From assembly GCA_025353725.1 (NCBI GenBank), contig JANXOF010000023.1, positions 186,001-250,000 on the forward strand: a stretch of 64,000 nucleotides of DNA. Reading direction: 5' to 3'. The notes beneath the pieces are model-generated. The model ran no database searches. It saw only the letters and a list, made by a program, of their open reading frames with translations, and had not been told where the DNA came from. Position 1 is the stretch's first letter. The number at the start of each line of letters is the position of its first letter. This stretch comes from Polyangiaceae bacterium. Its GTDB lineage: Bacteria; Myxococcota_A; Polyangia; Polyangiales; Polyangiaceae. A program made the translations under genes and the position numbers. Of the stretch, positions 1 to 64,000 are shown one piece after another.

Positions 1-136
1 CTGCCTTAGGCTAAGTCGCGAAAGGGCTCGGGATTTACTTCGGTCGCCCCACCGCTTCGCGAGCGGCCTACCGGGCGACGAGCCGTCGTCACGCAACTCG
101 GAGGCGCTCGGCGGATGCTACGCTGCCGCGCAGAGC

Positions 137-838
137 ATGCGACCCACGATTTTCCTCTTCGACATCGACGGCACCCTCCTCTCGACGGGCGGCGCAGGAA
201 GGCGCTCTATGGAAGGCGCCTTCCGGGCAGTCCACGGGGCGCGCGGCGTGACCGCCGTAGACTTCTCGTTCGCCGGCATGACCGACCGCGCCATCGTCCG
301 CACCGCGTTGCGAACGCTCGGTGCTCCCGACGCTCCCGACCTCGATGCCGTGTCCGTAGCCAACCTTATCGACGGATATCTCGTGCTTCTCGCGGAGGAA
401 CTCGCACAAGCGAATTCATTTCAAGTTCACCCCGGCGTCGCGCCCCTCCTTGACTGGCTCCCCGGTGTTGAGCGCACCGCCGTAGGGCTGGGCACGGGGA
501 ATGTGCGAAAGGGTGCATACGCTAAGCTTACGCGCGCGGCGATCGACCACGCGTTCGCGTTCGGAGGGTTCGGATGCGATGCCGAAGACCGGACGGAGCT
601 ACTGCGCATCGGTGCGCAGCGAGGAGCGTCGGCGCTTGGCCTACCGCTTGGCGATTGCCGCGTGGTCGTCATTGGCGACACCCCGAAGGACGTGGCCGCC
701 GCGCGCGGAATAGGTGCAGATTGCATCGGCGTCGGAACCGGCGGATTTGAACCGCGCGCCCTGCTCGAACTCGGCGCCTTTGCAGCGTTCGCGACGCTCG
801 AAGAAGAACGCGTTCGCGAAGCGCTGCTGAGCGCGTAG
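137..838 (+). CDS. HAD-superfamily hydrolase (phosphoglycolate phosphatase-like)
   Basis: A 233-residue cytoplasmic protein with the HAD motifs in order. Motif I is DIDGT, with the nucleophile Asp9 and the acid/base Asp11. Motif II is the GLGTGN segment near residue 120. A conserved Lys lies near 130, and motif III is GDTPKD near residues 180-185, with the metal-binding aspartates. Residues 15-95 are helical and fit a C1 cap like that of Gph/PGP-type phosphatases, so a small phosphorylated metabolite is the likely substrate. The exact substrate cannot be read from sequence. The ATG at 137 places DxDGT at the usual distance from the N terminus. The gene is single and convergent with the minus-strand lipoprotein that ends at 855. 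Confidence 0.85.
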   Translation: MRPTIFLFDIDGTLLSTGGAGRRSMEGAFRAVHGARGVTAVDFSFAGMTDRAIVRTALRTLGAPDAPDLDAVSVANLIDGYLVLLAEELAQANSFQVHPGVAPLLDWLPGVERTAVGLGTGNVRKGAYAKLTRAAIDHAFAFGGFGCDAEDRTELLRIGAQRGASALGLPLGDCRVVVIGDTPKDVAAARGIGADCIGVGTGGFEPRALLELGAFAAFATLEEERVREALLSA

Positions 839-854
839 CTCATTTCGGATCGAG

Positions 855-1376
855 CTAGTTGTTCTTCGCGCCAGCCGCGAGCCACGCCGTCACGGCGGCA
901 GCCGCCGCGGGGTTCAGCGTCGCGTCGTCGGCGGGCATGGAGCCTCCGAACCACACGAGCGGAGACGTCTGCGGGTCGCCAAGCTCCGACGTAGCCGGCG
1001 CGTTCGCGTTGATGAGACCACGCGCGACGAGGCCCGCGTAGCACTCCGCTTTCGTCGTCCCACACTTGAAGCCGCTTCGCGCCTCCTCGTGGCACCCCGA
1101 GTTGCCACAGTGACCGGGCGTATTGGGGCCAAAGTAGCTGGTATAAAGCGTCGTCCAAGTCGGCGCTGCGGCGGCTCCGTCGGACAAGCTTGCGTCCGCA
1201 TCGCGCGACGCGCCGGCGTCGGCTTGCGCGTCGCCCTGCTCGGCCACGAGCGCGCTTTCGCTCACTGCGACGTCGCGCGTGTTGGTGCAACCCGCAAGTG
1301 CCATTCCCGTCACGGCGCAGGCAGCAAAAAAAGTAGAAGTGGCCAGTAGAAATTTTGTCATTGGGGTGTGATTCAT
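855..1376 (-). CDS. Lipoprotein with a single c-type haem-like motif
   Basis: An exported lipoprotein of about 173 residues. The N terminus is a signal peptide ending in the lipobox ALAGC. A linker rich in Asp and Ala follows, and then a compact domain with CGNSGCH, which is a CX4CH variant of the haem attachment motif. Near the C terminus SMPADDATL offers a Met that could be the distal haem ligand, and the segment AVTAWLAAGA resembles the closing helix of small cytochrome domains. Haem binding is inferred because the spacing is not the standard CXXCH. ATG 1376 was chosen; ATG 1361 (MTKFLL) is an alternative and neither has a strong ribosome site. It follows the triheme lipoprotein gene on the same strand. 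Confidence 0.75.
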   Translation of the reverse strand: MNHTPMTKFLLATSTFFAACAVTGMALAGCTNTRDVAVSESALVAEQGDAQADAGASRDADASLSDGAAAAPTWTTLYTSYFGPNTPGHCGNSGCHEEARSGFKCGTTKAECYAGLVARGLINANAPATSELGDPQTSPLVWFGGSMPADDATLNPAAAAAVTAWLAAGAKNN

Positions 1377-1490
1377 GTCGGCGTCGCTATAGCTCGATAT
1401 CAGAAGAAGGGCCACCCACTTCGGGGATAGGCCGCGTTTCCTAAACGGCTATCCCCGTGGCTACGAAGCGCAAAGCGATTAGCTTCCTCG

Positions 1491-2246
1491 TTATTTTTCC
1501 CAGGCGTCGAGAATCGGACCGTTGAACGGAGAGCCGTGACACGTGGAGCACGCGTGGGAGTTACCGTCTTTGCGCGCGAGCTTAGAAACGAAGTTCTCTT
1601 TCATCCACACACCGAGCGAGCGGTTGTCCGCAGTATCAAGAAACTTCATCTTCTTTTGGTGGCACGAATCACAATAGATGGGTCCGCCGTCCTTCTTCTT
1701 GAGCTTACCGACGTACTCCGACCACATTTTCTTTGTGACCTTGATGTTTGGCGTCTCGACTTTGAAGTCGATTTGGTCGCCACTTTTCGAGTGGCAACCC
1801 TCACACGTGGTTCCAAGCGCCAACGTGAAAGACTTCATCACGGCAGACCGCTGCCGAGGGTTGAGCTCGGCGAGCGACGCAGGGAGGGCGCCAAGATCAA
1901 GCTTGGCCACCGCAAGCGCGTCGACAATCGCCTTGTCTGTCTCAAGCTGGAGCGGCGGAGTCGTCGACGGCGTAATCGGGCCGTCCGCTGGGGGCTGGCC
2001 GCCGTCACCGTTCGAGCCAGGTTTCTCGCCTGCTGGCGTGCCGTTGGCCGTCGGCTCGCCCGTCGCGGGCTCCGTGGGCGCGGTTTGCGTGCCGGCGGAA
2101 TCAGGCGACGTCGAGTCGCTACCGCCACACGCCGCCGTTGAGCTAGCCGCGGCAAGAGTCAAGGAGAGCGCGAGACTCCAACGAGAGCACGAGCTCAAGC
2201 ATGAAGCGAACGGCGTCCGGGCCTGGATACGAGGAGTACAACGCAT
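1491..2246 (-). CDS. Triheme c-type cytochrome lipoprotein
   Basis: A 251-residue exported protein. The signal peptide ends at the lipobox STAAC (Cys40), followed by a low-complexity Pro/Gly/Thr linker to about residue 95. Three canonical CXXCH haem-binding motifs follow: CEGCH (148-152), CDSCH (192-196) and CSTCH (233-237). The haem domain is Lys-rich. This indicates a membrane-anchored periplasmic multihaem cytochrome c for electron transfer; the redox partner is not visible. It lies between the tyrosinase-like lipoprotein and the monohaem-like lipoprotein on the same strand, which suggests a shared oxidative or electron-transfer role at the envelope. Confidence 0.85.
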   Translation of the reverse strand: MRCTPRIQARTPFASCLSSCSRWSLALSLTLAAASSTAACGGSDSTSPDSAGTQTAPTEPATGEPTANGTPAGEKPGSNGDGGQPPADGPITPSTTPPLQLETDKAIVDALAVAKLDLGALPASLAELNPRQRSAVMKSFTLALGTTCEGCHSKSGDQIDFKVETPNIKVTKKMWSEYVGKLKKKDGGPIYCDSCHQKKMKFLDTADNRSLGVWMKENFVSKLARKDGNSHACSTCHGSPFNGPILDAWEK

Positions 2247-2292
2247 GACGTCACCTGCTTAGTCGCAGATCGCGAAAACGCTAGGCGGGCGC

Positions 2293-2313
2293 ACGGCAAA
2301 TCTGCTTTGCCGT
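2293..2313. other. Perfect 8-bp inverted repeat (hairpin or operator)
   Basis: ACGGCAAA and TTTGCCGT are perfect inverted arms separated by 5 nt. The repeat lies between the stop of the tyrosinase-like gene (2340) and the start of the triheme gene (2246), both on the minus strand. It could be a short transcript-end hairpin, although no U-tract follows on either strand, or a protein-binding site for the downstream cytochrome gene. Confidence 0.4.
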
Positions 2314-2339
2314 CGCGGAAAAGGCGGCGCCACGCGCTG

Positions 2340-3305
2340 CTACATCGTGCAGGTTCCGCGCGCGAGGTCCCACGTCATCAACCCCATGTGCATGCATGCA
2401 TGATGCATCATATCTGTGTACGCGGTATCGGTCGCATCATCCAGACCTCGCGCCGCGCGCCACTGCGACCAGATGCGGTCAATCCAACCGTGGAATCGAA
2501 AGAACGTTTCGTTCTCAATGTTGCGATTAAAGAGTTCCATGTGAATAGGGCTTCGAACGTCGTCGAAGCGAGAGTGAATAAACGCGTGAACTCCGCTGGT
2601 AAGATCCTGCGTCTGCTCGAACGGTTTGTCCGCCGTTGGCCTGTGGCGCGTCTCAATGAACCGACCAAGTTCGTCATCCGACGGAAAGCTCATGGGGTCC
2701 GTCTCGAGCCTAGCGATGGCTTGCTTCATCCCAACGTAAAAGGGCGTCGGCGCCCCACCGTCGGCCCCTGGAGGGAGCGGGTCGCTCTCGTTGCTCGAGG
2801 TCGGAACGGCCGACCAGCCTTTAAACAGGTCCGCCTGTTGAGGAAACTTATCGCGAAGGGTTCGCACCATCGCGCGGTGCATCGCGAGGAAATCAAGTCC
2901 ACTCCCAGGAGCTCCCTCTTGGTCTTTTGCTCGCATCCACTTCCGGTCATTCACATAGGCGAAATCTTTGGAACGCTTCGGGTCCACTGCGAGGTAATCC
3001 CATTGGCGTGTCTCATGCCACTCGCGGTGGGCGCAGCCCCATCCGAGCTGACGCTCGAATTGAACAATAGCCTCGGGCAGCGTGCGATCGACTGTGCCCG
3101 AAACGGCACCACGAATCGGGTTGTCTTCATCGCACGAAGGACCGAGCGCTGCGGCGCCATCCGCCGTCACGCCCGGCTGTTCAGGCTGAACGGGCTGTCC
3201 TGGCACTTCGGCCGGATCAGGGTCTTTCGTCCCGCACGCGAGGCCTGCACCAAGCAATGAGGTGACCAGGAACAAAACGGGAAGGGCGAGCGGTCGATAA
3301 GCCAC
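2340..3305 (-). CDS. Tyrosinase-like copper lipoprotein (divergent)
   Basis: A 321-residue lipoprotein (GTG start, lipobox GLAC at Cys24) with a Pro/Gln/Glu linker. The C-terminal half resembles the CuB site of tyrosinases: GVHAFIH gives His240 and His244, and FFRFHGWIDRIWSQW gives His272 in the context of the family pattern FWxHHxxxDRxWxxW. Candidate CuA histidines are His93, His97 and His143, but the usual PWHR block is missing. A di-copper oxidase or oxygen-binding fold is therefore likely while substrate and activity are uncertain. A His/Met-rich tail (MMHHACMHMG) could bind further metal. The full-length tyrosinase at 31971-33617 shows the canonical motifs for comparison. Confidence 0.6.
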   Translation of the reverse strand: MAYRPLALPVLFLVTSLLGAGLACGTKDPDPAEVPGQPVQPEQPGVTADGAAALGPSCDEDNPIRGAVSGTVDRTLPEAIVQFERQLGWGCAHREWHETRQWDYLAVDPKRSKDFAYVNDRKWMRAKDQEGAPGSGLDFLAMHRAMVRTLRDKFPQQADLFKGWSAVPTSSNESDPLPPGADGGAPTPFYVGMKQAIARLETDPMSFPSDDELGRFIETRHRPTADKPFEQTQDLTSGVHAFIHSRFDDVRSPIHMELFNRNIENETFFRFHGWIDRIWSQWRAARGLDDATDTAYTDMMHHACMHMGLMTWDLARGTCTM

Positions 3306-3394
3306 GGTTCAAGGCTAGCAGGAGCCGTTTGGCACGCGACATAACCCGAGCCCTTGCCCCGCCCCCACATGCGACACTTACGACGACAGCGCGC

Positions 3395-4261
3395 TCAGTT
3401 CGCGTCGATCAAGCTATGCAGGTCCTGCGTCGTGAACTCGTAGTGCTTGCAGCAATAATCACACTCAATCTCGAGGGGTTTACCGTCCTCCATGAGAGAC
3501 TCAATATCCGAGCGCGGGAGCGACGCGAGGCTTTGCGCGAGGCGCTCGGGGCTACACCGGCAACCGAAACACACTTCGCGCTCGCCCACCGTCGTGTACG
3601 GCATGCCGTAAAGCGTCTCCGCGAGGAGCTCGGCGGGGCTCGCTCGCCCGCGCGCAAGGAGTGGGACGATGTCTTCAAAGTCCTTAAGCCGTTCGGTCAT
3701 CACCATCAGCGGCCCTTCCGCGAGCTCGGGTAGCAGTTGCACCATGTAGCCGCCCGCGGCCACGACCTCGCCATTTACGAGGTGACACCCGACCGCGATC
3801 ATCGTGACGGTCTGCTCCGAGTCGTGCATGTACGACATGAACGCGGGGGAGACCCGCGTAGACCCCGCCGGAACTTGCACGACGCCTTGATGAAGCGAGC
3901 CGTTGTTCAACGTGCGAGCAATCTGGAGCAGCCCGTTCGTCAACATCGGCATCTCGACGACGTCCGCCGGTAGTTGAATAAGTCCGCGCGTCGAGCCATC
4001 CGGGTGCGTGTCGGCGATCATGCGCGACCTCGGGTTGTCGCCTTGGAGAATGGCCTGAAGGCGATGTTCGGGAGACATGCTGTCGCGAACGAGGACGGCT
4101 CCGGTCAGCAAGTCGGCGAATGTGCGCATGAGCTCGGGCGTCGCCGGTTTTTGCGCGGCGATCGCCCCGCGAACGGTCGCCGTCGTGTCGCAAGCGATGA
4201 CGCGAAACGCGCCGTCATCGGTGATGGCGCGCAAAACTTTGTCAGTGTGGACGTTCAACAC
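3395..4261 (-). CDS. hslO: Hsp33 redox-regulated chaperone
   Basis: A redox-activated cytoplasmic holdase that protects unfolding proteins during oxidative stress. The N-terminal domain carries the family signatures LRAITDDGAFRVIA and TADLLTGA-like segments. The C-terminal redox switch has the four zinc cysteines as CXC (in CFGCRC) and CXXC (CDYC), with one additional Cys. Length (288 residues) is normal. I prefer the GTG at 4261, which has an AAGGG Shine-Dalgarno sequence 7 nt upstream; a TTG at 4279 would add six residues that are unusual for the family. It is divergent from the efflux operon, and the two palindromes at 4416-4479 lie in the shared intergenic region. Confidence 0.92.
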   Translation of the reverse strand: MLNVHTDKVLRAITDDGAFRVIACDTTATVRGAIAAQKPATPELMRTFADLLTGAVLVRDSMSPEHRLQAILQGDNPRSRMIADTHPDGSTRGLIQLPADVVEMPMLTNGLLQIARTLNNGSLHQGVVQVPAGSTRVSPAFMSYMHDSEQTVTMIAVGCHLVNGEVVAAGGYMVQLLPELAEGPLMVMTERLKDFEDIVPLLARGRASPAELLAETLYGMPYTTVGEREVCFGCRCSPERLAQSLASLPRSDIESLMEDGKPLEIECDYCCKHYEFTTQDLHSLIDAN

Positions 4262-4415
4262 CCCCAAACCCTTACACAAGTCGTGTCGGGATGTGAGAGG
4301 AAGTAAGCGAGTGAGCCTCGAGCCTCCCCGAAGGCGGGCACCCTGAAGTTTGCCGGCGTGCCCGCGTGTCCGGGCCCCTCTCCGTTGCAGGGCCTTCGCA
4401 AGCCATCGGCAAAAG

Positions 4416-4436
4416 ATCGCAACGAAGTGTTGCGAT
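4416..4436. promoter_or_regulatory. Palindromic operator candidate 1 of the efflux operon
   Basis: Arms ATCGCAAC and GTTGCGAT are perfectly inverted around a 5-nt centre (GAAGT). The core matches the second palindrome at 4461-4479. Both lie directly upstream of the TolC-like gene at 4496, and a TetR gene closes the operon, so these are the most likely TetR dimer sites (inference). Confidence 0.7.
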
Positions 4437-4460
4437 AGGCATCGAACGGCGGCAAGGTGG

Positions 4461-4479
4461 TCGCAACTTTTCGTTGCGA
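4461..4479. promoter_or_regulatory. Palindromic operator candidate 2 of the efflux operon
   Basis: TCGCAAC and GTTGCGA are inverted around a 5-nt centre (TTTTC), with the same arms and spacer length as the repeat at 4416-4436. The two centres are 44 bp apart, close to four helical turns, so bound dimers would sit on the same face of the DNA. This copy ends 16 bp before the ATG at 4496 and could block initiation. Confidence 0.7.
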
Positions 4480-4495
4480 TGGCCCGGTAAGGACT

Positions 4496-5848
4496 ATGAA
4501 ATCAAGAGGTAGACATCGTGGGCTCGCGGGCGCCGTGGGGGTGGCGCTCCTCGTCGGTATCGTTCTTCGCACGCGGCCGGCGCTCGCCCTCCAGCCGCTC
4601 GCAACATTCATCGACAACGCGACAGGGCACAACCCTGACGCTCAAGTGGCGGACGCAACGCTTCGACAAAGAGCCGCACAGGCGGACGTTCAGCTTTCCC
4701 GTCTCCTTCCCTCCTTTAACGCGCGGGGCGTGCTCACCCACAACCAGTACCCCGCCATAGCCACCTTACCGAACATCGGGACGCTCACGATCATCCCAGA
4801 AAACCAGCTCGACGCGTTTTTGAGCCTCGACGTCCCTCTCGTCGACTTGGCGCAATTCGCGCGGTACGACGCCCAGAAGATTCAAGTCGAGCTCGCTGAG
4901 GCAAACCGTGGGCTGACGCGGCGGCAACTCGAGGAACGCGTCGTGCGGAGCTACTACACTCTCGCGGCGACGGCCGCCCTGGGGCGCTCGGCCGACAAGA
5001 ACCTCGACGTCGCCCAGAAGAATCTCGACGTCGTCAAGACGCGGTTGGCGGCTGGCGTGGCGGCCGATCTCGATCTCGCGCGAGCGATCGCGAACGTGGA
5101 AGGCGCGCGCCAAGACGTTGCCGACGCGGAGCTTTCACGCGTGCTCGCGCATCGGTCGCTCGAGACGTTGTCGCGGGTAGCGCCCGAGCCGGCGACGACG
5201 TTCGCCGAAGACGGGTTGGTCGAGGAGGCTGCCGTGGGGCAGTGGCTCCGCCGCGGTCACGAAAACCTTCCCGAGCTTCGCGTCGTGGAGGCCCAAGTGA
5301 GACTCGAGGAGGCCAATGCGCGCGCCGCACAAAGGGCTTACCTGCCGACGCTGTCGGCGCAGGCGCAAGAGCGGTTTACAAATGCCACGGGGTTCACGGG
5401 GCGAACCGCAAGCTACACGCTGAGCGCCACGCTTTCGTACCGCTTCGACCTCGCGACCATAGCGCAAAACAAGGTGGAACAAGCGTCCGCCGACGTGACG
5501 CGGGCGCGCGCCGAGGGAACGCGCCGCGGCACCGAGGACGCCATCGTAGAGGCATGGCAACGAGTCACCACAAACCTTGCGAAGGCGCGCGCCGCACGCG
5601 CTCAAGTGCGGGCCACGGCGACCGCCGCTCGGCTCACGCAAGACCGCTATGCGACGGGCGTTTCTACGCAACTGGACGTCACTCAAGCCCAGCGCGACGC
5701 GTTCGGTGCCGACGTCGCACGCATTCAAGCCGACCTCGCGCTCGCACAGTCGCGCGCGGTCCTCCGCCTCGCTTCGGGCGAGCCTCTTACATCAGCGCCT
5801 AAAGACACCACGACCCCACCGACGGCCCCCGCGCGAGAACACCCATGA
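4496..5848 (+). CDS. TolC-family outer-membrane efflux channel
   Basis: An outer-membrane factor of about 450 residues for a tripartite RND pump. A basic N terminus and a hydrophobic stretch ending in an ALA-LQ type site make the signal peptide. Two OEP repeats follow, each made of long helices rich in Ala, Gln and Arg, separated by beta-strand segments (for example LSLDVPLVDL and LSATLSYRFDLAT), as in TolC/OprM. ATG 4496 is chosen because it begins the signal peptide; an AAGGA lies only 2 nt upstream. The 3' end overlaps the adaptor gene by ATGA, which indicates translational coupling. Two palindromes sit just upstream. Confidence 0.88.
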   Translation: MKSRGRHRGLAGAVGVALLVGIVLRTRPALALQPLATFIDNATGHNPDAQVADATLRQRAAQADVQLSRLLPSFNARGVLTHNQYPAIATLPNIGTLTIIPENQLDAFLSLDVPLVDLAQFARYDAQKIQVELAEANRGLTRRQLEERVVRSYYTLAATAALGRSADKNLDVAQKNLDVVKTRLAAGVAADLDLARAIANVEGARQDVADAELSRVLAHRSLETLSRVAPEPATTFAEDGLVEEAAVGQWLRRGHENLPELRVVEAQVRLEEANARAAQRAYLPTLSAQAQERFTNATGFTGRTASYTLSATLSYRFDLATIAQNKVEQASADVTRARAEGTRRGTEDAIVEAWQRVTTNLAKARAARAQVRATATAARLTQDRYATGVSTQLDVTQAQRDAFGADVARIQADLALAQSRAVLRLASGEPLTSAPKDTTTPPTAPAREHP

Positions 5849-6960
5849 GCTTCGCAAAACGCAACCTTACGCCACTTACGGGCAAGACCGTCTCTGCCCT
5901 CCTTGCGGTTTCTCTGATTGGCTTCGCGGCAGGCGGGGCGACAGCCTGCGGCCGCGCACAGGCGTACAAAAGCGACGACGCAGCGGCGACGGCGCCCGTT
6001 CGCGTCGAGACGGCCGAGGTCACCGAAGTCGACACGCCCGTTGTGTTGCAGCTCACCGGTTCTCTCCGCGGGAGCAAAGAAGCGAGCCTTGCGGCGAACG
6101 CGGCCGGCCGGGTCCTTCGTACTTTTGTCGAGCGCGGTGACGAGATCAAGCAAGGGGCGGTGATTGCCCAACTCGACACGAGCGCGGCCACGCTGTCGCT
6201 CCTCGAGGCCAAAGTCCAAGTCGATACGTCGCGGACGCAAGAAGGCATCAACCTTGCCGATTGCACGCGCTACGAGCAGCTACGAACGAAGGGAGCCATC
6301 AGCGCACTCGAGTACGACCAGGCCACGGCGAAGTGCAAAACGGCGCCGCTTGGGCTTCAAGTCGCGCAAGTTCGCCAAGATCTCGCGGCGAAAAACGTCG
6401 GTGACGGGACGATTCGAGCGCCGTTTTCGGGCGTTGTCTCAGAGCGCTACGTCGAGGTCGGCGAGTACGTGCAGCCTGCATCGAAAGTCATCTCCATTGT
6501 TCAAAGCAACGACGTGCGCCTCGAGTTCACCGTCGCGGAGGCAAACATCGCCACGGTGACCGCCGGCGCTGACGTGTCGTTCGTCGTCGCGGCTTACCCC
6601 GAAAAAGTTTTTCACGGCACGGTTCGCTTCGTCTCCGGAGCCGTCCGCACCGCAACGCGTGATCTCGTCGCCGAGGCGGTCGTGGCCAATGGTGAAAGGC
6701 TGCTTCGGCCGGGCATGTTCGCCAACGTGTCGCTCTCAACAGGCACACGTAAGCTCGCGGCCGTTCCGTTGGCAGCCGTCTTCGAGCGCCTCGATAAGAA
6801 GCGCGTGTACGTCGTCTCGAGCGGCCATCTCCAAGAACGCATTGTCCAGTACGGACCTAGAGTCGGCGGGGCGCTCTCTGTCGAGAGCGGCGTGAACGTC
6901 GGCGAGAAAGTCGTTGTGGGCAATCTCGCAAACCTGACGAACGGCGCCCGCGTCGAATAG
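5845..6960 (+). CDS. RND efflux periplasmic adaptor (membrane fusion protein)
   Basis: A 371-residue HlyD/AcrA-type adaptor. It has an N-terminal export signal with a lipobox-like TACG, so it is probably a lipoprotein. Next come the split lipoyl halves (GRVLRTFVERGDEIKQGAVI and IRAPFSGVVSERYVEVGEYV), a helical hairpin between them that meets the outer-membrane channel, then beta-barrel and membrane-proximal domains. The ATG lies inside the stop of the TolC-like gene. It bridges the pump at 7015 and the channel at 4496. Confidence 0.9.
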   Translation: MSFAKRNLTPLTGKTVSALLAVSLIGFAAGGATACGRAQAYKSDDAAATAPVRVETAEVTEVDTPVVLQLTGSLRGSKEASLAANAAGRVLRTFVERGDEIKQGAVIAQLDTSAATLSLLEAKVQVDTSRTQEGINLADCTRYEQLRTKGAISALEYDQATAKCKTAPLGLQVAQVRQDLAAKNVGDGTIRAPFSGVVSERYVEVGEYVQPASKVISIVQSNDVRLEFTVAEANIATVTAGADVSFVVAAYPEKVFHGTVRFVSGAVRTATRDLVAEAVVANGERLLRPGMFANVSLSTGTRKLAAVPLAAVFERLDKKRVYVVSSGHLQERIVQYGPRVGGALSVESGVNVGEKVVVGNLANLTNGARVE

Positions 6961-7014
6961 CGTTTCCGCCCGAACACCTAGCTTTTTTTCAACGTTGGAA
7001 ACCAGAGGTTCCAA

Positions 7015-10000
7015 ATGCAGTGGTTGGCCCAGATCTGCGTCCGTCGCCCCGTTTTTGCTTCTGTCCTCATTCTCGCGATCCTTGTCCTTGGGATCGTCGG
7101 GTATACGCGCCTCGGTGTGGACCAGTTTCCGAATGTGGATATCCCGATTGTCGTGGTCACGACGCGCCTCGAAGGGGCCTCGCCCGCGGAGGTCGAACTC
7201 GATGTGACCGATAAAATCGAAGGCGCCGTGAACACGATCTCGGGAATCGACGAGCTTACGTCGGTCTCGAGCGAAGGCGTCTCGCAAGTGATTATGTCGT
7301 TCAAACTCGATAAAGACATCGAGAGTGCGACGAACGACGTCCGCGACAAAATCAACCGTGCGACGCAAGATCTCCCCAAGGGTGTCGACCCTCCTGTCGT
7401 CACGAAGGTCGACCCCGGCGCCTCTCCCGTCCTCCTCGTCGGACTCCGCGCAAAAGACAAGTCGAAGAGCATCCGTGACGTCACCGAAGTGGCGGACAAA
7501 ACCGTCCGCCGCCAGCTGGAGACCATCAGCGGCGTCGGTAAAGTCACGGTTCTCGGCGGGCGCGAGCGCCAAATCAACGTGTCGATCAATCCCGTCGCAT
7601 TACGCGCGGAGGGCCTCACGCCGGTAGACCTTCTTCGCACGCTTCAAGCGCAGAACCTCATGACACCGGGCGGGTCTCTCGAGACTGGCCCGCGCAGCGT
7701 CACGCTCAAGATCGAAGGCCGCGTAAGTTCGGTCGAGGCCGTCTCGCGGCTGGCGATTCGTTCGATCGACGGACGCATCTTGCGCATCGGGGACGTCGCC
7801 AAGGTGACGGACGGCCAAAAGGAGGTCGAGAGCCTCGCGCGTTATGACGGAGACGACGCGGTGGTGCTCTCGATCGTCAAGCAGGGCGGCACCAACACAA
7901 TAGCCGTCGTAGACGGGATTCTCAAACGCCTCGCTTCGGTCCGGGCCTCCCTACCGGCAGACATGGATCTTGTGATCATCCGGGACAACTCGCAGACGAT
8001 TCGCACGAGCGTTCACGCCGTCACCGAGCACTTGATTATCGGCTCGTTCCTCGCCGCGCTCGTGGTCCTCATCTTTCTCGCGAACGCGCGAAGTACGATT
8101 ATCGCGGCGGTCGCGATTCCGGTCTCGGTCATCGGCACGTTTGGCCTGATGTACGTGCAGGGATACACGCTTAACGTCATTACGCTGCTCGCGCTCGCGC
8201 TCGCCGTCGGAATTGTCATCGACGACGCCATTGTCGTACTCGAAAACATCGTTCGATTCATCGACGAGAAGAAGATAAAGCCCTTTCCCGCGTCCGTACT
8301 GGCGACGAAGGAGATTGGCCTCGCGGTTATGGCCACGACGCTTTCGCTGATGGCGGTGTTCATCCCAGTCGCGTTCATCGGTGGGATTCCAGGGCGCTTC
8401 TTGAAGAGCTTCGGCTACACGATGGCGTTCGCCGTTGGTGTGTCGCTCGTCGTGAGCTTCTCTCTCACGCCGATGATGGCCGCGCGTCTCTTACGCGAAC
8501 GACGCGAGAGCTTTCTCACGAGGGCCGTCGATGCTTTTTACAAGCCTGTCGAGCGTGTCTATATGACGATGCTGCGCTTCGCATTAAGCCGGCGATGGGT
8601 CATCGTCGTGCTGTGCGGCGTTACGCTTGGGTCGTGTATTCCACTTGCAAAATCTTTGCCTTCGAGCTTTTTGCCCGAAGACGACAAGGCGAAGTTTCAG
8701 GTGACGCTCCGTGCGCCCGAGGGCACGAGTTCGGAGGAGACACTCCTCATCGCGGAACGAATCGCAGTCGACTTGCGGAGCCTTCCGGGCGTCGGGCACA
8801 TTCTCATCACGGTGGCGGAGGACGACCAGCGGACGCGGAACTACGCGCAAGTTTACGTCGACCTCGTCGACCCGGGCATGCGAAAGCTCTCGCAGTTCCA
8901 GGTCATGGACCTAGCTCGTAAAGAGGTTCTCGCCAAGCTGCCTCCGGGCATGCGCGTCAACGTCGCCGAGGTGCCCGACTTCGCGGTCGGCGCCAACTTA
9001 CAGAACGTACAAATTGTCATGTCTGGGTCCGATTTTTCGCTCCTCGAGAAGTATGCGAACGAGATTACGACTGGCCTGAAAGAGGCTAAACTTGGCGTCG
9101 ACGTCGACACCACCAACTTGCCGGGTCGGCCCGAAGTGAAGGTGACGATCGACCGTGACCGCGCCGCCGACCTGGGTGTCAACGTGGCCGATGTCGCAAA
9201 CACGTTGCAGATGCTCGTCGCAGGCGTAAAGGGCTCGACGTACCCCGAAGGTGGCGAGGAGTACGACATCCGAATTCGCGCCGAGCAGCAGTTTCGGATC
9301 GATACGTCGTCACTCAGCTCGATGAGCGTGCCGTCGATGAAAGTGGGAAGCGTGCCGCTTGCCTCGGTCGTGTCGTGGCACACGGGGAGCGCTCCCTCGC
9401 GCATCAACCGCTACGGGCGCGAACGGCAGATTACGTTGCTCGCGAACGCCGCGCCTGGGGTCGGCGAAAACAAAGTGACCGATTACATCGACGCCAAGTT
9501 CAAAGAGCTGAAGCCCCCGCCGGGCTATCGGCTTCAGGTCACCGGTCGCTCGAAGTCGCAAGCGGAGACCGGAGCAGGATTTTTGCTAGCCATGGGGATG
9601 GCGTTCGTTTTCATGTATTTGATTCTAGCGGCGCAATTCGAATCGTGGCTTTACCCCATGATTATCCTTGTTTCGTTACCACTTACCGTGCCGTTCGCGT
9701 TTCTCTCGCTCAAGCTTTTCGGGCAAAGCCTGAATATGTTTTCGATGCTGGGGCTCCTCGTTCTCTTCGGTGTCGTAAAGAAGAACAGCATTCTCCAGGT
9801 CGACCATACGAACCACTTGCGAGCGCTTGGCATGGGCCGCTTGGAGTCACTGCTCGAGGCGAACCGCGACAGGCTTCGGCCCATTCTCATGACGACGCTT
9901 GCGTTCGTCGCGGGCATGGCGCCGCTCATCGTCTCAAAGGGCATAGGCTCAGGCTTCAACCGCGCGACGGCGAGCATCGTCATCGGCGGACAGACGCTCT

Positions 10001-10182
10001 CGCTGCTGCTCACACTGCTCGCGGTTCCCGTCTTTTACAGCCTGATTGACGACGTGCGCGACATGGCGGCGAAGCTTCGAAGCAAGCGCGCGCGCGTCGA
10101 CCTCGGAGAAGGCGAGCTCGAGGCTGCGATCGCGGGCTCCGCGATGGGCGTGTCGGGTCATGAGGCGCCGGCGGCGGAGTGA
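7015..10182 (+). CDS. RND-family inner-membrane efflux pump (HAE1-like)
   Basis: A 1055-residue proton-driven multidrug transporter of the AcrB/MexB type. It has 12 predicted membrane helices: TM1 at residues 10-28, two large periplasmic loops, and the TM4 segment GIVIDDAIVVLENI containing the paired Asp residues of the proton relay. Later motifs include GGIPGRFLKSFGYTMAF and LLVLFGVVKKNSILQVDH, both typical of the family. Length is normal. An AGAGG Shine-Dalgarno sequence lies 6 nt before ATG 7015, and the gap from the adaptor is 54 nt. The final GAGTGA overlaps the GTG start of the TetR gene. Confidence 0.95.
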   Translation: MQWLAQICVRRPVFASVLILAILVLGIVGYTRLGVDQFPNVDIPIVVVTTRLEGASPAEVELDVTDKIEGAVNTISGIDELTSVSSEGVSQVIMSFKLDKDIESATNDVRDKINRATQDLPKGVDPPVVTKVDPGASPVLLVGLRAKDKSKSIRDVTEVADKTVRRQLETISGVGKVTVLGGRERQINVSINPVALRAEGLTPVDLLRTLQAQNLMTPGGSLETGPRSVTLKIEGRVSSVEAVSRLAIRSIDGRILRIGDVAKVTDGQKEVESLARYDGDDAVVLSIVKQGGTNTIAVVDGILKRLASVRASLPADMDLVIIRDNSQTIRTSVHAVTEHLIIGSFLAALVVLIFLANARSTIIAAVAIPVSVIGTFGLMYVQGYTLNVITLLALALAVGIVIDDAIVVLENIVRFIDEKKIKPFPASVLATKEIGLAVMATTLSLMAVFIPVAFIGGIPGRFLKSFGYTMAFAVGVSLVVSFSLTPMMAARLLRERRESFLTRAVDAFYKPVERVYMTMLRFALSRRWVIVVLCGVTLGSCIPLAKSLPSSFLPEDDKAKFQVTLRAPEGTSSEETLLIAERIAVDLRSLPGVGHILITVAEDDQRTRNYAQVYVDLVDPGMRKLSQFQVMDLARKEVLAKLPPGMRVNVAEVPDFAVGANLQNVQIVMSGSDFSLLEKYANEITTGLKEAKLGVDVDTTNLPGRPEVKVTIDRDRAADLGVNVADVANTLQMLVAGVKGSTYPEGGEEYDIRIRAEQQFRIDTSSLSSMSVPSMKVGSVPLASVVSWHTGSAPSRINRYGRERQITLLANAAPGVGENKVTDYIDAKFKELKPPPGYRLQVTGRSKSQAETGAGFLLAMGMAFVFMYLILAAQFESWLYPMIILVSLPLTVPFAFLSLKLFGQSLNMFSMLGLLVLFGVVKKNSILQVDHTNHLRALGMGRLESLLEANRDRLRPILMTTLAFVAGMAPLIVSKGIGSGFNRATASIVIGGQTLSLLLTLLAVPVFYSLIDDVRDMAAKLRSKRARVDLGEGELEAAIAGSAMGVSGHEAPAAE

Positions 10183-10799
10183 ATCACGAAGGCCCTCGGA
10201 AGGTGGCACGTAGCCCCGCGAACCGAGTCGTTCGCGGGATGCGTGTAGTCTGCGGCGTGCTCGAGGCGGCACGCGAGGAGCTGGCGCGCATCGGCTATCG
10301 CGGTTTGCGCATCGAGGACGTCGCAAGTCTCGCAGGCGTCAACAAGACGACGATCTACCGTCGATGGCCGACGAAGTCCGAACTGGTGCACGACACGTTA
10401 CGGACGATGCTCGACGCCGAAACGCCCGCACCGGATACGGGCTCGCTTCGAGGCGACACGCTACTCATTGCGCAAGGCGCGCTCGATTTCCTGGCTTCCG
10501 CGGATGGTCAAGTGCTCGTCCGAATGCTTATCAGCGAGGGCACGGAGCCTGACCTTCGTCGCATTCTCGACGTGCTCCGCGACGAAAAACGATGCGGTTT
10601 TCGTGCCGTTTTCGAGCGCGCCGCGGAACGCGGTGAAATACGCAGCGGCGTCTCGGTCGACCTCGTTCTCTCGACCCTCTTCGGCTGCCTCCTCGACCGC
10701 GTCTTCGGCCACGGCGCCGCCCCGAGCTCCATCGACCTCGACGCCCTCGTCGACTTAGTGCTCTACGGCATCACCCCGCGCACCTCGCAAACTACTTAG
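10179..10799 (+). CDS. TetR-family transcriptional regulator of the efflux operon
   Basis: A 206-residue repressor-like protein. The N-terminal helix-turn-helix is typical of TetR: a helix ending near GYRGLRIEDVASLAG is followed by VNKTTIYRRWPTKSELV. The C-terminal two thirds are the helical ligand-binding and dimer domain. The GTG start overlaps the pump stop by 4 nt (GTGA), so it is translated with the pump. The twin palindromes at 4416-4479 are the obvious target, giving autorepression of the whole operon; this is inferred from position. Confidence 0.9.
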   Translation: MNHEGPRKVARSPANRVVRGMRVVCGVLEAAREELARIGYRGLRIEDVASLAGVNKTTIYRRWPTKSELVHDTLRTMLDAETPAPDTGSLRGDTLLIAQGALDFLASADGQVLVRMLISEGTEPDLRRILDVLRDEKRCGFRAVFERAAERGEIRSGVSVDLVLSTLFGCLLDRVFGHGAAPSSIDLDALVDLVLYGITPRTSQTT

Positions 10800-10914
10800 C
10801 GGCCCGTGAGCAACGAAGAGAGCGAATCGGTCTGGAGCTGCGAACGACTCCACAAGCAGGGGCTGGACGCCCTCCGCTGGATCTGCCTTGACCACTCAGG
10901 CTAAGCTAAAGGCG

Positions 10915-11103
10915 ATGGAACGCATCGTTCACGTACACGAGTCTCCCGAGGCGGCCGAGCGCGCGACGCGGCGTGCCTATCGGGCGATGCCTGCGAACGA
11001 GCGCGTCACCCTCACGGTGGCGCTCCAACGTAGTTACTATGCGCAACAGCATGACGCTCCTGGACGACTTCCGCGAATTCTTGCAGTGCTTGAACGCACA
11101 TAG
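10915..11103 (+). CDS. Small protein of a nucleotidyltransferase-linked pair
   Basis: A 62-residue protein beginning MERIVHVHESPEAAE. This pattern resembles small helical proteins that often sit just upstream of, and overlap, a nucleotidyltransferase gene in bacterial two-gene modules of toxin-antitoxin type. Here the 3' end overlaps, in another frame, a 28-codon remnant of exactly such a nucleotidyltransferase (11051-11137). It is probably the intact first gene of a broken module. Family assignment is from memory of the pattern and moderate; the product may be non-functional alone. ATG 10915 is preferred over the upstream TTG. Confidence 0.55.
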   Translation: MERIVHVHESPEAAERATRRAYRAMPANERVTLTVALQRSYYAQQHDAPGRLPRILAVLERT

Positions 11104-11137
11104 CGTTCAGTACCTTGTTGTAGCGGTCACGCAGTGA
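11051..11137 (+). pseudogene. 5' remnant of a nucleotidyltransferase gene
   Basis: An ATG at 11051 opens 28 codons, MTLLDDFREFLQCLNAHSVQ then YLVVAVTQ and a TGA. This matches the start of small nucleotidyltransferases (FRxFLxxLNxxxVxYLVVGG...), but the nucleotide-binding GG is lost and the frame ends at once. It overlaps the 3' end of the 10915 gene, as the intact pairs do. The gene is cut off at about 11130, a few bases before a truncated HEPN gene on the opposite strand. Confidence 0.65.
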
Positions 11138-11141
11138 GCGT

Positions 11142-11417
11142 TCACGGGAGCCTGGCAAAGAGCTTTGCAATGTCGGCATTAAAGCGACCCGTTCGCACGA
11201 AGTCGCGCTGGAGCAACCTGTCGACGCCGCCGTGCGTGCGTGGCTCTGCGCTTTCGGACAGTAGCACCGCGCGGGCGTAGTGAAACGCGGCGTAATACGC
11301 GCGACTTATTGAGTCGGCCGTCAGGCCAGCGGCAAGCAAAAGTGCCGCCGCGCGACGCGATTCTTCGGCGCGTGCAACCTCCGCCGCGACGTTCTTTCGT
11401 TGATTGTCGTCCGTCAC
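11142..11417 (-). pseudogene. Truncated HEPN-domain gene (toxin-like)
   Basis: From GTG 11417 the frame gives 91 residues with the HEPN signature ISRAYYAAFHYARAVLL and the following EPRTHGGVDRLLQRDFVRTGR. HEPN proteins of this group usually continue for another 30-50 residues; here the frame stops at FARLP, so the C terminus is missing. HEPN proteins are typically RNase toxins paired with nucleotidyltransferase antitoxins. The GTG overlaps the stop of the upstream nucleotidyltransferase fragment by GTGA, so the original coupling is preserved although both genes are truncated. Confidence 0.7.
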
Positions 11418-11560
11418 AGCGCTACGCCTTCGCGGTCGATGTCCAGGAGGAGGCGACGCTCTCGCGCGCGAAGCTCCGACGCTTGCGCGGTCGAGTAGAC
11501 CAAGGGCGAAAGGCCCACCCATTCACCGTGCAACTCCACGTCGTAGATTAGCAAAGCGGA
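11414..11560 (-). pseudogene. 3' remnant of a nucleotidyltransferase (MNT) gene
   Basis: Reading the minus strand in frame to the TGA at 11414 gives LLIYDVELHGEWVGLSPLVY, then a helix and LLLDIDREGVAL. This is the usual C-terminal end of a small MNT-type nucleotidyltransferase that precedes a HEPN gene. No start codon or catalytic GSxxxGxxxxxSDxD region remains: the fragment begins directly after the stop of the Ogt-AlkA gene (11565). It is the antitoxin half of the broken HEPN module. Confidence 0.65.
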
Positions 11561-11564
11561 GCGC

Positions 11565-12734
11565 TCAGCGTTTGAGCGTCTTTGCCTCGTCGGCGGCGCG
11601 CCAGAGATACCAACTCGCGACCGAACGATATGGACGAAAGGCGTCGCCCAGCGCCATCAACGCTTTCGCCGAGGGCTTATTGACGCCGAAGACGCGCGCA
11701 TATCCGGTTTGAACACCGAAGTCGTCTGTCGGCCAGACATCGAGACGCCGGAGTCGAAAGAGAAGGAGCATCTCGACCGTCCAACGGCCTATGCCGCGCA
11801 CGGTGACGAGCCGCTCGACGATGGCGTCGTCCGTCATGCGGCGCAGGAGAGCAAGCGGGGGGACCGTCCCATCAAGACTGCGCCTCGCGAGGTCGCGGAG
11901 CGCACGTAGCTTGTTCGCGGAGAGTCCTGCGCCGCGAAGGCCATCGTCGGTGATGTGGTCCATCGCGGCGGCATGGACGCTTTCGTCTGGAAAGAGAGCC
12001 ACCACGCGCCCGTGAATCGTCGCGGCGGCTTTGCCATTAAGCTGCTGGAAAACGATCGACCGGGTGAGCGCCGCGAACGTTTCGACCGGCTTCATGAACG
12101 AAAGCGCCGGTGGGCCTACGTGTGCCACCCAGCTCGCCATGGCACGGCTCGACGACGCGAGATGGCCAACGGCCGCCTCGAGCGTTCGCGCATTCGCGAG
12201 AACGATGCGCCGTTTCGGCGTGAGGTCGGCTCCCTCAGCGACAAGCATCGCGCGTTTCGCCTCCACCCCGCCGGGGGCCGAAAAGCCACCGATTCGCTTG
12301 TTTTGGCCGAGCACCCGATGGCACGGGACAAGAATCGGAAACGGATTTTTGCCGAGGGCCGTACCCACCGCGCGTGAGGCCTTCGGAGCGCCAAGGGTCG
12401 ACGCGAGTTCGCCGTACGAGCGAGTCTCGCCCGAGGGAATCGCGCGTGTTGCATCATACACTTTTATGGCAAACGCGGTCAGGCCGGCCGTCGCGAGCGA
12501 CACGTCCGAAAAGTCCTGAGAATCTCCGTCAAGGTGTCGGCGCAAGCGTCCAATCAACCGCCGCACGAACGGAGGCGGGGCCGTCTCAGCGAGCTCCGGG
12601 CAACACTCCAACGCACGCAGCCGCGTCTCGGCCGCAGTCCTTGACGGGAGCACGACCGCTTGGATCGCGGCTTTTTCCCATGCAATCGCGGACGCACCAA
12701 GGGCAGTTGGGAAGAAGCAAAATCCAGCGCTCAC
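11565..12734 (-). CDS. Fused O6-alkylguanine methyltransferase and 3-methyladenine glycosylase
   Basis: A 389-residue cytoplasmic repair protein that combines two alkylation-repair activities. Residues 1-175 are an Ogt/Ada-C domain with the acceptor cysteine in PCHRV (Cys138), the SYGELA helix and the family Asn/Gly segment GKNPFPIL. Residues 185-389 are an AlkA-like HhH-GPD glycosylase, with FQQLNGKAA, the helix-hairpin-helix TVRGIGRWT (about 311-319) and the catalytic Asp in WPTDDFG (337/338). Suicidal removal of O6-alkyl groups and base excision of N-alkylpurines would thus be in one chain. The GTG start lies 1 nt after the stop of the lipoprotein gene at 12736, so the two are probably co-transcribed. 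Confidence 0.88.
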   Translation of the reverse strand: MSAGFCFFPTALGASAIAWEKAAIQAVVLPSRTAAETRLRALECCPELAETAPPPFVRRLIGRLRRHLDGDSQDFSDVSLATAGLTAFAIKVYDATRAIPSGETRSYGELASTLGAPKASRAVGTALGKNPFPILVPCHRVLGQNKRIGGFSAPGGVEAKRAMLVAEGADLTPKRRIVLANARTLEAAVGHLASSSRAMASWVAHVGPPALSFMKPVETFAALTRSIVFQQLNGKAAATIHGRVVALFPDESVHAAAMDHITDDGLRGAGLSANKLRALRDLARRSLDGTVPPLALLRRMTDDAIVERLVTVRGIGRWTVEMLLLFRLRRLDVWPTDDFGVQTGYARVFGVNKPSAKALMALGDAFRPYRSVASWYLWRAADEAKTLKR

Positions 12735-12735
12735 G

Positions 12736-13266
12736 TCAGGGGCCGACGTTGACTTGGAAGCTCATCTCGCGTGACCAAAGGTTGTCGCGCACGAGGAGGA
12801 AGCGCTTCCCCGCGGACAGTGGCGCCGCAAGTTCCGCGAGTGCGGTGCCGTCGGGCTGCTTTACGGCCGTTGTTTTCGCTAGCACCTGGAACGCCTCGTC
12901 GACCACAAGCACGCGCGGGGCGCCGGGGAAACCTCCCGAAACCGTCACGGTTTGCGCGGCTTGCTGGTCGGTCGTAGCCCGCGTTGCGGCGGGAACGATT
13001 TCGACCGCGAGGTACGGGAGCGTGTGAGACGCCGAGGCGTCGCTCGGAGCGTAGTGGACCGTCTTTGTCGAGCCGACCGCGACAGCACCCTTGAGCACCA
13101 TCGCGCCGCGAAGGCTCGTGACCTCCGCTTCAGAGAGCTCTGCGCCGTGGTCGAAGTCGGCGCGATTCTCGCCCGACGAACACCCTGAAAGCACGCAAAA
13201 ACCAGCTACGGCGAGGCCTCCAAGGCCGAGAGTCAGCGTCCTCGAGTCGGAAAAGCGGGTCGTCAT
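12736..13266 (-). CDS. Exported lipoprotein, unknown function
   Basis: A 176-residue lipoprotein with a signal peptide and the lipobox VLSGC. The mature part is mostly predicted beta strand (segments TKTVHYAP, LPYLAVEIVPA, VTVSGGFPGAPRVLVVD) and has no catalytic motif that I recognise. It lies immediately upstream of the DNA-repair fusion with a 1-nt gap, which suggests one transcript, though no functional link is evident. Confidence 0.7.
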   Translation of the reverse strand: MTTRFSDSRTLTLGLGGLAVAGFCVLSGCSSGENRADFDHGAELSEAEVTSLRGAMVLKGAVAVGSTKTVHYAPSDASASHTLPYLAVEIVPAATRATTDQQAAQTVTVSGGFPGAPRVLVVDEAFQVLAKTTAVKQPDGTALAELAAPLSAGKRFLLVRDNLWSREMSFQVNVGP

Positions 13267-13375
13267 ACGCGGAGCCTAGCGCTGCCGTGTCGTTGTGCAA
13301 CCCACATGCTCGCCGAGCGAGTCCCAGCCTACGCCTGATTCAAGGGCGCAGCTGGGCTCGCGAGCGACGTCGTCG

Positions 13376-14209
13376 TTACTTCGAGACGACGAACTCCGCG
13401 TTACCTGTGCAGGGAATGTCGATTTCGCGCGTGTCCGCGCGGCTCCCAATACCGATGATGTGGGGACCACAAAACACCGTAAAGCTGCGCGCTCCCTGAC
13501 CTAAAAGGCGCTTTCTATCAAAGTAGACATCCCGCGAGCGAGCGTCGCCGGAGATGGTGAGGCGTCCAAACTTTCCTGACGTATGAATGGCGGGTTGCAC
13601 CTCGCGCGGCGTGGGCTCACGCGCCGCCAAGCTCGTGGGACTTGAAGAGCTCGATTCGCCGACGGCGACATCCACGGCGGGCGGCGTTGTCGCCTGCGAA
13701 GCCGCGACCTTGGCGGAAGGCACGGCAGCCGACGGCCCACGATTCGCGAACACCAACGCGCCGACGGCACCAAGCATCGCGAACGCCGCAGCGGTCACGC
13801 CGAGCGCCCTTTGATGGGCCAGCGCTTTGCCGGAACGTCGACTCGGTGACGTGACGTCATTCCAAGACGCAGACGACGCTTCGGCTTGGAGGTCGGAGGC
13901 GAGGGCAACCGAGCTCGGCTCGACGGTGATCGTCACGTCGGCGCCGAGAGAGGCAGCGTGGGGAAAGAAGTTGGCGTCGGAAAGCGAGAGCACGGATCGA
14001 CGCCCCACGGCGAGCAGTTCGCCTACCGCGAGCTGTGACGGCGGGCGGCCCTCGCGATCGAACACAATCCACGGCGTTGAGGGTTCACGTAGGAACACGC
14101 GCACATCGCTGTCGATGCGTCGTCGATCCGGGATGGACAAGATCGAAGATCCTGAAGGCACGTCGACTCCCGCGCTTTGTGCGGCGTTCGGCATCGAAGA
14201 ATCACCCAT
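13376..14209 (-). CDS. Single-pass membrane protein partner of the Ser/Thr kinase
   Basis: A 277-residue protein. Residues 1-90 are cytoplasmic and contain segments (FLREPSTPWIVFDREGRPP, LLAVGRRSVLSLSD) that could be a small beta domain. One membrane helix spans about residues 133-152 (GVTAAAFAMLGAVGALVF). A Ser/Pro-rich linker leads to a C-terminal beta domain (FGRLTISGDARSRDVYFD ... FTVFCGPHIIGIG) that resembles PEGA-type surface domains. It follows the Pkn-type kinase on the same strand with a 39-nt gap and may be a substrate or signalling partner. Function is inferred only from context. Confidence 0.65.
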   Translation of the reverse strand: MGDSSMPNAAQSAGVDVPSGSSILSIPDRRRIDSDVRVFLREPSTPWIVFDREGRPPSQLAVGELLAVGRRSVLSLSDANFFPHAASLGADVTITVEPSSVALASDLQAEASSASWNDVTSPSRRSGKALAHQRALGVTAAAFAMLGAVGALVFANRGPSAAVPSAKVAASQATTPPAVDVAVGESSSSSPTSLAAREPTPREVQPAIHTSGKFGRLTISGDARSRDVYFDRKRLLGQGARSFTVFCGPHIIGIGSRADTREIDIPCTGNAEFVVSK

Positions 14210-14248
14210 GGTCCTGGGTGATGCAAACGCCGAGCCCGACCGACCCGG

Positions 14249-15811
14249 TTACGGGGCTGGGTCGACGGCGGGCACGGGGAAGACCGGTAGAGGCAAGTCT
14301 TCGGGGTCGGCGCCCTTTGGAGGTGTTACGCCTTCACCGGTCTCGACGGGCCTCGAAGCGGGAGAAGCCTCGGGGGCGCCGGTCGGCGCTGACGGACCCG
14401 GAACCTTCGAGTGTTTCAGGAGTGAGCTGGAGTCGGGAGGCGCATTCGGGCCCGGGAGGAGAGGCGTTGGCGACCCCTCCTCGCCGATGGTCGCCTTCGC
14501 GGGAACCGAAGGCACTGCGGACGCCCCTGTTCGAGCCTTCGCGCCGCTCACGACGGCACGACGAAGCGTCGGCTTGGGAGCGACGTGCGCGCGACTCGAA
14601 GGCGTGCGCGCCGGCGCATCCGGCGGTACCGTAGACGTGCTGGCGGCAGTCGAAGGCGATTCTTCCGCCACCGCCACCGCCACCGCCGGAGCTGCGAGGG
14701 GCGCTTTTTGAACCGGAAGCACCGCCGACGCGATAGTTGCACTTTGCACAAGTTCGCGTGGTTCGGGGTTCTCGGCGAGACGCGGGTAGACCAAGCCTGT
14801 CGCGAGCGCACACGCGGCCACGCCGACGGCGCCTGCGACGAAGAGCCCCGTGCGACGCGGTCGGCCCTGCATCTGCTGGAGCAAGCCGCCGGTCATCGCA
14901 GGGCCCGTCGGCCGCGAGAGACTTGCCGATTCTTCGTCTTCATGGCCGAGGAGCGCGCGAAGCTCGGTGCGGAGCTCGCGTGCGGACGCGTAGCGATCTT
15001 CAGGGCGCTTGCGCATGGCCTTGAGGCAAATCTTCTCGAGGCGCGAATCAACACGCGGGTTCAGAAGCCGCGGACGCGTCGGCTCGTCATTGACGTGCAT
15101 GAACGCCGTGCCGAATGCCGTCGACGAGTCAAACGGGACCTTGCCCGTCATGAGGTGGAACAGTAACACCCCCATCGCGTAGAGGTCGCTCCGAGCGTCG
15201 AGGGTGTCACCTCTCGCTTGCTCGGGAGACATGTACTCGGGCGTCCCGACCACGAGCCCTTTGGCCGTTACGCTTGGGGCTCGCGCGCCGCCTTGGAGGA
15301 GCTTCGCGACGCCGAAATCGCAGACTTTGACGATGTCGTGGGTTCGCCCCTCATCATCTTGGCCCTCGATGACCATGATGTTCTCAGGCTTCAAATCTCG
15401 GTGAATCACGCCGATGTCGTGGGCGACCGCGAGGGCGGCGAGCGCCTGACAGGCGATGTCGACAATACGCGTCACGGGAAGCGGACCATCCTCATCAATG
15501 ATCTGAGCGAGGGTCTTTCCGTCGACGTATTCCATCGCAATGTAGAGCAGTCCGTCGTGCTCCTCGCCGAAGTCCACGACGCGCATCGAGCTCGGGTGAT
15601 CGACGCGCGATGCGGCCTGCGCTTCGCGAAGGAACCGCGCGGCGAACATGGGTTCGCCCGCAAGCTGACGGTGGAGCACCTTGATGGCGAGCGTCGTGCC
15701 CAGCGTGACCTGTCGCGCTTTGTAAACCGCCCCCATCGCCCCTTGACCAACGAGCGATTCGATCTCGTATTTCCCTGCGATCGTGCGACCGATGAGCGCC
15801 TCCTGCTTCAT
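14249..15811 (-). CDS. Membrane-anchored Ser/Thr protein kinase (Pkn type)
   Basis: A 520-residue eukaryotic-like kinase. The catalytic domain covers residues 1-290, with the Gly loop VGQGAMGAVY, the ATP-binding Lys44, the catalytic loop HRDLKPEN (Asp139), DFG at 165-167 and the activation-segment end GTPEYMSPEQ. All key residues are present, so it should be active. A single membrane helix lies at about 322-345, followed by a Pro/Ala/Ser-rich outer region with no recognised sensor domain. Such kinases are abundant in myxobacteria and regulate development and metabolism. It lies upstream of the 13376-14209 membrane protein. Confidence 0.95.
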   Translation of the reverse strand: MKQEALIGRTIAGKYEIESLVGQGAMGAVYKARQVTLGTTLAIKVLHRQLAGEPMFAARFLREAQAASRVDHPSSMRVVDFGEEHDGLLYIAMEYVDGKTLAQIIDEDGPLPVTRIVDIACQALAALAVAHDIGVIHRDLKPENIMVIEGQDDEGRTHDIVKVCDFGVAKLLQGGARAPSVTAKGLVVGTPEYMSPEQARGDTLDARSDLYAMGVLLFHLMTGKVPFDSSTAFGTAFMHVNDEPTRPRLLNPRVDSRLEKICLKAMRKRPEDRYASARELRTELRALLGHEDEESASLSRPTGPAMTGGLLQQMQGRPRRTGLFVAGAVGVAACALATGLVYPRLAENPEPRELVQSATIASAVLPVQKAPLAAPAVAVAVAEESPSTAASTSTVPPDAPARTPSSRAHVAPKPTLRRAVVSGAKARTGASAVPSVPAKATIGEEGSPTPLLPGPNAPPDSSSLLKHSKVPGPSAPTGAPEASPASRPVETGEGVTPPKGADPEDLPLPVFPVPAVDPAP

Positions 15812-15874
15812 GAAGCGAGACGGTAGCCGACCAGAGCGTGCGAGGCCACCTTACGGCGTACTAGAGTTCGCATC

Positions 15875-16738
15875 ATGAACGCATTTCTTGGCACGGGGCT
15901 ACTTGGGTCGGGGTTTGTCCGCGCCATGCGGAGGCGCGGCGAGGAGGTTCGCGTGTGGAACCGGACGCACGCCAAGGCCGTGGCGCTCGAGGCGGTCGGA
16001 GCACGCGCTTTCGCAGACCCCGCGGAGGCCGCGCGAGGCGCGAAACGCATTCACGTGGTCCTGTCGGACGATGCCGCCGTGGACGAGGTGCTCGAGCGAG
16101 CTCGTCCAGGGTTTGCCGCGGACGCCGTCGTTATCGACCACACCACGACGTCACCAACGGGTACCGCCGCGCGGGCCAAAAGGTGGGAAGCGCGAGGGGT
16201 TCCCTTCCTTCATGCCCCTGTATTCATGGGTCCTCAAAATGCGTTGGAGTCCACGGGCATCGTCCTGGTCTCGGGCGATAAGAAGCGCGTGGAATCCGTG
16301 CGGCCGGCGCTCGCGTCGATGACCGGTGCGGTCCACTACTTGGGGGAACGGCCAGAGCATGCCGCGGCGTTCAAGCTCGTTGGCAACTTGTTCCTGATGG
16401 TGATGACCTCCGGCATCGTCGACATGTTCGCCCTTGCGAAGGCCACGGGCATTTCATCCGCGGAGGCGTCGACTCTCTTTGACATGTTCAACCCGGGGTT
16501 GACGCTCGGCGCGCGGGCGAAGCGCATGACCGAAGCCAATTTTTCGGAGCCCTCCTGGGAGCTCTCGATGGCCCGCAAAGATGCGCGACTGATGACCGAG
16601 GAGGCCGCGCGGGCGGACGTGGCGCTCACCGTATTGCCGTCGATCGCCGCACGAATGGACGCGCTTATCAAAGGAGGTCACGGCGGCGACGATTGGACGG
16701 TGTTTGCCAAGGACGCCCTGTCGACGCAGGCGAAATGA
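15875..16738 (+). CDS. Beta-hydroxyacid dehydrogenase-like NAD(P)-dependent oxidoreductase
   Basis: A 287-residue member of the 3-hydroxyisobutyrate/6-phosphogluconate dehydrogenase family. The Rossmann motif GTGLLGSG is at residues 6-13. The substrate-binding segment VIDHTTTSPTG follows, and the catalytic Lys lies in AAFKLVGN. The all-helical dimer domain occupies the second half. It may reduce or oxidise short beta-hydroxy acids or aldehydes; the substrate is unknown. It is divergent from the kinase gene and is followed by the ECF sigma gene with a 42-nt gap. Confidence 0.85.
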   Translation: MNAFLGTGLLGSGFVRAMRRRGEEVRVWNRTHAKAVALEAVGARAFADPAEAARGAKRIHVVLSDDAAVDEVLERARPGFAADAVVIDHTTTSPTGTAARAKRWEARGVPFLHAPVFMGPQNALESTGIVLVSGDKKRVESVRPALASMTGAVHYLGERPEHAAAFKLVGNLFLMVMTSGIVDMFALAKATGISSAEASTLFDMFNPGLTLGARAKRMTEANFSEPSWELSMARKDARLMTEEAARADVALTVLPSIAARMDALIKGGHGGDDWTVFAKDALSTQAK

Positions 16739-16780
16739 GTAGAGACGGAAGCCATCGTCTCGCGTGATAGTAGACCTCGC

Positions 16781-17395
16781 GTGAGCCTCCCCGAACCTCC
16801 CGACGAAGCGCTGGTCGTCCGCTTTCAACGCGGCGACCGTGCGGCTTTCGCTACCCTCGTGCGGCGGCACCAGCGCGGGCTGTATAACTTCGCCCTCCGC
16901 ACGCTTCGTGAGAGAACCGCGGCCGAGGATGTCGTGCAGGACGCCTTCATCCGCATCGCCCACGCCGCTCTCGATTTCAAGCCCGAGGCAAAGTTTTCGA
17001 CGTGGGCTTACACGATTGTGCGGAATCTTTGCATTGACCAAATCCGCAAAAATTCGTACCGGAGGCACCCATCGCTCGACCACGGGCGTCGCGGCGACGA
17101 GGGCGAGGGGCCCACGCTCGGCGAGCGAACCAAAGACCCACGCGGTCTGTCGGATATCGAGAGAACGGTGGACGGCGAGCGGATGAAGGCGCGAATCATT
17201 GAAGCTATCGAGGGGTTACCTGAGGAGCAACGCGAAGTTTACTTGATGCGCGAGATCTCGAATCTCCAGTTCCAAGAGATCGCTGAGATTACCGGCGTGC
17301 CTGAAAACACCGTAAAGAGTCGCATGCGGTACGCCCTCGAGCGTCTTCAACTGGCGCTTAAAGAGTTTGAGGAACACGCCAAAGCGCTTGTGTAG
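16781..17395 (+). CDS. ECF-type RNA polymerase sigma factor
   Basis: A 204-residue sigma-70 family protein. Region 2 (residues 10-90) has AEDVVQDAFIRIAHAA and the -10 recognition part FSTWAYTIVRNLCIDQIRK. Region 4 (about 140-195) has LPEEQREVYLMREISNLQFQ and the helix-turn-helix GVPENTVKSRM. No anti-sigma gene is adjacent. GTG 16781 is the start. A partly deleted copy of this gene lies at 23611-23702 and keeps both the region 2 segment and the sequence around the stop codon. Confidence 0.92.
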   Translation: MSLPEPPDEALVVRFQRGDRAAFATLVRRHQRGLYNFALRTLRERTAAEDVVQDAFIRIAHAALDFKPEAKFSTWAYTIVRNLCIDQIRKNSYRRHPSLDHGRRGDEGEGPTLGERTKDPRGLSDIERTVDGERMKARIIEAIEGLPEEQREVYLMREISNLQFQEIAEITGVPENTVKSRMRYALERLQLALKEFEEHAKALV

Positions 17396-17459
17396 CGCGA
17401 AGGGTGCCAGAGCGCGCAAAAGGCCAACAAGTCAGAGCCAGCCGCGCGCGGCAATCCAC

Positions 17460-17630
17460 TCAAAACGTCCAGGTGACTCGAACGGCGTTGACCGCCATCG
17501 CAACCAGGCACGCCGTAGAGAGAATAAAGAGAACGAAACGGACGGGTACTCGGTTGACACTCGCCTGCCAAAGGCTGTGCAAGATTCGTAGCGTCACGTA
17601 GCCCCAGGCAAAGAAACCCGACCCATAGCT
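17460..17630 (-). pseudogene. C-terminal remnant of a MAPEG-family membrane protein
   Basis: The minus strand encodes FAWGYVTLRILHSLWQ, then a segment NRVPVRFVLFILS and a final helix before the stop at 17460. The motif LRxxHSLxQxxxNRVPxRFxLF is typical of the last two helices of bacterial MAPEG proteins (about 130 residues). The N-terminal half is absent: the upstream frame is unrelated. It is a truncated gene in the gap between the sigma factor and the ArsB-like permease. Confidence 0.6.
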
Positions 17631-17806
17631 ATTCGGCAGGCAGCGGCTGGTGTGTGCAACGTGGAATGTGGGCTCAGGAGATCCAGCTTGCTCACGGGTT
17701 CTCCGACCGTAAGCCACGCGTGTTACCCTCTCTACTCGTCTCGAAGGCAAACCGAACGGGCAAGCCTGTCACCTTGAGCGGCCTGATCATTGCGAGGCTT
17801 TCCGTC

Positions 17807-19078
17807 GTGCAAGAACTCGTCATCGCATACTCGACGCTAGCCATGACTGTGGGGCTCGCCGTCTCGAGGCCACGCGTGGGCGCAAACGGCTTTCGCGTCA
17901 CGCCTGGGATTGCGGCGATCATCGGCGTCGTTGCGTTACTCGTGGCCGGCTTACTCAAGGTCCAAGATCTGGCGACGTCGGCGACCATCCAGTGGCGTCC
18001 GCTTCTCGCGCTTACCTGCATCATGGTGATGACGGGCGCCGTGAAAGAGGTCGGGGCGTTCGAGCGTGTGGCTTTATGGATGGAAGCGAAGGCGCGCACC
18101 ACGCCCGCCACGACCGCCTTCACGATGGTCTTCGTCGCGAGCGCGGTCACGCCGTCACTGCTCAACAACGACGCCGCGATTCTTCTCCTCACCCCGGTGG
18201 TTATTGGTCTGTCACGACGCCTGTATCCCAACAACGCGCGCATCCTCGAGGCGTTCGTCTTCGCGGTGTTCCTGGCGCCCGGTGTCGCGCCGTTCATCAT
18301 CTCCAACCCGATGAACATGATCGTCGCTGAGTTCGCGGGTGTCGGCTTCAACGCATACGCGGCGATCATGGCGCCCATCTCCGTTGCCGGCGCACTCGTG
18401 ACCTACGCGATCCTTCGGATTCACTATCGAAACGTCCTGACGAACGCCGTCTCGGATCAGCGGCCGGTCGAGATGCCGAAGGCGCACCGCGCGGAGCGAC
18501 CGGCGTTGGTACTCCTTTTGATCGTCTTCTGCTCGTATCCAGCGATGGCCGCGTTCGGTGGCCCCATTTGGCTGGTGGCTGTGTTCGGCGCGCTCGCGTG
18601 CATGGCGATGGTGCGCCAATACCGAGTCGCCACCGCGAGGAAGATAGCAAGCCACGTCTCTCTCGACATTCTGGCCTTCCTCTGGGGCGTATTCCTCGTC
18701 GTAGTCGGGCTCCGCAACGTCGGCGTTGTCGACCGACTCTCCGCACTCTACCAGGCGCAGCCGCCAGGCCCTCAACAGCTCGCAGTCATCGGCGGCGTGG
18801 CCGCCCTCGGATCAGCGATCGTCGACAATCACCCGATGTCGATCCTCAACATGTTGGCGCTCGGCCCGGCATCGTCCCACAAGCCTCTCCTCGCTGCGCT
18901 GGTCGGTGGGGACATCGGCCCGCGCTTGCTCCCCATCGGCTCTCTTGCCGGACTCTTGTGGGTGGACCTCCTGCGTCGCGCCGGCATCGAGGTGAGCGTC
19001 GGGAAGTTCGTGCGCCTCGGCACGCTCGTGCTGATACCGACCCTCGCCGTGTCACTCGCGCTCCTTTATCTGCTTTAG
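17807..19078 (+). CDS. ArsB/NhaD-like membrane transporter
   Basis: A permease of about 424 residues with 11-12 hydrophobic helices, related to the ArsB arsenite pump. Family segments include SLLNNDAAILLLTPVVI, FIISNPMNMIVAEFAG, the second half-repeat AIVDNHPMSILNMLAL and the end motif GGDIGPRLLPIGSLAGLLW. Transport of arsenite/antimonite is the family role, but no arsR, arsC or arsA is nearby, so the substrate is uncertain. GTG 17807 with GAGG 9 nt upstream is preferred; the frame is open further upstream but those residues are not membrane-like. Confidence 0.85.
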   Translation: MQELVIAYSTLAMTVGLAVSRPRVGANGFRVTPGIAAIIGVVALLVAGLLKVQDLATSATIQWRPLLALTCIMVMTGAVKEVGAFERVALWMEAKARTTPATTAFTMVFVASAVTPSLLNNDAAILLLTPVVIGLSRRLYPNNARILEAFVFAVFLAPGVAPFIISNPMNMIVAEFAGVGFNAYAAIMAPISVAGALVTYAILRIHYRNVLTNAVSDQRPVEMPKAHRAERPALVLLLIVFCSYPAMAAFGGPIWLVAVFGALACMAMVRQYRVATARKIASHVSLDILAFLWGVFLVVVGLRNVGVVDRLSALYQAQPPGPQQLAVIGGVAALGSAIVDNHPMSILNMLALGPASSHKPLLAALVGGDIGPRLLPIGSLAGLLWVDLLRRAGIEVSVGKFVRLGTLVLIPTLAVSLALLYLL

Positions 19079-19140
19079 TAACCCGACGACGCGAGGCCGC
19101 TCGAATTGACGCGCGGACTTCACGACGTATCCTCGTCGCG

Positions 19141-19806
19141 ATGACGAAGCGGTTCGCATGGCTGCTTTTGCTCTGCGGATGTACGCGTCACCCCGTCGAG
19201 GTCGAGAGGCCATCCGAAGGACGAGACCTTTCCGCGCAGGAAACCGCGACCCTCCAAGACGTCGCCGACACTGCTTTTCGCGACGTGCATCTCGCAGGGC
19301 TTCCGCCGCGCGTTACGCTCATCGTGAAGTGGGGCACGAACGTGATCCCTGAGACCGGAGAGACCGGCGCCACAGGCTATCCCGGCAACGTCGGGCTTAC
19401 CCTCGACCCCGAGCGCGACGTGCTTACCACGATCCGGTCCTGGGTGCGACCGTGCATCATTCACGAGCTCCACCACCTTGCACGGAAGAGTCGGTTTATG
19501 CCGCACACCTTTCGCGACCGGCTTATCAGCGAGGGCCTCGCCACCGCATTCGAGCGAGACGTAGCCGGCATCGACCCTCCGTGGGGACGCCCGCCACCGG
19601 AGCCATGGGTAGCCGAAGTGCTCGCTCTACCGCCTGACGCTGACCAGACGAGCTGGTTCATCAAACACCCGGACGGCAGGCGCAACGTCGCGATGCGCGT
19701 GGGGACGCTCCTCGTGGACCGCGCGAGCCGCGCCTCCGGCAAGTCGCCGGCCGACCTGGTCCTCGTTCCGTCCGGCGAGGTGCTCGTGCTTGCCGGCGCC
19801 CCGTAG
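19141..19806 (+). CDS. Zn-protease-like lipoprotein (DUF2268-type)
   Basis: A 221-residue lipoprotein (lipobox LLCGC). The zinc site is HELHH (His108, Glu109, His112) and a third ligand is likely Glu131 in SEGLATAFE. This HExxH...EGLA arrangement is that of predicted DUF2268 zinc-dependent proteases. The mature region also contains a strand-rich segment before the site (VTLIVKWGTNV). An envelope peptidase role is inferred. ATG 19141 starts a short signal peptide directly. Confidence 0.75.
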   Translation: MTKRFAWLLLLCGCTRHPVEVERPSEGRDLSAQETATLQDVADTAFRDVHLAGLPPRVTLIVKWGTNVIPETGETGATGYPGNVGLTLDPERDVLTTIRSWVRPCIIHELHHLARKSRFMPHTFRDRLISEGLATAFERDVAGIDPPWGRPPPEPWVAEVLALPPDADQTSWFIKHPDGRRNVAMRVGTLLVDRASRASGKSPADLVLVPSGEVLVLAGAP

Positions 19807-20031
19807 CGGATCAAACGCGGCTAGTGTCACGGAATTTGTCGCTCGTGGGCGCGTCGCTCGTCCGCGAAGGCGATTGGAGCGTGAGTCAGAATGTGCAGTA
19901 TACATGCCGCACGGCGCTCAGCCCCAACTACGACGAGATTGCATCATTGAGCGTTATGTCACCTCCCTACCCGCAACTACCCCGCTTGGACGACCTATCC
20001 GCGTTCCGTCTGCAGTTCGATCGGTCGCTCC

Positions 20032-20304
20032 TCAGCACACGACGATGAAACTCAGGTGACGCGTGGTGGTGGTGACCACACCGCGGGAATCCGTGGCTTG
20101 CAGCGTGATGGTGTGACTAACGCCGCTGCAGTCGTTCGCGTCGGTGGTGATGCGCGCGTTGAGGGTGTTGCCCGTGCCGAGAAAGCCGTCGCGATCGGAG
20201 TACCAGCGAAGGTTCGTGCCCGTGATCTCGCCGCCGTCGGGGGAGGTAGCATAGCCGCGCAGCGTGTGTTCTGGTTTCCAATTCAAGGGGAAGTCCCGTC
20301 GCAG
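20032..20304 (-). pseudogene. C-terminal fragment of an Ig-like/PKD-type surface protein
   Basis: The frame reads NWKPEHTLRGYATSPDGGEI, then WYSDRDGFLGTG, TLQATDSRGVVTTTT and a stop. This is the pattern of a single Ig-like domain (DG-xxL-xW-SDRDGxLGTG ... HTITLxATD) at the end of a larger exported protein. The frame is blocked upstream by TAA and no start or signal peptide is present. It is a relic of a surface or adhesion protein rather than a gene. Confidence 0.5.
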
Positions 20305-20420
20305 TTACGCGACAAGCATCGCCTCCGTCGGGAGGCGACGACGACCCGCTGAGCACGGACAGTGCCAACAGCATTTCCGCGTATTTCACCGCTTTTGCGC
20401 GAGGAAGTTTGGGTCTTGGA

Positions 20421-20439
20421 GTCGGCAACCTTTGCCGAC
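20421..20439. other. Perfect 8-bp inverted repeat
   Basis: GTCGGCAA and TTGCCGAC are perfect arms separated by CCT. The word TTGCCGAC recurs at 20485-20492. It lies about 280 bp upstream of the cytochrome operon that starts at 20718 and could be a regulator site or a transcript-end hairpin; no U-tract follows. Confidence 0.4.
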
Positions 20440-20717
20440 AGAGCCCGCCCGTAAGTTGGCCTCGGCGAATCTTGCCGGCCAACCTTGCCGACAACGCCCT
20501 TGGCAGTTCGTGACCCTGTCCGCGGCTTCCTCGCGCGCGTGCCGCGGCCTTTTGCGCGCCCCTCCTCCGTGGTCGGGACGGAGCCAGCGGGGGCCGATCC
20601 GCCACCGTTTGGGGGGCCGTTCCTAGGTGGTTTTTCATGGACCGGATGAAATTCGCGACGATTTGCAGGTCTCCAAGCCGCGCACGGCTGGCATGTGAAC
20701 TGCTTCAATGCCCTAAA

Positions 20718-21692
20718 ATGAGGCGATCGCTGCGAACCCTGCTTCGAGCCGCGCCACTTGGCGTCGCTCTGCTTACGGCTGCTCTCGCGTCCCAGAGGCA
20801 CGCCGTTGCCGACCCCGCGACGGCCGACACCGCGGAACGGAACGAGCGATGCGCCACCCGTCTCGCCACCGCGATGGTGGGAGAGAGTGCGACGCCAGAA
20901 GCCCTTGCCTCACTTCAACCGCAAGACTCGTTTGATACGTTGGTCAAAGACCCTCGATTCGTGGACCGCTTCTCGCGATTCATCAATTCGCAGTTCAACC
21001 GCACGCCCGGACTGACGCCCGCCGAAGATGCCCCGTACTACATGAGTAAGTACGTGCTCATGAACAACAAACCTTGGAGCGAGATGTTCCTTGGCAAGTA
21101 CGCGGTCGTCCCGACGGACGCCAACGATCCGAACTCGGAAGCCAATGTCATCGATGCGCCGAATGGGCTCGGATACTTTCGAAGCCGCGCGTGGGAAATT
21201 CGCTACGGCGGCAACGAAGGGGCGGGAGTACGCCTCGTGACCGCATACCGGATCATGCAAAACATGGTCGGCGTCCAGCTCGTTGCGTCGACCAACGAGC
21301 CCAATGCCGACGTTTCGGTGGTTGGCCGCAAAGCGTCCCAGTGTGCCACGTGTCACTTCACGCCGTGGTACGCGCTCGACAGCGTCGCGAGTGTGCTCGG
21401 CACGCGTGTGGGCAAGGGGGCCGACACAAAGTTCGACCCGCCCGCGGGAGGCCCTCAAACGATCCTCGGTGGGGTAAGCGTCTCGAACATGGACGGGCTA
21501 GTCGCCGCGCTCGCCAATGATGAATCCTTCAACGTCAACGCGTGTCGACTCACGTTCCGTTACCTCTACGGGCGCGACGAGATGAGCTGCGATGGGCCGG
21601 CCTTCGACGCGTGCGTCGAGAACTTCAAGAAGGACAAACAGATCACCACGGCGCTCGCCACCGTGGCGAAAGATGCGAGGTACTGCGAATGA
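20718..21692 (+). CDS. Exported c-type haem protein
   Basis: About 324 residues with a signal peptide (basic start, hydrophobic core, AVA-D cleavage). The mature protein has one canonical haem motif CATCH at about residues 209-213, followed by a region with conserved Cys and LTFRYLYGRDE. The N-terminal half (PEALASLQPQDSF, RFVDRFSRFINSQFN) resembles parts of planctomycete/myxobacterial DUF1588/DUF1592-type cytochromes, but the assignment is loose. The ATG at 20718 starts the signal peptide. Its stop overlaps the next gene (ATGA), and the DUF1501-like gene follows, so the three form an operon. Confidence 0.75.
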   Translation: MRRSLRTLLRAAPLGVALLTAALASQRHAVADPATADTAERNERCATRLATAMVGESATPEALASLQPQDSFDTLVKDPRFVDRFSRFINSQFNRTPGLTPAEDAPYYMSKYVLMNNKPWSEMFLGKYAVVPTDANDPNSEANVIDAPNGLGYFRSRAWEIRYGGNEGAGVRLVTAYRIMQNMVGVQLVASTNEPNADVSVVGRKASQCATCHFTPWYALDSVASVLGTRVGKGADTKFDPPAGGPQTILGGVSVSNMDGLVAALANDESFNVNACRLTFRYLYGRDEMSCDGPAFDACVENFKKDKQITTALATVAKDARYCE

Positions 21693-22345
21693 AACACCCG
21701 ACCGTGCTGCGAACTCTCGCTACCAGTGCATGCGTCGCGCTACTCGTCGTCGCGTGTGACGGGCTCGACGACTCGGCGGAAGCCCGACGTAACGCCGCCC
21801 CCGACGGTGCCGATGGTGGTCCGTCGGTCGACCCGACGCAGCCTGGCTCGTGCAAGGTGGGCACGGCTCACCTGGGCTTCGGGGGCACCGACTTCGTGGG
21901 CAAGCGACAGCCGGGAGCGCTCGGCGAGGAGCGACGTCGGGTCAAACCGTATTCCGCCCTCACGACCGAGTTCCAGCGAGCGCTCGGACAGGTGCCCGCG
22001 GGGATGGCCGGAAGCGTCGCAGCCTTCGGCATCGTGCCGGCCCGCTGGTACGCCGAGCCGGGCGCGGGTGCCGTCAGCGTCTACACGACGTACGGGCTCG
22101 CCTTCTCAGGGTGTTACGACACGATGACAGATGCGAGCTACGCCCAGGCCCCGACGGCGGCTACGGCGGCAGCCGAGTGCGCCCGAATGCAGCGCAAGTT
22201 TTGGCAGCGCACGCCGACGCCTGACGAGACAACGGAGTGCGTCGACCTTGCAGTCACCGACTTTGGCGCGGAGCCCGTCGCGCGCCGACGCTGGGCCCAC
22301 GCCTGCGCCTCCCTCCTCACGGCGGCTCGCTTTACCAGTTACTGA
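21689..22345 (+). CDS. Lipoprotein of the cytochrome operon
   Basis: A 218-residue lipoprotein (lipobox VVAC) with an Asp/Gly/Pro linker. The mature domain contains FGIVPARWYAEPGAGAVS and a C-terminal Cys-containing helical part (CARMQRKFWQRTPTPDE). That part resembles the segment that precedes catalytic or haem regions in related operons, but no enzymatic motif is visible. It is translationally coupled to the upstream haem protein by ATGA and lies 13 nt before the Tat-exported protein. The function is unknown. Confidence 0.7.
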   Translation: MKHPTVLRTLATSACVALLVVACDGLDDSAEARRNAAPDGADGGPSVDPTQPGSCKVGTAHLGFGGTDFVGKRQPGALGEERRRVKPYSALTTEFQRALGQVPAGMAGSVAAFGIVPARWYAEPGAGAVSVYTTYGLAFSGCYDTMTDASYAQAPTAATAAAECARMQRKFWQRTPTPDETTECVDLAVTDFGAEPVARRRWAHACASLLTAARFTSY

Positions 22346-22358
22346 AGGAATGCGGACT

Positions 22359-23594
22359 ATGAACCATCTTTCTCGCCGCGGTTTCATAAAGACTCTGGGC
22401 GTCTCTGCGGGGGCCTTGATCGGAACGCGTCTCGGCGGCCAGAACTTGCTGGGGCTCGCCCGCGCCGCTGCGCCTGAATCGACATGCCTTGTCGTCGTTT
22501 ACCTCAATGGCGGTTTCAATGCGATTTTCTCGGGCGCAGATGCCCTGACGAATACGGCCTACGGAGTCACGGCGAACAATGCCACGGCGCTCGGCGGCGT
22601 GGTGCTCGATAACACCCTCGTCAATGCGATCCCCATGAGTCTCCGCAACCGGGTAGCCTCGGTAGGGATCAATCATGGAATCTCGGGTCACGAAGAAGCC
22701 CAATCGAAGCTCTTCATGGCGGACAACGTCAGTGGCCCCTTGATGCTCGCAAATGCGATCGGTGGAACGGGGGCTATCAAAGCGGCCGTCGTCGGAGACC
22801 AGATGCTGCCCAACAAGCAGATGCCCGCGCCGGTCAATAACGTCTCGCTCCAGCCGATTACTGACATGAAAGCAACCATCGAGGCGATCGCGGGGGCGAC
22901 GCCTTCGCCGAACACGGTCGATCGCGACGGCGCGGCAAAGGGCCTCGTTCGCGCGCAGGCCATGTCGAAGCAAACGATGGCCAAAAACCTCAGGTCGCTT
23001 GCGACCCTCGATCAAGGCTACGCCTCGGCCGTGGCAACGCTTCAAAAGCCCGTTCAGCCCTTCAGTGTTGCCGAGTTCAATGCAGCATACAATCTGAAGG
23101 GCGCTGCGATAGACAACTTCCCAGCCAAGTTGGCCGCGGCGGAACTCATGGTCCGATCGGGGGCCAACTTCGTTATCGCCCAGGACGAGGGCTGGGACCA
23201 ACACGACGATATAACCGGCACCACGGTTCGTAATATGATGTCGAGTCGCATCGCGCCTTCACTCAACACGTTTCTTTCGCGCGTGGTTGAAGGGGGAAGT
23301 GCCGACCGCAACGTGATCGTCGCAGTCTTCGGAGATTTTCACCGGAGCATCGTCGGTACGCGCAAACAGGACGGGACGGGCACCATCGTTCCCGACGCAG
23401 GTCACCAGGCGAACCTTGCTGCGGTCGTCATCGGCAAGACGCTGAAGAACGCGACTACGGGCAAGACCGACGCGAAAATAGGATTCCCCGCAGGCACGCC
23501 AGGAATTGCTGGGTTCTGGCAATTGCTCGCCGCCGCGGCGCGCGTAGACACGAACCCGTTTGGTCCCAATCCGCATCCGACGCTTCTCGCCTGA
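22359..23594 (+). CDS. Tat-exported DUF1501-like protein
   Basis: About 411 residues. The N terminus is a Tat signal (SRRGFIKTLG followed by a hydrophobic stretch). The mature part shows DUF1501/sulfatase-like signatures: VVYLNGGFNA near the start, ISGHEEAQ, DEGWDQHDD in the middle and FGDFHRSIVG with GHQANLAAVVIG near the end. These match the D/H-rich metal site of alkaline-phosphatase-fold proteins. Such proteins often sit beside cytochrome or lipoprotein partners, as here. ATG 22359 is chosen because GAAGGA is 9 nt upstream; ATG 22350 is an in-frame alternative. Confidence 0.8.
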   Translation: MNHLSRRGFIKTLGVSAGALIGTRLGGQNLLGLARAAAPESTCLVVVYLNGGFNAIFSGADALTNTAYGVTANNATALGGVVLDNTLVNAIPMSLRNRVASVGINHGISGHEEAQSKLFMADNVSGPLMLANAIGGTGAIKAAVVGDQMLPNKQMPAPVNNVSLQPITDMKATIEAIAGATPSPNTVDRDGAAKGLVRAQAMSKQTMAKNLRSLATLDQGYASAVATLQKPVQPFSVAEFNAAYNLKGAAIDNFPAKLAAAELMVRSGANFVIAQDEGWDQHDDITGTTVRNMMSSRIAPSLNTFLSRVVEGGSADRNVIVAVFGDFHRSIVGTRKQDGTGTIVPDAGHQANLAAVVIGKTLKNATTGKTDAKIGFPAGTPGIAGFWQLLAAAARVDTNPFGPNPHPTLLA

Positions 23595-23610
23595 GCGAAG
23601 TTTAGCGGCG

Positions 23611-23702
23611 CGGGCTCACACGATTGTGCGGAATCTTTGCATCGACCAGATCCGCAAAAGCTCATAACCGACGGCCCCCGTAGAGCGAAGGGTGCCAGAG
23701 CG
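23611..23702 (+). pseudogene. Internally deleted relic of the ECF sigma-factor gene
   Basis: The first part reads AHTIVRNLCIDQIRKSS and then a TAA. It is nearly identical in DNA to the region 2 segment at about 17003-17054 of the sigma factor at 16781-17395. The last part (TAG plus GCGAAGGGTGCCAGAGCG) matches the stop codon and 3' flank at 17393-17414. Only about 15 bp separate the two matches, so roughly 340 bp of the gene, including region 4, has been deleted. It is a duplicated and decayed copy. Confidence 0.8.
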
Positions 23703-23749
23703 TGAGACGGCTCCCGAAAGGCTCGGCGTCAGTGCTAGGTTCCCGCGTG

Positions 23750-24589
23750 ATGTCAGGTCTCCCCTTGTCACGTTCATCACTTCCCGCTCGCTCGTCTCGC
23801 TTAGCCTCGGAGTCAAACGCGTTGACACGGTGCACCGCCGGCGAGCTTGAGATCGACGACGAATCCTCGTTTCGTCACGTTGGGCTTTACGGAGATTTGA
23901 AAGCCGTGCTCATCCGTGCAAAGTACCCGTTTCGGGTGCTTCCCGCGTCGCACGAAGGCCGCGCCGACCGCGCGCTGCTCCTCAACCTCACGTTTTGGGG
24001 CGCCGATGCCGGCGGCGACGTCCTCGAAAGCCAGTCGATCCCGGCGGATGTCGTGGCGCACGCGGCATGGCATCACCTGGCCGCGAAGGCGTTACCAGGG
24101 TCGCCTCCGTCCGTTGAGTCGTTGTTCCTTGGGGAGGCGATAGCGAGTGCTTTCGACGTGTATTTGGTGGGTCGACTGCTTGGCCACGCGCCGGCATCGA
24201 CGTTCCTCGAGACGCAAGTTCCCGCGATGGCGGAGACAAGCGAAGCCGCGGGGCTGGACGAAGACGGATTCGAGGCGATGCTCGGGACGATCGCGGCGGA
24301 GCCCGAGCAAGCGTTCGCCGACCTCCGTTCCCTCTTGTTCGACGCTACGTCTGCGCTTTTCGCGTGTGGCGGAGTCGAAGAAGCGGCGGCGGCCTTAGCG
24401 ACGTTCGAAGAGCATCGTTTCGCGACGCTGCTGCATCGTTACGAGCTTTCGAATTGGGTTCTTTACGCACGCGCTTACGGCGACAAGACTCCCGACCCGC
24501 GCGTTCGTGCAACGGATACAGAACTTCGAAACGCGCTCGCCCTCGAGTGGCTGACCCGCGAGTGGGTCGAGCCCGCGCTCAAGCGCTGA
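23750..24589 (+). CDS. Hypothetical protein, degenerate metallopeptidase-like
   Basis: About 279 residues, helical in the second half. The middle contains VAHAAWHHLAAKAL and, about 15 residues later, ESLFLGEAIASAFDVYLVG. The arrangement His-x3-His...Glu-Ala resembles gluzincin-type folds (HExxH...EA), but the catalytic Glu of HExxH is replaced by Ala, so it is probably not an active peptidase. No signal peptide is obvious. The start is uncertain: ATG 23750 was preferred over GTG 23702, which lies inside the sigma-factor relic. Confidence 0.55.
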   Translation: MSGLPLSRSSLPARSSRLASESNALTRCTAGELEIDDESSFRHVGLYGDLKAVLIRAKYPFRVLPASHEGRADRALLLNLTFWGADAGGDVLESQSIPADVVAHAAWHHLAAKALPGSPPSVESLFLGEAIASAFDVYLVGRLLGHAPASTFLETQVPAMAETSEAAGLDEDGFEAMLGTIAAEPEQAFADLRSLLFDATSALFACGGVEEAAAALATFEEHRFATLLHRYELSNWVLYARAYGDKTPDPRVRATDTELRNALALEWLTREWVEPALKR

Positions 24590-24612
24590 GGGATAAACCG
24601 TCGACCTAGGCC

Positions 24613-24717
24613 TCAATCTTTTATACGGTCGTTGACACGTTCGGTCCCTACGGCAAACTCAGGGTGGTAATCGCTCGGTATGGCCATTTTCTCTTCCTCG
24701 AGCCACGATTTGTCGAC
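24613..24717 (-). pseudogene. Duplicated 3' end of the BPL_N-like lipoprotein gene
   Basis: On the minus strand the frame reads DKSWLEEEKMAIPSDYHPEF, then AVGTERVNDRIKD and a stop. This matches the last 34 residues of the lipoprotein at 25463-26485 (DKSWLEEEKMDIPSDYHPEF, then ALGTELINDLMKE), and the DNA is also close to identical over about 100 bp. No other part of the gene is present. The relic overlaps, in antisense, the start of the lipoprotein gene at 24680. Confidence 0.8.
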
Positions 24718-25210
24718 GCGATTTGTCGTTCTTGTCGTCGTTCTTGCGCTGGCAGCTACGGCGTTGGGCGCCTGCAGCTCTGTCGCGCAGCGAGAGTCAG
24801 AGGCTGAGCCGCGCGTTGGCGCACGCGTGCACCTTGAAGCCACCGGAGTAGAGGCCACGGCTGACGACGCTTCATCGGCGGGCGCGTTAACGACATCCTC
24901 GCTCGACGCGAGTTCTGAAACGATGGCGTGCGGCGACGCAGACCCAAAGCTCGCAAACCTTGGAATCCAAGGTCGAGCGTGTTTCGCGCGCGGCCTCCAA
25001 AAACAACCGGCGATGTTTGGGAGGCTGGTGACCCACGTCCACGTCGACGCAAGCGGCCATGTCGTAGCTATTGAAGTAGATCGAGTTGGCTTATCCGAAG
25101 ACGTATCCGCTTGCATCACCGATAAAGTCAAGAAAGCTCAGTTCAGCGCGCCGGGACGCCCGGGTCAATTTGATATCCCATTTACGTTCGTAAAACCGAC
25201 CGTTTTATAA
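24680..25210 (+). CDS. Lipoprotein with a TonB-C/AgmX-like C-terminal domain
   Basis: About 176 residues. The signal peptide ends at the lipobox ALGAC. After an Ala/Ser/Asp linker, the C-terminal 80 residues have GRLVTHVHVDASGHVVAI, a Cys pair and FDIPFTFV. This is the pattern of the energy-transducer-like C-terminal domain common in myxobacterial AgmX/PglI-type proteins. The start is odd: the ATG at 24680 and an alternative TTG at 24710 both lie inside the antisense relic at 24613-24717, so the first 10-12 codons are read from the reverse strand of a duplicated gene end. Confidence 0.65.
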   Translation: MAIFSSSSHDLSTRFVVLVVVLALAATALGACSSVAQRESEAEPRVGARVHLEATGVEATADDASSAGALTTSSLDASSETMACGDADPKLANLGIQGRACFARGLQKQPAMFGRLVTHVHVDASGHVVAIEVDRVGLSEDVSACITDKVKKAQFSAPGRPGQFDIPFTFVKPTVL

Positions 25211-25462
25211 AAAACTTGGATAAAGACCCGATCATCACAATTTGACGACGATGCCCGTCGATGAGTCATGGCGGCATCCGCATCAACAAGTGCATGCTGC
25301 ATGGTAATTTCGCGAGAGAGAGAAGGCGCCGCGCGCCGTCTCGACAACCGCGTGCCCGGACAAGTGTAATTAAAGGCTTCGCACCAATCTGAGCCTTCAC
25401 TTGGGCACTTGAAGAGAGAGAAGCAATTTTTCGAGTTGCCGCCGCGTTCGCTTGGCGTCGCA

Positions 25463-26485
25463 TCACTCCTTCATGAGGTCGTTGATGAGCTCCGTTCCGA
25501 GGGCAAACTCGGGGTGGTAATCGCTCGGTATGTCCATCTTCTCTTCCTCGAGCCACGATTTATCGGCCTCAAGATGGACGCCAATGACTCCGACCTTTCC
25601 GTCGAAGTAAGGGGTCACCAAAGCGGCGGCCGGAGAGGTATTGTCCGCGTGGAAGATGACGCCATTCTTATGTCTGGTCGCCTCGAGATAGCGACCAAAC
25701 ACGCGAACGGAACTCTCGTCTACGTAGAAAGCTGGCCCATTTTGGAAGAAGACCGACTTTGTTACGTCGAGGCCGCTCCATGCAATGTCCATCATTCGCG
25801 CTTTTGCTTCGACGTCGGAGTAACCCATCTCGTGTGCCAGAACGCTTTGCGTGTTGACGAGCAACGCGCCCTTCTCCATTGACCTTGGCAAGAAGTCGAA
25901 GCCTTGAATCGCCTCTTGCGGCGTAGCGTCGGCGTCATTCGTGACGAAGCTACCCGCGAGATACGCTCCGGCACAGATGCCGAGATAGCGACCGCCTGAG
26001 CTCACATAGGATTTGATGAGGTCAAACTCACCACTTTCCGTTAGTGCTTTTTGCATGGCGCCCTCGGAGGGTCCCCCGGGAAACGCAACAAGCGCGATAT
26101 TTTTCCGATTTTCAGACGCGAGCAAGGTCGTAAACCCTCCCGGTCCGACGAGACGAACCTCGAGTTTGCCTGTGCTCGCAGCATTCTTAATGAGGTTCTT
26201 GGCAAGCTCCGTGGACGTGCCGTCGTCGTTCGGTTCCTTCGGATTTTTAGTTTCGATACTTCCAGGCCCGCGGTAGACAAGCACCAAGCGGCGCGTCGAA
26301 GGAGTTGCCGCGGCCGTCGCGCTAAGCGCACCGCCACCGCCTTGTGGAGAATCGTCGGCTACAAGCGTTTTGTCGCACGCCGTGGCGCCACCCGCGACTC
26401 CTCCAATTAGAAACAACCAACGCGCGCATTTCACGACAAGTTGGGATTGAAGGCTCGAGATACCGTCGAAGTGAGGGCTCTTCAT
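25463..26485 (-). CDS. BPL_N / class I amidotransferase-like lipoprotein
   Basis: A 340-residue exported lipoprotein (lipobox GATAC, Cys37). The mature domain has the fold signatures of the biotin-protein-ligase N-terminal/ glutamine amidotransferase-like family. These are LVLVYRGPGS at its start, AFPGGPSEGA, the nucleophile elbow YLGICAGAYLAG (Cys171) and a candidate catalytic His in VIGVHLEAD (about His304). Such domains occur as stand-alone proteins whose substrate is unknown; export as a lipoprotein is unusual. Its last 34 codons are duplicated at 24613-24717. Confidence 0.8.
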   Translation of the reverse strand: MKSPHFDGISSLQSQLVVKCARWLFLIGGVAGGATACDKTLVADDSPQGGGGALSATAAATPSTRRLVLVYRGPGSIETKNPKEPNDDGTSTELAKNLIKNAASTGKLEVRLVGPGGFTTLLASENRKNIALVAFPGGPSEGAMQKALTESGEFDLIKSYVSSGGRYLGICAGAYLAGSFVTNDADATPQEAIQGFDFLPRSMEKGALLVNTQSVLAHEMGYSDVEAKARMMDIAWSGLDVTKSVFFQNGPAFYVDESSVRVFGRYLEATRHKNGVIFHADNTSPAAALVTPYFDGKVGVIGVHLEADKSWLEEEKMDIPSDYHPEFALGTELINDLMKE

Positions 26486-26539
26486 CGCGCAGGCACCTCG
26501 GAGCCAGAACTATGCCGCTATCCCCGCTCCGACCTACGT

Positions 26540-27265
26540 CTAGAAAACGGGTCGATTCGTGGTGGAAAAATCACGAACATCAGGATCACTGGATCGCTGA
26601 AGCTCCATCAGCGAGCCACCGCCACGATCCGCCGAGCGCGCATCGCGTACGGTTTCGCCATCTACCGCATCTGTGGATTCGACCTCGCGCTCAAGGTCAG
26701 CGGAAGAGCCGCCCCCAAGCTCCGCCGACACGCGGACGCGCGTGGGCTCAACAAGCTCGTCGTTTTGCGCACGACCGAGTCGCACCGCGAGCGCGGCCGA
26801 CGCGATGACCGCGAGAAGCCCAGGCCCGTGCTGCGCCTCGACACTCGGTAAAAGGAAAGGAAACGCCTCGAAGGCCGACCATGCAAGGTGCTTCCACGCC
26901 ACGGCGCCAAAAGTACCCATCAGGGCTGCGGCGATCGTGAGTAGCGACGCGGCTCCCTTATCGAAGCGCGCGAACGCACGAAAGCTAAGCGCGAACGGGA
27001 GCGCCCCCACGGCGCCGACAAGCGCAAACCACGGCGGTGCAATACCGATGTGCCAGGCGACGGGAAACGCGACGGCGCTGCCGAACGCGAGCATCACACC
27101 CCACGCGTGGCCTCGGCGCGCGGCCGTCGCGCCGGCGAGGAGCAACACGGAGGCGAGCACCGTGATCCATCGGTCGTACGCCACACTCCGCAAAAGCGTC
27201 GCCGCCCCCACAAGTTGAACGGCGAGCAGCGACAAGCGAAGTCGACGCATATCCATGCGGTCCAT
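26540..27265 (-). CDS. Polytopic membrane protein, unknown
   Basis: About 241 residues. The first two thirds contain five or six hydrophobic segments (for example LSLLAVQLVGAATLL, WITVLASVLLLAGATA, GVMLAFGSAVAFPVAW, WFALVGAVGALPFAL, SLLTIAAALMGTFGAVAW). The C-terminal third is hydrophilic and rich in Arg, Glu and Ser, and so probably cytoplasmic. No transporter family signature is recognised. Several in-frame ATG codons (27265, 27256, 27250) are possible starts. It is divergent from the relic gene at 27414. Confidence 0.6.
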   Translation of the reverse strand: MDRMDMRRLRLSLLAVQLVGAATLLRSVAYDRWITVLASVLLLAGATAARRGHAWGVMLAFGSAVAFPVAWHIGIAPPWFALVGAVGALPFALSFRAFARFDKGAASLLTIAAALMGTFGAVAWKHLAWSAFEAFPFLLPSVEAQHGPGLLAVIASAALAVRLGRAQNDELVEPTRVRVSAELGGGSSADLEREVESTDAVDGETVRDARSADRGGGSLMELQRSSDPDVRDFSTTNRPVF

Positions 27266-27413
27266 CGTAGACCCGCGCACGACACTCGAAAAGCGGTCCT
27301 GGCGCGAGGCCTACGTCTCTCAAGGTGCGATGTACGTCACGACGCACACGGAAGGCTGCGTGCTCGGGAAACTCGTTGAGTCCGACATCTCGCACTGCCA
27401 GAGTCGCCAGCGA

Positions 27414-27945
27414 ATGCGAGTGAAACGTTGTTCGCGCTCGAGGTTCCTCCTCGTGTCGGCGCTCGCTTTCACCTTGCGCTTTTTCGCGCTGACGAGACAC
27501 GCAAGCGCGCAGAAGGCGCTTTGCTTGCATATGACAGAAGACAGCACGTGTCCGGAAACGCGCGCGCTCGGGCCGCACCTTGCGGCACGCGGCTTTCACC
27601 TGGGTGATGCAGACTGCATGGATGTCGACGTGCGCGCGACGACATCCCCGACCGGCGCCGACGCGGAGCTCGTCGTGCGACAGGGCTCGAGCACCGCCAC
27701 TCGGTCCTTCACGGCGTCGACGTGCGCCGACGTCCTCGCGGCCGTCGAGTTTACGCTGACGCTCGCCCTCGAGTCGGCCTCGGACGGAGACTCGCAGCCC
27801 GAAACCCCAGCGCGCCCTGAAGGAACCACGCGCGCGGGCGGCTCGCTCGCACCGCCTCGCACGCCTCAGCCTCTCGCTTGGGCTGTCGGTGCCGGCGCTG
27901 GGTTCTTGTACGGTGCCTCGACGAAGGCGGCGGCTACGCTCGACC
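27414..27945 (+). pseudogene. 5' part of an exported outer-membrane-type protein, fused out of frame
   Basis: From ATG 27414 the frame gives a signal peptide (ending AQA-like at RHASAQKA), then CLHMTEDSTCPETRAL, ELVVRQGSSTATRSF, STCADVLAAVEFTLTLAL and a proline-rich linker into AWAVGAGAGFLYG. In related myxobacterial proteins this last segment begins a C-terminal beta-barrel of about 200 residues. Here the frame then runs into the start of the TPR-like gene at 27946 and becomes nonsense. The barrel is missing, so the gene appears truncated by a deletion near 27930-27945. Confidence 0.55.
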
Positions 27946-28662
27946 ATGACCGCCGTGACCTCAGGTGCGGCGGCGGGCGCGCCTACCGCCGCGGTCGCGA
28001 AGACCGCGAGCCTCGTGATCCTCGCGAAGTGGGTGGTCGCTTCGGTGGTCGTCGTTTCGGGTACGTTGGCGACGGCAAAGGTCGTCTTGCCCGCCAAGGC
28101 GAAACTAAACACGGAGAATCTACATGCAAATCAACCGCCTCCAAAAGCGTCACCGACGCGAGAGGCCGCTCCGCTCACCCCGCGTCTCGTAGCGACTACG
28201 GAGCCGTCGCCTACGCCCGTGAACCCTCAACCTCGAAACAAAGTCCGTCCGCCGCAGGTCACGGAGTCAGAATCGCCCTTTCGTGAGCTACCTGTCGCGG
28301 CGGAACGCGACGCCAGCCCTGCGGGGGCGAGCCAGGCGCCACCTTCGCGCGCCGATGATTTACGTCCCAAGCGAACGTCCATCACGGAGGAGATCGCACT
28401 TCTCGACCGCGCTCGACGTCTGCTCGCGAGGGGCCAAGGGGTCGCGTCCGTCGAGGCTATCGACGCGTATCAGCGCGCGTTCCCAACAGGCGTGCTCGTC
28501 GAGGAGGCGACGGCGCTCGAAGTCGAGGCGCGGGCCACCGCCGGAGACCACGAACGCGCACGCGCCGTGGGCGATCGCTTTTTGGAGCTTTATCCGAAGA
28601 GCCCGCTCGTACCGCGCGTCGTTCGAGCGCTAGGGTCTGGCGCTCCGCCTTTGTCACATTGA
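27946..28662 (+). CDS. Truncated membrane-anchored TPR-like protein
   Basis: About 238 residues from ATG 27946. One membrane helix (ASLVILAKWVVASVVVVSG, about residues 17-37) follows a Gly/Ala-rich start. A Pro/Glu-rich linker then leads to a C-terminal pair of helix-turn-helix repeats (EEIALLDRARRLLARGQG, AIDAYQRAFPTGVLVEEA, RARAVGDRFLELYPKSP) of TPR type. Similar proteins in related genomes usually have about 40 extra N-terminal residues and follow an ECF sigma gene. Here the N terminus appears replaced by the deletion junction with the gene at 27414. The stop overlaps the next start by 1 nt. Confidence 0.55.
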   Translation: MTAVTSGAAAGAPTAAVAKTASLVILAKWVVASVVVVSGTLATAKVVLPAKAKLNTENLHANQPPPKASPTREAAPLTPRLVATTEPSPTPVNPQPRNKVRPPQVTESESPFRELPVAAERDASPAGASQAPPSRADDLRPKRTSITEEIALLDRARRLLARGQGVASVEAIDAYQRAFPTGVLVEEATALEVEARATAGDHERARAVGDRFLELYPKSPLVPRVVRALGSGAPPLSH

Positions 28663-29672
28663 TGCGTTGCATACGCGGGCGAGGCGGAGCACTTGGCGCT
28701 CTCGGAGTCGTCGCCCTCTGCGCGTGCCAATCCGACATTCAGCTCGGACGTCCGGACATCGCCTCGGTCACGCCTCCAACCGTAGGCGTGGTCGACGTAC
28801 CGAAGCGATGTCCGGGCATCGCGTCACGGAGTGTCGTCGCGGTCGCGGAGCCCTCGTGGGGGGATTTCCGCGCCGTGGTCATCGGCGGCGGAACGCTCTA
28901 CGCGCTCTTTGCGCGCCGCGAGACGACGGAGGGCGTGATAGCGCGCGTACCGACTTCGGGAGGGACACTCACACAGCTCGCTCGCGTCGGGCTCGATCCC
29001 TCGGCGCTCGCGATCGCTCCGGACGCCTCCTTCGTTTTCGCGTCGGCACGAGGAAGTTCGCAAGTGTTTCGCGTCGACAGCATGGGTACCGCCTCGGTCT
29101 CGGACGCACGTGGCCCGCCCTCCGCCATCGTCGCCGACGACCACGGCGGCGCATTTTGGACCATACCTTCAAACGACAGCGTCGCAGGGTGGGACTTCGC
29201 GCGCGGCGCGCCGTCGGTCTTGGCGACCTCACCGCGGCCTAGCTCCCTCGTGCGCGCGGGCGACACGCTCTACCTCCGAGGCAACCTCTCGCTAAGCGCG
29301 TTCGCGCCCGGCCGTGATGCCGCCCGGCGCGAGATCGCTTCGCGATGCGATGCGGGCACGCCGGCTATCGACGGCACGTTCGTGTACTGCGCCGAATCGG
29401 GGAGCATCACCCGCGTCGACCGTGTGACAGGAGAAGCCGTAAACGTCGCCACCGACCAGCGCGGTGCGGGAGACGTGGTCCTCGGTGCCGGTCGCGTATT
29501 TTGGCGAACGACGCCAACGCCGAGCCAAAGCTTGGTCATGGCGCTTCCGCTGGATGGCGTCAGCGGACCAACGGTGGTCGACACCAGCGGCCCAAGCGCG
29601 TTGCTACTCGGCGTTGACGGCTGCGACCTCTACTTCACCTCGGGGCGTTCGATGATTCGGCGAGGGCTCTGA
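28662..29672 (+). CDS. Lipoprotein with a beta-propeller-like repeat region
   Basis: A 336-residue lipoprotein (lipobox LCAC). The mature part has six or seven short repeats of about 40 residues of the type xVxxDxxxVFxxxxG...VxRVxxxGG (for example GTLYALFARRETT, ALAIAPDASFVFASARGSSQ, GTFVYCAESGSITRVD, GRVFWRTTPTPS), typical of small NHL/Kelch-like propellers in myxobacterial surface proteins. No catalytic motif is seen; a binding or structural role is likely. ATG 28662 shares one base with the stop of the previous gene. Confidence 0.7.
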   Translation: MRCIRGRGGALGALGVVALCACQSDIQLGRPDIASVTPPTVGVVDVPKRCPGIASRSVVAVAEPSWGDFRAVVIGGGTLYALFARRETTEGVIARVPTSGGTLTQLARVGLDPSALAIAPDASFVFASARGSSQVFRVDSMGTASVSDARGPPSAIVADDHGGAFWTIPSNDSVAGWDFARGAPSVLATSPRPSSLVRAGDTLYLRGNLSLSAFAPGRDAARREIASRCDAGTPAIDGTFVYCAESGSITRVDRVTGEAVNVATDQRGAGDVVLGAGRVFWRTTPTPSQSLVMALPLDGVSGPTVVDTSGPSALLLGVDGCDLYFTSGRSMIRRGL

Positions 29673-29793
29673 AGCGATCTTCGGCGCACGCGGCGCACGG
29701 TCGATTTCGCGATCGCATCGCATGGGTGCCGGACACTCACTCGCACGGCGCCCAACCGCCGTGACTTCGTTTCGCTTCAGAGGAGTGAGTTCT

Positions 29794-30315
29794 ATGAAAA
29801 AGGTTGTCTTTCCCGTCGCTTGCGCCGTCGGTCTTTTCCTTGCCGCGTGTCTTACCGCCCCCGATGAACCCGCGGCCGTCGTAAGCGGCCTGCTGTCGTG
29901 CGAGCCAGGCAAGCTCGCCTTCAACGGCGCGTGTCGCTCGACGTGCACGACCAGCGCCCAATGCGCGTCGCCTAACACGTGCATGACCGTGTCGGCGGGC
30001 GCGGCACTGTGCCTGGACTACGCCGCGTGCGCGTACCTCGGAAGTGACACGGAGTGCTCACGCGTGTCCTACGGCGGATATGGGAGCTACCACGCGTATG
30101 GGCATTCGAGTTCGTCCGCGTCGTACCCGACCGCTACGGGGTACGGCTCGAATGAGCCGCTTGGGTGCGGAGGAAACGCGACATGGCAGGTGGCGTCGCC
30201 TTCGGCTGTCAATGATCCGAAGTGCGGCGAACCCCACCGCGTCGTCCGATGCCAGAACGTCGGCAACCAGTGCGGTCTCGTCTCCGGCACCACGATAGAC
30301 ATCGCCGATCGCTGA
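29794..30315 (+). CDS. Small Cys-rich lipoprotein
   Basis: A 173-residue lipoprotein with a strong AGGAG ribosome site 8 nt before ATG 29794 and the lipobox LAAC. The N-terminal half is a Cys-rich module (LLSCEPGKLAFNGACRSTC, then TSAQCASPNTCM) like those in myxobacterial secreted proteins. The middle is a Gly/Ser/Tyr-rich segment (GGYGSYHAYGHSSSS), and the end has further paired cysteines (VVRCQNVGNQCG). It is probably disulfide-stabilised at the cell surface. The function is unknown. Confidence 0.75.
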   Translation: MKKVVFPVACAVGLFLAACLTAPDEPAAVVSGLLSCEPGKLAFNGACRSTCTTSAQCASPNTCMTVSAGAALCLDYAACAYLGSDTECSRVSYGGYGSYHAYGHSSSSASYPTATGYGSNEPLGCGGNATWQVASPSAVNDPKCGEPHRVVRCQNVGNQCGLVSGTTIDIADR

Positions 30316-30323
30316 ACATTCCA

Positions 30324-31898
30324 ATGCCTACGAGCCGGCCCACCTCCACGAACCCGAGCGACCTCACGTCTCGCATTCTCCTGGGCGTCGCCGCACTGGC
30401 GAGTGTGGTGCCGCTTTTCTGCGCGCGACATTTGCCGATGTCAGACCTGCCGGAGCACATCGCCACCATGGCGACCCTCCGCCACTGGAGTGATGTCGAC
30501 TGGGCGAATCGCGTCTACTTCCAAATTGCAGGAGTTGGAGAGACGCCGTATTAGCTTTATCATGTGGCCGGCGCGCTGCTCTCGGTCGTAACCGGAAGTG
30601 CCGAGCGCGCGAATCTCTTTTTGCTCGCCGCGGTCGGCCTTGCTTATCCGTACGCGCTGCGCTCGCTCTTAGGCGCACTTGGTCGCGACACACGCCTCGC
30701 GATCTTCGGTTGCGCGCTTTTCTGGAGTCAAAACCTCACGGTGGGCCTACTCAACTTTGTAGCCTCCGTGCCACTCGTCCTTTTCGGACTTGCCGAGGTC
30801 GTGCGGCAGGCGTCGAAACCGACATGGAGACGCGGCGTCGGTCTCGCGGCTCTCACGGTCGCGATTCTCTATCTTCACCTGAGCGCGTTCGCGCTTTTCG
30901 TCGCGCAGGGCGTGGTTCTGATGTGGCTCCTGCCGACGCCGCACGACGCGGCGACGGTACGCGTGGAGCTCGTGGAGCGAATGCGCTCTCTGCCGCGCAG
31001 AGTGGCGTGGCTTACGCCGGCGATAGCCTGTTTAGGCGTGATTCTAACTGCCGGGCGTGCAGGCGCTGCGGCTACCGCGGATGACGGAATCGAGTATGCG
31101 CCTCGACTTGAACTCGTTCGCCAGCTGCCGATTTGGCTCTTCGACTGCTTTCGGTCGCGGGTCGACGACATTCTCGGTGGTTCACTGCTCGTGGTCCTCG
31201 TCGCACTCCTCGTCGCAGCACAGCCTTTGGTCTCGTTCGCGGAAAAGTGGCAACGCTTATGCGTCCGCGCTCTTTTCGTCATCGCGACTCTAGCGTATTT
31301 CGCAATGCCCTCTCGGGTCGGCGCGTATGCGCTTCTCTTGGACGTTCGCATGACGACCTTCGTCGCATTTTCCGCCATCCTACTGCCTCGCCCTCGGGGC
31401 GACTTTCGGGGCTCGGTTCCCCTCGCGCTGGCGGGCGCGCTGTCTTTGGCGATGGCCGCGAACGTAGCGCACGAAGTTCGCGCATTCGAGCGCGACGAGG
31501 TAGGTAATTTCGACGACTTGCTTCGTGCGATGCCGCGCGGAAAGCGACTCTTATCGCTTAACTTCGAGCCGCGCTCGATGCACGTGAATGTGAATCCGTT
31601 CGGCTATTTCGGAAGCTACTACCGCGCGCGCTACGGCGGCGTCGCTTCGTTCTCATTCAACGAGATCCCGCATTGGCCGGTGCAATACCGACGCGATGCG
31701 AGACCTCCCGGGCAACCTGAAAGCGGCGTCACCTGGGGCAATCCGTGCATGTTCCGCAACTCTCGCGACGGCGCATACTTCGATTACCTGCTCGTTCACG
31801 CGGCTCGCAACCCGATGGACGACGCGCCGCCCGGTCCAACGTGGGAACGAATCGGCTCGTCGCGGGCGTTTCACCTTTATCGGCGGACCGATGGATAA
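30324..31898 (+). pseudogene. Polytopic membrane protein interrupted by an in-frame TAG
   Basis: A single frame from ATG 30324 to 31898 (524 codons) encodes a membrane protein of 9-11 helices, broken only by TAG at 30552-30554. Before the stop is HLPMSDLPEHIATMATL ... YFQIAGVGETPY, and after it the frame continues naturally with LYHVAGALLSVVTG. The N-terminal acidic DLPEH segment after the first helix is reminiscent of GT-C type membrane glycosyltransferases, but that is inference. A CAG or TGG to TAG change would explain it. It could be a recent nonsense mutation, a sequencing error or a suppressed stop. Confidence 0.7.
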
Positions 31899-31970
31899 AA
31901 CCGCCCGGGCGAAGCCGATCGCAGTCTTTGCATGTAATACGCAATTAATCGTAAGGGTGCCTCTGACCTT

Positions 31971-33617
31971 TTACACCGAGGCGATAAGGACCACGTTCAA
32001 TCCGTCGATCGATGCTTTGAGCAGCGCGGGAAGGGCGGCCTTCCAAGCGGCCCAGCCCACCGGTTCCGGCACTCCCTTGTCAATTTTGAACTGACCGCTG
32101 ACCCACACGGACGCCGTGCTCGGCGTCGCGGTCTTGAAGAACTCCGTCACGTCGAGGGACACGGAAAGGAGGTTCTTGCTGTGCGCGGCGTGGGCGCCGG
32201 AAACGCCGTGGCTGAAGAACGAGATGTCCCCTAGCTCGCGTACGCGTGGGATGGCACCGGGTTTAAGATCCGCCTCGGCGACGCGCATGGCGACGTGCAC
32301 CGAATTACGGACGGCCTCATCCGTCGGAATTGGAATATTTTCGATAACCAGAGTCATCGTCCCCTGTCCGTTGGAGGCCTTGAACGCGTCAATGACAGCC
32401 TGGGCTTCGGCGATCTTGATCTTGGCGGTAAATGTGGTGTCGGAAACAGCCTTTCTTTCCTCAATAAAGTCAACGCGCGTAATCGACTGCGTTAGCCGAA
32501 CCGCAGAGGCGCTGAACGGGGGAGGCTGCACGGGGTCGGTGTCATAAACGACACCTTTGGCGAATTCACTTTTTGCAATCTTGAACTGCTTCGAATCGAG
32601 GACATCGTTTGGCTTGTTGCCCGTATGAACCACGTCCGTACCTCGCTGATCCGCTTGAAGTACAATCGCAAAGTTTTTCCAGTATTCGCGATAGTCGCCA
32701 GCGATCCCGGCGACGATAAGGTCACTGGGCTTGGGAACGGTCGGACCGACGAGCGAGGTCGTGGCTTTCGGGTCGTACGGAAGCGGATCCTGCTTCAACT
32801 CGGCGCGCTTGGTCATCCACATATTCCAAAGGCGGTCGACGTTGCAGTGGTGAAGCCAAAAAATGGGGTCGAGCGGCGAAAGAAACGATGCCATGTTGCC
32901 AGCAAGCGTTCGGTGGACGTAATTGTGCGGCGTCGCCTCGATAATGCCGGACGTCCTTCCATCCTGCATGCCGTTCGTCCCTTTTGAGGGGAACGAGCCA
33001 AACGCGTAGAAGTTCACGGTGGCCATAAGTCGGTCGACAACCGGTTGACCAACAGAGCCTGTCGCTGAGTTATCGAGCGTGGTCACCACGCGCGCGAGCG
33101 CGAGCTGCCGCGTTGCTTTATGGAGAACCTTGGGGTCGAGTTCAGTATTAAAAAACTCCGTGGGGACGGCCGGGTTCACGGTCCAGTCCCAGTACGGAAG
33201 CGCGAAGGTCGCCGCGGCGTCCGCGGTCGCGGGGTTGTTCGTTAGGACACGAACGAGTTCGCTTTCGTAAAAGGCAAGGTACACGCGATGCCAGGGAAGG
33301 AAAAACCAGTTCGAGTGCGGGCACGAATTCTGGTGCACCCACGCGAGCCTCTGAAACTGCGTCGTATATTCTTTGCCCGTAATTTTCTCTTTGTTGAGCA
33401 GGTCCACGGCGACGCGATACAGGTCTTTCTCGACGGTCGTGAGCTTGTGCCACGACTTCCGCTGACGGAGCGTGCCGCCGGCGGTGAGGTCGTCGTCCGT
33501 CGAGCTCGAACCGTCCGTCCCCACGCACCCTTCGAGAAGCCCGGCAAATGCCACGGACGCAATGCCGGTAGCTGACCATTGGAGGAATTCGCGACGGCGT
33601 GGGTTAAACTTGCTCAT
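31971..33617 (-). CDS. Tyrosinase, Tat-exported lipoprotein
   Basis: A 548-residue copper oxidase that would oxidise phenols to quinones in the periplasm or outside the cell. The N terminus is a Tat signal (RRREFLQW) ending in the lipobox LLEGC (Cys31). CuA ligands are His95/His101 and His110 in HSNWFFLPWHRVYL. CuB ligands are His231 and His235 in TPHNYVHRTL and His257 in DPIFWLHHCNVDRLW. All six histidines are present. A C-terminal beta domain of about 200 residues follows, like the shielding domain of larger tyrosinases. ATG 33617 is chosen because it begins the Tat motif. Confidence 0.92.
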   Translation of the reverse strand: MSKFNPRRREFLQWSATGIASVAFAGLLEGCVGTDGSSSTDDDLTAGGTLRQRKSWHKLTTVEKDLYRVAVDLLNKEKITGKEYTTQFQRLAWVHQNSCPHSNWFFLPWHRVYLAFYESELVRVLTNNPATADAAATFALPYWDWTVNPAVPTEFFNTELDPKVLHKATRQLALARVVTTLDNSATGSVGQPVVDRLMATVNFYAFGSFPSKGTNGMQDGRTSGIIEATPHNYVHRTLAGNMASFLSPLDPIFWLHHCNVDRLWNMWMTKRAELKQDPLPYDPKATTSLVGPTVPKPSDLIVAGIAGDYREYWKNFAIVLQADQRGTDVVHTGNKPNDVLDSKQFKIAKSEFAKGVVYDTDPVQPPPFSASAVRLTQSITRVDFIEERKAVSDTTFTAKIKIAEAQAVIDAFKASNGQGTMTLVIENIPIPTDEAVRNSVHVAMRVAEADLKPGAIPRVRELGDISFFSHGVSGAHAAHSKNLLSVSLDVTEFFKTATPSTASVWVSGQFKIDKGVPEPVGWAAWKAALPALLKASIDGLNVVLIASV

Positions 33618-33955
33618 GATGCTCTCGCTTTGGCGTGTGAGTGGGTGGTGATGTCGGGCAGGAATCCCCACCGCGGTGCACACCCACTGCTGCTGCAGAC
33701 TTCGGACCACGTCGACTCACGCCTCGGTGACAGGTCGACCGAGGGGCCGAGACCCCCCGAATCGCGCGACGCCGGGCTCGAAATCCGAACAGAATCGAAG
33801 ACACGCGCGACGCAAGCTCCCCTCGCGCGTTGCGTTTGGAGGGAGGGCAAACGGTGGCCGTTCACGACGTGACGAGGATTCGCGGCGATCCAGTCGAAGG
33901 CGCGGGTGATCCACTGTGGGTGCTGTTTTTCGCTGACCTGAGGTAAACCTCCCTC
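33618..33955. other. Intergenic region, possible weak gene relic
   Basis: About 340 bp between two divergently placed exported proteins. A short protein-like stretch on the minus strand (around 33865-33930, reading KQHPQWITRAFDWIAANPRH) has normal composition but no start, family signature or longer frame. Otherwise no gene, repeat or clear promoter is seen. Confidence 0.35.
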
Positions 33956-35371
33956 ATGCGAACTGCGTCGCCTCTCTCTATTTTTGGCGCCTGCGTGGTG
34001 GCGATGGCCGCTGGGTGCAGGACGCCGGATCAGCCACCCGCGAGTTTGGTGTCGTCGGCTCGACCAAAGGCTTCAGCGCGTCAAACGCCCGCGGCTCGGG
34101 GGACGACCGTCGATGTGCTCCCCTTTATTCACGACGATTATCCGCGTGCACTCGCCGAGGCCAAGCGGACAGGTCGGCGTCTTTTTGTCGATGCGTGGGC
34201 ACCTTGGTGCCACTCCTGCTTGAGTATGCGCGCGTACGTGCTCACAGATCCGCAGCTCGCGCCGCTTAGCGACGCGTTCGTCTGGCTCGCTCTCGACACA
34301 GAAAAAGAAGGCAATTCGAAGTTCGTCGAGCACTTCCCGAACCGCGTATGGCCCACGCTGTGGGTGATCGACCCCGTCAGCGAATCCCCCGTACTCAGGT
34401 GGGAGAGCACGGCGACGGCACCGGAGCTTGCGTCGCTCCTCGCGACCGTCTCGGAGGCGGGTCGGCCCGGAGCCGGGCAGGCCGCCGTCACGTTTCTAAA
34501 AGCCAACCAGGCCGCGGCACGCGGCGAGACCGTCGCCACCGAAAAGGGATATCGCGCCGTTCTCTCGGACAGGACCTCGCCCGATAGGGACCGGGCCGCG
34601 GAGGCGCTCGTTAGTCTTCTGTCGAGCCGTCATCGAGATGCAGAATGCACCGAAATCGCGATTACCGAGACCGAGATTACCGAGACCGAGGGCGCACGGA
34701 TGCTCCCTGGGACATCCCGGGCGATTGTCCTTATCACGGGACTTGGATGCGCGCGCTCGGCGAAGCTCACGGCGGCACTGACCACGCTCACTGAAGCCGC
34801 CGAGCGCGCGGCAAGCGACGTTGACCCGCGGACGGCCGCCGACGACCGCTCGGCGCTTTTCGACGAGCTTGTCACGACGAAGAAAGACCAGCACGACGAG
34901 GCTTCTGCGAAAGCCATCGCGCAACGGTGGGCGTCGTTTCTCGAAGCCGAAGCCGCGCGAGCGACCACCCCCATGGCGCGCGCCGTGTTCGACCCGCATC
35001 GCGTCGAGGCCTACCTCGCAGCGGGTGAGCCTGCACGTGCTGTCCCCATGCTGGTCCTCAGCGAGCGCGACTTTCCGGACGACTACAACCCGCCCGCGCG
35101 CCTGGCGCGCGTGTTGATGGCCATGAACAACCTGGATGACGCTCAAGCCGCAGTGACTCGCGCGAGCGCGCTTGTCTACGGCCCAAGGCAGCTTCACGTC
35201 CTCTCACTGGCGGCCGATATCGCGAAAGCACGGCGCGACTCGGCGGGCGAACGCGCCGCACTCGAGAAGGCGCTTTCACACACCGAAACGTCGGTCCTGA
35301 CGTCGAGCCAAAAGCAGAGTCGCGCGGACCTCGAAAAGCGCTTACGCGACTTACCTCCACGTAGCCCTTGA
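33956..35371 (+). CDS. Thioredoxin-like lipoprotein with TPR-type C-terminal region
   Basis: A 471-residue lipoprotein (lipobox MAAGC). The N-terminal mature domain (about residues 50-160) is thioredoxin-like with the active-site motif WAPWCHSC and the later cis-Pro segment VWPTLWVID. This resembles DUF255/DsbD-gamma type domains acting on periplasmic thiols. The C-terminal 270 residues are helical repeats (for example AYLAAGEPARAVPMLVLSE, VLMAMNNLDDAQAAVTRAS) of TPR type that may bind a partner. A 15-bp tandem duplication near 34660-34689 gives the repeated TETEI segment. Confidence 0.82.
   Translation: MRTASPLSIFGACVVAMAAGCRTPDQPPASLVSSARPKASARQTPAARGTTVDVLPFIHDDYPRALAEAKRTGRRLFVDAWAPWCHSCLSMRAYVLTDPQLAPLSDAFVWLALDTEKEGNSKFVEHFPNRVWPTLWVIDPVSESPVLRWESTATAPELASLLATVSEAGRPGAGQAAVTFLKANQAAARGETVATEKGYRAVLSDRTSPDRDRAAEALVSLLSSRHRDAECTEIAITETEITETEGARMLPGTSRAIVLITGLGCARSAKLTAALTTLTEAAERAASDVDPRTAADDRSALFDELVTTKKDQHDEASAKAIAQRWASFLEAEAARATTPMARAVFDPHRVEAYLAAGEPARAVPMLVLSERDFPDDYNPPARLARVLMAMNNLDDAQAAVTRASALVYGPRQLHVLSLAADIAKARRDSAGERAALEKALSHTETSVLTSSQKQSRADLEKRLRDLPPRSP
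34660..34689 (+). repeat. 15-bp perfect tandem duplication within a coding region
   Basis: GATTACCGAGACCGA occurs twice in direct succession and adds five residues (ITETE) to the thioredoxin-like lipoprotein without shifting the frame. It lies in a linker between the two domains. Confidence 0.9.
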
Positions 35372-35476
35372 TCCGTTGATCCACCCCTCCGGCTCGTCGA
35401 GGAGTCAGAGCGAAGGCACAAGCTCGAGAACTCGCGCCTAACGTACATGGCACGCACGATGCCTACGTAGTCACAC

Positions 35477-37177
35477 ATGGCTTCCCAACATCGTACGGCG
35501 CGTCGACTCGCTCTCTCCACCGTCACTCTTGCACTCGCCAGCGCGGTGGCCGCGTGCGGTTCCGCCTCCGATGCCACGCCGGGAACCGACGAGGCCGCTG
35601 TCACGCAAGGGGCGCCTAAACTCTGCGCGGCGATCAAAGGAAACGGACCTCGGATTCTCGCGCAAATTACGTCTCTCGCGCGCATCACAGAGGAGTTCGG
35701 CGAGATCGACGCCATGGCGGGCGGCAGCTCCGGGACGATATCGACGTTTCTTTACGAGAGCATGCTGCTCAACCCTGTTTTGGGAACGTGCGGCAACCGA
35801 CCTTGTGACGCGCAGGAAAAGGCTGCACGCCTCGCCCTTCTCCTCAAGACTGTGCACGGCTACGGGGAAATCGTTGCCCAAGAGACGGGCCTCGCGAAGC
35901 TCGCGGGCACGATAGGATCTTTTCGGATGAGCGCTAAGCCAACGTCCGAAGAACTCGCTACGGCCGTCGGCGCGCTCCGCCTCGCGGTAAATGCGAATGT
36001 GCAAGCGATACTCAATACGAACGAGATTCTCGGAATGCTTCGCGAGCCGAACGCCACCAAGCGAGCGTTCAACGTAAGTGAAATTCGGACGGCTTTCGAG
36101 CAATTCGGAAACTTTCAAGTCCCTGACAACCGCATTCTCTTTCGAGTGCCGATTATCAACTGGGACGCCGCTACGCGAGTCTTCGGACGGGCGGGCGACT
36201 TCTACGCCGGTGAGGGCTACGGTCCGTTCGACAGCGCCGGCACGGCGGCGTTCCTCGATGCCTGCGCGGCCCCCTCAAAAGGTAAGACCTGGGAGGACCT
36301 CAAGACGCTCTCTGTTGGCGGCGGCGGCATAGGCGACAAAACGTGCGCAGACCGCTTTGCGGGCCTCCTGCTGCGTCATCGCGAGACCATCGCTTCACGC
36401 GGGGGCGCCTCCGGTGACCGACATCGGATCAACGAGAACGTCGGCGGGAAGCTCCGGGCCATCGCGCACTCGACAGCCATTCGTGGCGAGGCTGCCGCGA
36501 GCTACGAGGCCTCGCTCGCGTCGTATAAGGCCGGAAACCTTCCGGGCACGGGCGACGTCGCCTCGTTCACACCGAAGTTCGACGATCTCGTTTATGGCTA
36601 TTGGTCGAGTTCGCAAGACGCAGAGGTCCTCCGCGCGATGCCAAATGGAGGACGCTTTAGCGACCTCAAGTCGAAGAAGCTCGTCGCGTTCGGGCCGCGG
36701 ACGTGGGAATACGTGCTCTCACGATCGCCTGCCGAACCCGGGATTGCTCGACTTCGCCCGAACGACGACGCGCAGGCGAAGTACACATCAGGCGGCTGGG
36801 GAGACGGTCTGCCCACGCAGGTACTTCGTCAAATTGGCTGCGAAACCGTGGTCTTGGTCACGCGCCGTGATCACGGCACTGGCAACTTCGCGCGAAGCGT
36901 CGCCGCCGAGTTCGGAGCCTCGCCTGCAGAGGTAAGTGACCTTTATGATCAGACGACGACCACCGGCGTGATGAGCCAGTCGCTGCGCGGCGCAGACGGT
37001 GTATGGTGCACGGATTGGGACGCGCCGTCGAACACCGACGTGGCAGGTCTCTCGCGAGAAGGCTATTCCGCCCCGCTTCTCTCGAGCTCCGCGCGTTTCA
37101 GTGGCTACGCAAACCTACGAGCTCCTTCGAGCGCGTCGATCGCCGGCTGCTCGCCCGGAGTCGCCGCGACCGACTGA
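35477..37177 (+). CDS. Patatin-like phospholipase lipoprotein
   Basis: A 566-residue exported lipoprotein (lipobox VAAC, Cys27). The mature domain begins with the glycine-rich GNGPRILAQITSL and then has the nucleophile elbow AGGSSGTIS (GXSXG, Ser84), as in patatin-like acyl hydrolases. A candidate for the catalytic Asp is the DG of SGGWGDGLP near residues 438-442. Many family members act on phospholipids; an outer-membrane-anchored form could act on host, prey or own lipids. The region between the catalytic residues is larger than in minimal patatins. Confidence 0.75.
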   Translation: MASQHRTARRLALSTVTLALASAVAACGSASDATPGTDEAAVTQGAPKLCAAIKGNGPRILAQITSLARITEEFGEIDAMAGGSSGTISTFLYESMLLNPVLGTCGNRPCDAQEKAARLALLLKTVHGYGEIVAQETGLAKLAGTIGSFRMSAKPTSEELATAVGALRLAVNANVQAILNTNEILGMLREPNATKRAFNVSEIRTAFEQFGNFQVPDNRILFRVPIINWDAATRVFGRAGDFYAGEGYGPFDSAGTAAFLDACAAPSKGKTWEDLKTLSVGGGGIGDKTCADRFAGLLLRHRETIASRGGASGDRHRINENVGGKLRAIAHSTAIRGEAAASYEASLASYKAGNLPGTGDVASFTPKFDDLVYGYWSSSQDAEVLRAMPNGGRFSDLKSKKLVAFGPRTWEYVLSRSPAEPGIARLRPNDDAQAKYTSGGWGDGLPTQVLRQIGCETVVLVTRRDHGTGNFARSVAAEFGASPAEVSDLYDQTTTTGVMSQSLRGADGVWCTDWDAPSNTDVAGLSREGYSAPLLSSSARFSGYANLRAPSSASIAGCSPGVAATD

Positions 37178-37214
37178 CGCTCTTGATTCGCTTTTGGGGT
37201 CGCTTTTGCATCGT

Positions 37215-38039
37215 CTAGTCACGGTCGATGGGCACGGTGAGGACGCGTACGGAGGCGTCGCTCGTTCCTTCGCGCGCTCGCGCAAGGGCGTCGTCAAAGC
37301 GCTTGAATGACATGCCCGCATCTCCAATGACGACGCGCACCTCGCGGGCTCCGTCGAGGGCGCGTGACTTACCGCGAATCCGCACCGAGCCCTCGGGGGC
37401 AATTTCGATGGTCGCCTCGATAGGGTTCGGTTCACGCTCGCCCATGGCGAAGGCGTAAACGGCGATTTTGACCGCAGTGGCGGTCGCCGGGCGCACGATC
37501 ATCTCGAAGGGGTTGTCTCCGGGTCGCAAGACAAGGCGCGCGGGCGAACTGTCCGGCGCAGGACCACGCATCGCCTGCTCCGCGCTCACAGACACGTCGT
37601 AGTCAGGCAACGGCGGGGCGCTGCGACCTTCATTCCGACCTGCAAAAGTCCAAAGCAGAACGGCCGCTGCGACAGCGAGAGAACCGGCGACGGGCGCCGC
37701 GCGACGCATGAAAGGCACGACCTTGCGACGCGGGAAAGCGCTCTCGAGCGATTCGCGCGAGGTTGTCGAGCGTTGCGCTGACATCGGCGTTAGAGGCTGC
37801 AGGGAAAGAAGCGCGGATGCTTCTATGCGTGACACGACGTCGTCGCTGAGCGGTCGGCTGAGCGCGATCATGTCCGCAAGTTCGGGGTCACGGACGGCGC
37901 GGCGTTCGAGGTCGACGACTTCCGCTGTCGCGCCTTCACCGCGCGCGACGGACTCGAGTGCGGCGTCGTCGGCGCGCTGGGTTCGCACATGATTCCGTAG
38001 GGATTCGAGTACGGGGTCAAACGCTCCCTCCGACTTCAT
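37215..38039 (-). CDS. Membrane partner of the ECF sigma factor (anti-sigma candidate)
   Basis: About 274 residues, with a cytoplasmic N-terminal 110 residues, one membrane helix (VAGSLAVAAAVLLWTFAG) and an outer domain rich in beta strands (ARLVLRPGDNPFEMIVRP, IAVYAFAMGEREPNP). The topology is that of an anti-sigma factor, but the zinc HxxxCxxC motif of ZAS proteins is absent. The ATG at 38039 overlaps the sigma stop, and an AGAGG lies about 7 nt upstream. Coupled translation with the sigma gene supports a regulatory pair (inference). Confidence 0.7.
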   Translation of the reverse strand: MKSEGAFDPVLESLRNHVRTQRADDAALESVARGEGATAEVVDLERRAVRDPELADMIALSRPLSDDVVSRIEASALLSLQPLTPMSAQRSTTSRESLESAFPRRKVVPFMRRAAPVAGSLAVAAAVLLWTFAGRNEGRSAPPLPDYDVSVSAEQAMRGPAPDSSPARLVLRPGDNPFEMIVRPATATAVKIAVYAFAMGEREPNPIEATIEIAPEGSVRIRGKSRALDGAREVRVVIGDAGMSFKRFDDALARAREGTSDASVRVLTVPIDRD

Positions 38040-38728
38040 GGCCATCCCTCTTTAGCCTTACGCGGCGACGCCTTCGAGTCTGACACCACGCTTGCAACCG
38101 AAGTCTCTTTTACCGCACTGCGTGGCTCGCTGAGCGCGAACTCGGCGGCGAGTCTCCGCAGTACCTTCGTGATGCGGCTCTTCCACGCGTACGCGGCATC
38201 GGGGGTCATGCCCGAGGACGCGCAGAGAGACTCGATGCTCTCTTCTTCGACAAATAACCGATGAAAGAGTTCGAGGCCGCGCGGCGACAGCGCCTCGCCG
38301 AGCCGTTCGACAACGCGGGCAAGCTGCTCGCGCGAGGCCACACACACCTCGGCGTCGGGCACTTCGCCGAGCTCTTTCTCGAGCTCATCGAGCTCGGTCG
38401 CTTCATCCTTCCACGGGCTCCGTCGTCCGCTCCGAAGAATGGAGGCCGCCTCACGTTCGGCAATCAGCCCGCACCAACTCACGAGGCTCAACCCGCGGGA
38501 GGCGTCCCACGCACGGAGCACGGCACCGCGATCGGCGAAAAGCGACGCAAATACGTCTTGCGCGAGGTCATTGACCTCTTGCCTCGCGTCTCGTCCGCTA
38601 CGGCCGCGACGCCGTACGAGCGTTCGCACAACACGAGCCTGCACCACGGGCATGAGCAGCGCCACCAGCTGCCGTGTCGCGGCCGCGTCGCCCGATAGCG
38701 CCTGGTCCAAAAGGGCGCGCTCGTCCAC
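38036..38728 (-). CDS. ECF-type sigma factor
   Basis: A 230-residue sigma-70 family protein. Region 2 is at about residues 15-105 with VNDLAQDVFASLFADRG and LSLVSWCGLIAEREA; region 4 is at about 145-200 with LSPRGLELFHRLFVEEESI and the helix-turn-helix SSGMTPDAAYAWKSRITKV. The extra basic stretch between helices (RRRGRSGRDARQE) is unusual. The stop overlaps the downstream membrane gene, which is the probable controller. Lack of an N-terminal region 1 confirms the ECF class. Confidence 0.85.
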   Translation of the reverse strand: MDERALLDQALSGDAAATRQLVALLMPVVQARVVRTLVRRRGRSGRDARQEVNDLAQDVFASLFADRGAVLRAWDASRGLSLVSWCGLIAEREAASILRSGRRSPWKDEATELDELEKELGEVPDAEVCVASREQLARVVERLGEALSPRGLELFHRLFVEEESIESLCASSGMTPDAAYAWKSRITKVLRRLAAEFALSEPRSAVKETSVASVVSDSKASPRKAKEGWP

Positions 38729-38752
38729 GGTCGGTCGAGTCTACGCGATTTC

Positions 38753-39490
38753 CTAACGGATCTCGATGAGGCCCTGCACGTAGGTCGAGCCCGTTGGAGG
38801 TGGAGGAAGATGGAGTGTTACGGCACGCGCCTCCGACGCAACAGCGCCGACCTGGTCCACCTGAAATGCTCGAAACCCGCCGTTCGATAACCCAACCGCG
38901 AAGTCTTGGTGCCAGAGGTTGTCCACCGGCGAAACAACGAAGACGTCTCGGTTTACGACAAAGCCGCATATGTCGCATCCGACGGACCCACCCATGGGAC
39001 CTATCGAACGGGGCTCGGTCACGTCACTCGATCGCGTCGCCCGGACTTTCGCTGAATAGCCGGTGACGTCGTTCCCGCAAATGGGGGAGAGCGTTCCGTG
39101 AGATGACGCTGCGGCCTCGCGGAGCGGCCGTGCATCAGGTCGGGCTCCCTTCGTTCCTGACCACCGGTAAGCGCAGGCCGACGCTTGCACCGACTCGGGA
39201 GCGCCCGGAAAGATAGACTCAGGTAGCCATGCGCCGTACGCGCTCGCTATCCGCCGACACGCCCCGTCGGCTTCAAAGAACGAAGCGAGGTAGAGGTGCG
39301 GGTTCGTGCAGAAACCACGGAATTCGTCGGCGCTGACTTCGAGTTTCGCGTCAACCGTATCTCCCTCGTCGGCCACGCGCGACACACATGCGGGCGGGAC
39401 GAGCGAGCAGAACGAGATGGCTGCAATCGGCGCGGCGCGGAAGAGTGAACCGCGCACGAACGAGCGGAAGCCGGTCAAGAGTAGTCTCAT
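38753..39490 (-). CDS. Exported lipoprotein, unknown
   Basis: About 245 residues from ATG 39490 with a signal peptide ending at PPAC. The mature part contains several conserved-looking Cys (RGFCTNPHLYLASFF, GGSVGCDICGFVV) and an aromatic VDNLWHQDFAVGLSNGGF segment. No known family is recognised. It lies just upstream of the ECF sigma gene on the same strand and may be unrelated. Disulfide bonds are likely. Confidence 0.55.
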   Translation of the reverse strand: MRLLLTGFRSFVRGSLFRAAPIAAISFCSLVPPACVSRVADEGDTVDAKLEVSADEFRGFCTNPHLYLASFFEADGACRRIASAYGAWLPESIFPGAPESVQASACAYRWSGTKGARPDARPLREAAASSHGTLSPICGNDVTGYSAKVRATRSSDVTEPRSIGPMGGSVGCDICGFVVNRDVFVVSPVDNLWHQDFAVGLSNGGFRAFQVDQVGAVASEARAVTLHLPPPPTGSTYVQGLIEIR

Positions 39491-39594
39491 AGTTGACACG
39501 TGGGACGCTAGCAGCGGATGCATGACACGCAAGGCGACGAATCCGCATGTGCGAGAGTCGTCCGCCTTGCGAACGTTGACAAAGCGGAGCCCGC

Positions 39595-40125
39595 TCAGAA
39601 GATGCAGAACTCGCCTGGCTTGGTGCAAATGCCACGTAGCGGGTTGCAGCAGGCAAGACCCTTGCCGCACGTCACGTCACCGCAAGCCGTGGTGGTCGGC
39701 ACGGGCGCCGGCTTCGGCATGCACGTTGCTGGGGCGCAGCAGCTCTTGTCGTTCGGCAAGCAAAAGGCGTAACACCTACCAGGCGCGCAACGATCGGTCG
39801 GCGCACAATCGTCATCCGTCGCGCACTCATTCTGAGTCTGCGCGGGCAGCTTTTTGCAAACGCCGCCGCGCTCCGGGATACCGAGGACGCCCGGCGGCAG
39901 AGGCTCGACTTCACACGAAAGGCCTTTGGCGCAAGGTTTACCCATAAAGTCATTGCACGCTTGACCGAGGCGAGCCTTCGCGCCGCGCACGTCGGCCTCT
40001 TGCGCCTCCGCGGCGCCGGCCACGTCCGAGTCGGTCGCAGACTCGCTTGAGCAGCCCGCGGCAAAGAGCGAGGCTGAGAGACAGACCGAGACAAGAGAAT
40101 TCATGAAAAAACCGCGAATAGTCAT
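39595..40125 (-). CDS. Cys-rich exported lipoprotein
   Basis: About 176 residues from ATG 40125, with GGAG 7 nt upstream. The lipobox is FAAGC. The mature part has about 18 cysteines in short modules such as RLGQACNDFMGKPCAKGLSC, ECATDDDCAPTDRCAPGRC and CGDVTCGKGLACC, typical of myxobacterial disulfide-rich surface proteins. It is divergent from the TPR-CHAT gene; the two starts are only about 60 bp apart, so their promoters overlap. Confidence 0.75.
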   Translation of the reverse strand: MTIRGFFMNSLVSVCLSASLFAAGCSSESATDSDVAGAAEAQEADVRGAKARLGQACNDFMGKPCAKGLSCEVEPLPPGVLGIPERGGVCKKLPAQTQNECATDDDCAPTDRCAPGRCYAFCLPNDKSCCAPATCMPKPAPVPTTTACGDVTCGKGLACCNPLRGICTKPGEFCIF

Positions 40126-40187
40126 AGGAAACTCCGGCGTCGGCCCGAGCGGGTTGACGCTTTTTGAGGACAGTTGAGAGGCGCACC

Positions 40188-43001
40188 GTGGACTACGCCG
40201 GCACACACGCGCGTCTGACACGGCGTCGGTCGATTTTTAACGTGGTGCTCGTCGTGGCGAATACATTCGCCTGCCACCGTTCGCCAGCGCCCGCTGAGGC
40301 GAAGGAGACAGCACTTGAGGCGACCTTCGGTGGGTGCGCAGCCGTCACGGCGGAGGACCGCGGCATCGTTTGCGAGCTGGGGGAAGCACGCGAGTTGAAG
40401 CTCGTCGTTTCGCGCGCCGCCTTGGATGTCACCATCGAGGTCGAGACCTCTGCGAAAGGCAAGTCAACGCCGATCGCGTCTCGCTCAGAAGTAAGCTTGG
40501 ACAGCGTACGCCATACGGTCGACGTCCCGGTAAGCGCTGGGCAGATCACGGTACGCGCCACCGTAAAGGGAGAGCGGTCGGCTTTTAGGCTCACGGTACG
40601 AGACGCGGCGTCACCCCCTTGGCTGGGGGAAGCCAAGGCGCTTCGTTCGAGCGGGGAGCTCCCTCGAGCACGTGCTCTCGCGGTCGCACACCTCGAGGAC
40701 GGACCATCGACGTGTGCCCTCGCCAAAAGCCTACTCGCGCGGATAAGCCTTGCAGAAGGGCATAGCGAAGACGCGTTCGTTCTGTTTCGCGCGGCTATCG
40801 CCTTGCACCGGAGCGCAAGGCGCCTCTCGGATGTCGTCGACGACTCGTTTGCGCTCGCGTTCGCACTCCACCAGCGAAGTCACCGCTACGACGAGGCGCG
40901 CGCCACGCTCGATGCGCTGAGCACGGAGCTTTTGCTCTACCCGGAGGGACAAGCAAGGGAGCCTTATTACCGAGGGATTTTGGCGTCTGAAACAGGCAAT
41001 CGACGCGGCGCACGCGTGTGGCTCCAGGAGGCCGAAAAACGCGCTCATACGCTCGGGATGAACCGCCTGGAACGCCACGCTCAAGCGGCGCTTGCGCTGG
41101 AAATGCAGGTTCTCGGCCACGCCCGAGAATCACTCGAAAGACTTCGCGGACTCGAGCGCCTTCCGGAAGTCACGGGCTGCGAGCGCGTCGAAGTGGCCAA
41201 TGATCTCGGTTGGGGAGCGCTCCTTGCGAACGAATCCACCGGCGACCTACGCGAAGACGCGCGAGGGCCACTCGAGCGCGCCGTCGCCGCGCAGGATTGC
41301 GGCGACGTGAATGTTAAAGGCTTTGCGTTCGGGAATCTCGCGCGGTTAGCCCTTCGCGAAGGCGACTCTTCGGGCGCCCAGACGTATCTCGACCGGGCGC
41401 GAGCGCTCGTGACGGAGCCGCGCGGGAGCGAGCGCCTCGCGTGGCTCGACCTCGACGGCCAAATTCTACTTTCAAGGCACTTGCCGCACGCGGCGCTCGC
41501 TCGATTTGACGAGGAGCTCACGAAGGCGAACTCGAACGCCGCGCTCGAAGCGGTGTGGAGCGCACACCTCGGACGAGCTCGCGCGCTCGAGGCGCTTGGC
41601 CGCCGAGCCGACGTCGTCGATTCGCTGCTCAAAGCCGAAGCTGTCGTCGACCGCGCGATGCTGCTCGTGCCCCTCGGCGAAGGCCGAGGCGTCTTCGTGT
41701 CCGACCACGATAGGAGCGCTCGGTGGGTCATCGAACACCTCGTGACGGTCGGTCGAACGACGGAAGCCGCGAGCGTCGCGAGGCGGTCAAGCATGCGCGT
41801 TCTTGGCAGCGTCGCGCGGGCACTTCGCATCGAGCGCCTGCCGCCCACGGAGCGTTCGCGGTGGGAGAATGCCGTGCAATCCTACCGGGCGTCACGCGAG
41901 GAGCTCGAGGCTCAGGCCACGACGAATTGGAAGCTCCCGACCGACGCGCGCGGACGGTCCGCGGCAAATCGTAAGGATCGCGAAAGCACGCTGCGTGGGT
42001 TGCTCGAGGCCGCGATGGCCGAACTTACAACGAATACAAACGACAACGCCGAGACCGAGGTAGCCGCTCGCGGCCATCCACCTCCCGGCGACCTCGAAGT
42101 GCTCGTTCATCCTGGAAAGACAGGTTGGTTTGCGATCGCTGTCGACGCTTCTCGAGCGACAGCGCATCGGATTCCCGATCCGGAAGGCGTATCTTTACAA
42201 GACCTCGCGAGAGCGCTGCTCGACCCTATTGCTTCTCGCATTGCCGAGGCGAAGCGCGTACGTGTACGTGCGTACGGCGCGTGGCGACGGGTCGACATTC
42301 ATGCGATGCCGTTTCATGGCGCTCCGCTTCTCGCGTCTGTCACGGTCGACTATCCACTCGGACTCGGGACTCGCTATCCACTCGGACTCGGGACTCGCCC
42401 AGCTGCCGTACGGACGGAAAGCCAAGCGCTCATCATCGGGGATCCGACATCGGATCTTGAAGCCGCTCGCGGGGAGGCCGAACGTGTCGCTATCGAAGTG
42501 CGACGCCGTATGCGTGTGACGACGCTGCTCGGATCCGAGGCCACCAGTCGCGGCACGCTGGCACGGCTAGCACGCGTCGATTTGCTGCACTACGCGGGGC
42601 ACGGCGTGTTCGCGGGAGCTGAGGGATGGGAAAGCACGCTCCCCCTCGCCGACGGCGCAAGCCTTTCGATCGGTGATCTTCTCGCGCTGCCACGCGCTCC
42701 CCTCAAAGTCGTTCTTACAGGCTGTGACGCCGCGCGAAGTGCGGGTGGGGCCGAAGGTTTGGGCCTCGCCCAAGCGCTCGTCGTTTCAGGGTCGGAGGAG
42801 GTACTCGCGCCCACGCGCCCAGTCAGCGACGTGCTCGGGGCGGCCCTTGCGGGCGCTCTCTACAGCGGTTCCAACGGCGACGTGACTTGCGCCTTTGGCG
42901 ACCCTGGATCGCTAGCCCGCGCTACGCGGATCGCACTCGAAGCTCTTCGTGCGCGCGATCCGGCGGCGGATTGGTCTGCGTTTCGAGTACTTGCCCGCTA
43001 A
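40188..43001 (+). CDS. TPR-CHAT protein (caspase-like), probable lipoprotein
   Basis: About 937 residues from GTG 40188, which has a GAGAGG ribosome site. A short N-terminal hydrophobic stretch ending in TFAC may be a lipoprotein signal. Residues 40-140 are beta-rich. TPR-like helices fill about residues 150-480 (for example ARALAVAHLEDGP, ETGNRRGARVWLQEAEKRA, LREGDSSGAQTYLDRARALV). The C-terminal 300 residues are a CHAT domain with the catalytic His of LLHYAGHG (about 805) and Cys of VVLTGCDAA (about 846), so the caspase-like dyad is intact. A 24-bp tandem duplication gives YPLGLGTR twice just before it. Confidence 0.88.
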   Translation: MDYAGTHARLTRRRSIFNVVLVVANTFACHRSPAPAEAKETALEATFGGCAAVTAEDRGIVCELGEARELKLVVSRAALDVTIEVETSAKGKSTPIASRSEVSLDSVRHTVDVPVSAGQITVRATVKGERSAFRLTVRDAASPPWLGEAKALRSSGELPRARALAVAHLEDGPSTCALAKSLLARISLAEGHSEDAFVLFRAAIALHRSARRLSDVVDDSFALAFALHQRSHRYDEARATLDALSTELLLYPEGQAREPYYRGILASETGNRRGARVWLQEAEKRAHTLGMNRLERHAQAALALEMQVLGHARESLERLRGLERLPEVTGCERVEVANDLGWGALLANESTGDLREDARGPLERAVAAQDCGDVNVKGFAFGNLARLALREGDSSGAQTYLDRARALVTEPRGSERLAWLDLDGQILLSRHLPHAALARFDEELTKANSNAALEAVWSAHLGRARALEALGRRADVVDSLLKAEAVVDRAMLLVPLGEGRGVFVSDHDRSARWVIEHLVTVGRTTEAASVARRSSMRVLGSVARALRIERLPPTERSRWENAVQSYRASREELEAQATTNWKLPTDARGRSAANRKDRESTLRGLLEAAMAELTTNTNDNAETEVAARGHPPPGDLEVLVHPGKTGWFAIAVDASRATAHRIPDPEGVSLQDLARALLDPIASRIAEAKRVRVRAYGAWRRVDIHAMPFHGAPLLASVTVDYPLGLGTRYPLGLGTRPAAVRTESQALIIGDPTSDLEAARGEAERVAIEVRRRMRVTTLLGSEATSRGTLARLARVDLLHYAGHGVFAGAEGWESTLPLADGASLSIGDLLALPRAPLKVVLTGCDAARSAGGAEGLGLAQALVVSGSEEVLAPTRPVSDVLGAALAGALYSGSNGDVTCAFGDPGSLARATRIALEALRARDPAADWSAFRVLAR
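42351..42398 (+). repeat. 24-bp perfect tandem duplication within the CHAT gene
   Basis: Two identical 24-bp units in direct succession duplicate YPLGLGTR in frame near residues 722-737 of the CHAT protein. It is likely a recent slippage duplication because the copies are identical at DNA level. Confidence 0.92.
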
Positions 43002-43615
43002 AGCGAGGCGCGGCCGGTGACCTTTTTCCAGCTCGGACGCGCGCTTACCTTGGTCCACCAAGCGTGGACATGCGGAAACTTGGCGAGCGTCTCTTTGACC
43101 GGTGTACCCATGACGTATTCGACATAAGGCATAAAGCATATGTCGGCGATCGTAAACTGAGTTCCGGCGAAGAATGCGTGCTTCGCCAAGTTCGCATCCA
43201 TGATGGCGAGCGCCTTTTCGAGCCCCTTGCCTGCCGACTCCAACTTGGCCGGCTCCTGCGGAGTCTGCAGGATATGGTGATAAATGAACGTCATCGCGTG
43301 CGGCGTGAAGTTCGAGGTCTCGACGCTCATCCACTGTTCCATGAGCGCGCGACCTTGCGCGTCGCTCGGCACGAGAGATCCGCCGGCCTTTTCGTTGATG
43401 TAGCGACACATCGCTCGCGACTCGTACATCTTGAAACCGTCATCTTCGAGCGCGGGAAGCTGACCAAAGGGCTGACGCGCGAGGTACGCCGCCTGCTTGT
43501 GCTCACCCTTGGTGAAGTCGACAAGCATAAACTCGTGGGGGGTATTCGTCTCCGCAAGCGTTGTTAGGACTTTGCGCGTGCACGTGCTCATTGGATGTCC
43601 GAAAATTGACAGCAT
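42998..43615 (-). CDS. Glutathione S-transferase family protein
   Basis: A 205-residue GST. The N-terminal thioredoxin-like domain has STCTRKVLTTLAE (the active-site Ser/Cys region), the cis-Pro segment FGQLPALEDD and the glutathione-binding ESRAMCRYI. The C-terminal helical domain contains FTIADICFMPY (the N-capping box of GSTs). It conjugates glutathione or another thiol to electrophiles, or acts as a peroxidase. It overlaps the CHAT stop by 4 nt in convergent orientation. Confidence 0.88.
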   Translation of the reverse strand: MLSIFGHPMSTCTRKVLTTLAETNTPHEFMLVDFTKGEHKQAAYLARQPFGQLPALEDDGFKMYESRAMCRYINEKAGGSLVPSDAQGRALMEQWMSVETSNFTPHAMTFIYHHILQTPQEPAKLESAGKGLEKALAIMDANLAKHAFFAGTQFTIADICFMPYVEYVMGTPVKETLAKFPHVHAWWTKVSARPSWKKVTGRASL

Positions 43616-43851
43616 GGTTGGCCTCCTACGGTGAGGTCGCCTAGGCTACCACAAGCCGAAGGAACGGAGGCCGCGGCAAGCGGCCTCGCGTAAGGCGAGC
43701 TTGGACCTGAACGAGAGTGCCGGCCGCGCGGAAGCGAAGTGGAAATAGCGGTGTGCGCGCACGTGTGAGCGAGGCGACGACGCGCGCAGAGAGGTGGCTC
43801 GCCGGGCCGCGTGTGGCGACCTCCCCGTGCCCTGCTAGCGTAAAGGATATC

Positions 43852-44781
43852 GTGTCGTTGTCGCCATCGAGAAGCGGACTAGACCTCATCGTCACACTCG
43901 TGACGAGCTCGGTCTTGATGTCAGCGTGCGGCTTCGGCGGAGCCGGAAGCGCGGCACCGAACGGGGTGGACGGGTGGACGGCAACCCTGGATGCGGGCGG
44001 CAGCGACAAATCGAGAAACGGCGAACCCGCTGACGCCGCGGTGGCGGAACGTCCGAGCGACGTGACTGCTGCGAACGCACCTGCGGTTGCTAGCGACGTC
44101 GTTTTTTCGTATGCAATCGGGCGAAATCGGACGGTTTACCGCTTCGATTTGACCACAAAGAGCTTTACACCGTTGCCCTCGGCGGGATGTCCGACAGGCG
44201 GAGAGACGGCGGTTTTTACGGACGGCTCAGTGTATTTTACATCCTCGAACAACCGAGGGCTATTTCGGCTTACAGCGACGGGATGCGACGAGATAAATTA
44301 CGGAGGCACCTTTCCAATCGCTCTCGGTACGGCGCCGAAAGGAACGCGGTCGGATACTCACGAGGCTCTCGTCGGGTACGACGGCAACGACTACGTTGAA
44401 GTCAATACGACCACGGGTCTCGTCTCGGTGGTGACAGCGGCCGCGCTCGGCGACTTACGCCCGAGCGGCGACGTGGTCGCCATCGGGACACGCGGGTTCC
44501 TTGCCGCCGCATCGGGTAAGGGGTCCGGGCTCCTCGCGTGTCCGACGAACGGTGATTGCATCGTCGAGGTTGATTTGAAAACGGGCCGCCCTTTGGGCAC
44601 GCTTACGCATCTTCCCGGGCTTTCGATCGAAGGGCTCGCGCGCGGCCACCAGCAACTTATCGTGTATTGTGCCGACGGCATCCTTCGATCGTACGACACG
44701 GCGACGAAGCTTTTCCCGCTCACAATCGCCACATCCCCCGCGACCGCAAGTTTTACCGGTGCGGGCTCTGCGCCAGAGTAG
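43852..44781 (+). CDS. Exported lipoprotein with a beta-propeller-like region
   Basis: About 309 residues from GTG 43852, which has AAGGA 4 nt upstream; the earlier frame is open but not signal-like. The lipobox is LMSAC. After a Gly/Asp linker come repeats such as FSYAIGRNRTVYRFDLTTKS, AVFTDGSVYFTSSNNRGLF and IVEVDLKTGRPLG, each a short propeller blade. It is of the same general type as the 28662-29672 lipoprotein but not closely similar. The function is unknown. Confidence 0.65.
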   Translation: MSLSPSRSGLDLIVTLVTSSVLMSACGFGGAGSAAPNGVDGWTATLDAGGSDKSRNGEPADAAVAERPSDVTAANAPAVASDVVFSYAIGRNRTVYRFDLTTKSFTPLPSAGCPTGGETAVFTDGSVYFTSSNNRGLFRLTATGCDEINYGGTFPIALGTAPKGTRSDTHEALVGYDGNDYVEVNTTTGLVSVVTAAALGDLRPSGDVVAIGTRGFLAAASGKGSGLLACPTNGDCIVEVDLKTGRPLGTLTHLPGLSIEGLARGHQQLIVYCADGILRSYDTATKLFPLTIATSPATASFTGAGSAPE

Positions 44782-44816
44782 CGGGCCAGACCAACGGGCC
44801 GGAGTAACGGGTTGCA

Positions 44817-45464
44817 TCACACCGCGACGACGTGACTCGCGGCGCGGAGCGCAGGCAAAACCTCGCCAATGCCATCGACGATGAACTGAACGGCGATCGC
44901 CGCGAGCATGAGCCCCATCACCCGCTCGAGGACCGAGAGTCCGGCCTTACCGAGCCTGCGCTCAGCCACCGCCGCGACAAGGAGGACCACGACAGTCGCG
45001 AGGGATGCGAGCGCAATCGCGACATAGATGGCCGTCTTTTGCCACACGGTATCGACCCCCGCCGACTGCATCATCGCATTCGCGATAGCGCCAGGGCCGG
45101 CGAGCATGGGAAACGCCAAAGGAAAGATCGCGATATCGTGACCTTGGCTCTCCGCGAGCTGCTCGGGGGATGACCGCTTGAGCGCCGGTTGGGCGCGTAG
45201 CATGTCGACGGCCATCAAAAAGAGAAGACAGCCGCCCGCGATGCGAAAGGCCCCTAAAGACAATCCGAAAAAGTTGAGGATCGCCTGCCCTATTGCGGCA
45301 AACACAGTCAGCGTGACAAACATAGCGGCACTGGCCACGATGGCCGTGCGGCGCCTCCGCGCAGGCGCGTAGCCGGCGGTCATCGCCAAATAGACAGGCA
45401 CGAGACCGAGCGGATCCGCCACCGAGAAAACGGCCGAGAACGCAGAGAGAACAGCCCTTAGCAC
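44817..45464 (-). CDS. MarC/UPF0056 family membrane protein
   Basis: A 215-residue integral membrane protein with six helices. Family marks include FSVADPLGLVPVYLAMT near the N terminus, the conserved FRIAGGCLLFLMAVDML and the loop FPLAFPMLAGPGAIANAM. MarC proteins are of unsettled function; the old link to multiple antibiotic resistance has been questioned. Length and topology are normal. Confidence 0.9.
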   Translation of the reverse strand: MLRAVLSAFSAVFSVADPLGLVPVYLAMTAGYAPARRRRTAIVASAAMFVTLTVFAAIGQAILNFFGLSLGAFRIAGGCLLFLMAVDMLRAQPALKRSSPEQLAESQGHDIAIFPLAFPMLAGPGAIANAMMQSAGVDTVWQKTAIYVAIALASLATVVVLLVAAVAERRLGKAGLSVLERVMGLMLAAIAVQFIVDGIGEVLPALRAASHVVAV

Positions 45465-45501
45465 GGCGCGACCCTAACGCGCCGCGGTCGTGGTGACCAT
45501 G

Positions 45502-46170
45502 TCATACAGACGATAAAGCAAGGTCAACGACCAGCGCGCGCGCGGCCTTGCAGCGTTTCGCGCTCAACTCGACACCAAGGGCATCAAGGCTCATCGCGTT
45601 GGCCACAGCGAGCGCTGTTCCGCGGCCGCAGAACGGGTCGACCACGACACGCGCGCCGACCTCGTCGCGGAGATATGAGCAAGCGACGCGGCAAGCGGTC
45701 ACCCCCATAGCGCGACTCCAAGGCATAAACCCAGCGTCGGGCAGGACGTCGGGCCCCGGCTTTTTCGCGGTCGCCCGCGGCGCATGTCCGACGCAGAGCA
45801 TATGAGACCAGCTCGGCCGACCGAACGAGATGGTTCCCGGCGGACGGCGGCACACGATCTTGTGCCAAAGGAGTACAGCTCCCGCCTCCTCTGCGGCCCG
45901 CAAGACGAGGTAGCTTTTATCAACGAGGGTATCTTCGCGGCGGACGTCACTTTGGAAGAAGACCGCGACTCCGGAGCGCGGAGTCCACGCGATGACGTCG
46001 CGTGCCGCCTTCACAAACCACGCTCGCCAGGCGTCGAACCCGAGGTCCGGGCGCTCGGAGATGTCAGGCAGCGACGTTACAACGCTCGCGTTGGGCGGCG
46101 CTTCGTTTTCGGACATCCACGCAAGCGACTCGGCCTGGACGACGGTTCGACGAGGCGCAGAGAGGGTCAT
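45502..46170 (-). CDS. DNA methyltransferase-like protein
   Basis: A 222-residue protein from ATG 46170. It has NASVVTSLPDISE near residues 28-39, at the place of the catalytic (D/N/S)PPY loop, and DPFCGRGTALAVANAMSL (about 178-195), the AdoMet-binding FxGxG motif with ALGVELSAKR following. The order (catalytic-type motif before SAM motif) is that of beta-class DNA N-methylases. The usual DPPY/TSPPY is altered to TSLPD, so activity on DNA is doubtful; a related RNA or DNA methylase is possible. It is divergent from the zf-PARP gene 55 bp away. Confidence 0.65.
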   Translation of the reverse strand: MTLSAPRRTVVQAESLAWMSENEAPPNASVVTSLPDISERPDLGFDAWRAWFVKAARDVIAWTPRSGVAVFFQSDVRREDTLVDKSYLVLRAAEEAGAVLLWHKIVCRRPPGTISFGRPSWSHMLCVGHAPRATAKKPGPDVLPDAGFMPWSRAMGVTACRVACSYLRDEVGARVVVDPFCGRGTALAVANAMSLDALGVELSAKRCKAARALVVDLALSSV

Positions 46171-46224
46171 TTGGATTGGCTCTATACGATGGTGAAGGTA
46201 AACGGGTGAGTACATAGAGGAACC

Positions 46225-46770
46225 ATGGCGAACATCATCGAAGTCGCGAAGTCTGGACGGGCGACCTGTCGGTCGTGCCGGAGCGCCATTCCAAAGGGCG
46301 ACCTCCGATTTGGTGAAGAGACCCCGAATCAGTTTGGTGAGCCTGGAGACCTTTCCTACCGGTGGCACCACCTCGCGTGCGCGGCGAGCAAGCTCCCCGA
46401 CGAGGTACGCGCGGCTCTCGCCGATTTCCAGGGTGAGGTTCCCGGACGTGACGCACTCGATCAAACGTTGGCGGCCGCGGTAGCCAACAAACCGCCTCCA
46501 TTTCCGCATGCCGACCGCGCACCGACGGGCCGTGCCACATGCCAAGGCTGTGGCGAAAAGCTCGCGAAGGGCGCGCTCCGCGTCGTCGTCGAGCGTGACA
46601 TCGAGCGCGGAATGACGGTCACGAAGGGCGCCGGGTACCTGCATCCTGCATGTGCCGCGGCTTACGTCGAAGAGCACGGCAGTACGCACGCGGAGCTCAG
46701 CGCTGGACTCGACGCGAATACACGCGGGCTTTCGGAAGACGACCGCACGGAGCTCTTCTCCCAAGTTTGA
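46225..46770 (+). CDS. Double PARP-type zinc-finger protein
   Basis: A 181-residue cytoplasmic protein made almost entirely of two zf-PARP domains. Finger 1 has Cys15, Cys18, His49 and Cys52, with the family context AKSGRATCRSCRSAIPKG and YRWHHLAC. Finger 2 has Cys106, Cys109, His140 and Cys143 (GRATCQGCGEKLAKGALRV, YLHPAC). In eukaryotic PARP1 and DNA ligase III such fingers recognise DNA nicks and ends. No catalytic domain is attached, so it may be a DNA-break sensor or adaptor (inference). It is divergent from the methylase-like gene. Confidence 0.85.
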   Translation: MANIIEVAKSGRATCRSCRSAIPKGDLRFGEETPNQFGEPGDLSYRWHHLACAASKLPDEVRAALADFQGEVPGRDALDQTLAAAVANKPPPFPHADRAPTGRATCQGCGEKLAKGALRVVVERDIERGMTVTKGAGYLHPACAAAYVEEHGSTHAELSAGLDANTRGLSEDDRTELFSQV

Positions 46771-46891
46771 CAGCAACGCTTCCGTTCGCCGCGGGTCGCG
46801 CACGCCACTTCGGAAATATTTTCGCCGAGCCGGATTCGTCGGCAAGTCGCCTTGCGCTTCCCTTTCCCCGCGGTAAGCCTACTTACCCTTG

Positions 46892-48613
46892 ATGACATCC
46901 AAACACATCTCATCCGCAGCTGTTCTCGCCACGCTTGCGCTCGCTGGTTGCGTCGTCGCCAATACCTCAGACTCGACGAACGCCGACGAGCAGGCCGCAA
47001 CCAGCGCGCCCTCCATCAAGCCCGGCCCCTTGGTGAACGCCGAAGATTCGTTCCGCTGTGACATCGAGGGAGTGACGGTCGCGCGGACGGTGAAGGACGT
47101 TCAAGACGTCGTGCGGTTCGCGGCACGAACCAAGCGGTCGCTGAAAGTGACGTCGTCGAAGCGCGGATCGCATAGCCACAATCCTCTGATTTGTCCGGAA
47201 ACGGGCGGCCTTGTCCTCGACGTGTCCGAGCTCAAGACCCTTTCCGTCGACAGTGCACGTGGCATCGTCACGTCGGGCCCGGGCGCGACGCTCGACGAGG
47301 TCTTCGTCGCCGCCGCCGCGCGCGGCCTAAACGTCGAAATGATGCCTGATTATACGGGAATTTCAGTCGCGGGCGCCATCGCGACAGGAGCCCATGGCTC
47401 GACGCTGAGGAAGGCGTCGTCGGTCGCGTCACTGGTCACCGGAATGACGGTCGTTGACGGGCGGGGCGAGCTCCGCGTCTTCACCCCCACGGAGATTGCG
47501 GCAGGCGCGGTCCACGTCGGGTGGGCCGGAGTCGTGGTTTCCGTCGACTTGCGCGTCGCGCCCGAATTCAAGCTTCGCTACGGCGACGAAACCTGGAATG
47601 ACGAGCGACTCGAGTTAGAGGCCGAAAACCTCGTTCGCGCTCACGACTACGCGCGTATCCATTGGTGGCCCGAGCACCAACGCTACGTGCTCGACTACTT
47701 CGATAAAGTCTCCGTCACGACGCAGGGAAATGGAAAAAATGAGGGCTGGCAGCAATCAGGCGCACTCTCGGCCATCACGGGCAACCTTCCCTCTATCTTG
47801 ATGAACAACACCGGAACCGAAGACATTCAATGTGCCATCTCGGCCGTCCGGTCAGGCTTTTGGCTATCGAGCATCGCGGCCGTTGACACCCCCGATTCGA
47901 GCCATCCCGTCGGCACTTCGTACCAAATGCTTGGCGGAAGCTGCGCCCCGGGTACCTGCGCGTGGGACGGCGCTACGCGGGTCAAAACTCGGTCGATCGA
48001 GATCGCGTTCCCCCTCGTTCACCTGAAAGAGTGGATGGGCGACGTCCGTCAGATTCTTTCGAAAAACCGCGGGTGCTTCCCTCTGCTCGGCATCTACCTC
48101 CGCTTCTCCGCAGAATCGCCCGTCGCCCTCGACCTCGCCCAGGGCCACGACACGGTCATGTTCGAGATTCATGTGCTCGAAAACATCGACCCCGCGCGCT
48201 TCGAGGCCTCCGCGGCCGCCTACGCGGAGATTCAGCAGATGACCGTTGCAAAGTACACGGGGCGACCCCACTGGGGGAAGAACGAGGCTCCTACGTTCGT
48301 CGGCGTCGGCCCGCGCGCGTACGAGAAGTGGTCCGATTATGAAGCACTTCGGGCGTCGGTGGATCCTGACGGCCTCTTCGAGAACGCGTTCTGGCGAAAT
48401 ACGGCGATGGGCGCGGTCGTGGCCCACGCCCCAAGCTGCGCGGCACGACGCACGTGCATCTGCGCGTCGGACAGTGACTGCGGTGACAGTCGCTCGTGCG
48501 TCGCGGGCTTTACCTTCCCGGATACCCGCGTGTGCAGGAAGGCCGAAGGAACCGGTTGCTTGCGAGGGTACGAGTGCGCGAGCAACAACTGCTCGTTTTT
48601 CCAGTGTCGCTAG
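46892..48613 (+). CDS. FAD-dependent oxidase lipoprotein (aldonolactone oxidase-like)
   Basis: A 573-residue exported protein (lipobox LAGC). The FAD-binding PCMH domain covers about residues 55-225 with SSKRGSHSHNP, SGPGATLDEV, ISVAGAIATGAHG and VGWAGVVVSVDL. The C-terminal ALO-type domain ends with the marker PHWGKNEAPTF, as in L-gulono- and D-arabinono-lactone oxidases. A Cys-rich tail of about 60 residues (CAARRTCICASDSDCG, CLRGYECASNNCS) is added. It is therefore a cell-surface carbohydrate or lactone oxidase making H2O2, but the substrate is unknown. ATG 46892 follows a TTG. Confidence 0.85.
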   Translation: MTSKHISSAAVLATLALAGCVVANTSDSTNADEQAATSAPSIKPGPLVNAEDSFRCDIEGVTVARTVKDVQDVVRFAARTKRSLKVTSSKRGSHSHNPLICPETGGLVLDVSELKTLSVDSARGIVTSGPGATLDEVFVAAAARGLNVEMMPDYTGISVAGAIATGAHGSTLRKASSVASLVTGMTVVDGRGELRVFTPTEIAAGAVHVGWAGVVVSVDLRVAPEFKLRYGDETWNDERLELEAENLVRAHDYARIHWWPEHQRYVLDYFDKVSVTTQGNGKNEGWQQSGALSAITGNLPSILMNNTGTEDIQCAISAVRSGFWLSSIAAVDTPDSSHPVGTSYQMLGGSCAPGTCAWDGATRVKTRSIEIAFPLVHLKEWMGDVRQILSKNRGCFPLLGIYLRFSAESPVALDLAQGHDTVMFEIHVLENIDPARFEASAAAYAEIQQMTVAKYTGRPHWGKNEAPTFVGVGPRAYEKWSDYEALRASVDPDGLFENAFWRNTAMGAVVAHAPSCAARRTCICASDSDCGDSRSCVAGFTFPDTRVCRKAEGTGCLRGYECASNNCSFFQCR

Positions 48614-48759
48614 CGCGCGCGCGGTAAGAGGGGACGAAGCGTCCGAAATCCGCGCCGTGAACGAAATGTGAAAAATCTTCGTTCGCGGTGCGACGGTCGA
48701 CCCCCTGGGCGGCTCCTTGTTACGTAACCGGCACGAAGCCGAACAAGGAGTTCCAAACC

Positions 48760-49197
48760 ATGAAAATCACCTCTGTCGTGTTCGCCTCGCTCTTCGCTTG
48801 CATCGCTGTCGGATGTGCAGCCCCCGCCAGCGAGGGCACCGAGCAAAGCGCGAGCAAGCAGAGCGTTAGCGATTGCTTCGCGCTGAAGGTCGGCTCTCCT
48901 GAGTTCAACGCCTGCGTGAAGGAAGCCGCAAGTCAAGGCGCAGGCGGTGCGGCCACCGACGCCGGCCCGGTCAACCACGCCGACCCAGCGAACGACGCCG
49001 GCCCAGCGAACGACGTTGACCCGGTCAAGGGTGCGGGGCCATGGTGGACTCCGGCGACGGGGCCCGACTCTTGCCACGACAAGTGCGTCGTACGCACGGA
49101 TAAAGGCAACGGCGTAGTTGAAACCGTCACTCTTTCCAAGAACGGTTTCTGCACAGATAGCAACGGCGTTTCCACCGGCGTTTCCTGCGTACAATAG
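48760..49197 (+). CDS. Small Cys-containing lipoprotein
   Basis: A 145-residue lipoprotein with AAGGAG 9 nt before ATG 48760 and the lipobox IAVGC. The mature part has a linker with degenerate repeats of the type HADPANDAGPANDVDPV, then a C-terminal region with paired cysteines (DSCHDKCVVRTD, NGFCTDSNG, VSCVQ). A disulfide-bonded surface peptide is likely. The function is unknown. Confidence 0.7.
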   Translation: MKITSVVFASLFACIAVGCAAPASEGTEQSASKQSVSDCFALKVGSPEFNACVKEAASQGAGGAATDAGPVNHADPANDAGPANDVDPVKGAGPWWTPATGPDSCHDKCVVRTDKGNGVVETVTLSKNGFCTDSNGVSTGVSCVQ

Positions 49198-49330
49198 GAG
49201 GGCGGCGAAACACGAGACACGAAGCGCCCTCGACGTCAGCGTCGCGAATCACGGGACGCAAGGGTACCTCGATCGCTACCCACTCGCGAGACCGCGCGAC
49301 GGGGCTTAGAGAAACGGTTGAACCGAGCGG

Positions 49331-49359
49331 GTGAGTCGGATTCTCACCGGAATCCGGTG
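49331..49359. other. Overlapping inverted repeats upstream of 49449
   Basis: GTGAG at 49331-49335 pairs with CTCAC at 49343-49347. The 15-bp palindrome CACCGGA-A-TCCGGTG occupies 49345-49359. The two structures share bases and would be mutually exclusive in RNA. No matching riboswitch or terminator class is recognised. Confidence 0.45.
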
Positions 49360-49448
49360 GACGGCTCACGGTTGCGGGGCGGGAGTTGCGCGCGGCGTCA
49401 TGCGAGTCGCCTCCCCGGAAGCGCGCGACCGGTGGTACGGTCGGCCTC

Positions 49449-50162
49449 GTGGATCGCGTAGCTCTGGTTGCGAAGTTGGATAGGCTCCTCGGCATGCGGG
49501 GCGACCCGGTTAAAGGCCTCCCCGCCCTGGTTTGGGCCGAGGCGCTCGACGGAATCAACCGCGACCTGCTGCTCCGAGCCGTGATCGAGGTTGTGCGCTC
49601 GCGCTTGGTGCCGGAATGGGCGGACCGACGGAAGGATGACCGTCGGCCTCAAGCCGCCCTGGAAGCGGTTGAAGCGTGGCTCGCGGCGCCCAACGCGCCC
49701 GAGTCGCTCGCAGCGTGTAAGGCCACGGCAAAAGCCTGTACCGCCGCGCGGGGCGAGACCTTCGGTGACCAACACCGCGTCCCGGAAGCCGCGCGCGCGC
49801 TGGCTTGGGCCGTGGGTCCTAAGGAGGCCGCGCCGATTTTCGATGCCCTGGCCGCCGCCGAGGAGGAGCTGCTCGCTCGCATTGCGCTCATGTCCGAGTT
49901 TCATCTCGGGCCGCAGCAGCGCCGCAACATCGTCGACTCTTTGCGCAAAGTGCTCACGCCGCCGGACCCGAAAGTGGAAGAAAGCGGTTCCGCTAAAGTA
50001 CCGCAAGGTACCGCGCCGTACTCGGCCGACGGTCACTTCGAGCTCGGGCAAAGTCTGCTTCACAAGAAGTTTGGCGAAGTCCGCGTCACGAGCGTCGGCG
50101 AGACCTGGATCGAAGTCGAGCTACCCGACGGCAGCAAAAAGCGCCTCACTCATAAGCCGTAA
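49449..50162 (+). CDS. Helical protein with a small C-terminal beta domain (Imm5-like)
   Basis: About 237 residues from GTG 49449. The N-terminal 170 residues are helical and contain DRRPQAALEAVEAWLAAP, followed by an Ala-rich helix pair. This resembles the Imm5-type putative immunity proteins (RPxxAIEAAxAW pattern). The C-terminal 45 residues (FELGQSLLHKKFGEVRVTSV, then WIEVELPDGSKKRLTH) form a KOW/CarD-like beta domain often seen as a nucleic-acid or protein-binding add-on. No toxin gene lies next to it, so an immunity role is speculative. Confidence 0.5.
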   Translation: MDRVALVAKLDRLLGMRGDPVKGLPALVWAEALDGINRDLLLRAVIEVVRSRLVPEWADRRKDDRRPQAALEAVEAWLAAPNAPESLAACKATAKACTAARGETFGDQHRVPEAARALAWAVGPKEAAPIFDALAAAEEELLARIALMSEFHLGPQQRRNIVDSLRKVLTPPDPKVEESGSAKVPQGTAPYSADGHFELGQSLLHKKFGEVRVTSVGETWIEVELPDGSKKRLTHKP

Positions 50163-50245
50163 GCCGCAAACAGGAGTGAACCAAAAACCATCGATTCAAT
50201 CGAAATGATGCACTCGGTTGTAGTTACGTTAGGGCGAGTGAACGG

Positions 50246-50530
50246 ATGAGGGTTGAATCGGTCCGCCTTAAGAATTTTCGTGCGTTTCGGGATGTTCACA
50301 TGCGGGATATTCCTGGATTTTGCGTACTCATTGGTGCAAACGGAGCAGGAAAAAGCACACTCTTCTCCGTATTTTCGTTCCTCCGTGATGCGATGACAAC
50401 GAATGTTACGACGGCACTGGGCCGGCTCGGTGGCAGTCGTGGCTTCCAGAAAGTTCGCTCGCGGGGCGCTGACGGTCCCATCGAGATAGAGCTCAAGATT
50501 CGGGTTGACCTTGGGCGCTCAAAGCAAAGT
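50246..50530 (+). pseudogene. 5' part of an AAA-family ATPase gene
   Basis: The frame starts MRVESVRLKNFRAFRDV and has a perfect Walker A, GANGAGKST, as in RecF/SMC/OLD-like ATPases (AAA_15/AAA_21). It then reads SRGADGPIEIELKIRVD and degenerates; the coding frame ends at 50569. The rest of the ATPase (Q-loop, signature, Walker B) is absent. It is directly followed by the remains of a DUF4276 gene, the usual partner of such ATPases. The true junction is near 50505-50535. Confidence 0.7.
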
Positions 50531-50534
50531 CTGA

Positions 50535-50953
50535 GTAATACGAAAGATACGAGGGTGGAGGCTTCCTAATTCCGCATTCGTCATCCTCCGTGACCAGGAC
50601 GCCGCAGAGTGCGTAGCTGTCAAATCGAAGCTAAAAAACAAGCCGCTCTCGCAGGCTGCGAATCGGCGTTAGTGCGTATCGCGTGTCGCGAGCTCGAAGC
50701 CTGGATTGTCGGCGATTGGAACGCGCTCGCGGCCGCGTTTGACCGCTCAGAACTTCGCGCTCAGGCGCTCAAGGAGGTGCATAGAGCACCGGATCGGCTT
50801 GTTAGGCCAGTGGAGCAAATAAGAAAGTTCATCCCGCAGTACCAGAAGCGTGATGGCGCGCGGCGCGTCGGCGGCCTCCTCGACCCGAACACCAACCAAT
50901 CGGCAAGCTTCCGCGCATTCTGCAGCGGAGTCCAGAGGCTCGTCCGGAGCTAG
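50535..50953 (+). pseudogene. DUF4276 gene remnant with a frameshift
   Basis: The 5' part reads RGWRLPNSAFVILRDQDAAE, then CVAVKSKLK. It shifts frame within the A6 run at 50633-50638 and continues in the new frame as AALAGCESALVRIACRELEA, then WIVGDWNALAAAF, FIPQYQKRDGARRVGG and a normal C-terminal end. The motif VILRDQD and RIACRELEAW are typical of DUF4276, usually a partner of an AAA ATPase. The first part of the gene (about 70 codons) is missing. It is a decayed partner of the 50246 ATPase. Confidence 0.7.
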
Positions 50954-50987
50954 AAGAAAAGTCGTTCCGTCGACTTAAGCTTGGCCC

Positions 50988-51032
50988 TCGAACGCACGCG
51001 CTAGTTCAGCCTTCGAACGCACGCGCTAGTTC
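50988..51032. repeat. 25-bp-period tandem direct repeat
   Basis: TCGAACGCACGCGCTAGTTC occurs at 50988-51007 and again at 51013-51032. It lies in the gap between the DUF4276 relic and the J-domain gene. Only two units are present. Confidence 0.85.
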
Positions 51033-51045
51033 GGTGGCGTGCGCG

Positions 51046-51528
51046 TTAGTCGGCGCGACGACGCGCGCGCCGCTTGACGATGCCCTCGTAGGCGCGTGTC
51101 AGGGCCATGAAAGCGGTTGGCGACCCGCCTTGATCGGGGTGATGCTCAAGTGCCTTTTTCCGAAACGCGGCTTTTACTTCGTCGAGCGTCGCGCGGGCAT
51201 CAATGCCGAGAAGCGCATACGGGTCTACAGGCTTCGCGCGGTCGGGGCCGCTCGCGCTCGGAGGCGGCCCGGCCTTCGGGAACGGCGGCCTATCGGCGCG
51301 CATGCGTTTCCACGCCCCGGCCCAGCGCCCGTCGATAAGGTCGAGAGGCATTTTCGCGGCGCGCTCGGCCAGCACCCGCGCCTCGTCCTCGGTGTGGGCA
51401 CCGCCTCCCCACGCGTCAGGCGGTCGGAACGGCTTCACCGTCGGCTCGCCCGTCCACCAGACGCACCAAAGGAAGCGCCGCCGCTTCGTTTTGGCGAGCG
51501 CGTAAACGGCGCGTGCAAGGCCGGACAT
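51046..51528 (-). CDS. J-domain protein with a non-standard N-terminal region
   Basis: A 160-residue protein. The J-domain is C-terminal (about residues 98-160), with DPYALLGIDARATLDEVKAA and the Hsp70-stimulating HPD motif (HHPDQGG). The N-terminal 95 residues (RRRFLWCVWWTGEP, PPDAWGGGAH, DGRWAGAWKRM) are unrelated to DnaJ G/F or zinc regions. It should act as a DnaK co-chaperone directed to a specific target by the N-terminal part (inference). It is convergent with the DUF4276 relic. Confidence 0.75.
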   Translation of the reverse strand: MSGLARAVYALAKTKRRRFLWCVWWTGEPTVKPFRPPDAWGGGAHTEDEARVLAERAAKMPLDLIDGRWAGAWKRMRADRPPFPKAGPPPSASGPDRAKPVDPYALLGIDARATLDEVKAAFRKKALEHHPDQGGSPTAFMALTRAYEGIVKRRARRRAD

Positions 51529-51817
51529 CCGTTAGCGAGTAGCACTCCCTAGCAACGACGACTGAGCCATCGTCTCCGTCAACGATGATCGACGCCGCAC
51601 TCCGAGGACCGCGCGACCGGGGTCCGGCGAGGACTCGCACAGAGAAGCTCGCGATGACTCGATCTATCGTTCAATTGCATGCCTTTGTGCAGCTCCGCGA
51701 CGAGCGAAGAAGATGTAGGCGTTTGGCCCAACGCGTGCACCAAAGCCTTACACAACACGCCAAGGTGGAACTCACCGTTCAGGTGCCCTTGTTTCCATCC
51801 CTTCCAGGAGCCAGCTG

Positions 51818-53776
51818 ATGCGCCTTCGACATCTCAATCGCCTTACCATCGCGGCATCTCTAGGGGCATCCCTCGTTGCGTCGTCCGCCGGTTGCGCCAC
51901 GTCGGGTGAGGCCGCGGGGGATGGTGTGGGTGAGTCGGCCTCAAAAAGCGAAGACGCCGTTTCCGATTTCGGAGCTCCGCTCCTCGACCAAGTCTCGGCG
52001 AGACTTGTACGCATCGGCGGAAACTGGGTCGACAAGCCGTCTGCGTTTATGGACGAAGCGACGATTAACACTCACCGCGCCGAGCTCCAAAAAGCGGCCC
52101 TAGGTCAGTCGGCCGACCTCGCGTTCGTCTCGTGTGAGGCGCGCGGAATCGCATTCGAGACGCAGGACCCGAACGAATGTGCCTATTTGTTGAAAGGTGA
52201 TCACGGATACAACTTCGACTTTTTCGTTCGCGGTTTCGACGATCACCTTCAGGCGTGCCAGATTTTGGGTCCTGCGTGCAAACCACACCAGGCGATTCGC
52301 GTGCGGGCGTGGAACGACGGAAGTCAGCGACCTGCTTTGTTTGTTGAAAAGCGCGTGCTCGCCGACGAAGAAGCGACGATGTTGGTCGTGCGCCCAGATG
52401 TCGACACCAACGACGCGGCCGTGACATTAACCACGGGATTCAAGCTCAATTGGGAGGTAGGCTCGCGCGTCGCGACCGATCTCGGGTTTCCAGAGGAGTC
52501 GTTCGTAAACCTTATTCACATTTCCAACAAGTGGAGCGCGAAGGACCATGCGCTGCGACTTGATCGCGAGCGAGCGCGGGCTATCGCCATCGTCACGCTT
52601 CCGCTCGGAGGCGAAGGAGTGGTGGGAGCCATTGCACTGCTCCGCGCCGGCGCGGCCATGACAACAGTGAGTCGCGCGCTTACGATCTTTGGCATTGTCA
52701 GCGGGGCCGCCGGCTTCGTCGGCGGGACCGTGGACCTTTTCGGTCTCAAGCAGGTGGCGCAGACGCTACCGGCAGACTCGGCCGCGCGCCGAGTACTCTC
52801 CTCGGCACTCTTCATCGCGAACATCGCGCCGTACCTTAGCGCCGCAAACATGGGCTCTCATCTCCTGCGCGGAGCCAGTTCAGCGCTCCTCCGCGCAAGG
52901 GCCATCGACGAACTCGCAACCTCGAAGGGGGTACTCGTCAAGTCACTGACCAAGGACGAGATGGCTCGCGTCTCGGGCGGCGTCGAGGCGGCTACGGACG
53001 AAATCGCGGGGCTCTTGATGCGCGGCGAACGTGAGCAGGCGGCGGCTCGCATGGCAGCCTACAGCAAGGACGTCGTCGCGCGGTTTGACCGACTTCGGGC
53101 CACGCCCGAGCGGCCTTGGATTCCGTCAGGCTCCAACGCTGAGGCACTGATCTTGGCCAATCAAAGCGAACAGCGGAGCGCTTTTGGAGGTTTTGTCGAA
53201 AAGTGGTCAGACTTTCGAAAGACTGACGGAGGGACGATGGCCCCCCCGGCCGGCGTGCGCGAGGACCTGAAACAGGGATACCAAGAAATCATCGACTTCA
53301 TGCACGACTCAAAGCGAGTTTACGCGCGCCTACAGCAGCTTGAATCAGAGGTCGCAAAACGTGTCCGAGCCAACGGTGAAACGCCGGAAAAGGCGCTCGA
53401 CGCAATCCTCACCGCACTTGAGAAAAAGCACCGTTTCGCGGCGTTGAAGGAGCTCACGGTCCTCGACCGAGACACGATTGCGTCAGGTACGCCGTTCCGT
53501 CATGTCGGCTTCGCGGCGGGCCAAGCCCACGGCCAACAAATTCACCGGATTCAATGGAACTTGCTCGTCCGGGAGATGGACGCGAAGCCCCAAGTCTTCG
53601 GCGCGATTCCGGGGGTCGAGTACTACAAGGAGTTCGCCTCGCTCGACGTTCAAGGCGTCAAGTCGTGGAACCAGCCTTGGGACGACCTTTTTGATAGTTT
53701 CTCGACGGGCCCGACGTCGCCTGAGAAGTTCCGCAACGTCGAGTCCATGCTCCCGATGATCGGTCACTGGGAGTGA
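51818..53776 (+). CDS. Large exported lipoprotein, unknown (toxin-like layout)
   Basis: A 652-residue lipoprotein with AGGAG 8 nt before the ATG and the lipobox SSAGC. An N-terminal beta-rich region of about 230 residues is followed by a Gly/Ala-rich hydrophobic stretch (about 255-345; ALTIFGIVSGAAGFVGGTVD) that could insert into a membrane. The last 300 residues are helical and then contain FRHVGFAAGQAHGQQIHRIQ and a Trp-rich end (SWNQPWDDLFDSF). This is the layout of some exported toxins with a membrane-active middle, but no family is recognised and no immunity gene is obvious. The function is unknown. Confidence 0.6.
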   Translation: MRLRHLNRLTIAASLGASLVASSAGCATSGEAAGDGVGESASKSEDAVSDFGAPLLDQVSARLVRIGGNWVDKPSAFMDEATINTHRAELQKAALGQSADLAFVSCEARGIAFETQDPNECAYLLKGDHGYNFDFFVRGFDDHLQACQILGPACKPHQAIRVRAWNDGSQRPALFVEKRVLADEEATMLVVRPDVDTNDAAVTLTTGFKLNWEVGSRVATDLGFPEESFVNLIHISNKWSAKDHALRLDRERARAIAIVTLPLGGEGVVGAIALLRAGAAMTTVSRALTIFGIVSGAAGFVGGTVDLFGLKQVAQTLPADSAARRVLSSALFIANIAPYLSAANMGSHLLRGASSALLRARAIDELATSKGVLVKSLTKDEMARVSGGVEAATDEIAGLLMRGEREQAAARMAAYSKDVVARFDRLRATPERPWIPSGSNAEALILANQSEQRSAFGGFVEKWSDFRKTDGGTMAPPAGVREDLKQGYQEIIDFMHDSKRVYARLQQLESEVAKRVRANGETPEKALDAILTALEKKHRFAALKELTVLDRDTIASGTPFRHVGFAAGQAHGQQIHRIQWNLLVREMDAKPQVFGAIPGVEYYKEFASLDVQGVKSWNQPWDDLFDSFSTGPTSPEKFRNVESMLPMIGHWE

Positions 53777-53791
53777 TAGCGTCGAGGGTTC

Positions 53792-54385
53792 GTGCCGACC
53801 TGGACCCTCAGCCGCTCGCGCCTGCGTAGCTCAGCTCTCGCGCTGGGCTTTGCTCTTGGTCTGCTGACGGCCTGTAAACCCAAGCAAAAGCCCTTCCCGC
53901 CCGCTCCTGTCCTTCCTACCCTGACGAAGGACGACCCGAACGCGAACGCACTCGATGCCGGAGTCGTTGCGCCAGCGCTCGGAAGCGGGGGCCCCGACCG
54001 AATGGCTCTCGAACAAGCCAAAACCGCACTCGCTGACGTCGACGCGATGGTAAAAAAAGGAGCGCTAACCAACCCTGACAAGCCCGAGGGCGTCGACGCG
54101 GCTGGAAAATGCGCGGCGCTCGAAAGCTTGCGGTCGGTCGTCGAGCGAATGGACGACCCCGAAGCCAAAAAGCTGCTCGCCGAGACCAAGCGTATCTGCA
54201 ACCTCGAGGTCCCAATCCTTAGCGCCGACAAGGCACTGAAACAGGTAACGATCTCGCCCTCGCAAGCCTCACGAAAACTCATTTGCGGCTTTGCCTCCAA
54301 GGATCTGGAGAAGGCTCGCGCCTCGAAAGTTACTGACCGGCGCATCCGAGACCTCGAAGTCCGCTTCTCCCGCGCCTGCCGCTAA
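53792..54385 (+). CDS. Exported lipoprotein, helical, unknown
   Basis: A 197-residue lipoprotein from GTG 53792 (lipobox LTAC). The mature part after a Pro-rich linker is helical, with a pair of cysteines (AGKCAALESLRSVVERMDD and TKRICNLEV) and a C-terminal Cys (LICGF, RACR). Four or five helices may form a small bundle. It follows the large lipoprotein with a 15-nt gap and may be its partner. No family is recognised. Confidence 0.6.
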   Translation: MPTWTLSRSRLRSSALALGFALGLLTACKPKQKPFPPAPVLPTLTKDDPNANALDAGVVAPALGSGGPDRMALEQAKTALADVDAMVKKGALTNPDKPEGVDAAGKCAALESLRSVVERMDDPEAKKLLAETKRICNLEVPILSADKALKQVTISPSQASRKLICGFASKDLEKARASKVTDRRIRDLEVRFSRACR

Positions 54386-54493
54386 GACAGAGCCGAACGA
54401 TCGCAGTTCATGGCCTAGGGCGGGATTTCCCTACTTGGAGCAACGATCGCACAGCGTGCCCCTCCGACCACCGCGTGCTACTCCCACTTACCT

Positions 54494-55330
54494 ATGAATT
54501 GCTTCGTCCGCGTACTCGCAGTCGCCGTCGTGTTTACGTTTGCGTTCGTGTCGACGGAAGCCGTCGCCGACACCGAGAACGCACCGAAGGCGAAGGCCTC
54601 TAAAACCGACGCTGCGAAACCGTACTGCGCGCCCGAGGTTTCTGAGCTCTCGAACCACGTATGCTACTTCGACGGCGGCGCGCCGGCAGACGGTCGCAAA
54701 ACGCTTGTAGTCTACCTGCATGGCTCCCTCGCGCTCAACCCTGGCTTTTTTTACATGCAGCAACGTGCCATGGCGATTCACGCCAAAAAGCACGGGTTTA
54801 CCGTGCTCATGCCCACATCCCCAAGCGACGGCGTTGGCTACGTTTGGCCCACCTCGCAGACCGCGCAGGCGGAGCAAGAGCCGGCGATCCTCTCAGGCCT
54901 CAAAACGGCGCGTGCGGCTCTTGAAAGAAAGGTGGGGCATGCCTTCGACGAGACGTTCGTAGTCGGCTTTTCGAGCGGCGCTTACTACGGCAGTTCGCTC
55001 GCCGTGCGAAGCGCGCTCGATGCGGACGGGTATATCGTCCTGGCGGGCGGTTCGTCGTGGACGAAAGACGACGCGAAGAAACACAACCGCGCGCCGATTT
55101 TCGTCGGCGTGTCGGCGGCCGACCCCCAAACCGCTGGGCACTCCCGCGGGTTCGCGAGCGCACTCGCGGCTAAGGGTTGGCCTTTCAAGGTCGAAGAGCG
55201 CGACGTCGGCCACATGGTGGACGGAACGTTTATGGCCCACGGCATCACGTGGCTCCGCGAGCGGAAGCAGGCGCGTGACGGCATCACGCACGCCGCCGGC
55301 ACGGGCGGGGATGTCCGAGCGACCGAATGA
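54494..55330 (+). CDS. Exported alpha/beta serine hydrolase
   Basis: A 278-residue secreted protein with a clear signal peptide ending AVA-D. The fold marks are VVYLHGSLAL (oxyanion HG), the nucleophile elbow VVGFSSGAYYG (GXSXG) and the late His in DVGHMVDGTF; a candidate acid lies in VSAADPQTAGHS. This is a poly(3-hydroxybutyrate) depolymerase/esterase-like arrangement. The substrate is unknown. Confidence 0.82.
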   Translation: MNCFVRVLAVAVVFTFAFVSTEAVADTENAPKAKASKTDAAKPYCAPEVSELSNHVCYFDGGAPADGRKTLVVYLHGSLALNPGFFYMQQRAMAIHAKKHGFTVLMPTSPSDGVGYVWPTSQTAQAEQEPAILSGLKTARAALERKVGHAFDETFVVGFSSGAYYGSSLAVRSALDADGYIVLAGGSSWTKDDAKKHNRAPIFVGVSAADPQTAGHSRGFASALAAKGWPFKVEERDVGHMVDGTFMAHGITWLRERKQARDGITHAAGTGGDVRATE

Positions 55331-55333
55331 CGT

Positions 55334-55678
55334 TTACCGGCGCACGCGTTTGATAACGTAGTAGCCGAGTGCGCCGATCAGCATCACAAGCATCATGGCG
55401 CCCGACGCCGTCGACGCACCGCGCGATCTGCGGCCTCCGCGCTCACGGACGGACGGCCCTCGAACAGGCCTTGGGGCAGGGTCTTCCGTCGGCATCGGCC
55501 CGGCTTGGTCGGCCCCCGGCACGGCCGAGAAAGCCTTGCTAGATCCGGGTCGAGGTTCGAGCGCGCCTGCGTCACCAAGCTGCGCGGGCGGCCCGCCCTG
55601 CGCAAGTGCCAACGCCGGCGCGAATGAGGCTAACACGACAAGAACGCAAGCGATCACGGCGCTTGGCCATCGAATCAT
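55334..55678 (-). CDS. Small protein with two membrane segments
   Basis: A 114-residue protein. An N-terminal signal or membrane helix (VIACVLVVLASFAPALALAQ) is followed by a Pro/Gly/Arg-rich middle and a C-terminal helix (AMMLVMLIGALGYYVI) with a basic tail, so it is probably tail-anchored. Its start overlaps the stop of the upstream lipoprotein gene by ATGA. No family is recognised. Confidence 0.6.
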   Translation of the reverse strand: MIRWPSAVIACVLVVLASFAPALALAQGGPPAQLGDAGALEPRPGSSKAFSAVPGADQAGPMPTEDPAPRPVRGPSVRERGGRRSRGASTASGAMMLVMLIGALGYYVIKRVRR

Positions 55679-56256
55679 GGCGAGAACCTCACGGAGTAGC
55701 TGACCACCGTTTTGCCATTTTTCGGTTTCTGAAAGTCGACCTGTTCAAAGAACAAAACGACGCACGGGACGAACCCTTCCGCGGTCGCGAAAGTCCGAGG
55801 GTGCGAGACCTGCGCGTGCCCGCCCCCGCTCTCGATGACGAGGTCGACGCCAATGTCCACGGGCTGCGACCCACCCACGTGCTTCCAGCAGCGCGCAAGC
55901 TCGGTAAAGCGAGGTTCGACGGAACGCTTCATGGGCTCTTTCGTCGGTTCGTCATACGGCCCACCGCCCACATGCATGCCAATCGTCGCGAGCTTCACGC
56001 GCATCGGCGCTTCGACGACACCGGAGCCGCCCGCATCGAGCGCAACGACAACGGCTGCGTCAATGGCACTCGAGGCCACCAAGGCCCGCGCTGAAGTTGA
56101 GGCGGCCGGGTCCGCGGTGGTCGCGGGCGGTGCCGTCGGCGTGGCGCGTACAGGGGAGTAGGTTCCCTCGGCCTGCGCATGCGGAGGCGTCGCCTCAGGC
56201 GCTTGTTTCGTGCATCCCAGCAGCGCGGACAGAAAAAGTAGCGAGCCACGTTCCAT
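55675..56256 (-). CDS. Lipoprotein with an AgmX/TonB-C-like domain
   Basis: A 193-residue lipoprotein from ATG 56256 (lipobox LLGC). After an Ala/Thr/Pro linker, the domain reads RFTELARCWKHVGGSQPVDI, then GVDLVIESGGGHAQVSHPRT and a Cys (VPCVVLFFEQVDFQ). This is the Cys-containing C-terminal domain frequent in myxobacterial gliding and surface proteins. It is coupled to the downstream small membrane protein at 55334. Confidence 0.65.
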   Translation of the reverse strand: MERGSLLFLSALLGCTKQAPEATPPHAQAEGTYSPVRATPTAPPATTADPAASTSARALVASSAIDAAVVVALDAGGSGVVEAPMRVKLATIGMHVGGGPYDEPTKEPMKRSVEPRFTELARCWKHVGGSQPVDIGVDLVIESGGGHAQVSHPRTFATAEGFVPCVVLFFEQVDFQKPKNGKTVVSYSVRFSP

Positions 56257-56369
56257 GACGAGCGAGTGTAGCCGGAAACACGGTGACAATTTCGTTGTGG
56301 GCGGTTGGCGGGTTTCGTAGGCCGCATTGCGGGCCCCGGACTGACGGATCGTGTAGTCGAACAGCCATC

Positions 56370-57023
56370 ATGAAAGCGAAGCCCCTCTCGCCGGTCGAGC
56401 TAGCCTCGGTCACTCGGTCCACGATCGAGCACTACGATTCGACCGCCCTCGCCTTCCGCCAGGCAACCTGGGACCACGATGTGACCCAGAATTACGCCGC
56501 GCTCCTGGGCGCGGTCGCGCAGGAAAAAGAGCCGCCGTTCGCGCTTCTGGACCTTGGCTGCGGCCCCGGGCGCGACGTCGCGTATTTCAAAGCGCTCGGG
56601 CATGACGTGACCGGGTTGGACGGCTCGCTTCGTTTTGTCGAAATGACCCGCGCGTCGACAGGGTGCGACGTGCTCCACCAGAGCTTTCTCGCACTCGCGC
56701 TTCCGGCGGCGCGATTTGACGGAATCTTCGCCAACGCGTCGCTTTTTCATGTGCCACGTCAGGAGCTACCGCGGGTTCTCGCTCAACTCCACGCATCCCT
56801 TGCGCCGCGCGGCGTGCTTTTCAGCTCGAATCCGAGGGGGGTGCAGGACTCGGAAAGCCTCTCGGGGGAGCGTTACGGCGTGTATCACACACTGGAGACC
56901 TGGCGGGAATACGTTCTTAACGCCGGATTCGACGAACTCTCCCACTACTACCGACCTGAGGGAAAGCCGCGAGAGGAGCAACCTTGGCTCGCCTCTGTCT
57001 GGCGCAAGCGCGAGAGCACGTGA
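56370..57023 (+). CDS. Class I SAM-dependent methyltransferase
   Basis: A 217-residue cytoplasmic protein from ATG 56370. The AdoMet-binding motif I is LLDLGCGPGRDVAYF; motif II is HDVTGLDGSLRFVEM; the post-I region is FDGIFANASLFHVPR. The substrate-binding end is GKPREEQPWLASVWRK. It is related to small-molecule methyltransferases of the UbiE/Tam kind. The acceptor cannot be assigned. Confidence 0.88.
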   Translation: MKAKPLSPVELASVTRSTIEHYDSTALAFRQATWDHDVTQNYAALLGAVAQEKEPPFALLDLGCGPGRDVAYFKALGHDVTGLDGSLRFVEMTRASTGCDVLHQSFLALALPAARFDGIFANASLFHVPRQELPRVLAQLHASLAPRGVLFSSNPRGVQDSESLSGERYGVYHTLETWREYVLNAGFDELSHYYRPEGKPREEQPWLASVWRKREST

Positions 57024-57100
57024 TTGTGCGGTAGAGAGCGTCACGAGTCGCACGAAAGGAGCCGAAGTCGCAGCCGATGCAGTACCATCGTACGCATCCC

Positions 57101-58642
57101 ATGCGAGCGCCTCGTGGCCTGCTCCTCTTTTGCACTCTCGCCACTCTCGGCTCCACCTTTTCCTTGGCGTGCACATCACGCACAAGCGCTCCAGCCGCCG
57201 CGCGCGACGCGGCCCCCGAAGTTCCCGCGGCGCCGCGACTCACGGGATCGGCCGCGAGTTCTGCGACGCCTACGGCCGTGGGGGAGCCGAAGGGCACGGG
57301 TGCGAGTCCGAGCGGTGCGCCGACCCGTCCGGGTAACCCGACGCGTCCTGGCAAGTACGATGTAAGCGTGCCGGCGCCATCGGCCGAATTGGCTGAATTT
57401 TTGCGGACTCACGTGCCGAAGGGAGGCGCCGTGTCGAGCGACGACCCGCCGAAGGTTCACCACACGGTAGCCGCTGGGGAGTCGCTCACTTCCCTCGCCG
57501 CGACCTACTTGCCTATCAGCGAACTTTACAAGGCAAGCGACCTCGCGGCCGCGATTGCCAAGAAAAATCCCGGAGGCGTAAGTCCCGGAAAGAAGGTAGA
57601 GATCCCGGGCTTGGTCACGCGCGTGCTCCACGACGACCCGCAAGATGAGCGTCTCGGGTGGCCTGACGACCGGGTCCTCCGAGGAATTTTCATTTCAGGC
57701 CCTTACGCCGGAATCCGGTGGGTCGATTCACTCGACAAGATCGCGGAGCACGGCCTCAACGCCGTTGTCCTCGACCAAAAGGATTACGAAGGGTACGTCA
57801 ATTACCCCTCAAAACTAAAGCTCGTCGCCGAAACAGGCGCGGCGAAGAACATTCATATTCCAGACCTCGCGCGTGCGGTTCGGTTCGCGCACTGGCGTGG
57901 AATCCGCGTCATTCTGCGAATTCCGTGCTTTCACGATCCGTGGACGGACAAGCACGCAAAAGACGCGCGGATGTCGATCAAGTACACTCCGACCGGAAAG
58001 CCGATTCACGTCGAGTGGCTCGATCCCACGAATACCGAGGCCCAAGACTACGCTATCGACCTCGCGAGAGAAGGCGTCGAGGCAGGCGCGGACGAGATTC
58101 AGCTCGACTACGTTCGGTTCCCCGTCCACCTCACGTCAAAAGTCGCGGTCCTCCCGCCGAGAGAGGAACGCTCGAAGGTCATTCGCGACTTCGTAAAGCG
58201 CGTTCACGCCGTGACCTCGCAAGCAGGCGCGGCGCTTTCGCTCGACTTTTTCGGCGTTGCGGCCACGGGTGAGATGTCGGACATCGAGTATCTTGGGCAG
58301 CATATTCCGACCGTCGCGCCTGAGGCTGATGCGATTAGCTTGATGTCTTATCCGTCCCACTACACGAAGGGCTGGATGGGATTCAAAGAACCCGGCGAGC
58401 ATCCCGAGATCGTTGGGATTGGCAATGAAGCCGCGATGAAGCAGCTCAAGCCGACGGGGGCGCAAACGATTTTGCGCACCTGGCTCCAAGCGTTTCCCCT
58501 CCGCGCGAGCAATTACGGTTCGGCCTACGTCGTCGCAGAAGCGAAAAGCGCAGAGTCGGCAGGAGGAGTCGGCTGGCTCATGTGGAGTCCGGGGTGTGAA
58601 TACAGTGCCGTTTGGGGAGGGTTCCCGAAAGTAAAGAAGTAG
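57101..58642 (+). CDS. LysM plus DUF4015-type glycoside hydrolase lipoprotein
   Basis: About 513 residues with a signal peptide ending at LAC; the ATG at 57077 is an alternative start. After a Pro/Gly/Ser linker is a LysM-like domain (VHHTVAAGESLTSLAATYLP, then IAKKNPGGVSPGKKVEIPG), which binds peptidoglycan. The C-terminal 320 residues are a putative glycoside hydrolase of the DUF4015 (GHL13) type with RGIFISGPYAGIRWVDSLDK, WRGIRVILRIP and the conserved GADEIQLDYVRFP. It probably acts on the cell wall or a surface polysaccharide. Confidence 0.85.
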   Translation: MRAPRGLLLFCTLATLGSTFSLACTSRTSAPAAARDAAPEVPAAPRLTGSAASSATPTAVGEPKGTGASPSGAPTRPGNPTRPGKYDVSVPAPSAELAEFLRTHVPKGGAVSSDDPPKVHHTVAAGESLTSLAATYLPISELYKASDLAAAIAKKNPGGVSPGKKVEIPGLVTRVLHDDPQDERLGWPDDRVLRGIFISGPYAGIRWVDSLDKIAEHGLNAVVLDQKDYEGYVNYPSKLKLVAETGAAKNIHIPDLARAVRFAHWRGIRVILRIPCFHDPWTDKHAKDARMSIKYTPTGKPIHVEWLDPTNTEAQDYAIDLAREGVEAGADEIQLDYVRFPVHLTSKVAVLPPREERSKVIRDFVKRVHAVTSQAGAALSLDFFGVAATGEMSDIEYLGQHIPTVAPEADAISLMSYPSHYTKGWMGFKEPGEHPEIVGIGNEAAMKQLKPTGAQTILRTWLQAFPLRASNYGSAYVVAEAKSAESAGGVGWLMWSPGCEYSAVWGGFPKVKK

Positions 58643-58665
58643 CGCGCCAGCGTCCCGTCATCGCG

Positions 58666-59505
58666 ATGGAAAGCCACCTCACAGACCTTATCTATCCCTC
58701 TTCACCCGCGGGGCCAAGGCGCGTCGTGGTCCTGACGGGGGCCGGAGTGAGCACTGAATCGGGGATACCTGATTACAGAAGCCCCGAAGCTCTCACGCGC
58801 GTACGGCGGCCGATTCAAGGCCCTGAATTCGTTCGCTCGGCCGCGCTGCGCGTCCGCTACTGGGCCCGAGCGATGGCGGGGTGGGAACGGTTCCGCGTCG
58901 CGCGCCCAGGTCCCGCACACCTCGCCATCGCTCGGCTCGAGCGCGCGGGCGTCGTGACCGGACTCATCACGCAGAACGTCGACCGCCTACACCTTGCTGC
59001 GGGCAGCCAACGCGTGACAGAGCTTCACGGCGCGCTTGCCGAGGTGGTTTGCCTTGCGTGCAACGTCCTTGAAAACCGCGATTCCGTGCAGGCACGTATG
59101 CAGAGCCTCAACCCCTGGTGGCTGAGTACGCATTCGCCGATGGCCCCAGACGGTGACGCCGAGCTCCCTGATGAGGTCGCGTCGCAGTTCACGCCGCCCG
59201 AGTGTTTGCACTGCGGAGGAGCACTCAAACCGAACGTTGTCTTTTTCGGACACAACGTCGCGCGCGCCGTTGTCGACGAAGCGTACGCACTCGTCGACGG
59301 CGCCGAGGTTTTGCTTGTCGCCGGGACCTCGCTCACCGTTTTCTCCGGCTATCGCTTTCTCCTCCGCGCCGCCGACCGAGGAATTCCCATCGCTATCGTC
59401 AACCGCGGCCCGGTTCGGGGCGAAGAGCGCGCCACACTCAAAATCGAAGCGAGCACAGGCGATACGCTCGACGCGCTTGCCATGCACGTCGACTCGCGGG
59501 CGTGA
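58666..59505 (+). CDS. cobB: SIR2-family NAD-dependent protein deacylase (sirtuin)
   Basis: A 279-residue enzyme. It has the NAD-binding GAGVSTESGIPDYRS, the TQNVDRLH motif and the catalytic His of ELHGAL. The zinc-binding cysteines are CLAC and CLHC. The later VVFFGHNV and AGTSLTVFSGYRFL segments are typical. It removes acyl groups from protein lysines. Insertions between the Zn cysteines are longer than in E. coli CobB. It follows the glycoside hydrolase by 23 nt. Confidence 0.92.
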   Translation: MESHLTDLIYPSSPAGPRRVVVLTGAGVSTESGIPDYRSPEALTRVRRPIQGPEFVRSAALRVRYWARAMAGWERFRVARPGPAHLAIARLERAGVVTGLITQNVDRLHLAAGSQRVTELHGALAEVVCLACNVLENRDSVQARMQSLNPWWLSTHSPMAPDGDAELPDEVASQFTPPECLHCGGALKPNVVFFGHNVARAVVDEAYALVDGAEVLLVAGTSLTVFSGYRFLLRAADRGIPIAIVNRGPVRGEERATLKIEASTGDTLDALAMHVDSRA

Positions 59506-59532
59506 GGTCGACGCGCAACGTGCGGCGCGCTG

Positions 59533-61164
59533 TCAGGGGGTGGCTTGCCGCATGCCGGGGGCTTCGCGGCCTGTAGCGGAAACGTATTCGTCGTACGACC
59601 CCCCGTAAACGTGCATCTTCCCGTCTTTCGTGAGCTCGAGAATGCGCGTCGCGATCGAGCGGAGGAACGCGCGATCGTGACTCACGAAAACGATGGTGCC
59701 TTCGTATTGTTCGAGCGATTTCACGAGCGCGCGCTTGGTGACGAGGTCGAGATGGTTGGTCGGCTCGTCGAGGACAAGGAGGTTCGGGGCGTCAAACAAG
59801 ATCTTCGCAAGGGCGAGGCGTGCTTTTTCGCCTCCCGAAAGAATCCGAATCGGCTTGTCGTGGTCGTCGCCGTGAAAGCCGAACGCGCCCGCGAGGCTAC
59901 GCAGCGTTCCGAGGTTGGTCGTGGGTGAGTGCGCGACGAGCTCCTCAAGGACTGTGCGGTCGCCCGTGAGCTGCTCCATCTGGTGCTGAGCGAAGTACCC
60001 CATGGTCACCGACGCGCCGATAGCCACTTTGCCCGCGTCCGGCTGAGTCGCGCCCGCCATCATTTTCAGAAGCGTCGTCTTGCCCGAGCCGTTCTCGCCC
60101 ATTACGGCCCAGCGCTCGTTGCGGCGGACGAGCAGCGTCGTCCCGTCGTGCACCTTTTTCGCCCCGTAGTGCTTTGCGACTTTGTCGACGTTGATGACGT
60201 CATCGCCGCTGCGCGGCGCTTTTTTGAAGTCGAACGTCTTTTCGATAATGCGACGCGGCGGCTCGACTTTCTCGATTTTTTCGAGCTTTTTGACGCGACT
60301 CTGGACTTGAGCTGCATGGCTTGCGCGCGCTTTGAAGCGGTCGATGAACGCCTGCTCCTTGGAGAGCATGGCCTGCTGACGGTCGTACTGAGCCTCGGCC
60401 TGCTTCGCGGCGATCGCGCGCTGAGCCTCGTAGAAGTCGTAGTCGCCGGAGTAACTGTTGACGTCGCCGCCGTCGATCTCGACGATCTTTTTCACGACGC
60501 GGTTCATTACGTCTTTGTCGTGGCACGTCATGAGAACCGAGCCGCGGTAGTCGCGGAGAAACTGCTCGAGCCAAATAATCGACTCGATGTCGAGGTAGTT
60601 GGTCGGCTCGTCGAGGAGAAGCGCATCCGGCTGCGCGAGGAGAATCTGCGCGAGGGCGACGCGCATCTTCCAACCTCCAGAGAGCGAGCCGACGTCTCCC
60701 GCGACCTGCTCGCTCTCGAACCCGAGGCCGGCGAGAATCGCGTGCGCCCGCGCCTCGAGATCGTAGCCGCCGAGCTCTTGGAAACGCGCCTGAGCCTCGC
60801 TGAAACGGTCGACGGCGTCAGCGAAGTCAGGGGCCTCGTGGTCGTTGAGCTTGAGCTCGAGTACCTTCAGCTCTTCACCGAGGGCGCCCGCTTCACCGGC
60901 ACCCGCGAGCGTCTCCGCAAGCACGCTTCGGCCCTTGAGATCGCCCACGTCTTGCCGGAAGTAGCCCAGCGTCATCCGCTTTGGGCGGTCGACGACGCCG
61001 TCATCGGCGTGCTCCTCTTCCATAATGAGGCGGAAAATCGAGCTTTTGCCCGACCCATTGGGCCCCACCAAGCCCACCTTTTCGCCGGGTCCTACGAAAA
61101 AGGACGCGTCAACGAAGAGGACCTGGCCGCCGTACTGCTTGCAAACGTTCGCGAAGGTGATCAT
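59533..61164 (-). CDS. ABC-F family ATP-binding protein
   Basis: A 543-residue soluble protein with two ABC ATPase domains and no membrane part. Walker A motifs are GPNGSGKSS and GENGSGKTT; signature motifs are LSGGWKMRVALA and LSGGEKARLALA; Walker B parts are LLLDEPTNYLD and LVLDEPTNHLD. The interdomain linker is helical and basic (SRVKKLEKIEKVEPP). ABC-F proteins act on the ribosome, either regulating translation or resisting antibiotics. Subfamily is nearest to YbiT/EttA types but not certain. The frame is open further upstream, but ATG 61164 starts at the first domain. Confidence 0.92.
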   Translation of the reverse strand: MITFANVCKQYGGQVLFVDASFFVGPGEKVGLVGPNGSGKSSIFRLIMEEEHADDGVVDRPKRMTLGYFRQDVGDLKGRSVLAETLAGAGEAGALGEELKVLELKLNDHEAPDFADAVDRFSEAQARFQELGGYDLEARAHAILAGLGFESEQVAGDVGSLSGGWKMRVALAQILLAQPDALLLDEPTNYLDIESIIWLEQFLRDYRGSVLMTCHDKDVMNRVVKKIVEIDGGDVNSYSGDYDFYEAQRAIAAKQAEAQYDRQQAMLSKEQAFIDRFKARASHAAQVQSRVKKLEKIEKVEPPRRIIEKTFDFKKAPRSGDDVINVDKVAKHYGAKKVHDGTTLLVRRNERWAVMGENGSGKTTLLKMMAGATQPDAGKVAIGASVTMGYFAQHQMEQLTGDRTVLEELVAHSPTTNLGTLRSLAGAFGFHGDDHDKPIRILSGGEKARLALAKILFDAPNLLVLDEPTNHLDLVTKRALVKSLEQYEGTIVFVSHDRAFLRSIATRILELTKDGKMHVYGGSYDEYVSATGREAPGMRQATP

Positions 61165-61218
61165 GGGAGACGGCGAGGCTCTTAGCACGGCCCGACAATC
61201 TGTATAGTTCGCGCTGTC

Positions 61219-62757
61219 ATGCTCGCCTTTGCGCTTCGGCGCGCGCTTTGGGCGTTCCCCACCTTGGTCGGGGTCAGCCTCGTCGTGTTTCTCTTGACGA
61301 CGCTCCTTCCCGCCGTGGAGTCCGACGCCGGCGCGTCCGCCGACGACGTCGCGGCTCGCCTCCGCGTCGATGACCTTCGTCGTGCCAGGTTTTTGGACCT
61401 CCCGGCCTTTCTGAACACGACGCCGCAGGACGTAGAGGCGCGCGTCGAAGAATGCGTTGTGCATGCAGTCGCCGACGACGCGGACGCGCCGCTTTGCGAC
61501 AAGCGATTCGTACAGTTCGGGGGCTCCGGGCTTCCGTATCTCATTCCTGGCTTTCCCGACCTCCCACCTGGACCGCGCGGGCGCATTGCACTCGCCCTCG
61601 CGCCCGTGGCAAGGCGCATGAATGTCGGCGAACCACGAGACTTCGACGACGGTGCCAGCGCCGCGCTTTTTTGGTCACGCTTCTGGGACGATCGCTCCGT
61701 TGACTTTACCGCCCCTGCCGTACGGCGCGAGGTCGACCGACTCGTGAGACGCGGCTCGGACCTCCGCGAAGACGATCTCCGGAAAGTCGACACCTTTGCG
61801 CTCGAACAGCTCGTTCAAATCATGCGCACGACGACGGATCGCGACGCACTCGTGAGGCTTACGCGTCTCGCCTCGCATATTACGAATCACGACGCGGTTG
61901 TGAATGCCAATGACGGGGCGCTGCGTATGCGCGCCGTGGTGTCGGATTGGCAGTCGTGGTGGTACGTTCACGAACTCGATTATGTCGCCCTCCGAGGGGG
62001 CGGAAAGATCACGGCGAGTATCGCCCAAACGCGCTACGCAAAGTGGGTGCTCGGTGCGGCCACAGGTCAACTTGGGCTCTCGCCGCGAGACGGCGAACCC
62101 GTGTTCGACAAGCTTGTCTCGCGCGCGCCCGTCACGCTAGGGATGGCGTTTCTCGCGCTGCTCCTCAACCTCGGAGTCGCCGTCCCACTGGGTGTCCTCT
62201 CGGCGTGGCGTCAAGGGCGCGCGCTCGATCGCGCGACGTCGCTTCTCTTACTTGCCTTTTATTCGCTCCCGACGTTCTTGGTGGCCGAAATACTCACGAC
62301 CTTCGGTCGCGCCGAAGAGGCTCCGATTTTTCTCCCTGTCGCGGCGCTTTCCACGGTCTCACTCGCGGCGACGACGCAGCAGCAGCGGGCCTCGATGATC
62401 GAAGCGCTCGGACAAGACTACGTGCGTTCAGCGCTGGCGAAAGGAGCACGGACCTGGAGGGCTGTTGTCGTCCATGCGCTCCGCAACGCGCTCGTTCCGA
62501 CCGTGACTCTCGCGGGGATCCAGTTCCCTATCTTGGTCGGCGCGGCGTTCGTCGTCGAAGAGGTTTTTGACATTCACGGAATGGGCTGGGAAACGCTCCG
62601 CGCGATCGAGTCACGCGATGCGGCTTGGATCGTCGCCGTGACGCTGCTTTGTGCGTTTGTCACGACCTCGTGTCTTGTCGCGAGCGACGTAGTTTATGCG
62701 TTGCTCGACCCGCGCGCGCGGGAGCAACAACTTAGCGTTCGTAGGCGATCGACATGA
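61219..62757 (+). CDS. Oligopeptide-type ABC transporter permease (DppB-like) with large insert
   Basis: A 512-residue permease. TM1 (FPTLVGVSLVVFLLTTLLP) is followed by about 250 residues of mostly hydrophilic sequence, and then the five-helix core with VTLGMAFLALLLNLGVAVPLG, the EAA-like loop MIEALGQDYVRSALAKGA and GIQFPILVGAAFVVEEVF. DppB/OppB proteins are normally 300-340 residues, so the periplasmic insert is unusually large. Its stop overlaps the start of the second permease (ATGA), so they form a heteromeric pair. No substrate-binding or ATPase gene is inside the window. Confidence 0.88.
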   Translation: MLAFALRRALWAFPTLVGVSLVVFLLTTLLPAVESDAGASADDVAARLRVDDLRRARFLDLPAFLNTTPQDVEARVEECVVHAVADDADAPLCDKRFVQFGGSGLPYLIPGFPDLPPGPRGRIALALAPVARRMNVGEPRDFDDGASAALFWSRFWDDRSVDFTAPAVRREVDRLVRRGSDLREDDLRKVDTFALEQLVQIMRTTTDRDALVRLTRLASHITNHDAVVNANDGALRMRAVVSDWQSWWYVHELDYVALRGGGKITASIAQTRYAKWVLGAATGQLGLSPRDGEPVFDKLVSRAPVTLGMAFLALLLNLGVAVPLGVLSAWRQGRALDRATSLLLLAFYSLPTFLVAEILTTFGRAEEAPIFLPVAALSTVSLAATTQQQRASMIEALGQDYVRSALAKGARTWRAVVVHALRNALVPTVTLAGIQFPILVGAAFVVEEVFDIHGMGWETLRAIESRDAAWIVAVTLLCAFVTTSCLVASDVVYALLDPRAREQQLSVRRRST

Positions 62758-63725
62758 ATCGACGTTTGGCACGAGGCCCGCAAGCGGGCGCGATAGGCGG
62801 ATGGCTCGCCGTCGCGCTTCTGCTTTTTGCGCTTTTTGCAGATGTACTCGCGAGCGACTTTCCGGTCCTCGCGAAGGTGCATGGCGCGCTTTGGATTTTC
62901 CCCAACGTAACGCAGCCCGAGGAGCTCGCCGCGTTGGGCGTCGAAGAGACGTTCGCATCCGCGGAATGGAGCCTGGCGCCGCTTGTCGCTCACGGCCCAG
63001 GAGGCGGTGTTGGAACCGGGTCCACGGCGGCACTTCTGCCGCCAGGGCGCGTCCGGAGTCATCCGTTTGGCACCGATCGCGAAGGGAGAGACGTCTTCGC
63101 GCGAGTCGTGCATGGTACACGCACTTACCTCGTCTTCGCGATCGCGGCGGTTTTCGCATCCCTCTGTTTTGGAGGTGTGCTCGGGGCGCTCGCGGGCCTT
63201 TTTGGAGGGCTCACAGACGCGCTCGTCGGTCGGGCCATCGAAACCGTAAGTGCGTTTCCGCCGGTCGTGCTCGTCCTTGGTATTCAAGCGCTCGTCCCAC
63301 GGGCGAGTGTGGGGACTCTCTTCCTGGCGATAGCCGTGACGCGTTGGCCCGAAGTGGCGCGCCTCGTTCGCGGCGAGGTCATCCAACTTACGACACGCGA
63401 CTATGTGATGGCGGCGCGTGCCTTGGGCGCGTCCCCCCTCCGCGTCCTCCGAAAGCACGTCGCGCCGCAGGTCCGCGGACAGCTCGCGGTACTCGGCGCC
63501 ATTGGCGTCCCCGCGGTCATCTTGCTCGAGGCATCGCTCGACTTTTTGCGACTCGGCGGAAGGACGACCGCGCCGTCGTGGGGCGAAACGATGAGCGAGT
63601 TTCGTGATGCGCCCGGTGCGTGGTGGCTTCTCGCGTTCCCCGGCGCATTCTTGTGCGTCACGGTCATCGCACTCCACTTGATCGGCGAAGCGCGCCGCGC
63701 CCGACTCGACCCGAAAACGCGGTGA
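62754..63725 (+). CDS. Oligopeptide-type ABC transporter permease (DppC-like)
   Basis: A 323-residue permease with TM1 (GGWLAVALLLFALFADVLAS), a periplasmic insert of about 100 residues with RSHPFGTDREGRDVFARVVHG (the conserved DppC segment) and the core helices. The EAA loop is DYVMAARALGASPLRVLRKH. It is translationally coupled to the DppB-like gene. It imports peptides, nickel or similar ligands together with ATPases that are presumably further downstream, or elsewhere. Confidence 0.92.
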   Translation: MNRRLARGPQAGAIGGWLAVALLLFALFADVLASDFPVLAKVHGALWIFPNVTQPEELAALGVEETFASAEWSLAPLVAHGPGGGVGTGSTAALLPPGRVRSHPFGTDREGRDVFARVVHGTRTYLVFAIAAVFASLCFGGVLGALAGLFGGLTDALVGRAIETVSAFPPVVLVLGIQALVPRASVGTLFLAIAVTRWPEVARLVRGEVIQLTTRDYVMAARALGASPLRVLRKHVAPQVRGQLAVLGAIGVPAVILLEASLDFLRLGGRTTAPSWGETMSEFRDAPGAWWLLAFPGAFLCVTVIALHLIGEARRARLDPKTR

Positions 63726-64000
63726 CCACCGGTCGTCGTCAGAGTTAGGACGGGCGAGGCCCCCGGTCAGCGCTGCTGCCTGCGACGGCTACGCTAAGTC
63801 GCGAGCGGAGTGCGATTGGACGGCCATGCGTAGCCAAGATGGCTTCATCGCACTTGGTACACCATGCACGGAGTGCTGGTGGCGCGACCGCCCGAATCGC
63901 GACAAGCGCGTGCATCCGGCGAGGAAGTCCTATTCCCGCCACGCGGGAACGTGCCCGCGCGCTGACCCGAAAAGCCAGTTTTTTTCGGGTCGGATTGGCT
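63726..64000. other. Intergenic end of the window
   Basis: About 275 bp after the permease stop. No gene is recognised up to the edge. It contains the hairpin at 63964-63991. An operon continuing beyond the window cannot be excluded. Confidence 0.6.
63964..63991. terminator. Hairpin with a perfect 10-bp stem
   Basis: GACCCGAAAA pairs perfectly with TTTTCGGGTC across an 8-nt loop that also contains T residues. The arms are A-rich/T-rich inside, like a bidirectional intrinsic terminator, although no U-tract follows the stem on the plus strand within the window. It lies 239 bp after the permease stop. Confidence 0.45.

What the first reader, a model, noticed from the sequence alone, without database searches (positions are those of the whole stretch)
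40188..43001. TPR-CHAT caspase-like protein with a lipoprotein-type N terminus
The CHAT His-Cys dyad is intact and is preceded by a large TPR region. Known bacterial CHAT proteases act as programmed-cell-death or antiviral effectors, with partners such as gasdermins. Here the N terminus looks exported, and the protein is divergent from an 18-Cys surface lipoprotein. An exported CHAT protease would be an unusual system.
Basis: partly seen in the sequence, partly recalled or inferred. Interest (0 to 1): 0.62.

Follow-up and report, generated by a model that had tools for sequence, protein, structure and literature searches.

The report
Exported caspase-like partner of sigma switch
This bacterial gene encodes an exported caspase-like protease that is inherited together with a gene-switch protein (sigma factor) and the membrane protein likely to hold that switch off, so it probably carries a signal from outside the cell to the genes by cutting the membrane protein.

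Summary
Window 40188-43001 (+) encodes a TPR-CHAT protein with an intact His805/Cys846 dyad, kept in all 59 distinct CHATs aligned, window included. Of 54 tested, 27 have a strict lipobox and 21 only a hydrophobic segment; the window is among the latter. The programmed-death/gasdermin reading is not supported. The conserved partners are an ECF-type sigma factor (38036-38728, -) and a single-pass membrane protein (37215-38045, -): 32 of 41 CHAT loci carry both, and one more has the membrane protein beside another ECF sigma. The membrane protein is best read as an anti-sigma factor: two versions carry an HxxxCxxC domain, and three loci fuse it in frame to CHAT. Its outer Ig-like domain diverges in step with CHAT, not with the sigma. 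The closest solved relatives are Myxococcus xanthus DdvA, a one-piece anti-sigma/TPR-CHAT protein, and Csx29 of Craspase, which cuts an anti-sigma factor. The window is therefore a split, three-gene version of a DdvS/DdvA-like switch, found in 41 of 377 genomes of its phylum and three Acidobacteriota-type MAGs. Anti-sigma cleavage, perhaps at Arg160, is inferred, not shown.

The parts
40188..43001 (+). Exported TPR-CHAT gene (937 aa, GTG start)
   Evidence: ORF, Pfam CHAT, AlphaFold2 pLDDT 86.5
40188..40274 (+). Putative signal segment, residues 1-29, ending at candidate lipid Cys29 (weak lipobox)
   Evidence: Sequence; family scan (strict lipobox 27 of 54, window only hydrophobic); AF2 helix 15-24
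40305..40607 (+). N-terminal beta-sandwich with conserved Cys50 and Cys62 (possible disulphide)
40617..41813 (+). TPR-like solenoid, with conserved Cys331 and Cys371
42090..42995 (+). CHAT peptidase domain (residues 635-936)
42600..42602 (+). Dyad His805 codon
   Evidence: 59 of 59 distinct CHATs, window included
42723..42725 (+). Dyad Cys846 codon
   Evidence: 59 of 59 distinct CHATs, window included
42828..42830 (+). Asp881 codon, candidate acidic S1 residue
   Evidence: Asp in 57 of 59 CHATs; S1 role inferred
38036..38728 (-). ECF-type sigma factor, conserved partner
   Evidence: Pfam Sigma70_r2 E 0.0072, below cut-off; NCBIfam sigma70-ECF E 6.9e-06, below cut-off; same family in 32 of 41 CHAT loci
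37215..38045 (-). Single-pass membrane anti-sigma-like protein (276 aa); an internal ATG overlaps the sigma stop as ATGA
37626..37688 (-). Predicted membrane helix 120-140 of the anti-sigma-like protein
37566..37568 (-). Arg160 codon in a lower-confidence juxtamembrane stretch, candidate cleavage site
   Evidence: Arg in 80 of 83 homologues with a residue there; block pLDDT 74 and 71; cleavage inferred
38753..39670 (-). ORF just upstream of the sigma gene; exported-looking by eye; no Pfam match; not seen to recur
39595..40128 (-). Cys-rich lipoprotein divergent from CHAT; not seen to recur

Best explanation
The gene is the extracytoplasmic protease and sensor arm of a three-gene signalling module: ECF sigma factor, single-pass membrane anti-sigma factor with an Ig-like outer domain, and an exported, probably lipid-anchored TPR-CHAT caspase-like protein. 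Proposed mechanism: the N-terminal helical domain of the anti-sigma factor holds the sigma factor at the inner membrane. The CHAT protein sits beside the anti-sigma outer domain; its TPR and beta-sandwich regions sense an envelope signal. Once activated, the His805/Cys846 site cuts the anti-sigma outer domain, perhaps after the near-invariant juxtamembrane Arg160. Further proteolysis then frees the sigma factor. Shown here: the genes, their linkage, the fusions, the conserved dyad, sequence signals of topology, and the shared divergence of the Ig domain with CHAT. Inferred: sigma binding, sensing, cleavage, site and release. I put the three-part module at about 0.9 and anti-sigma cleavage by CHAT at about 0.5.
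For: Linkage: 32 of 41 CHAT loci (window included) have both the sigma and the membrane protein. In ten CHAT-bearing genomes the sigma family has 1-7 members each, 21 in all (four genomes not fully scored); of the 15 best (E 1.6e-38 or better) 13 lie within 5 kb of a CHAT by coordinates. Co-occurrence: the membrane protein is found in 47 of 377 genomes, CHAT in 41, both in 37 (capped scoring). Fusions: L064, L065, L103 carry membrane protein and CHAT in one frame. Swap: L057 and L095 keep outer domain and CHAT but have HxxxCxxC and a different ECF sigma (Pfam zf-HC2 in L095 only). Co-divergence in 46 trio loci: Ig~CHAT r 0.81, partial given sigma 0.71, reached by 0 of 999 permutations; Ig~sigma given CHAT 0.02. 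Precedent: DdvA joins a zf-HC2 domain, membrane helix and TPR-CHAT with His and Cys at the dyad columns. Csx29, a TPR-CHAT, cuts the sigma inhibitor Csx30 (PMC10028731, passages) and is a fold match, Z 25.8 over 511 residues, rmsd 10.6.
Against: No activity or binding was measured. Eight of 41 loci show neither partner; four have a short or cut flank on at least one side, and 6 of the 8 genomes have the membrane protein elsewhere. The N-terminal domain of the window's membrane protein matches no Pfam or NCBIfam family, and in 46 trio loci it did not track the sigma once CHAT was controlled (partial 0.09) while it did track CHAT (0.40). DdvA's deposited chain is full-length (991 residues) with 872-897 residues modelled, so a complete dyad next to an anti-sigma domain did not evidently cut it. 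Co-divergence may partly reflect shared ancestry. The fold matches are loose (Foldseek TM 0.23-0.25 to DdvA, 0.38-0.47 to 8eey_B), and TPR-only chains reach Z 22. Arg160 may be structural: Gly219, Pro186 and Tyr149 are as conserved. The window lipobox is weak.
Confidence: 0.55

Rival explanations
1. The CHAT protein is a non-cutting co-sensor. It binds the anti-sigma outer domain and holds it in the inhibiting state or changes its shape, much as the large outer region of DdvA might act, and another protease or none frees the sigma factor.
For: Fusions and co-divergence show coupling but not cutting. DdvA's deposited chain is full-length although it keeps His and Cys.
Against: His and Cys are kept in 59 of 59 CHATs and Asp881 in 57 of 59, which a pure scaffold would not require.
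Confidence: 0.27
2. CHAT is an output of the switch: an exported effector in the sigma regulon, linked to the pair only for its transcription.
For: In 11 of the 32 linked loci, the window included, the sigma gene is not upstream of CHAT on the same strand.
Against: In-frame fusion in three loci, and divergence of CHAT in step with the anti-sigma outer domain, which does not itself track the sigma once CHAT is controlled.
Confidence: 0.12
3. A programmed-death or antiphage protease with a pore-forming or nuclease partner.
For: Other CHAT proteins act in defence. DdvS controls a defence island in M. xanthus (PMC12288465, passage).
Against: No PADLOC match in the three window proteins, no gasdermin among ten window proteins, no clear third conserved partner among neighbour clusters, and export-like N termini.
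Confidence: 0.06

Closest known systems
DdvS/DdvA of Myxococcus xanthus (PDB 8rot, 8rw5)
   Same: Membrane anti-sigma factor joined to a TPR-CHAT region beyond the membrane helix; a frame that looks like an ECF sigma (by eye) directly upstream; His and Cys at the dyad columns; first Foldseek match by E-value (2.3e-14); VIA Z 21.0 over 608 residues, rmsd 5.7.
   Different: One polypeptide with a zf-HC2 domain; no match to the window family's Ig-type membrane protein, and its sigma frame is not matched by the window's sigma profile. The window has separate genes and a lipoprotein-type CHAT.
Craspase/CASP: Csx29, Csx30, CASP-sigma
   Same: TPR-CHAT protease in a locus with a sigma factor and its inhibitor; the protease cuts the inhibitor (PMC10028731, passages); fold match Z 25.8 for 7y83_D and 24.4 for 8eey_B.
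   Different: That protease is switched on by Cas7-11 and target RNA. Here the CHAT family carries export-like N termini and the inhibitor is membrane-anchored.
RseA/DegS regulated proteolysis (sigma-E)
   Same: Membrane anti-sigma factor controlled from outside by site-1 cleavage (PMC8103513, passages).
   Different: DegS is a serine HtrA-type protease; the candidate here is a caspase-like cysteine protease.
CalpL/CalpT/CalpS
   Same: Protease, anti-sigma and ECF sigma as a three-protein set; the protease cuts the anti-sigma (PMC11417357, passages).
   Different: Lon-type protease activated by cyclic tetra-adenylate through a SAVED domain.

Membership tests
CHAT peptidases (Pfam PF12770) | Match to the CHAT profile and fold | tested here: met
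   E 9.8e-20, 71.6 bits against cut-off 24; Csx29, separase and DdvA among the fold matches
CHAT peptidases (Pfam PF12770) | His-Cys dyad | tested here: met
   59 of 59 distinct CHATs, window included
CHAT peptidases (Pfam PF12770) | Proteolytic activity | not testable with these tools
   No assay possible
DdvA-type anti-sigma/TPR-CHAT | ECF sigma gene beside a membrane anti-sigma-like gene | tested here: met
   Window 38036-38728 and 37215-38045, overlapping; anti-sigma function itself inferred
DdvA-type anti-sigma/TPR-CHAT | Anti-sigma domain, membrane helix and TPR-CHAT in one polypeptide | tested here: not met
   Two separate genes in the window; met in relatives L064, L065, L103
DdvA-type anti-sigma/TPR-CHAT | Zinc-type (HxxxCxxC) anti-sigma domain | tested here: not met
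   Absent in the window; found in 2 (L057, L095) of the 56 membrane proteins scanned, starts guessed
DdvA-type anti-sigma/TPR-CHAT | Control of a CBASS-CRISPR defence island | tested here: inconclusive
   No PADLOC match in the module proteins; neighbours not scanned with PADLOC; regulon unknown; no shared promoter motif found
Craspase (Csx29/Csx30/CASP-sigma) | TPR-CHAT fold | tested here: met
   Z 25.8, 511 residues aligned, rmsd 10.6
Craspase (Csx29/Csx30/CASP-sigma) | Cas7-11 and CRISPR RNA partner | not tested
   No genome-wide search for Cas7-11 was made; none among ten window proteins
Membrane anti-sigma factors | Cytosolic helical domain, one membrane helix, outer domain | tested here: met
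   AF2 helices 11-34, 41-52, 54-63, 68-82, membrane helix 120-140, beta domain 149-275; mean pLDDT 81.2, pTM 0.54; sidedness inferred
Membrane anti-sigma factors | Binding and inhibition of the sigma factor | not testable with these tools
   No complex prediction or assay available
Bacterial lipoproteins | Lipobox after a basic n-region and hydrophobic core | tested here: inconclusive
   Window fails the strict pattern; 27 of 54 CHATs pass
CHAT-gasdermin death systems | Gasdermin partner gene | tested here: inconclusive
   None among ten window proteins scanned with Pfam; neighbours of relatives were not scanned with Pfam

The most novel reading that the evidence does not exclude
A caspase-like (CHAT) cysteine protease works outside the inner membrane as a dedicated, in-trans site-1 protease of a membrane anti-sigma factor, cutting after a near-invariant juxtamembrane arginine. 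One CHAT/outer-domain sensor unit has been plugged into different sigma/anti-sigma pairs and split or fused more than once, giving the window module, DdvA-like proteins and, in the cytosol, a parallel to Craspase.
Probability: 0.38. Interest if true: 0.82.

Novelty: new variant of a known kind. Interest (0 to 1): 0.6.

Why it matters
Two separately described cases, Craspase and M. xanthus DdvA, tie CHAT proteins to sigma inhibitors. This module supplies a further case in which protease, inhibitor and sigma are separate genes and can be tested one by one. It would add a caspase-like enzyme to the site-1 proteases of envelope signalling. The question of what triggers DdvA, stated as unknown in 2015, could be approached with a simpler, split relative. 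It also gives the family concrete, mutable predictions: Cys846, Asp881 and anti-sigma Arg160.

Tried and rejected
Gasdermin or other effector partner: none among ten window proteins. ECF promoter motif upstream of 46 sigma genes: no dyad or hexamer above shuffles. Sequence search for solved relatives: the window CHAT gave nothing convincing (E 0.64 at best), nor did one fused and one Pyxidicoccus CHAT; the full profile gave TPR proteins; the CHAT-only profile found Csx29 weakly (E 0.014) but not DdvA. DdvA was found by fold first and then by a hunt beside Cmr2 genes, after searches in Myxococcaceae had not shown it. DdvA as catalytically dead: rejected, its His and Cys align with the dyad. Defence-system membership: no PADLOC match for the window proteins; DdvA gave one weak match (E 0.0035). 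Outer domain of the anti-sigma-like protein: no specific family, mostly generic Ig-type matches and no sequence relative in the PDB (best E 0.087); its N-terminal domain was not resolved by those searches because the Ig part filled the lists. The print status of the split module rests on searches (listings), which listed no paper on it. The two primary DdvA papers and the ECF classification paper were not held, so I cannot say that they do not mention it. Two papers opened for CHAT or ECF context gave no CHAT-sigma link in the passages seen (PMC10907252, PMC8103513).
Full report
WHAT IS THERE. Window 40188-43001 (+) is a 937-codon gene with a GTG start and a good ribosome site. Pfam CHAT matches at E 9.8e-20. 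AlphaFold2 with 28 sequences gives mean pLDDT 86.5 and pTM 0.85: short N-terminal helix, beta-sandwich, TPR-like solenoid, CHAT domain. In the window's own genome it is the only match at E 0.001. His805 and Cys846 are kept in 41 of 41 loci of the first set and in 59 of 59 distinct CHATs of both sets, window included. Asp881 is kept in 57 of 59; I recall, without a call, that separases carry an acidic S1 residue at a similar distance from the Cys.

EXPORT. In 54 CHATs the stretch before the beta-sandwich has a strict lipobox with a basic n-region in 27, only a hydrophobic segment in 21, and neither in 6. Shuffled stretches pass the strict test in 2%; the hydrophobic class had no such control. 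Four of the 6 have a lipobox, by eye, that my cut-out missed. Ten duplicates, two truncated CHATs, two fusions and one locus that could not be placed were dropped. The window's own lipobox (TFAC, preceded by Asn) fails the strict pattern, so it is a probable but unproven lipoprotein. Four non-catalytic Cys (50, 62, 331, 371) are invariant in 20 CHATs and at least 90% conserved in 28, which fits disulphides in an oxidising compartment (inference).

PARTNERS. I fetched the 40 best of the 59 CHAT places other than the window's own; the other 19 were not used for this count. With the window, 32 of 41 loci carry a gene of the window's sigma family and, next to it, a homologue of the window's 276-aa membrane protein. 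One more (L057) has the membrane protein with another ECF sigma, and 8 have neither. In 21 of the 32 the sigma is upstream of CHAT on the same strand. The window has a divergent arrangement: sigma and membrane protein (overlapping genes) lie on the minus strand behind two exported-looking proteins. Of the 8 without partners, four have a short or cut flank on at least one side (L038, L039, L048, L058), and 6 of the 8 genomes carry the membrane protein elsewhere.

SPECIFICITY. In ten CHAT-bearing genomes the sigma family has 1 to 7 members at E 1e-10, 21 in all; in four genomes 150 of 152-178 candidates were scored. Comparing coordinates, 13 of the 15 best members lie within 5 kb of a CHAT gene; the exceptions are G125:C39 and G364:C34. 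Of the six weaker members, two more do (G107:C103:118416 and G107:C37) and four were not examined. Across the same 377 genomes, CHAT is found in 41 (E 1e-10, two candidates scored per genome), the membrane protein in 47 (E 1e-6, six scored), both in 37; of the 10 with only the membrane protein, one (G104) does have an adjacent CHAT by profile. A second, named set from the search for related loci gave 32 loci, 28 of them close relatives and four weak: Labilithrix, Polyangium, Byssovorax, Sorangium, Pyxidicoccus and unnamed Myxococcota MAGs, two Acidobacteriota MAGs (L086, L091) and one Holophagales MAG (L083), these three each with the full trio.

WHY THE MEMBRANE PROTEIN IS READ AS AN ANTI-SIGMA FACTOR. 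It follows the sigma gene. A hydrophobic 19-mer (mean 1.40 to 2.90) was present in 56 of 56 homologues (duplicates included). The window protein is predicted as a four-helix N-terminal part, membrane helix 120-140 and an outer Ig-like beta domain (mean pLDDT 81.2, pTM 0.54). In L057 and L095 the N-terminal part carries HxxxCxxC; L095 matches Pfam zf-HC2 (1 of 24 members) and, below cut-off, NCBIfam ChrR-type anti-sigma; L057 matches no family. In both loci the frame just upstream matches the NCBIfam ECF sigma superfamily above cut-off. So the sigma/anti-sigma unit has been swapped while the outer domain and CHAT stayed. Against this, the window protein's N-terminal domain matches no family.

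WHY CHAT IS COUPLED TO THE OUTER DOMAIN. In L064, L065 and L103 the membrane protein and CHAT are one frame; all three are from one genus (g17) and may be one event. In 46 trio loci, pairwise distances of the Ig domain track those of CHAT (r 0.81; partial given sigma 0.71; 0 of 999 permutations) and not the sigma once CHAT is controlled (0.02). The N-terminal domain did not track the sigma given CHAT (0.09) but did track CHAT given the sigma (0.40), a point against a simple reading. In 84 aligned membrane proteins, Arg160 is kept in 80 of the 83 that have a residue there; Gly219 (84 of 84), Pro186 (81) and Tyr149 (79) are similarly conserved. Arg160 lies about 20 residues beyond the membrane helix, in the part of the outer domain with the lowest model confidence (blocks of 74 and 71 against 82-97 elsewhere). 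That makes it the candidate cut site; a structural role is not excluded.

COMPARISON. By E-value the first fold match of the CHAT model is M. xanthus DdvA (8rw5, 2.3e-14; 8rot), followed by Csx29 and separases; whole-chain TM-scores are low (0.23-0.25 for DdvA, 0.38-0.47 for 8eey_B). VIA-align gives Z 25.8 for Csx29 (7y83_D), 21.6 for human separase and 21.0 for DdvA; TPR-only chains reach 22.5, so part of this is the solenoid. It has zf-HC2 and CHAT domains by Pfam, an ECF-like frame (by eye) just upstream, and His and Cys at the dyad columns. DdvS controls a CBASS and type III-B CRISPR island (PMC12288465, passage), and the trigger of DdvA was unknown in 2015 (PMC4374960, passage). The Craspase paper shows Csx29 cutting the sigma inhibitor Csx30 (PMC10028731, passages). 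The window module works like these but is not a DdvA as defined: the single-chain and zinc-domain features were tested and not met.

VERDICT. A new, split variant of a known kind of switch, present in many Myxococcota. Module identity is well supported; cleavage and the site are predictions. Interest 0.6.

Noticed in passing
L199:9008-13414, L207:139-4365; similar frames in L204, L206, L210: Near Cmr2 genes in Myxococcaceae, a long frame (protein kinase plus nSTAND1 in the two scanned with Pfam) is followed by a sigma gene weakly matched by the window's sigma profile; such sigma hits in 6 of 8 genomes looked at.
   Followed up: partly
G107, G057, G067, G212: Each genome gives six membrane anti-sigma-like matches (some weak), the number scored per genome, so the module seems expanded there.
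   Followed up: partly
L034:6813-7571 and 12210-13058: Two membrane-protein homologues flank one CHAT gene; the upstream one seems to lack the N-terminal helical part.
   Followed up: no
L125, L127, L128 (G125, G144, G041): Sigma and membrane protein without a CHAT in the stretch fetched, while the same genomes have a CHAT match on another contig.
   Followed up: partly
window 33956-35371 (+): Exported-looking thioredoxin-like protein with a TPR match.
   Followed up: no
window 45502-46845 (-): Frame whose translation ends in a motif that looks like a DNA methylase (by eye, no call).
   Followed up: no
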